DNA of 30,515 nt from positions 5,655-36,169 of the forward strand of contig NW_003153256.1 of NCBI RefSeq assembly GCF_000003605.2, in the 5' to 3' direction. Below, piece after piece: positions 1-30,515 of the stretch (within the stretch, counting starts at the first letter, position 1; the number at the start of each line of letters is the position of its first letter). The notes beneath the pieces were generated by a model, which saw only the letters and a program-made list of their open reading frames with translations, was not told the origin of the DNA and searched no databases. Source of the DNA: Saccoglossus kowalevskii. Lineage: Eukaryota > Hemichordata > Enteropneusta > Harrimaniidae. A program made the position numbers and the translations under genes.

Positions 1-129
1 TTCATCAATAAAACACTCACAGTGCAAGGCTAGTTCACCAAAATGTCTATTCTTTTGCTTGAGTGTGAAAGTACATGGTTTAGTGACTACCTCTTATATT
101 TAAAAATTTTAGAATTTCTTTTATTTGGG

Positions 130-1865
130 AAGGTTCTTCTATAAAAATATAACAGATATATGTATATATATTTTTATTCAGTACTATAGGCCATGGGCCT
201 TACATGTACAATATTAAATATACTTGAAAATAAATAAATAAACCCTCCCCCAGCCATTCCATAAGTTTTCGGCGTTTCTGTAATGACTAGAGAATATACT
301 TGCCTAGATTTACTAACGTATTTGTATTAAATTAATTAACGAAATAAATTATCATTCTGACGCTGGAGAAAAATAAACGTGTGGAATATTTTGTATCATA
401 AGAATGGCATATTGTGAGCAAATTAGAAGCATGTGATATTCATCTTCAATTTGATTACAACAAAATGGACAAAACCTCAGTTCCAGTGGAATCCTCTCCC
501 AGTCTCAATATTTGGGTCATGTTTAGAAATTCTAAAACAAGGCAGTGTCCTTCTATAAGTTACATTTGAAGTATATTTCAAATACTTTTCACAAGTCATA
601 TTACATTTAAATTTACAGTATGTACGCATTGTGGGATACCCTGCAACACCAATAAACCATTCTTGCTCAGAAATATCAAAACTTCGCTGTTTAAATTCAT
701 ATAGAAAGAGGTCATAATTAACCACCTGTTGTTTTACCTATACTTTACCAAAACCATATTTATTTAACAGGTTTTTGACATACAGTGCCCAGCAATTGAA
801 CTCCTGGTTTGTCGAGTATACTGGTATTGATAACAATCTCTAGCAGTTTCTGGGGAGTCTACTTGTATACATTTCAATCAAAACCGAATTATTTTAATGT
901 TAATCAATGCATGTATTTGGTGTCTACCTTACTCCACCTCCCTGACAGCACAATGTGTGGCTTTCAAATATACCCCCAGAATACATTTACAAAGTTTATG
1001 GTGATTTTTTTCAATATCATTACATTTAGGATTTTCCAGAATGCGCTGCCACACAAGAAACTTGGACAATCAAAAACGTTAAATGCATTATGTGGTTGTA
1101 ATCTCCAAAATTTATAAAGCATACTTTGTAGAGAATGTAAGCTTTCCTTGCCTATTCTGCAATAAGTTTGTGTGCTTGGTACCAGATATCCGAACTACAG
1201 AAAATAACACAAGATAATTGTACTTTGAGACAACTTCTATTTCTCATCCTTTCCATAACCATTTCTCAACTTGTTTTAATCATCCTTTTTTTCCGAAATA
1301 CAATAATTTTAGAATTTTTCATGTTTACATCCAATCTCAATCTACTACAATTATCTGCCAATCTATCTAACAAACGCTGTAAACCGATTGGAGAACTGCT
1401 AAAAAGCGCGAGATCGTCTGCATAAAGTAAATACATTATGTTTAGAAGTATTGAAATATAATACAACAGTCAACTTTTTCAATATCGTTAACATAGAATA
1501 ATAGTGATGATATAAATGAAACTTGTTGCAAACCTACGTTTATTTTGAAAAAATTCTGTGACCTCCATTGGTGGTTTGACAGCAGTTTGAACATGTGTAT
1601 ATATTGAAATTATGGATGATAAGAGTTCTTCTTCTATACCAGCCTTGGCTAATTTATAGAACAGGGAATAATGATGAACACGGTAGTCTCGTAGTCTAGA
1701 AATGCACAGTATAAACGGCTTTTTAAATGAAGTGTAGACAGAATAAATACATTATCCACGGTACCCCATTCCTTCCGAAAGCCACTCTGTACTTCAACTA
1801 TTTTACAATAATTATCAATCCACGCCGAAAGTCTATCTGCCAAAATACTTGTGTACAATTAATTA
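130..1865 (-). mobile_element. CR1/L2-type LINE, reverse transcriptase and 3' part, degenerate
   Basis: Read on the minus strand, 1858-1649 gives a reverse-transcriptase fingers stretch (ADRLSAWID, VQSGFRKEWGTVDNVF, CAFLDYET). This runs on in shifted frame through KLAKAGIEEELLSSIISIY, then to the catalytic box LLYADDLALFSSSPIGLQRL at about 1430-1370. The C-terminal region typical of these LINEs follows: RTYCKFK...EKYL...RISKHDPNIETGR near 620-480 and CPFCCNQIEDEYHMLLIC near 470-410. The 3' tail (about 250-130) is A/T rich and carries a short palindrome around AAGGCCCATGGCCT plus AATAAA, as is common at the 3' ends of CR1/L2 elements. The region between PPMEVTEFF and YADD is eroded and several frameshifts and stops are present, so the copy is dead. 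The clade is assigned from motif style; Jockey-superfamily relatives are not excluded. Confidence 0.85.
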
Positions 1866-3199
1866 ATATTATTACATATGTACCGCAGTTTATTTTGATT
1901 CGTCCCTGAAATCAAAATCGGTATTTCCACAACACATATGCAAATAAGGTATGAGGGCAAACAAAGTAGTCCCTTCAGGAGTAACGTTTTTCGAAATAAA
2001 CAATATTAAGAAGTACGATATTTCACCTTTGGGATACATGAATATACTTGCCGAGTGAAATGGAATTTGAACAACAGCAATGGTACTTTTATGCAGTCAC
2101 TTATTTTGAGTCAAACTAATTTGCATATCACCCATGCAATAATTTTTTCAGTATTTGCACGGTCGATATGCAAATGAACATGGTATTTCCATTGGCTACC
2201 GAACTATTTTTATTTTGTAAACACATTTTCGTCTGCTATTTTTATCCGATTCAAATAGTTCAGCAACGTTTTTGGCATGTCAGGTGTACATCACATAAAA
2301 TACTACGATTGGGAGAACTTAATGTATGTTGATCACCTGGAAATTGAGTTATATAAACCTTGAAGGGCTCTCGAAAGACCCACCCGCAGTAAAATCAGCG
2401 ATTACCGTTGAACATCGAGATACCAGGAGGTTTCTGCTGGCGATGTTGCGGCCTGAGTTCCAAATAAAGATTATTAACGCCAAATGAGCAGCATTTTAAC
2501 CGGTAACCAAGACTCATTCAATCCACGACCAGCAAGCAATATCACAAAAGAAGTTGTAGCTTGCAGCTCAGCGACGACCGCTGTCGACGAAAGTCATCCC
2601 GTCTGTGGAGTACCGCAGTTGCACGGCTTGTTTGCCAATGCACAATTCTGTGGAGGAACTTTTAACTTCAACATAAACTGTGTATCATAATCATCCAGTT
2701 CAAGTTCACGTCCACGACTAATTTATTCGGACAGTGATTCAGATTATTTTATTTCCACACAGACAGTAACATGCGTTCTACACTGACACCCGTTGCTCGG
2801 GCGTAACCCTGTCTTGGAACATATTAATTGGCAATGGGGTTTCCCGATCTAAATTCCATCCGATTTGTTGCACGTTCTTACTTTAATGTGAAATAATCAA
2901 ATATGGAACATATGTAATAATAACAGAACCCCACACCCTCCCCGTTTGCACTCGAGATGTGGTGTATTCGCTTCGCTCGTGAAAGTACGGCCGCAGGCTA
3001 CACCGCATCACTGGTGAAAATAACTTCCATACGCAACGAAAGCCACGGGGAGGGTGTGGGGTTCTTTCGTAGTATTTAATGGCATAATACTACAATAATT
3101 TCCCGGTTCACCTTAAGACTCTTTCGTATAAAGCCCATTCCATGTCCAAAACGTTATTGAATAAAATATGTAACATATTATGTATTATTTATATGTTAT
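1866..3199. other. Foreign insert splitting the LINE; contents unidentified
   Basis: LINE similarity stops on both sides of this stretch: the endonuclease-to-RT linker ends near 3200 and RT sequence restarts near 1860. Within it, on the plus strand, a TATA-like TTATATAAACC lies at about 2349, roughly 130 bp upstream of a 68-codon open frame at 2484-2690 that ends FNFNINCVS. An AATAAA lies at about 2464. This looks like the edge of an element or a retroposed promoter-bearing fragment, but no family was recognised. An inverted-repeat element (2925-3065) lies inside it. The open frame alone is not convincing as a gene. Confidence 0.4.
2925..3065. repeat. Perfect 21-bp inverted repeat, MITE or fold-back element
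   Basis: The 21 bases at 2925-2945, beginning AGAACCCCACACCC, are the exact reverse complement of 3045-3065, ending GGGTGTGGGGTTCT. An inner pair, GATGTGGTGTA near 2954 and TACACCGCATC near 3000, matches 10 of 11 as an inverted repeat. The spacer between the perfect arms is 99 bp. This form fits a miniature inverted-repeat element or fold-back transposon. No convincing target-site duplication was seen outside the arms, so the superfamily is not assigned. Confidence 0.6.
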
Positions 3200-4190
3200 T
3201 TGATATACTCTCTGTTTTATCACTAAAGTTTTGCCAAAAATGCCTATAGTGTTAGGTTGGGCAGCAAGGTTTACCAAAGCAACGCGCATCTTGCTTTGAT
3301 GGGTTATCATTTTTTTTTTTTCGTGTTATTGTTTACAACAGCTTCATGTGATTACAGCAGGAGTACATTACGCCATTTAAGGAAACTGTGGCGCTAGCCA
3401 CATCACCCTGCTCAATACTTGTATAGAAACTGTGGCGTAATTGATTAGTGGATTCTGAATAGAAATTATCATGATACATCTGTTTTTGCCCTGATCCCAT
3501 CTAAGTTTACCAGGTACATTGTGTTGTTGAGTAGCAGGATGTACTTCACTGTTGCCATTAACAACCCCATTCTGAAAAGCTACTATTCTATTGGCATATG
3601 GTCTGATTTAATGCGTGATCCCACTGTAAAATCAGTAATCGTTTCAAAAAAGTGTGTGCTTGCAAGAACATAGTCATTTATACTTAATTCAGTCTCAGAA
3701 ATGAATGTAAAGTTTCCACTCCCTGTATTCTTATATAGACTCCCATTTACAATATAAAGCCCAGATGTGAAACAAAACATCAAGTAATCCATACAAATTC
3801 ACTTTGTTTTCCATTGACACAAAAGTTATTATTTCCTTATTACTTTCATTATTTTCAATTAGCATGTAAGTAGCATCTAAGTAAACACTACCTTGTTCAT
3901 TATCTGTTCTCTCATTACCATCGCCTGACTGACAATTTTATTTTGAAGTGTAAGTGTTTCTGTTTTCAATGTGTCAAAGAAATCAGCATAACGTGATCCC
4001 GCTGGTGGTCTAAAAGTATTTGCTATCAATAATATAGGTTGGTTATTATTTAACAAACACCAACATATCTTGTGTATTTGACTGGAAAGACATTTTACAT
4101 CCAAATTACAAGCATTGTTTTCACGAAAAAAACATTGATAACCAACCTGAAGCTCTCCCGTAAATGTTATCTTTTACACCCAATATATTC
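3200..4190 (-). mobile_element. CR1/L2-type LINE, endonuclease (APE-like) part, degenerate
   Basis: On the minus strand, 4104 downward reads DVKCLSSQ...ICWCLL, then ANTFRPPAGSRYADFFDTLK, a standard endonuclease segment. A frameshifted GDGNERTDNEQGSV follows, then LYIVNGSLYK, INDYVLASTHFFETITDFTVG and SDHMPIE (the SDH catalytic box near 3590). The linker after it (WDQGKN, NPLINYATVS) runs to about 3200. Order and strand match the RT part at 130-1865, so both pieces most likely come from one insertion. The first endonuclease motifs are absent, meaning 5' truncation near 4190. Frameshifts and an in-frame stop make it non-functional. Confidence 0.8.
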
Positions 4191-5251
4191 ATATTTTTAA
4201 ACCCATTTACTATGCAGTATCCTCGTAATAACTTCAGATTCATTATAAATGTTTGCATTCGTTTTAACTCATTTTAGGTCAAAATATATTAAAATATTTT
4301 TCCACAAACTTTCATATAGTTTTTGCGCGTCGATGGCGGTTGGCTCTCTGAAGCTTTCACTAGTGGCCAATGATGTAGGTTGTAACAATTAAGGGAAGGC
4401 CAGATTGGAAGTCACGGTGACTGTCGACAGTCTAGGTGATTGGATTCCGCATAAAATCAAACTTTGCAGAAACAGATGATCGCAAGAGAGAGTTTCAGGA
4501 TTCTGCCAGGGTTACGTCCCCAAACACGGGCAGCGTCCTTTAAATAGTCAGAAATAGTATCGTCTCCGGCAGTATCGTTCTCTTGATCACCCGGAACCGT
4601 TGACAGTCTCCATCCCTTCTCTTCCAAATCCCACCGCTTATACCAAGACACTGTTTTCTGGTTTAACAATGGAACATTCAATGCCAACCGAGCACGATAA
4701 CGCGTATACGTCGTTATGTTACTTACAGAGGTTCTGATTTGTGTTTCATCGTAGGATTTGAAATACATACATTGTTTATATTCACTGAATATTATATAAT
4801 ACAATATTTTATACTTATATACATATCACTGTGTAATCCATTCGCGCAGCGCAGCAAAAACGTCATGCGTTCCCCGTGGCTTTAGATACATTAGTGGCGA
4901 AATAATGAATATTTAACTACTCAATCAAAGATACATGACAATATTTTATATTTTGAATGTGCCTATTTCAAAAGAAAAGAATGATGGCTACATATAAATT
5001 TGAAATGCTACCCAATTCCAAAATGACTTTATAAATGTTTACGAAGGCCATGTCACAAGTGCGTTATATATATTTTCGCCGATAATCATTCGAAGTCAGT
5101 CGTTAGAATTCACGCTTACAGATAAAGATAAGTTATTCGCCACCAACAAGAAAATGCCGCATATAACCACTTTCTATCTTGCTAAAAATTCTCACGAGTC
5201 GTCACAGAATATCGAAAATAAATACTCGTGAAATAACGCGGTATTTTCTTG
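4191..5251. other. Spacer without an identified gene
   Basis: An A/T-rich stretch. The minus strand has a 115-codon open frame (4457-4804) containing SWYKRWDLEEKGW and DAARVWGRNPGRIL. It has no recognised domain, no supported splice partners and no convincing start, so it is not called as a gene. No RNA gene, terminal repeat or other element was seen. Confidence 0.3.
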
Positions 5252-6038
5252 TGTTAGGCCTGCATATTGCAATGGAGAGAACCACCCACATAACTCACAC
5301 TGGACAGGGGGTTCTTTCACTGATACAATGGGGTAGACAAGACTATAGTACTGGAAATGAAATACACATACACTAACATATCGAGTTAAAGCTCCTGGCT
5401 TTATTACCTCTCAAAACAATTACAAGAAATAACTCACAGACAAATACAATGAATAAAGTCACTAAAATAGGGGATTGCTTAGGAAAGTGTTCATTGGTGA
5501 TAACTCACAGTTCCAGGATGTAGAAATGGATGACACACAATGGCTTCTGCAACACAACCACGAAAAAATACAGGAGTCTTGCTTGCAGAGGAATGTTGTT
5601 ATTCTGGAGAGCTCCGATGAAGCAGGAGATCACAGAGCAGTTCATAAAAGTATCACAGAATGATGGTTGAAGCCTGTGTCACTTGTCTCACAATATTGTA
5701 GCAGCAACACACAGGATACTAGGTTGAAATGATGGACCCAACTGTTCTCAGTCTGTTCAATTTATAGGCTTAAATGGCCTAGATTCAGTGACACCAACTG
5801 GGTTTCAACATGAGCCAATCAGAATGTGATATTGCTAGCAGCTGTGTCACATAGGCAACTCAGTAGATCATAAACATAGTTTGTTATTCAAATGACAGCA
5901 CACCTGGTAGATTCCAACTGTCCTTGCAGAGTTGATAACAAGTATGACCTGTCAATCACCTCTATGACAGTTATGCACACTTCTTTTTGCAGGGTTTAAG
6001 GTAATATGACAAAAACAAAAAAATAAAGAACGCTGACA
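5252..6038 (+). repeat. Dispersed ~0.8-kb repeat, copy A (possible solo LTR)
   Basis: This segment, starting TGTTAGGCCTGC and ending AACGCTGACA, matches the minus strand of 10765-11636 over its whole length at roughly 75-80% identity by eye. Long shared blocks include ACTGGACAGGGGGTTCTTT, TGGGGTAGACAAGAC, AATGAATAAAGTCACTAAA and AGCAGCTGTGTCAC. The TG...CA ends and internal AATAAA would suit a solo LTR. However, the 5 bp on each side do not match as a target duplication and no primer-binding or polypurine site can be judged. Short open frames shared by the two copies are frame-broken in different places and are not credited as coding. Confidence 0.75.
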
Positions 6039-7168
6039 TCGGCGAATAACCTTAGTAGGTAATACTATAATTTTTTTTGTAAAATCTGCATTATCGAGTT
6101 ATTTTGAACTTTCTACAAAAAGAGTTATAAAATACAATCACTATATCTATTACATATAAAACATATTTTCATTCCATGGAACAGTCACTTGGTAGAGTAT
6201 ACATTTCAGGTGTAACTTACTCAACGGCTCGTAAATATCTTATAGTTTCACCGTGATGTGTAGTATTCATTAATACTGAGATGCATATCGAACTGTGTCA
6301 AAATACACCTTCCTCAAATTAACATGTTCAATTAAGAAACTCGACATGCCGGTTCATGGGTACTTGCTTAAGATTTATAAGACCTAGCGAATTTAACCAT
6401 AATAAAAAAACTAAATTTCACATTGATGATGCTGAAATGCATTTTTCAAACGTTCTACGTAAATTGCAGATTCGTACACAAATAAAGTCCAGTTGTCAAG
6501 GTGATGTCGGAATTCACATATATTTTACTACAAACAGTATTTTACAAAATGGTTCTCGGTCTGTTTATCTGAGAGTAATGTTACCAAAAGAATGAAATTG
6601 AAAATGTATGTAATTTCATGCAAATTAGCCACTGTTCTAACAGTGACAGTTTATCAGTGAAGTTCAAACAAAAAACTTTGGACAAACACACAATCTACGT
6701 ACTGTGCAAATCTCGAGTCAACTGCGCACAAAACCTTGTAATTATCTCCTGGTAATGGAGATAATATACTTTTCAGGCAAACAATTATTTGGTACATAAT
6801 GTTTTGGAATCTTTAAATCACATTTTAACATGTTCTGCTTGAGGCAGAGCACCGAAACTTTGACAGGAAGCCGCAAAAAGAAGTCACAGTTAGCGAAATG
6901 GTTAGAGCATCAATACGCGTTCAAATTCCTCCTGAATTTTTCCTGAATTAAACGCTGGCCGAGATTCATTCACAAAGGAATGAAAGTAGTTTAATCTGTC
7001 ACCACAAACGTACATGTATTCAAAGTTATACTAGAAAAAAATTAGGGATAATAAACTAGATATTTGTGATATACTTAATTATGCGTAATATTATTCAATT
7101 ATGTGTCATAGAGTCACATTTGTGTTTATTTTTTTTAGCCTTTGTGTTAATGTAAGTTGACATCTCTT
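6039..7168. other. Spacer; tRNA-like fragment near 6891, otherwise nothing recognised
   Basis: A 79-codon open frame at 6356-6595 on the plus strand has no recognisable domain and is not called. At 6891-6908 the sequence TAGCGAAATGGTTAGAGC resembles an RNA polymerase III A box, and 6917-6929 (GCGTTCAAATTCC) resembles a B box. The spacing is too short for an intact tRNA, so at most this is the decayed head of a tRNA-derived SINE. The rest is A/T-rich DNA with no signal. Confidence 0.3.
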
Positions 7169-7670
7169 TCACTTGCTGACAGTCTGCCTCAATAGCTTCG
7201 ACACCAGCTTCTGGCATGATATCTTCAATCAAAAGAAATGCGCCATAATAGAAAGACTATAAGAAATATTGAAATATTTACGTTAGAAACAACTATATTG
7301 CGCAATTTCTTGTTTTTATATTGTAAGAGATATGCGGTTTAACCTGATTGTTCACGTAAATCGATTGCACATGTAGAAGTAATTGTAAGAAACATGTAAA
7401 ATAATATTCTTGATGTACTTACAGTTCCCTTTTTATCAACAACACAACTATCAGTAATACACCCATGGCATAATGTATTTTTATGAAGAACTGTAACAGC
7501 ACAATTAATGTCCTTTACCATGTGTTCAACGTCAATTTTCAGGCACGAATTCCAATTTGAGTACTGTTGCATCTGATATTTCGATAAATCTTTTATCTTG
7601 TTGAAAACCGAAGCGCGACACATCCGATTAGTGACAGTGAACAGATATTGTACCTTTGCGCATTCCGCAC
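7169..7670 (-). CDS. Cysteine-rich exon pair, unknown protein or receptor C-terminal extension
   Basis: The minus strand has a 248-nt open segment (7670-7423) bounded by AG on its left and a strong donor ACT|GTAAGTA. It encodes about 82 residues with eight cysteines (AECAKVQYLF, NRMCRASVF, NSCLKIDVEH, NTLCHGCITDSC). A downstream acceptor (TTTCTTTTGATTGAAG) at about 7223 would lead to 17 more codons and a stop at 7171-7169. Another frame of that second exon is open longer, to 7095, so the end is uncertain. The start phase (one base supplied upstream) matches the phase in which the receptor's last visible exon ends at 8092, so splicing to it is formally possible. A cysteine-rich block would be odd in a cytosolic tail, so a separate gene is equally plausible. 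No family recognised. Confidence 0.35.
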
Positions 7671-7966
7671 CTTCAAAATTTAACAATATTTAAATTATAA
7701 TATTTAAACAAACATTTACGTTATTTTTGTATTTCTGAGCATGATTGAATACATAAACTTCATAGAGTATGTATTGAGGCAAATAATCCAAAAATGGACA
7801 TTTGTGATTGTATTCTAAATTTATATAAATCTCAAAAACTTCAATTATAGTTTCAACATAAAATATACAGCAAGATGCATGTGATAAACTGCGATTTTCA
7901 ACGAAAAAAAGTAGGTGTCAATGTGCAAGGGTCCCATCTTTAATGCAAATGTGGCTAATCGAATGT

Positions 7967-8025
7967 ATGTAAATTTATGTAAATTTATGTAAATTTATGT
8001 AAATTTATGTAAATTTATGTAAATT
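7967..8025. repeat. 10-bp tandem repeat (ATGTAAATTT)x6
   Basis: Six near-perfect units of ATGTAAATTT lie in tandem, just beyond the 3' end of the last visible receptor exon on the minus strand. They fall in its last intron or 3' flank. Confidence 0.95.
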
Positions 8026-8091
8026 AAAAAAAAACAACTCACGGGAATAAAACCTATCACAATGACATAAAATAAATGATGTTTATCTCAC

Positions 8092-21181
<13,090 letters not shown>

Positions 21182-21280
21182 CTGTTGACGGCAAGATGAA
21201 AAGATGTTATATGCCTTTTCATAATTGTTATATCATGATTATTGTTTAAAGAGTTTATGTTTTTATAATTTGTGCATTTC

Positions 21281-24200
21281 TGCAATCACGAATGCAGTGC
21301 CTGTAATCTCTTATACAGTGTCGGCAATCTATGATACAGTGGCTACATTCTTTCATACAGTGCCTGTAATCTATGATACAGTGCCAACAATCTTTCATAC
21401 AGAGCATGTTTTCACTGATACAGTGCCTATGATATCTCAATCTCTCATACAGTACCTGTAATCTCTCATACAGTGCCTGCAGTCTCTGATACAGTGCCTA
21501 CAATTTTTCATACAGTGCCCGCAATCTCTGATACAGTGCCAGCAATCTCTAATACAGTGCCTGCAATCTCTGATACAGTGCCTGTAATCTCCAATACAGT
21601 GCCTGTAATCTCTCATGCATTACCTACTATCTCTGATCCATTTACTGCAATATCTGATAGAGTGCCTAATCTCTTCCACACAGTGTCAGCAATCTCTAAT
21701 ACAGTGCCTACAAATTCTGATACAGTGTATGCAATCTCTGATACAGTGCTTACAAGTTCTGATCCATCAACTGCAATCAATGATACAGTGCTTTCAATCT
21801 CTCATACAGTGTCTGCAATCTACCATACAATACCTGTAATCTCTCATACACTGCCTACAATCTTTGTTCCATTTACCACAATCTTTGATAGAGTGCCTAA
21901 TCTCTTACTTACAGTGCCAGCAATCTTTAATACAGTGCCTACAATCTTTCATACAGTACCTGCAATCTCTGATACAGTGCCTTCAATCACTGACACAGTG
22001 CCTACAATCTTCCATACAGTACCTGCAATCTCTGATACAGTGCCTACAATCTCTCATACAGAACCTACAATCCCTGATACAGTACCTGTAGTCGCTGATA
22101 CAGTGCCTACAATCTCTCATGCATTGCCTAAAATCTCTGATTCATTAACTGCAATCTCTGATACAGAGGCTGCACTTTCCAATACAAAGCCTACAATCTC
22201 TCATACAGTGCATGCAATCTCTGGTACAGTACATTCAATCGTTGACACAGTGCCAGCAATCTCTCATACAGTGCTTTCAGTTTTTGTTGCGGTCATCGCA
22301 GTTTCTGATACAGAGCCTACAATCTCTGATACAGTGCCTGCAATCTTTCCAACAGTACCTGCAATCTCTGATACAGTGCCTGTAATTGTTCATACAGTAC
22401 CTGTAATCTTTGATACAGTGCCTTCAACCTCTCATACAGTGCATTTAATCTCTTATACATTGCCTACAGTCTCTGAATCATTAACTGCAATCTCTGACAC
22501 AGTGACTACTATCTTCCATAAAGTGCATGCAATCCATGATACAGTGCCTGCAATCTCTCATACATTGTGTAAAATCTCTGATCCATTAACTGCAATCTTT
22601 GATACAGTGCCTGTATTCTACGATACAGTGCCTGAAATCACTGATACAGTGCATGTAATCTCTCATACAGTGCCTGTAATCTCTCATACATTGCATACAG
22701 TGTCTGGTCCATTAACTACATCTCTGGTACAGTACCTACTATATGTGATACAGTGCCTGCAATCACTGACACATTGTCTACAATCGTTAATACAGTACCT
22801 GCAATCTCTGATACAGTGCCTGCATTCTCTGATACAGCGCCTGCAATTACTGGTACAGTGTCTGCAATCTGACATACTATGCCTGGAATTTATGATGCAG
22901 TGCATGATGTCTCTGATACAGTGCATACAATCACTGACACAGTGCCTACTATCTTCCATACAGTACTTGCAATCTCTGATACATTGCCTGCAATCTATGA
23001 TACAGTGCGTTCAACCTCTAATACAGTGCCAGCAATCTCTCATTTGTTGCCTACAGTCTCTGATCCATTAACTTAAATCTCTGATACAGTGACTCCAATT
23101 TCTGACACAGTGCCTACAATCTTTCATTCAGTACCTACAATCTCTTATATCTCTCGTTCGTTGCCTACAGTATCTGATCCGTTAAATGCACTGTCTGATA
23201 CAGTGCCTGCAATCTCCGAGACAGTGCCTGTAATCTCTGATACAGGTCCTGCAATCTCTGATACAGGTCCTGCAATCGCCAATAGAGTGCTTTCAGTTTC
23301 TGTTGCGGTAATCACAGTTTCTGATACAGAGCCTAAAATCTGTGATACAGTGCCTGCAAGCTCTGATACAGTGCCTGCAATCACTCATACAGTGAATTCA
23401 GTTTTTGTTGCGGTCATTGCAGTTTCTGATACAGAGCCTACAGTCTCTGATACAGTGTTGGTAATGTTCAATACAAAGCCTACAATCGCTGATACAGTGC
23501 CTGCATTCTTTGATACAGTACCTACCATCTTTGATGCAGTACCTGCAAGCTCTGATACAGTGCCTGTAATCTCTCATACAGTGCCTGTAATCTCTCATTT
23601 ATTGACTACAGTCTCTGGTCCATTAACTGTGATACAGTGCCTGCAATCACTGACAGAGTGCCTTCAATCTTTCATACCATACCTGCAATCTCTGATGCAG
23701 TGGATACAATCTCGGATACAGTGCCTGCAATTACTGGCACAGTGCCTACAATCTGTCATGCTGTAGCTGAAATCGGTGTTACAGTGCATGCAAACCCTCC
23801 TACAGTGCCCATAATCTCTCTTACAGTGCCTGCAATATTTATACTGTGCCTTGATTCAATGTTATGATGCTTGCAGTTTCTAATCAGTACCTGTAATCTC
23901 CGATACAGTGCCACCAATCTGTGACACAGTGCCTGCAATCTCTGAATCATTGCCTGCAATCTCTGTTACAGTTCTTACAATTTCTGATACAGTGTTTGCA
24001 TTTCTGATACGGTGCATGTAATCTCAGTCACCTTGCATTCAATCTCTCATACAGTGAATACAATCTCTCATACGTCGCCTGAATCAATCATACAGTGCTT
24101 CTGTTTCTGTTTCGGTGATCGCACCTTCTAATACAGAGCCTAAAAACCCAAAACAAAGCCTGCAATTTCTGATACAGTGCCTGCAATCTCTTATACAGGG

Positions 24201-24545
24201 CGTACAATCTCTGATACAAGGCATGCAATCTCCAATAAAAAGGATGTAGGCTCTGATACAGTGCCTGCAAACTCTGATACAGTGCCTGCAATCACTAATA
24301 TAGTGCTTTCAGTTCACGTTGCGGTGATCACACTTTCTGATACAGAGCCTACAATCTCTGATACAGTGCCTGCAATCTCCAATACAAGGCCTGCAATCTC
24401 TAATACAAGACCTGCAATCTTTGCTGCAATGCCTGCAATCAATGATACAGTGCCTGCAATCCCTGGTACAGAGCATACAATCTCTGATAAATGGCTTACA
24501 ATCTCCGATACAAGGCCTGAAATCTCTGATACAAGGCCTGCAATC
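21281..24545. repeat. 21-bp minisatellite array, left block
   Basis: About 155 tandem copies of a 21-bp unit, consensus CAATCTCTGATACAGTGCCT plus G, with 10-30% divergence between units. The period is a multiple of three and five of the six frames of the consensus lack a stop, so long open frames (for example 21473-23071 plus, repeating AISDTVP) appear automatically and are not called as genes. A diverged variant unit containing TTTCTGTTGCGGTGATCAC recurs near 22274, 23290, 23395, 24097 and 24305, some copies exactly 105 bp (five units) apart, which shows higher-order structure. The stretch 23830-24170 is the most decayed. The array begins about 100 bp upstream of the first visible receptor exon. 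Confidence 0.97.
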
Positions 24546-24726
24546 CAATTTTCCCTTTAATTTTTTTGAATTTTGAAAAAACTGAGAAAATTGGCCCATT
24601 TTCCCCTTGAAATGTTTTTTCTGCATACAAAATGCATGGAAAATTTCTCAAAAGACAAAATTTCACTGAGAAACTACAATTTAATCTGAGAAAATTGAGC
24701 GAAAATAAGGCTTAGAGGGAACACTG
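24546..24726. mobile_element. hAT-type miniature inverted-repeat element, 181 bp, with 8-bp target duplication
   Basis: The minisatellite is broken by 181 bp of unrelated A/T-rich sequence. The octamer CTGCAATC stands directly on both sides (24538-24545 and 24727-24734), a perfect 8-bp target-site duplication. The ends are imperfect inverted repeats: left CAATTTTCCCTTTAA, right (reverse complement) CAGTGTTCCCTCTAA, 12 of 15 matching. An 8-bp duplication plus CAGTGTTCCC-like termini is characteristic of hAT-superfamily elements. There is no coding capacity, so it would have needed transposase from elsewhere. Because the array itself is repetitive, the duplication alone could arise by phase; the termini make the case. 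Confidence 0.88.
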
Positions 24727-24876
24727 CTGCAATCTTTGATGCAGTGCCTGCAATCAATGATACATTGCCTGCAATCCCTAGTACAGGGCTTACAATCTTT
24801 CATAAATTTCAGACACAGTGCCTGCAATCTCCTATACAACGCTGGCGATATCTCATACAGTGCCAGAAATCTCTGA
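24727..24876. repeat. 21-bp minisatellite array, block between hAT element and R2
   Basis: Seven or so degenerate units of the same 21-bp repeat continue after the hAT element and stop abruptly at AATCTCTGA, where 28S rDNA begins. Confidence 0.9.
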
Positions 24877-24896
24877 GATGACGAAGCATTTGGCTA
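24877..24896 (-). other. 28S rDNA fragment downstream of the R2 site
   Basis: On the minus strand these 20 bases read TAGCCAAATGCTTCGTCATC. This is the conserved 28S rRNA sequence immediately 3' of the R2 insertion site (TAGCCAAATGCCTCGTCATC), with one change. It abuts the 3' end of the R2 element on one side and minisatellite on the other; 28S would continue TAATTAGTGACG but does not. Confidence 0.93.
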
Positions 24897-25014
24897 TCAA
24901 AAGCTAACATCAATGGATTGATGCTAATGCATACCATGGAATTATAGTCTCCACGCAGACTTTGACGTTCATACTCGAGCATTTTACTATCAAGCATGCA
25001 GAGGCTGTTGGCGT

Positions 25015-25580
25015 CTATGGGTATGTCGGCTCTTCCGGGACTTCTGCCGAGAAAATGTATTTGTCCCCAGCAAAGATGCGAACCATATCCATCGAAGCAT
25101 AGATTACCCTCCGCGCATGTGTTTCCGTGAATGTCTGTCGTTTGATGTCAATTCTTCGAAGAGACTCCAGTGAGGAAGGTGGCAACCCCCCTCTGGATCC
25201 AACGACCAGGCCATAGGTCGACACCGGGTTGCTAGAACGTGTCATCTCGGCCACGTGCTTGCGCAAATGCAAATCCTTCTCAGCCTTCTCCATGCACCAT
25301 GGAGGTTCCCATTATTGTTTTCATATCGGATAGTAACGTCGACGATGCTGGTCGGGTTTGTACTTACCCTCAACTATGCAGTGCGGCCCTTGCCACACCA
25401 TCATGTCCATTTGTCTGCACTCATCAGCAACCAACTTGCATCGTGACGCCATATCCTCTTCGTTTTAACATATGAGCACTGGCCGAGGACGTGTGAGGCT
25501 GTCTACTTGGGAGCCCCACAACGCCTGCACTTAACGTCGATGGACTTATCGAACTAGTGAAGTCTTGAGCGGAATGGATA
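25015..25580 (-). pseudogene. R2 C-terminal CCHC and restriction-like endonuclease remnant
   Basis: On the minus strand, near 25530-25480, CRRCGAPK*TASHVLGQC shows the CCHC knuckle C-x2-C-x7-H-x4-C with one stop. The endonuclease core follows, with NPTSIVDVTIRYE near 25350-25315, where family members have a P-D...D-V-T-V/I-R-Y-E block. The frame then shifts into KAEKDLHLRKHVAEMTRS, VSTYGLVVGSRGGLPPSSL and the C-terminus ending EEPTYP at 25015. The first catalytic Asp appears replaced (PTSIV) and at least one frameshift is present, so the endonuclease is inactive. Confidence 0.85.
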
Positions 25581-25674
25581 GACTCCCCCTCTTAGTTTCA
25601 ATGCAGTTATGTATTTCGATTCGAAAATGTTTTAACCGCTGCGCCTGCACTCTATTCACGCATTTGCAGCAGGG

Positions 25675-26915
25675 TTAACGACAAACTCCTTGACTCTGTA
25701 TCCAGTGGGAACCATCTTGCTCCACCTGTCGGTGTGCCAACGCGAGACGGCTCTTGGGGAATGTGCCCGCCCTTTTGCAATCTCTGCCTCGGTACTTAAA
25801 CCAGCCCTCGTCGCAATATTTCTCGTCCCCAGAGCGACATATACTAATCAGACGTTTGTAATTGAGCCATGGGACGTGGAACTCGAGCACAAGGATACCG
25901 AGCCCCCCATCGCGCATACTCGCATGCAATAGCCCGTTAGGAGTAGAAGGGTCCAGCTTCAACCAGTCTTTGACTGTTCTCAGAAGCGAATCCAACGAAC
26001 AAAGGACGTTCTGGGATGGCAGCCTATACGATAGACCATATAATAACTTTGGGATAGCGTATTTGGTCAGCATTTCAACCTTCTGCGTTGGCTTTAACCT
26101 GCCTTTGTTTATACCATTGATCATGGATTGTAATAGCTCAGCCGTTGGAGGGTCCCCCTTGTAAGGGCCAACCCTGGCACTGAGGTACTTTGTAGTATTC
26201 TCGGGACTAACGATCGGGAGACGTTCATCTCCGATCTACCATCCGACTGAGTCTTTACAGTACCATGACCTTCCCTTAGGGCGTATAAAGAAGGCAGCAC
26301 ACTTCTTCACATTCAGACCTGTGTGTTGACAGAAGTCCCTGACAATGTTCAATTAGGCGCTGCTGGCCCCCTTCTGACCCCGATATTAGGGCAATGTCAT
26401 CAGGGAAGGCCAACATCGCTACACGGTCCGTGCCGCCTTGGCTAAACGCGTAACCCAATCCCGAGTGAGAGAGGCAGGAGATCATCAGGTCCATACATAG
26501 ATTGAAAATCCATGTTGACAGTGGGTCGCCCTGCTTAACTCCTCTGAGAATGCGTATCGGCATAGATGTTTTCCCTCCTGATGTAAAGCAGATGGTTGCC
26601 CCGGCATATAAGTCTAAAATTACACTCTTAATGGCTAAGGGAGCGGCCACCCATAACAAGGCTGACTCGATGTGCCTGTGGGGCACAGTGTCGAAGGCCT
26701 TGGCGAGGTCCAAGAATGGGTTATGGGCAACAATGCAGGGGCAAAGTTGCATGCGACATCATCCGGGTAGCCGTTTCCCTCTAGTTCGCATTCGGGAGAG
26801 ACGGATTCCAGCTTCGCTCTGTAAGCTGACTCCACTGTTCCTATATCTATATTGCACTTACTATATTGACCTATGAGCTCTGCAGCCATCTTGCCAGGCT
26901 TGTTTTTAAACAAGT
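25675..26915 (-). pseudogene. R2 reverse transcriptase remnant with internal deletion
   Basis: On the minus strand, pre-RT sequence (NKPGKMAAELIGQYSKCN, AYRAKLESVSPE) near 26900-26790 runs almost directly into RT motif 3, FLDLAKAFDTVPH, near 26715. Motif 4 is RILRGVKQGDPLSTWIFNLC and the catalytic box is MLAFPDDIALISGS near 26400. After a frameshift come KKCAAFFI, KYLSARVGPYKGD, the thumb GRLKPTQKVEMLTKYAIPKL and MRDGGLGILVLEFHVP. Motifs RT0-RT2, normally around 150 residues, are missing at about 26720-26780, an internal deletion. The catalytic pair DD is retained, but FADD has become FPDD. Confidence 0.88.
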
Positions 26916-27297
26916 TCTGGTGTCACTTAAACTGCGATTTCTATCGAGCATACCGCCTCGACACCCTTCTTCCTCCTGCTTTCACAGTTGGTTTGTTGGT
27001 GCGTTGGCTGACCTTGTCGGCGTTCTCCGCGACCAGCTCAGCGAGTCTATTACCAATATGCTCATATACCTCGTCTCGGTTGACGTCGACACAGGGTTTC
27101 TCTCCAGAGAATACTTTCGCCAAGATTTCTCTTGCTTAATTGGCGTTTGGGTGGGACATAGAAACTGTACCCGATAGAGCTTTGTGGAATTTCACAGGGT
27201 CAGGTCTACCCTCATCCCAGACCCACTTCCGTGCACCTATCGACCCATCCAGTGCATGGTCAGAGTTTTCGGCACGCTCTGTCTCCTGGCTTTCTTC

Positions 27298-27987
27298 CTA
27301 AGTAGGGGTCTGATTGCCTCTCTTGTGACCTGCCAGCGTGCATCGTTTCTCGCTGACTTGCTTCGGAGTACACTCGGGTAGGTGGTTGGCAATTAGAACA
27401 TTTATGTTGGGCTTGCCTTTGTAGGCTATGCTCAACTTCTTGACTTCGACCTTCTTGACTTCCTCCTCAGTCCAGGCCCCAGCACCTTTAGTACGAGAAC
27501 TTGGCTTGTGTGTCTTGGGCTGCTGGCTTTTGGCAATATCCGGGTGCTTGTGCCTCTGGTGCTGTCCCAGACCGATGCGTGACTCGAATCCGTCTTGACA
27601 GACGTCGCACATATGCTTGAGAGGTTGAATAGCGATTGTGCGGCAAGTACAAGACTTTGGGTAATGTGACGCTATGCTTCTAATCCTGTCGCACACCTTG
27701 CCGCAGCACATACGTTCGTAGTTTATTATCTTCACCGCATGGGTTACTAGATGTTGTTATAGTTCTGCGTATCTTTGGAATGCCCTGTTCGTACACCAGG
27801 CGCATGTTATGGACGTACCTCTACTGGTCCCTGAGTAGAGTAATGTGGCGCTGGTGTTATCTACGCTCAAGGTCACTGTGCTACAATTTGGTTGGGTGTG
27901 ACCTGCTCCCAACCCGACGACCATTTGAGCCGGCTGGTTAAGGCAAGCTCTACATGTCCGAGTGTCCATCGCCGTGTTTATCAATCC
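27298..27987 (-). pseudogene. R2 N-terminal zinc fingers and Myb-like domain remnant
   Basis: On the minus strand, CAWCTNRAFQRYAEL*QHLVTH near 27810-27740 is a C2H2 finger (C-x2-C...H-x3-H) broken by one TAA. It is followed in the same frame by a second finger, CDVCQDGFESRIGLGQHQ then RHKH, near 27615-27550. A Myb-like helix block follows: GAGAWTEEEVKKVEV, LSIAYKGKPNINVLIANHLP, TPKQVSEKRCTLAGHKR. In R2 these domains bind 28S DNA around the target. More than one N-terminal finger suggests the multi-finger R2 clades rather than the single-finger clade; a further finger upstream (RTCRACLNQ) is possible but not clear. Confidence 0.85.
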
Positions 27988-28401
27988 GTTATTATTTTGT
28001 AAGCGATTCGTAACAAGTTTGATACATTCGGTGAGGGGAGTTAGCCCGCACTGGAGGCCCCTTGTGCCCTTAGATTAGCCGCCCCCCGGTTTCCCGGGAA
28101 CTGCTAGGCTCGGAACTCCTACTACAGGAGTCGGGCACTACACGGTCACCGATTTTCTCGCCAGATCCAGTATCACCTCGAAGAGTATCCGAGATGTGCA
28201 CACCTCGGGTTCGACCAGACTACGCACACCTTTCGGGTTCGCTCGCCTGGGATCTACCATAACTCCCATCCTCCATTGCAGACAGCATCTTTGGTTGGTA
28301 AGCGACTTCAGAGAACGAACCTTCGATTCTTTTGATCGTCGCTGGACGATGCCGATTCTCGCCTCATGGAGGCTGGGCTAGGGGATATCTGGGTTAGTAG
28401 C

Positions 28402-28427
28402 TAAGAGAGTCATAGTTACTCCCGCCG
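28402..28427 (-). other. 28S rDNA fragment upstream of the R2 site
   Basis: On the minus strand these 26 bases start CGGCGGGAGTAACTATGAC and end TCTCTTA. They match the conserved 28S rRNA sequence immediately 5' of the R2 cleavage site (...GACTCTCTTAAGG^TAGCC). The last few target bases (AGG) are missing at the element junction, the sort of small deletion often found at R2 5' ends. On the other side 28S stops and minisatellite (GGCCTGCAATCTCC on plus) resumes. Confidence 0.93.
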
Positions 28428-30515
28428 CAGGGCCTGCAATCTCCAATATAAATCCTGAAATCTCTGATACAGTGCCTGCAATCACGGATACAAGGCTTAC
28501 AATTGTTGATACAGGTCTTGCAATATCCAATACAATGCCTGCCATTTCTGATACAGTGACTGCAAGCTCTGATACAGCATATGTAAGCTTTGATACAGTG
28601 CCCACAATCTTTGATACAGTACCTGTAATCTCGGATACATGGCTTACAATCTCTGATACAGGGCCTGCAATCTCCAATACAAAGCCTGCAATCTATGATA
28701 AAGTGCCTGCAACCTCGGATACAGTGACTGCTATCTCTGATAAATACATGTAAGCTCTGGTACAGTGCCTGCAATTTCTGATACAGCAATTGTAATCTAT
28801 GATACAGTGCCTGCAATCTACAATACAAAGCCTGCAATCTATGATAAAGTACCTGCAACCTCGGATACAGTGCCCGCTATCTCTGATAAATACATGTAAG
28901 CACTGGTACAGTGCCTGCAATTTATGTTACAGTGCCTGCAGTCTCTGATAAAGGGCTTACAATCTCTGGTACACTGCCTGCAATATTCAATACAAAGCCT
29001 GCAATCTCTAATACAGTACCTGCAACCTCTGATACAGTGCCTGTAATCTCGGTAACAGTGTCGGCAATCAATCATACAATGCTTTTAGTTTCTGTTGCGG
29101 TGATCACTGTTTCTGGTACAGAGTTTATAATCTCTGACACAGTGCCTGCAATATGTGATACAGTGCATGCAATCACTCATACACTCTTTTCAGTTTCTGT
29201 TGCGGTCATTCCAGTTTCTGATAGAGAGCCTGCAATCTCTGATACAGTGCCGGTAAACTCTCATACATTAACTGAACTCTAGAGAGCCTGCAATCTCCAA
29301 TACAAAGAAGGCAATCTCTGATACAGTGCCTGCAATCTATGATATAGAGATTACAATCTCTTTAGAGTTACTACAATCACTGATAAATTTCTTATAATCT
29401 CTGATACAGGGCCTGCAATCTCCAAGACAAAGCTTGCAAGCTTTGATACATTGCCTGCAATCTCTGATACAAGGCATAAAGTCCGTGATACATGGCCTAC
29501 AATCTACAATACAAAGCTTGGGATCTCGGACACAGTGCCTGTAATTTCTGATAGAAAGCCTGCAATCTCGTATAAAATGCGTGCAATCTCTGATACAGAG
29601 CCTGCAATTTATGATACAGTGCATACAATCTGTGATACAGGGCTTACAATCTCTTATACAGTGCCTGTAATCTCCATTACAAAACCTACAATCTCTGATA
29701 CAGTGCCTGCAATCTCTGATACAGGGCCTGCAATCACTCATACAGTGCTTTCAGTTTCTGTTGCGGTGATCACATTTTCTGATACATAGCCTATAATCTC
29801 TGACACAGAGCCTGCAATATGTGATACAGAGCTTGCTATATCTCATACAGTGCTTTCTTTTTCTGTTGCGGTGATCACATTTTCTAATACAGAATCTACA
29901 ATCTCTGATACAGTGGCTGCAATCTGTGATACAGAGCTTTCTATCTCTCATACAGTGCTTTCAGTTTCTGTTGCGGTGATCACATTTTCTGATGCAGATC
30001 CTACAATCTCTGATACAGTGTATGTAATCTCCAATACAAAGCTTGCAATTTTTGATACTGTGCCTGCAATCTCCAATACAAAGCCAACAATCTCTGTTAC
30101 AGTGCTTTTAATCTCTGATACAGTACCTGCAATCTCTGATTCATGGCTTACAATATCTGATGCAGGGCCTGCAATCTCTAATACAAAGCCTGCAATATAT
30201 GATACACTGCCTGCAATCTTTCATACAGTACCTGCAATCTCTGATACAGTGCCTTAAATCTATCATACTGTGCCTGTAATCTCACATAGATTGCCTAAAA
30301 TCACTGATCCATTAACTGCAATCTTTGATACAGTGCCTGTAATCTATGATACAGTGCCTGCAATCTCTGATACAGTGCCTGCAAGCTTTGACACAGTGCC
30401 TACAATCACTGATACAGTGCCTGCAATCTATGATACAGTGCCTACAATCTTTGCTACAGTGCCTCCAATCTCTGATACAGTGCTTACTATCTTTGATGCA
30501 GTACCTGCAAGCACT
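28428..30515. repeat. 21-bp minisatellite array, right block, runs off the window
   Basis: About 100 more units of the same 21-bp repeat, in the same orientation as the left block. Here the variants ACAGGGCCTGC and ATACAAAGCCTGC are common. The diverged TTTCTGTTGCGGTGATCAC unit recurs near 29082, 29186, 29748, 29853 and 29958, the last three exactly 105 bp apart. A ~115-bp segment (TGCAATCTATGATAAAGTRC followed by ATACATGTAAG) is repeated near 28690-28755 and 28825-28900. Open frames on both strands are by-products of the period and are not called. Confidence 0.97.

Follow-up and report, generated by a model that had tools for sequence, protein, structure and literature searches.

A 28S-tailed R2 retrotransposon embedded in a 21-bp minisatellite of Saccoglossus kowalevskii

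Layout of the locus and its two 28S tails

The DNA considered here, which we call the window, is a stretch of 30,515 bp. It comes from a 67.9-kb contig, where it occupies bases 5655-36169, and the assembly as a whole measures 572 Mb. A mitochondrial COX1 (identified by PF00115) and a second frame taken by eye for ND1 read TGA as Trp and, to judge by eye from conserved positions, ATA as Ile and AAA as Lys, with hardly any AGR; set against the code tables, this usage suggests a hemichordate. Read along the minus strand, a 21-bp array gives way to 26 bp of 28S rRNA gene sequence, followed by 3505 bp of R2 retrotransposon, 21 bp of further 28S sequence, and then the 21-bp array again. The features of the locus, in window coordinates, are as follows:

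21280..24876, plus strand: left half of the 21-bp array, with a non-array insert at ~24546-24719
24876..24896, minus strand: downstream 28S piece of 21 bp (+1..+21) with a single C>T change, its base 24876 also counting as part of the array
24897..28401, minus strand: the R2 retrotransposon itself (3505 bp), probably of the A clade and dead as judged from its reading frames
25675..26235, minus strand: part of the R2 protein after the reverse transcriptase (RT) core, from an R2 protein match
26276..26758, minus strand: RT core (Pfam PF00078, E 1.6e-11), in a frame that differs from its neighbours
27298..28074, minus strand: N-terminal region with zinc fingers and Myb, interrupted in the main frame by a stop at 27757-27759
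28352..28411, minus strand: candidate HDV-like ribozyme core with P1 at 28S -13, from a motif search
28402..28427, minus strand: upstream 28S rRNA gene piece, 26 bp, R2-site positions -29..-4, exact match
28428..30515, plus strand: right half of the 21-bp array, running at least to the window end

We number 28S positions following PMC10499050, from which the sequence of positions -31..-22 was taken; the downstream 28S sequence is that given in PMC12222951. Minus-strand bases 24896..24876 read TAGCCAAATGCTTCGTCATCT, identical to 28S +1..+21 at 20 of 21 positions. The AGG that lies between the two 28S pieces is absent at the locus, and silkmoth R2 junctions are likewise reported to lose 2-3 bp (PMC3774820). 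A preliminary description of this DNA had proposed an R2 outside rDNA, carrying both 28S flanks, inside a minisatellite. Alignment bears this out: both flanks are 28S (26/26 and 20/21), with array on either side, and the 28S-tailed R2 embedded in a minisatellite is confirmed as real. The accompanying claim of an origin in an rRNA gene, or of transcription through one, holds as well, given 28S R2-site junctions at both ends. As for the sizes given there, the 26 bp upstream stands, and the downstream piece grows from 20 to 21 bp, with a last base common to the array.

Across the assembly, the upstream 26-mer occurs once and its reversed-pattern control not at all (both at <=3 mismatches); the downstream 21-mer occurs twice (<=2 mismatches), at the R2 locus and on contig C2849. 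We considered the latter as a second 28S-tailed R2 and rejected it, as the match is partial, nothing R2-like lies upstream, and it is best taken as chance. In the searched parts of the contig, which exclude bases 1-5654 and 36170-46198, we found no further copy of the upstream 28S piece (<=6 mismatches); nor did our searches of the assembly recover other 28S-R2-28S fragments outside rDNA, the remaining candidates lacking either 28S (C2261 and C3943, described below) or R2 (C2849).

The R2 copy and its relatives in the assembly

In a protein comparison, three of six pieces translated from the element match solved R2 proteins. The piece at 26276-26758 does so at E 9e-18 (best to R2Bm, then to R2Tg and others) and that at 25675-26235 at E 5e-20. 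For the piece at 27298-27756, which covers the region of the two zinc fingers adjoining Myb, the matches (E 7e-16) are R2Tg and two further R2 chains, with R2Bm not among them. A third zinc finger, interrupted by a stop, was assigned by eye, as was the placement of 27757-28074 in the N-terminal region, for which a Pfam scan gave no R2 family. The other three pieces (26941-27135, 25015-25311, and 26635-26922) match no R2 protein even at a cutoff of E 1; of these, 25015-25311 was the one examined for a restriction-like endonuclease, and the frame is broken there. With an R2-type RT protein, 28S R2-site junctions on both sides, and array in place of a 28S gene around it, the element is R2 sequence out of place and not a resident copy.

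R2Tg is an A-clade R2 with three N-terminal fingers (PMC12222951), and the N-terminal match to it suggests that the present copy probably belongs to the A clade as well. The likeness to the R2 of Taeniopygia and its relatives extends over the N-terminal, RT, and post-RT regions and the 28S junctions; unlike them, the copy here is dead and lies outside 28S, and its RT piece scores slightly better against the Bombyx R2. Several features of the reading frame point to a dead element. The main frame carries five stops between 28074 and 26760, some of which may lie where the true frame had already shifted; the RT motif reads AFPDD, as against the conserved AF/YADD of R2 (PMC3774820); and since the RT piece lies in a different frame from its neighbours, there must be at least two frame changes, some of which could be sequencing errors.

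A DNA search with the element recovered itself, as the only near-complete copy found, together with pieces on contigs C2261 (L013:4437-5705) and C3943 (L014:4211-4602). These are decayed and internal, without 28S or element ends, and show 76-78% identity over their main pieces and 93% over a 54-bp piece. The post-RT piece matched only itself in the assembly, and for the RT piece 48 of the 49 matches listed (all but itself; best 150 of 241 candidates scored) lie at 25-39% identity, consistent with their being other retroelements. An intact R2 site (35-base pattern, <=3 mismatches) is found nowhere in the searchable assembly, and a 196-nt 28S query gave as its only match 65 bp on contig C647; rDNA units are thus missing from the searchable assembly, in a search that is blind to very common words.

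The C647 match belongs to a 98-bp 28S piece without an R element (74027-74124; L020:4928-5025), which starts ACGAGATTCC and lies within a dispersed repeat. We take this start to be the R1 insertion point. An R1 origin of the piece was nevertheless rejected, as the sequence preceding it is the dispersed repeat, also present on other contigs. A query across the piece gave at least 43 other matching rows on 38 contigs (best 40 of 108 candidates scored), and the 28S piece is absent from the expected place in all five copies of the repeat that were compared. Small pieces of 28S thus end up at other places in this genome, and one already lying in the array could have been hit by R2.

The opened array unit and the 5' end of the tail

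The two halves of the array resemble the 21-bp unit to a similar degree, with mean identities of 79.7% on the left (over a stretch that includes the short non-array insert) and 80.5% on the right. Aligned to the unit, the left half stops at position 13 and the right half resumes at position 16; the halves are in phase, so that one unit was opened, the TA at positions 14-15 was lost, and nothing was duplicated, if the array consensus is taken as the empty site. At the 3' junction one base is common to the 28S tail and the array (1-nt microhomology), and at the 5' junction there is no overlap. All 13 matches listed for a 601-base array query fall on the array's own contig, as do all 33 from another search. 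The array is also broken by ~175 bp of non-array sequence (window ~24546-24719), whose right end, AGGGAACACTG, resembles the end of a hAT-type element.

The array site bears little resemblance to an R2 target. It agrees with 5 of 12 published R2 target positions, a score equalled by 4792 of 11244 array positions, and with 28S at 12 of 53 positions, equalled by 8436 of 11244; over a seven-position subset it agrees at 4 of 7, equalled by 1250 of 11244. An R2-like target within the array is thus unsupported by published positions or 28S identity, and is not clear by the seven-position subset. The locus shows the absence of target duplication and ~2-bp target loss expected of off-target target-primed reverse transcription (TPRT), but neither a 28S-like target nor the 4-5 nt of priming homology seen at R2Tg off-targets (PMC12222951), the homology here being 1 nt. 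For R2Bm such homology is not needed (PMC12222951), and the missing target likeness therefore weakens off-target TPRT without excluding it.

R2 is co-transcribed with 28S and released by an HDV-like ribozyme that in many species cuts inside the 28S, most commonly at -28; a cut at -29 has been measured in a springtail and one at -13 in Nasonia vitripennis, and a -25 cut is predicted for a sea anemone R2 (PMC3774820). The tail described here starts at -29, within 1 nt of the commonest self-cleavage site, which would follow from a cut at -29, or from one at -28 with the addition of a single untemplated base; this agreement with -28 was noted after the fact, and several R2 cut sites are known. In the candidate core at -13 (all on the minus strand), P1 would pair 28411-28405 with 28360-28354 with one mismatch, P3 would pair 28373-28371 with 28363-28361, L3 would occupy 28370-28364, and P1.1 would occupy 28353-28352. 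A core-only motif search ranks -13 first (27 vs 22 for -25), and a search also scoring P2 and J4/2 ranks -25 first (34) and -13 second (33). Shuffled sequences held a core as good as that at -13 in 23 of 2000 cases anywhere in the stretch and in 3 of 2000 when only its first 60 nt are counted, a count that was not blind, both descriptors having been drawn up after the -13 motif was spotted by eye. At -27 to -29 the core-only search gave no core with <=1 P1 mismatch, only two-mismatch ones, and a further pairing search found single pairings at -29 to -27 with no convincing core around them; Rfam reported no ribozyme, and neither the window nor loci L013-L016 and L020 gave a hit at gathering score. 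These results speak against self-cleavage at -28 by this copy: the best cores lie at -13 or -25, where cuts would not leave 28-29 nt of 28S.

Routes into the array

The locus itself shows both 28S tails, an array that keeps its phase, a 2-bp loss without target duplication, and a dead ORF. We favor, at a probability of roughly 55%, off-target TPRT of a 28S-R2-28S transcript; the preliminary description, which offered three other routes, had omitted this one, which fits best, although among its proposals insertion into an older 28S fragment stays live. What we infer is an RNA intermediate, the R2 protein as agent, and the following order of events. An R2 in a 28S gene would be transcribed within the rRNA transcript, and R2 protein would bind an RNA made up of the element, the 28-29 nt upstream of it, and the 21 nt downstream. 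Reverse transcription would be primed at the RNA 3' end by a nick in the 21-bp array, with ~1 base of pairing; copying would proceed to the RNA 5' end, and the second strand would be cut 2 bp upstream and then joined, with loss of the TA. In a target other than 28S the tails would have nothing to merge with and would for that reason still be visible; decay of the inserted copy would have come afterwards.

Several observations argue for such an event. The TA loss is of the same size as the R2 nick offset, since the structure of an A-clade R2 agrees with the second strand being nicked 2 bp upstream of the first nick (PMC12180492). The upstream tail starts near -28 and has no second copy in the assembly (<=3 mismatches), and one would presumably seldom see an rDNA fragment with random ends stop within 30 bp of the element on both sides. 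Against it stand the copy's own folds at -13/-25, the weak target likeness, the 1 nt of priming homology, and the lack of upstream 28S in ancestral-type R1 copies outside rDNA, and the 2-bp loss and 1-nt overlap would also fit end joining. It is possible, although we lean toward doubting it, that the tails record both ends of the template RNA, an RNA that would begin at -28/-29 and truly end 21 nt into the downstream 28S. If so, off-target copies could map the ends of R2 template RNA in animals with no earlier work on R2 RNA, and read-through into downstream 28S would belong to the natural R2 template.

A precedent comes from R1, a different element with a different nuclease. Stage and Eickbush (2009) described Drosophila R1 copies outside 28S genes, often in repeated DNA; those of the melanogaster type carry 7-28 bp of upstream 28S, and some R1 copies carry up to 14 nt of downstream 28S, both of which the authors read as parts of the retrotransposition transcript, whereas ancestral-type copies outside rDNA carry no upstream 28S (PMC2718515). 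The R1 copies and the present R2 are thus alike in lying outside rDNA with 28S tails, the R1 copies often in repeats too, and given this precedent the same event for R2 is the simplest reading; they differ in that the R1 copies described there with both junctions recovered show target duplications, of which there are none here. R2 itself has been seen away from its normal site in five Drosophila species, where non-28S copies are often incomplete, in one Bombyx insertion that has been discussed (PMC10499050), and in human cells, where an engineered R2 produced rare off-target insertions at 1530 loci, with >99% of the reads in a more specific condition falling at 28S or at sites resembling it (PMC12222951). 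The preliminary description's "rare fossil" was therefore an overstatement. In the accessible text of these sources none of the non-28S copies is described with both 28S tails, and the human-cell ones came from engineered donors; our literature search, mostly of openly accessible papers, found no R2 outside rDNA with both.

An unlikely but live alternative is that a ~53-bp crumb of 28S with the R2 target pre-existed in the array and later received R2 site-specifically. The genome holds at least one such R-element-free crumb (the 98 bp on C647), a D. ananassae spacer with a 22-bp 28S piece received R1 elements (PMC2718515), and R2Tg enters 28S-like pseudo-sites in human cells (PMC12222951). However, the searches above returned no second upstream 28S piece (contig parts <=6 mismatches, assembly <=3), the crumb would be without A-31 and A-30, of which A-31 is in the R2Bm consensus (PMC10499050), and the start at -29 would be left unexplained. 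Less probable again is repair of an array break by capture of a cDNA of a 28S-R2-28S transcript, with no action of the R2 endonuclease: the weak target match and 1-nt homology would suit it, and the C647 crumb looks, by eye, like such filler, but R2-driven insertion accounts slightly better for a near-complete copy and for a loss of 2 bp, the size of the nick offset, and the two RNA routes are hard to separate from one locus. Capture at a break of a DNA fragment from an R2-bearing rDNA unit we regard as very improbable; it predicts the identical sequence, and a decayed copy could stem from an old rDNA insertion, but the required end points on both sides would be rare, as noted above, and the cut made by the R2 nuclease lies at the empty site, away from these end points. 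Finally, we give hardly any credence to an assembly chimera: the junctions are known from the assembly alone, and the lack of an rDNA unit in its searchable part is a typical misassembly setting, but the array resumes in phase after a 2-bp loss, the decay of the ORF and the single substitution in the 28S tail are in keeping with an insertion that is old and stable, and no other near-complete R2 was found as a source for a misjoin.

Off-target R2 retrotransposition, as we read this locus, amounts to escape of a site-specific element from rDNA, which matters for how R2 evolves and for gene insertion tools built on R2, the off-target products of which are being studied. The special value of the locus is that both tails are legible and that the empty site, in a tandem repeat, can be inferred to the base; as one locus in one genome, with the same kind of event documented for R1, it is a clean further case and not a new process. 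Elsewhere in the window, all on the minus strand, are host coding stretches for a rhodopsin-type GPCR (8060-9286), an LDL-receptor class A domain (14233-14658), and a CUB domain (17830-18300), and a perfect TATT microsatellite of 127 bp occupies 15331-15457.
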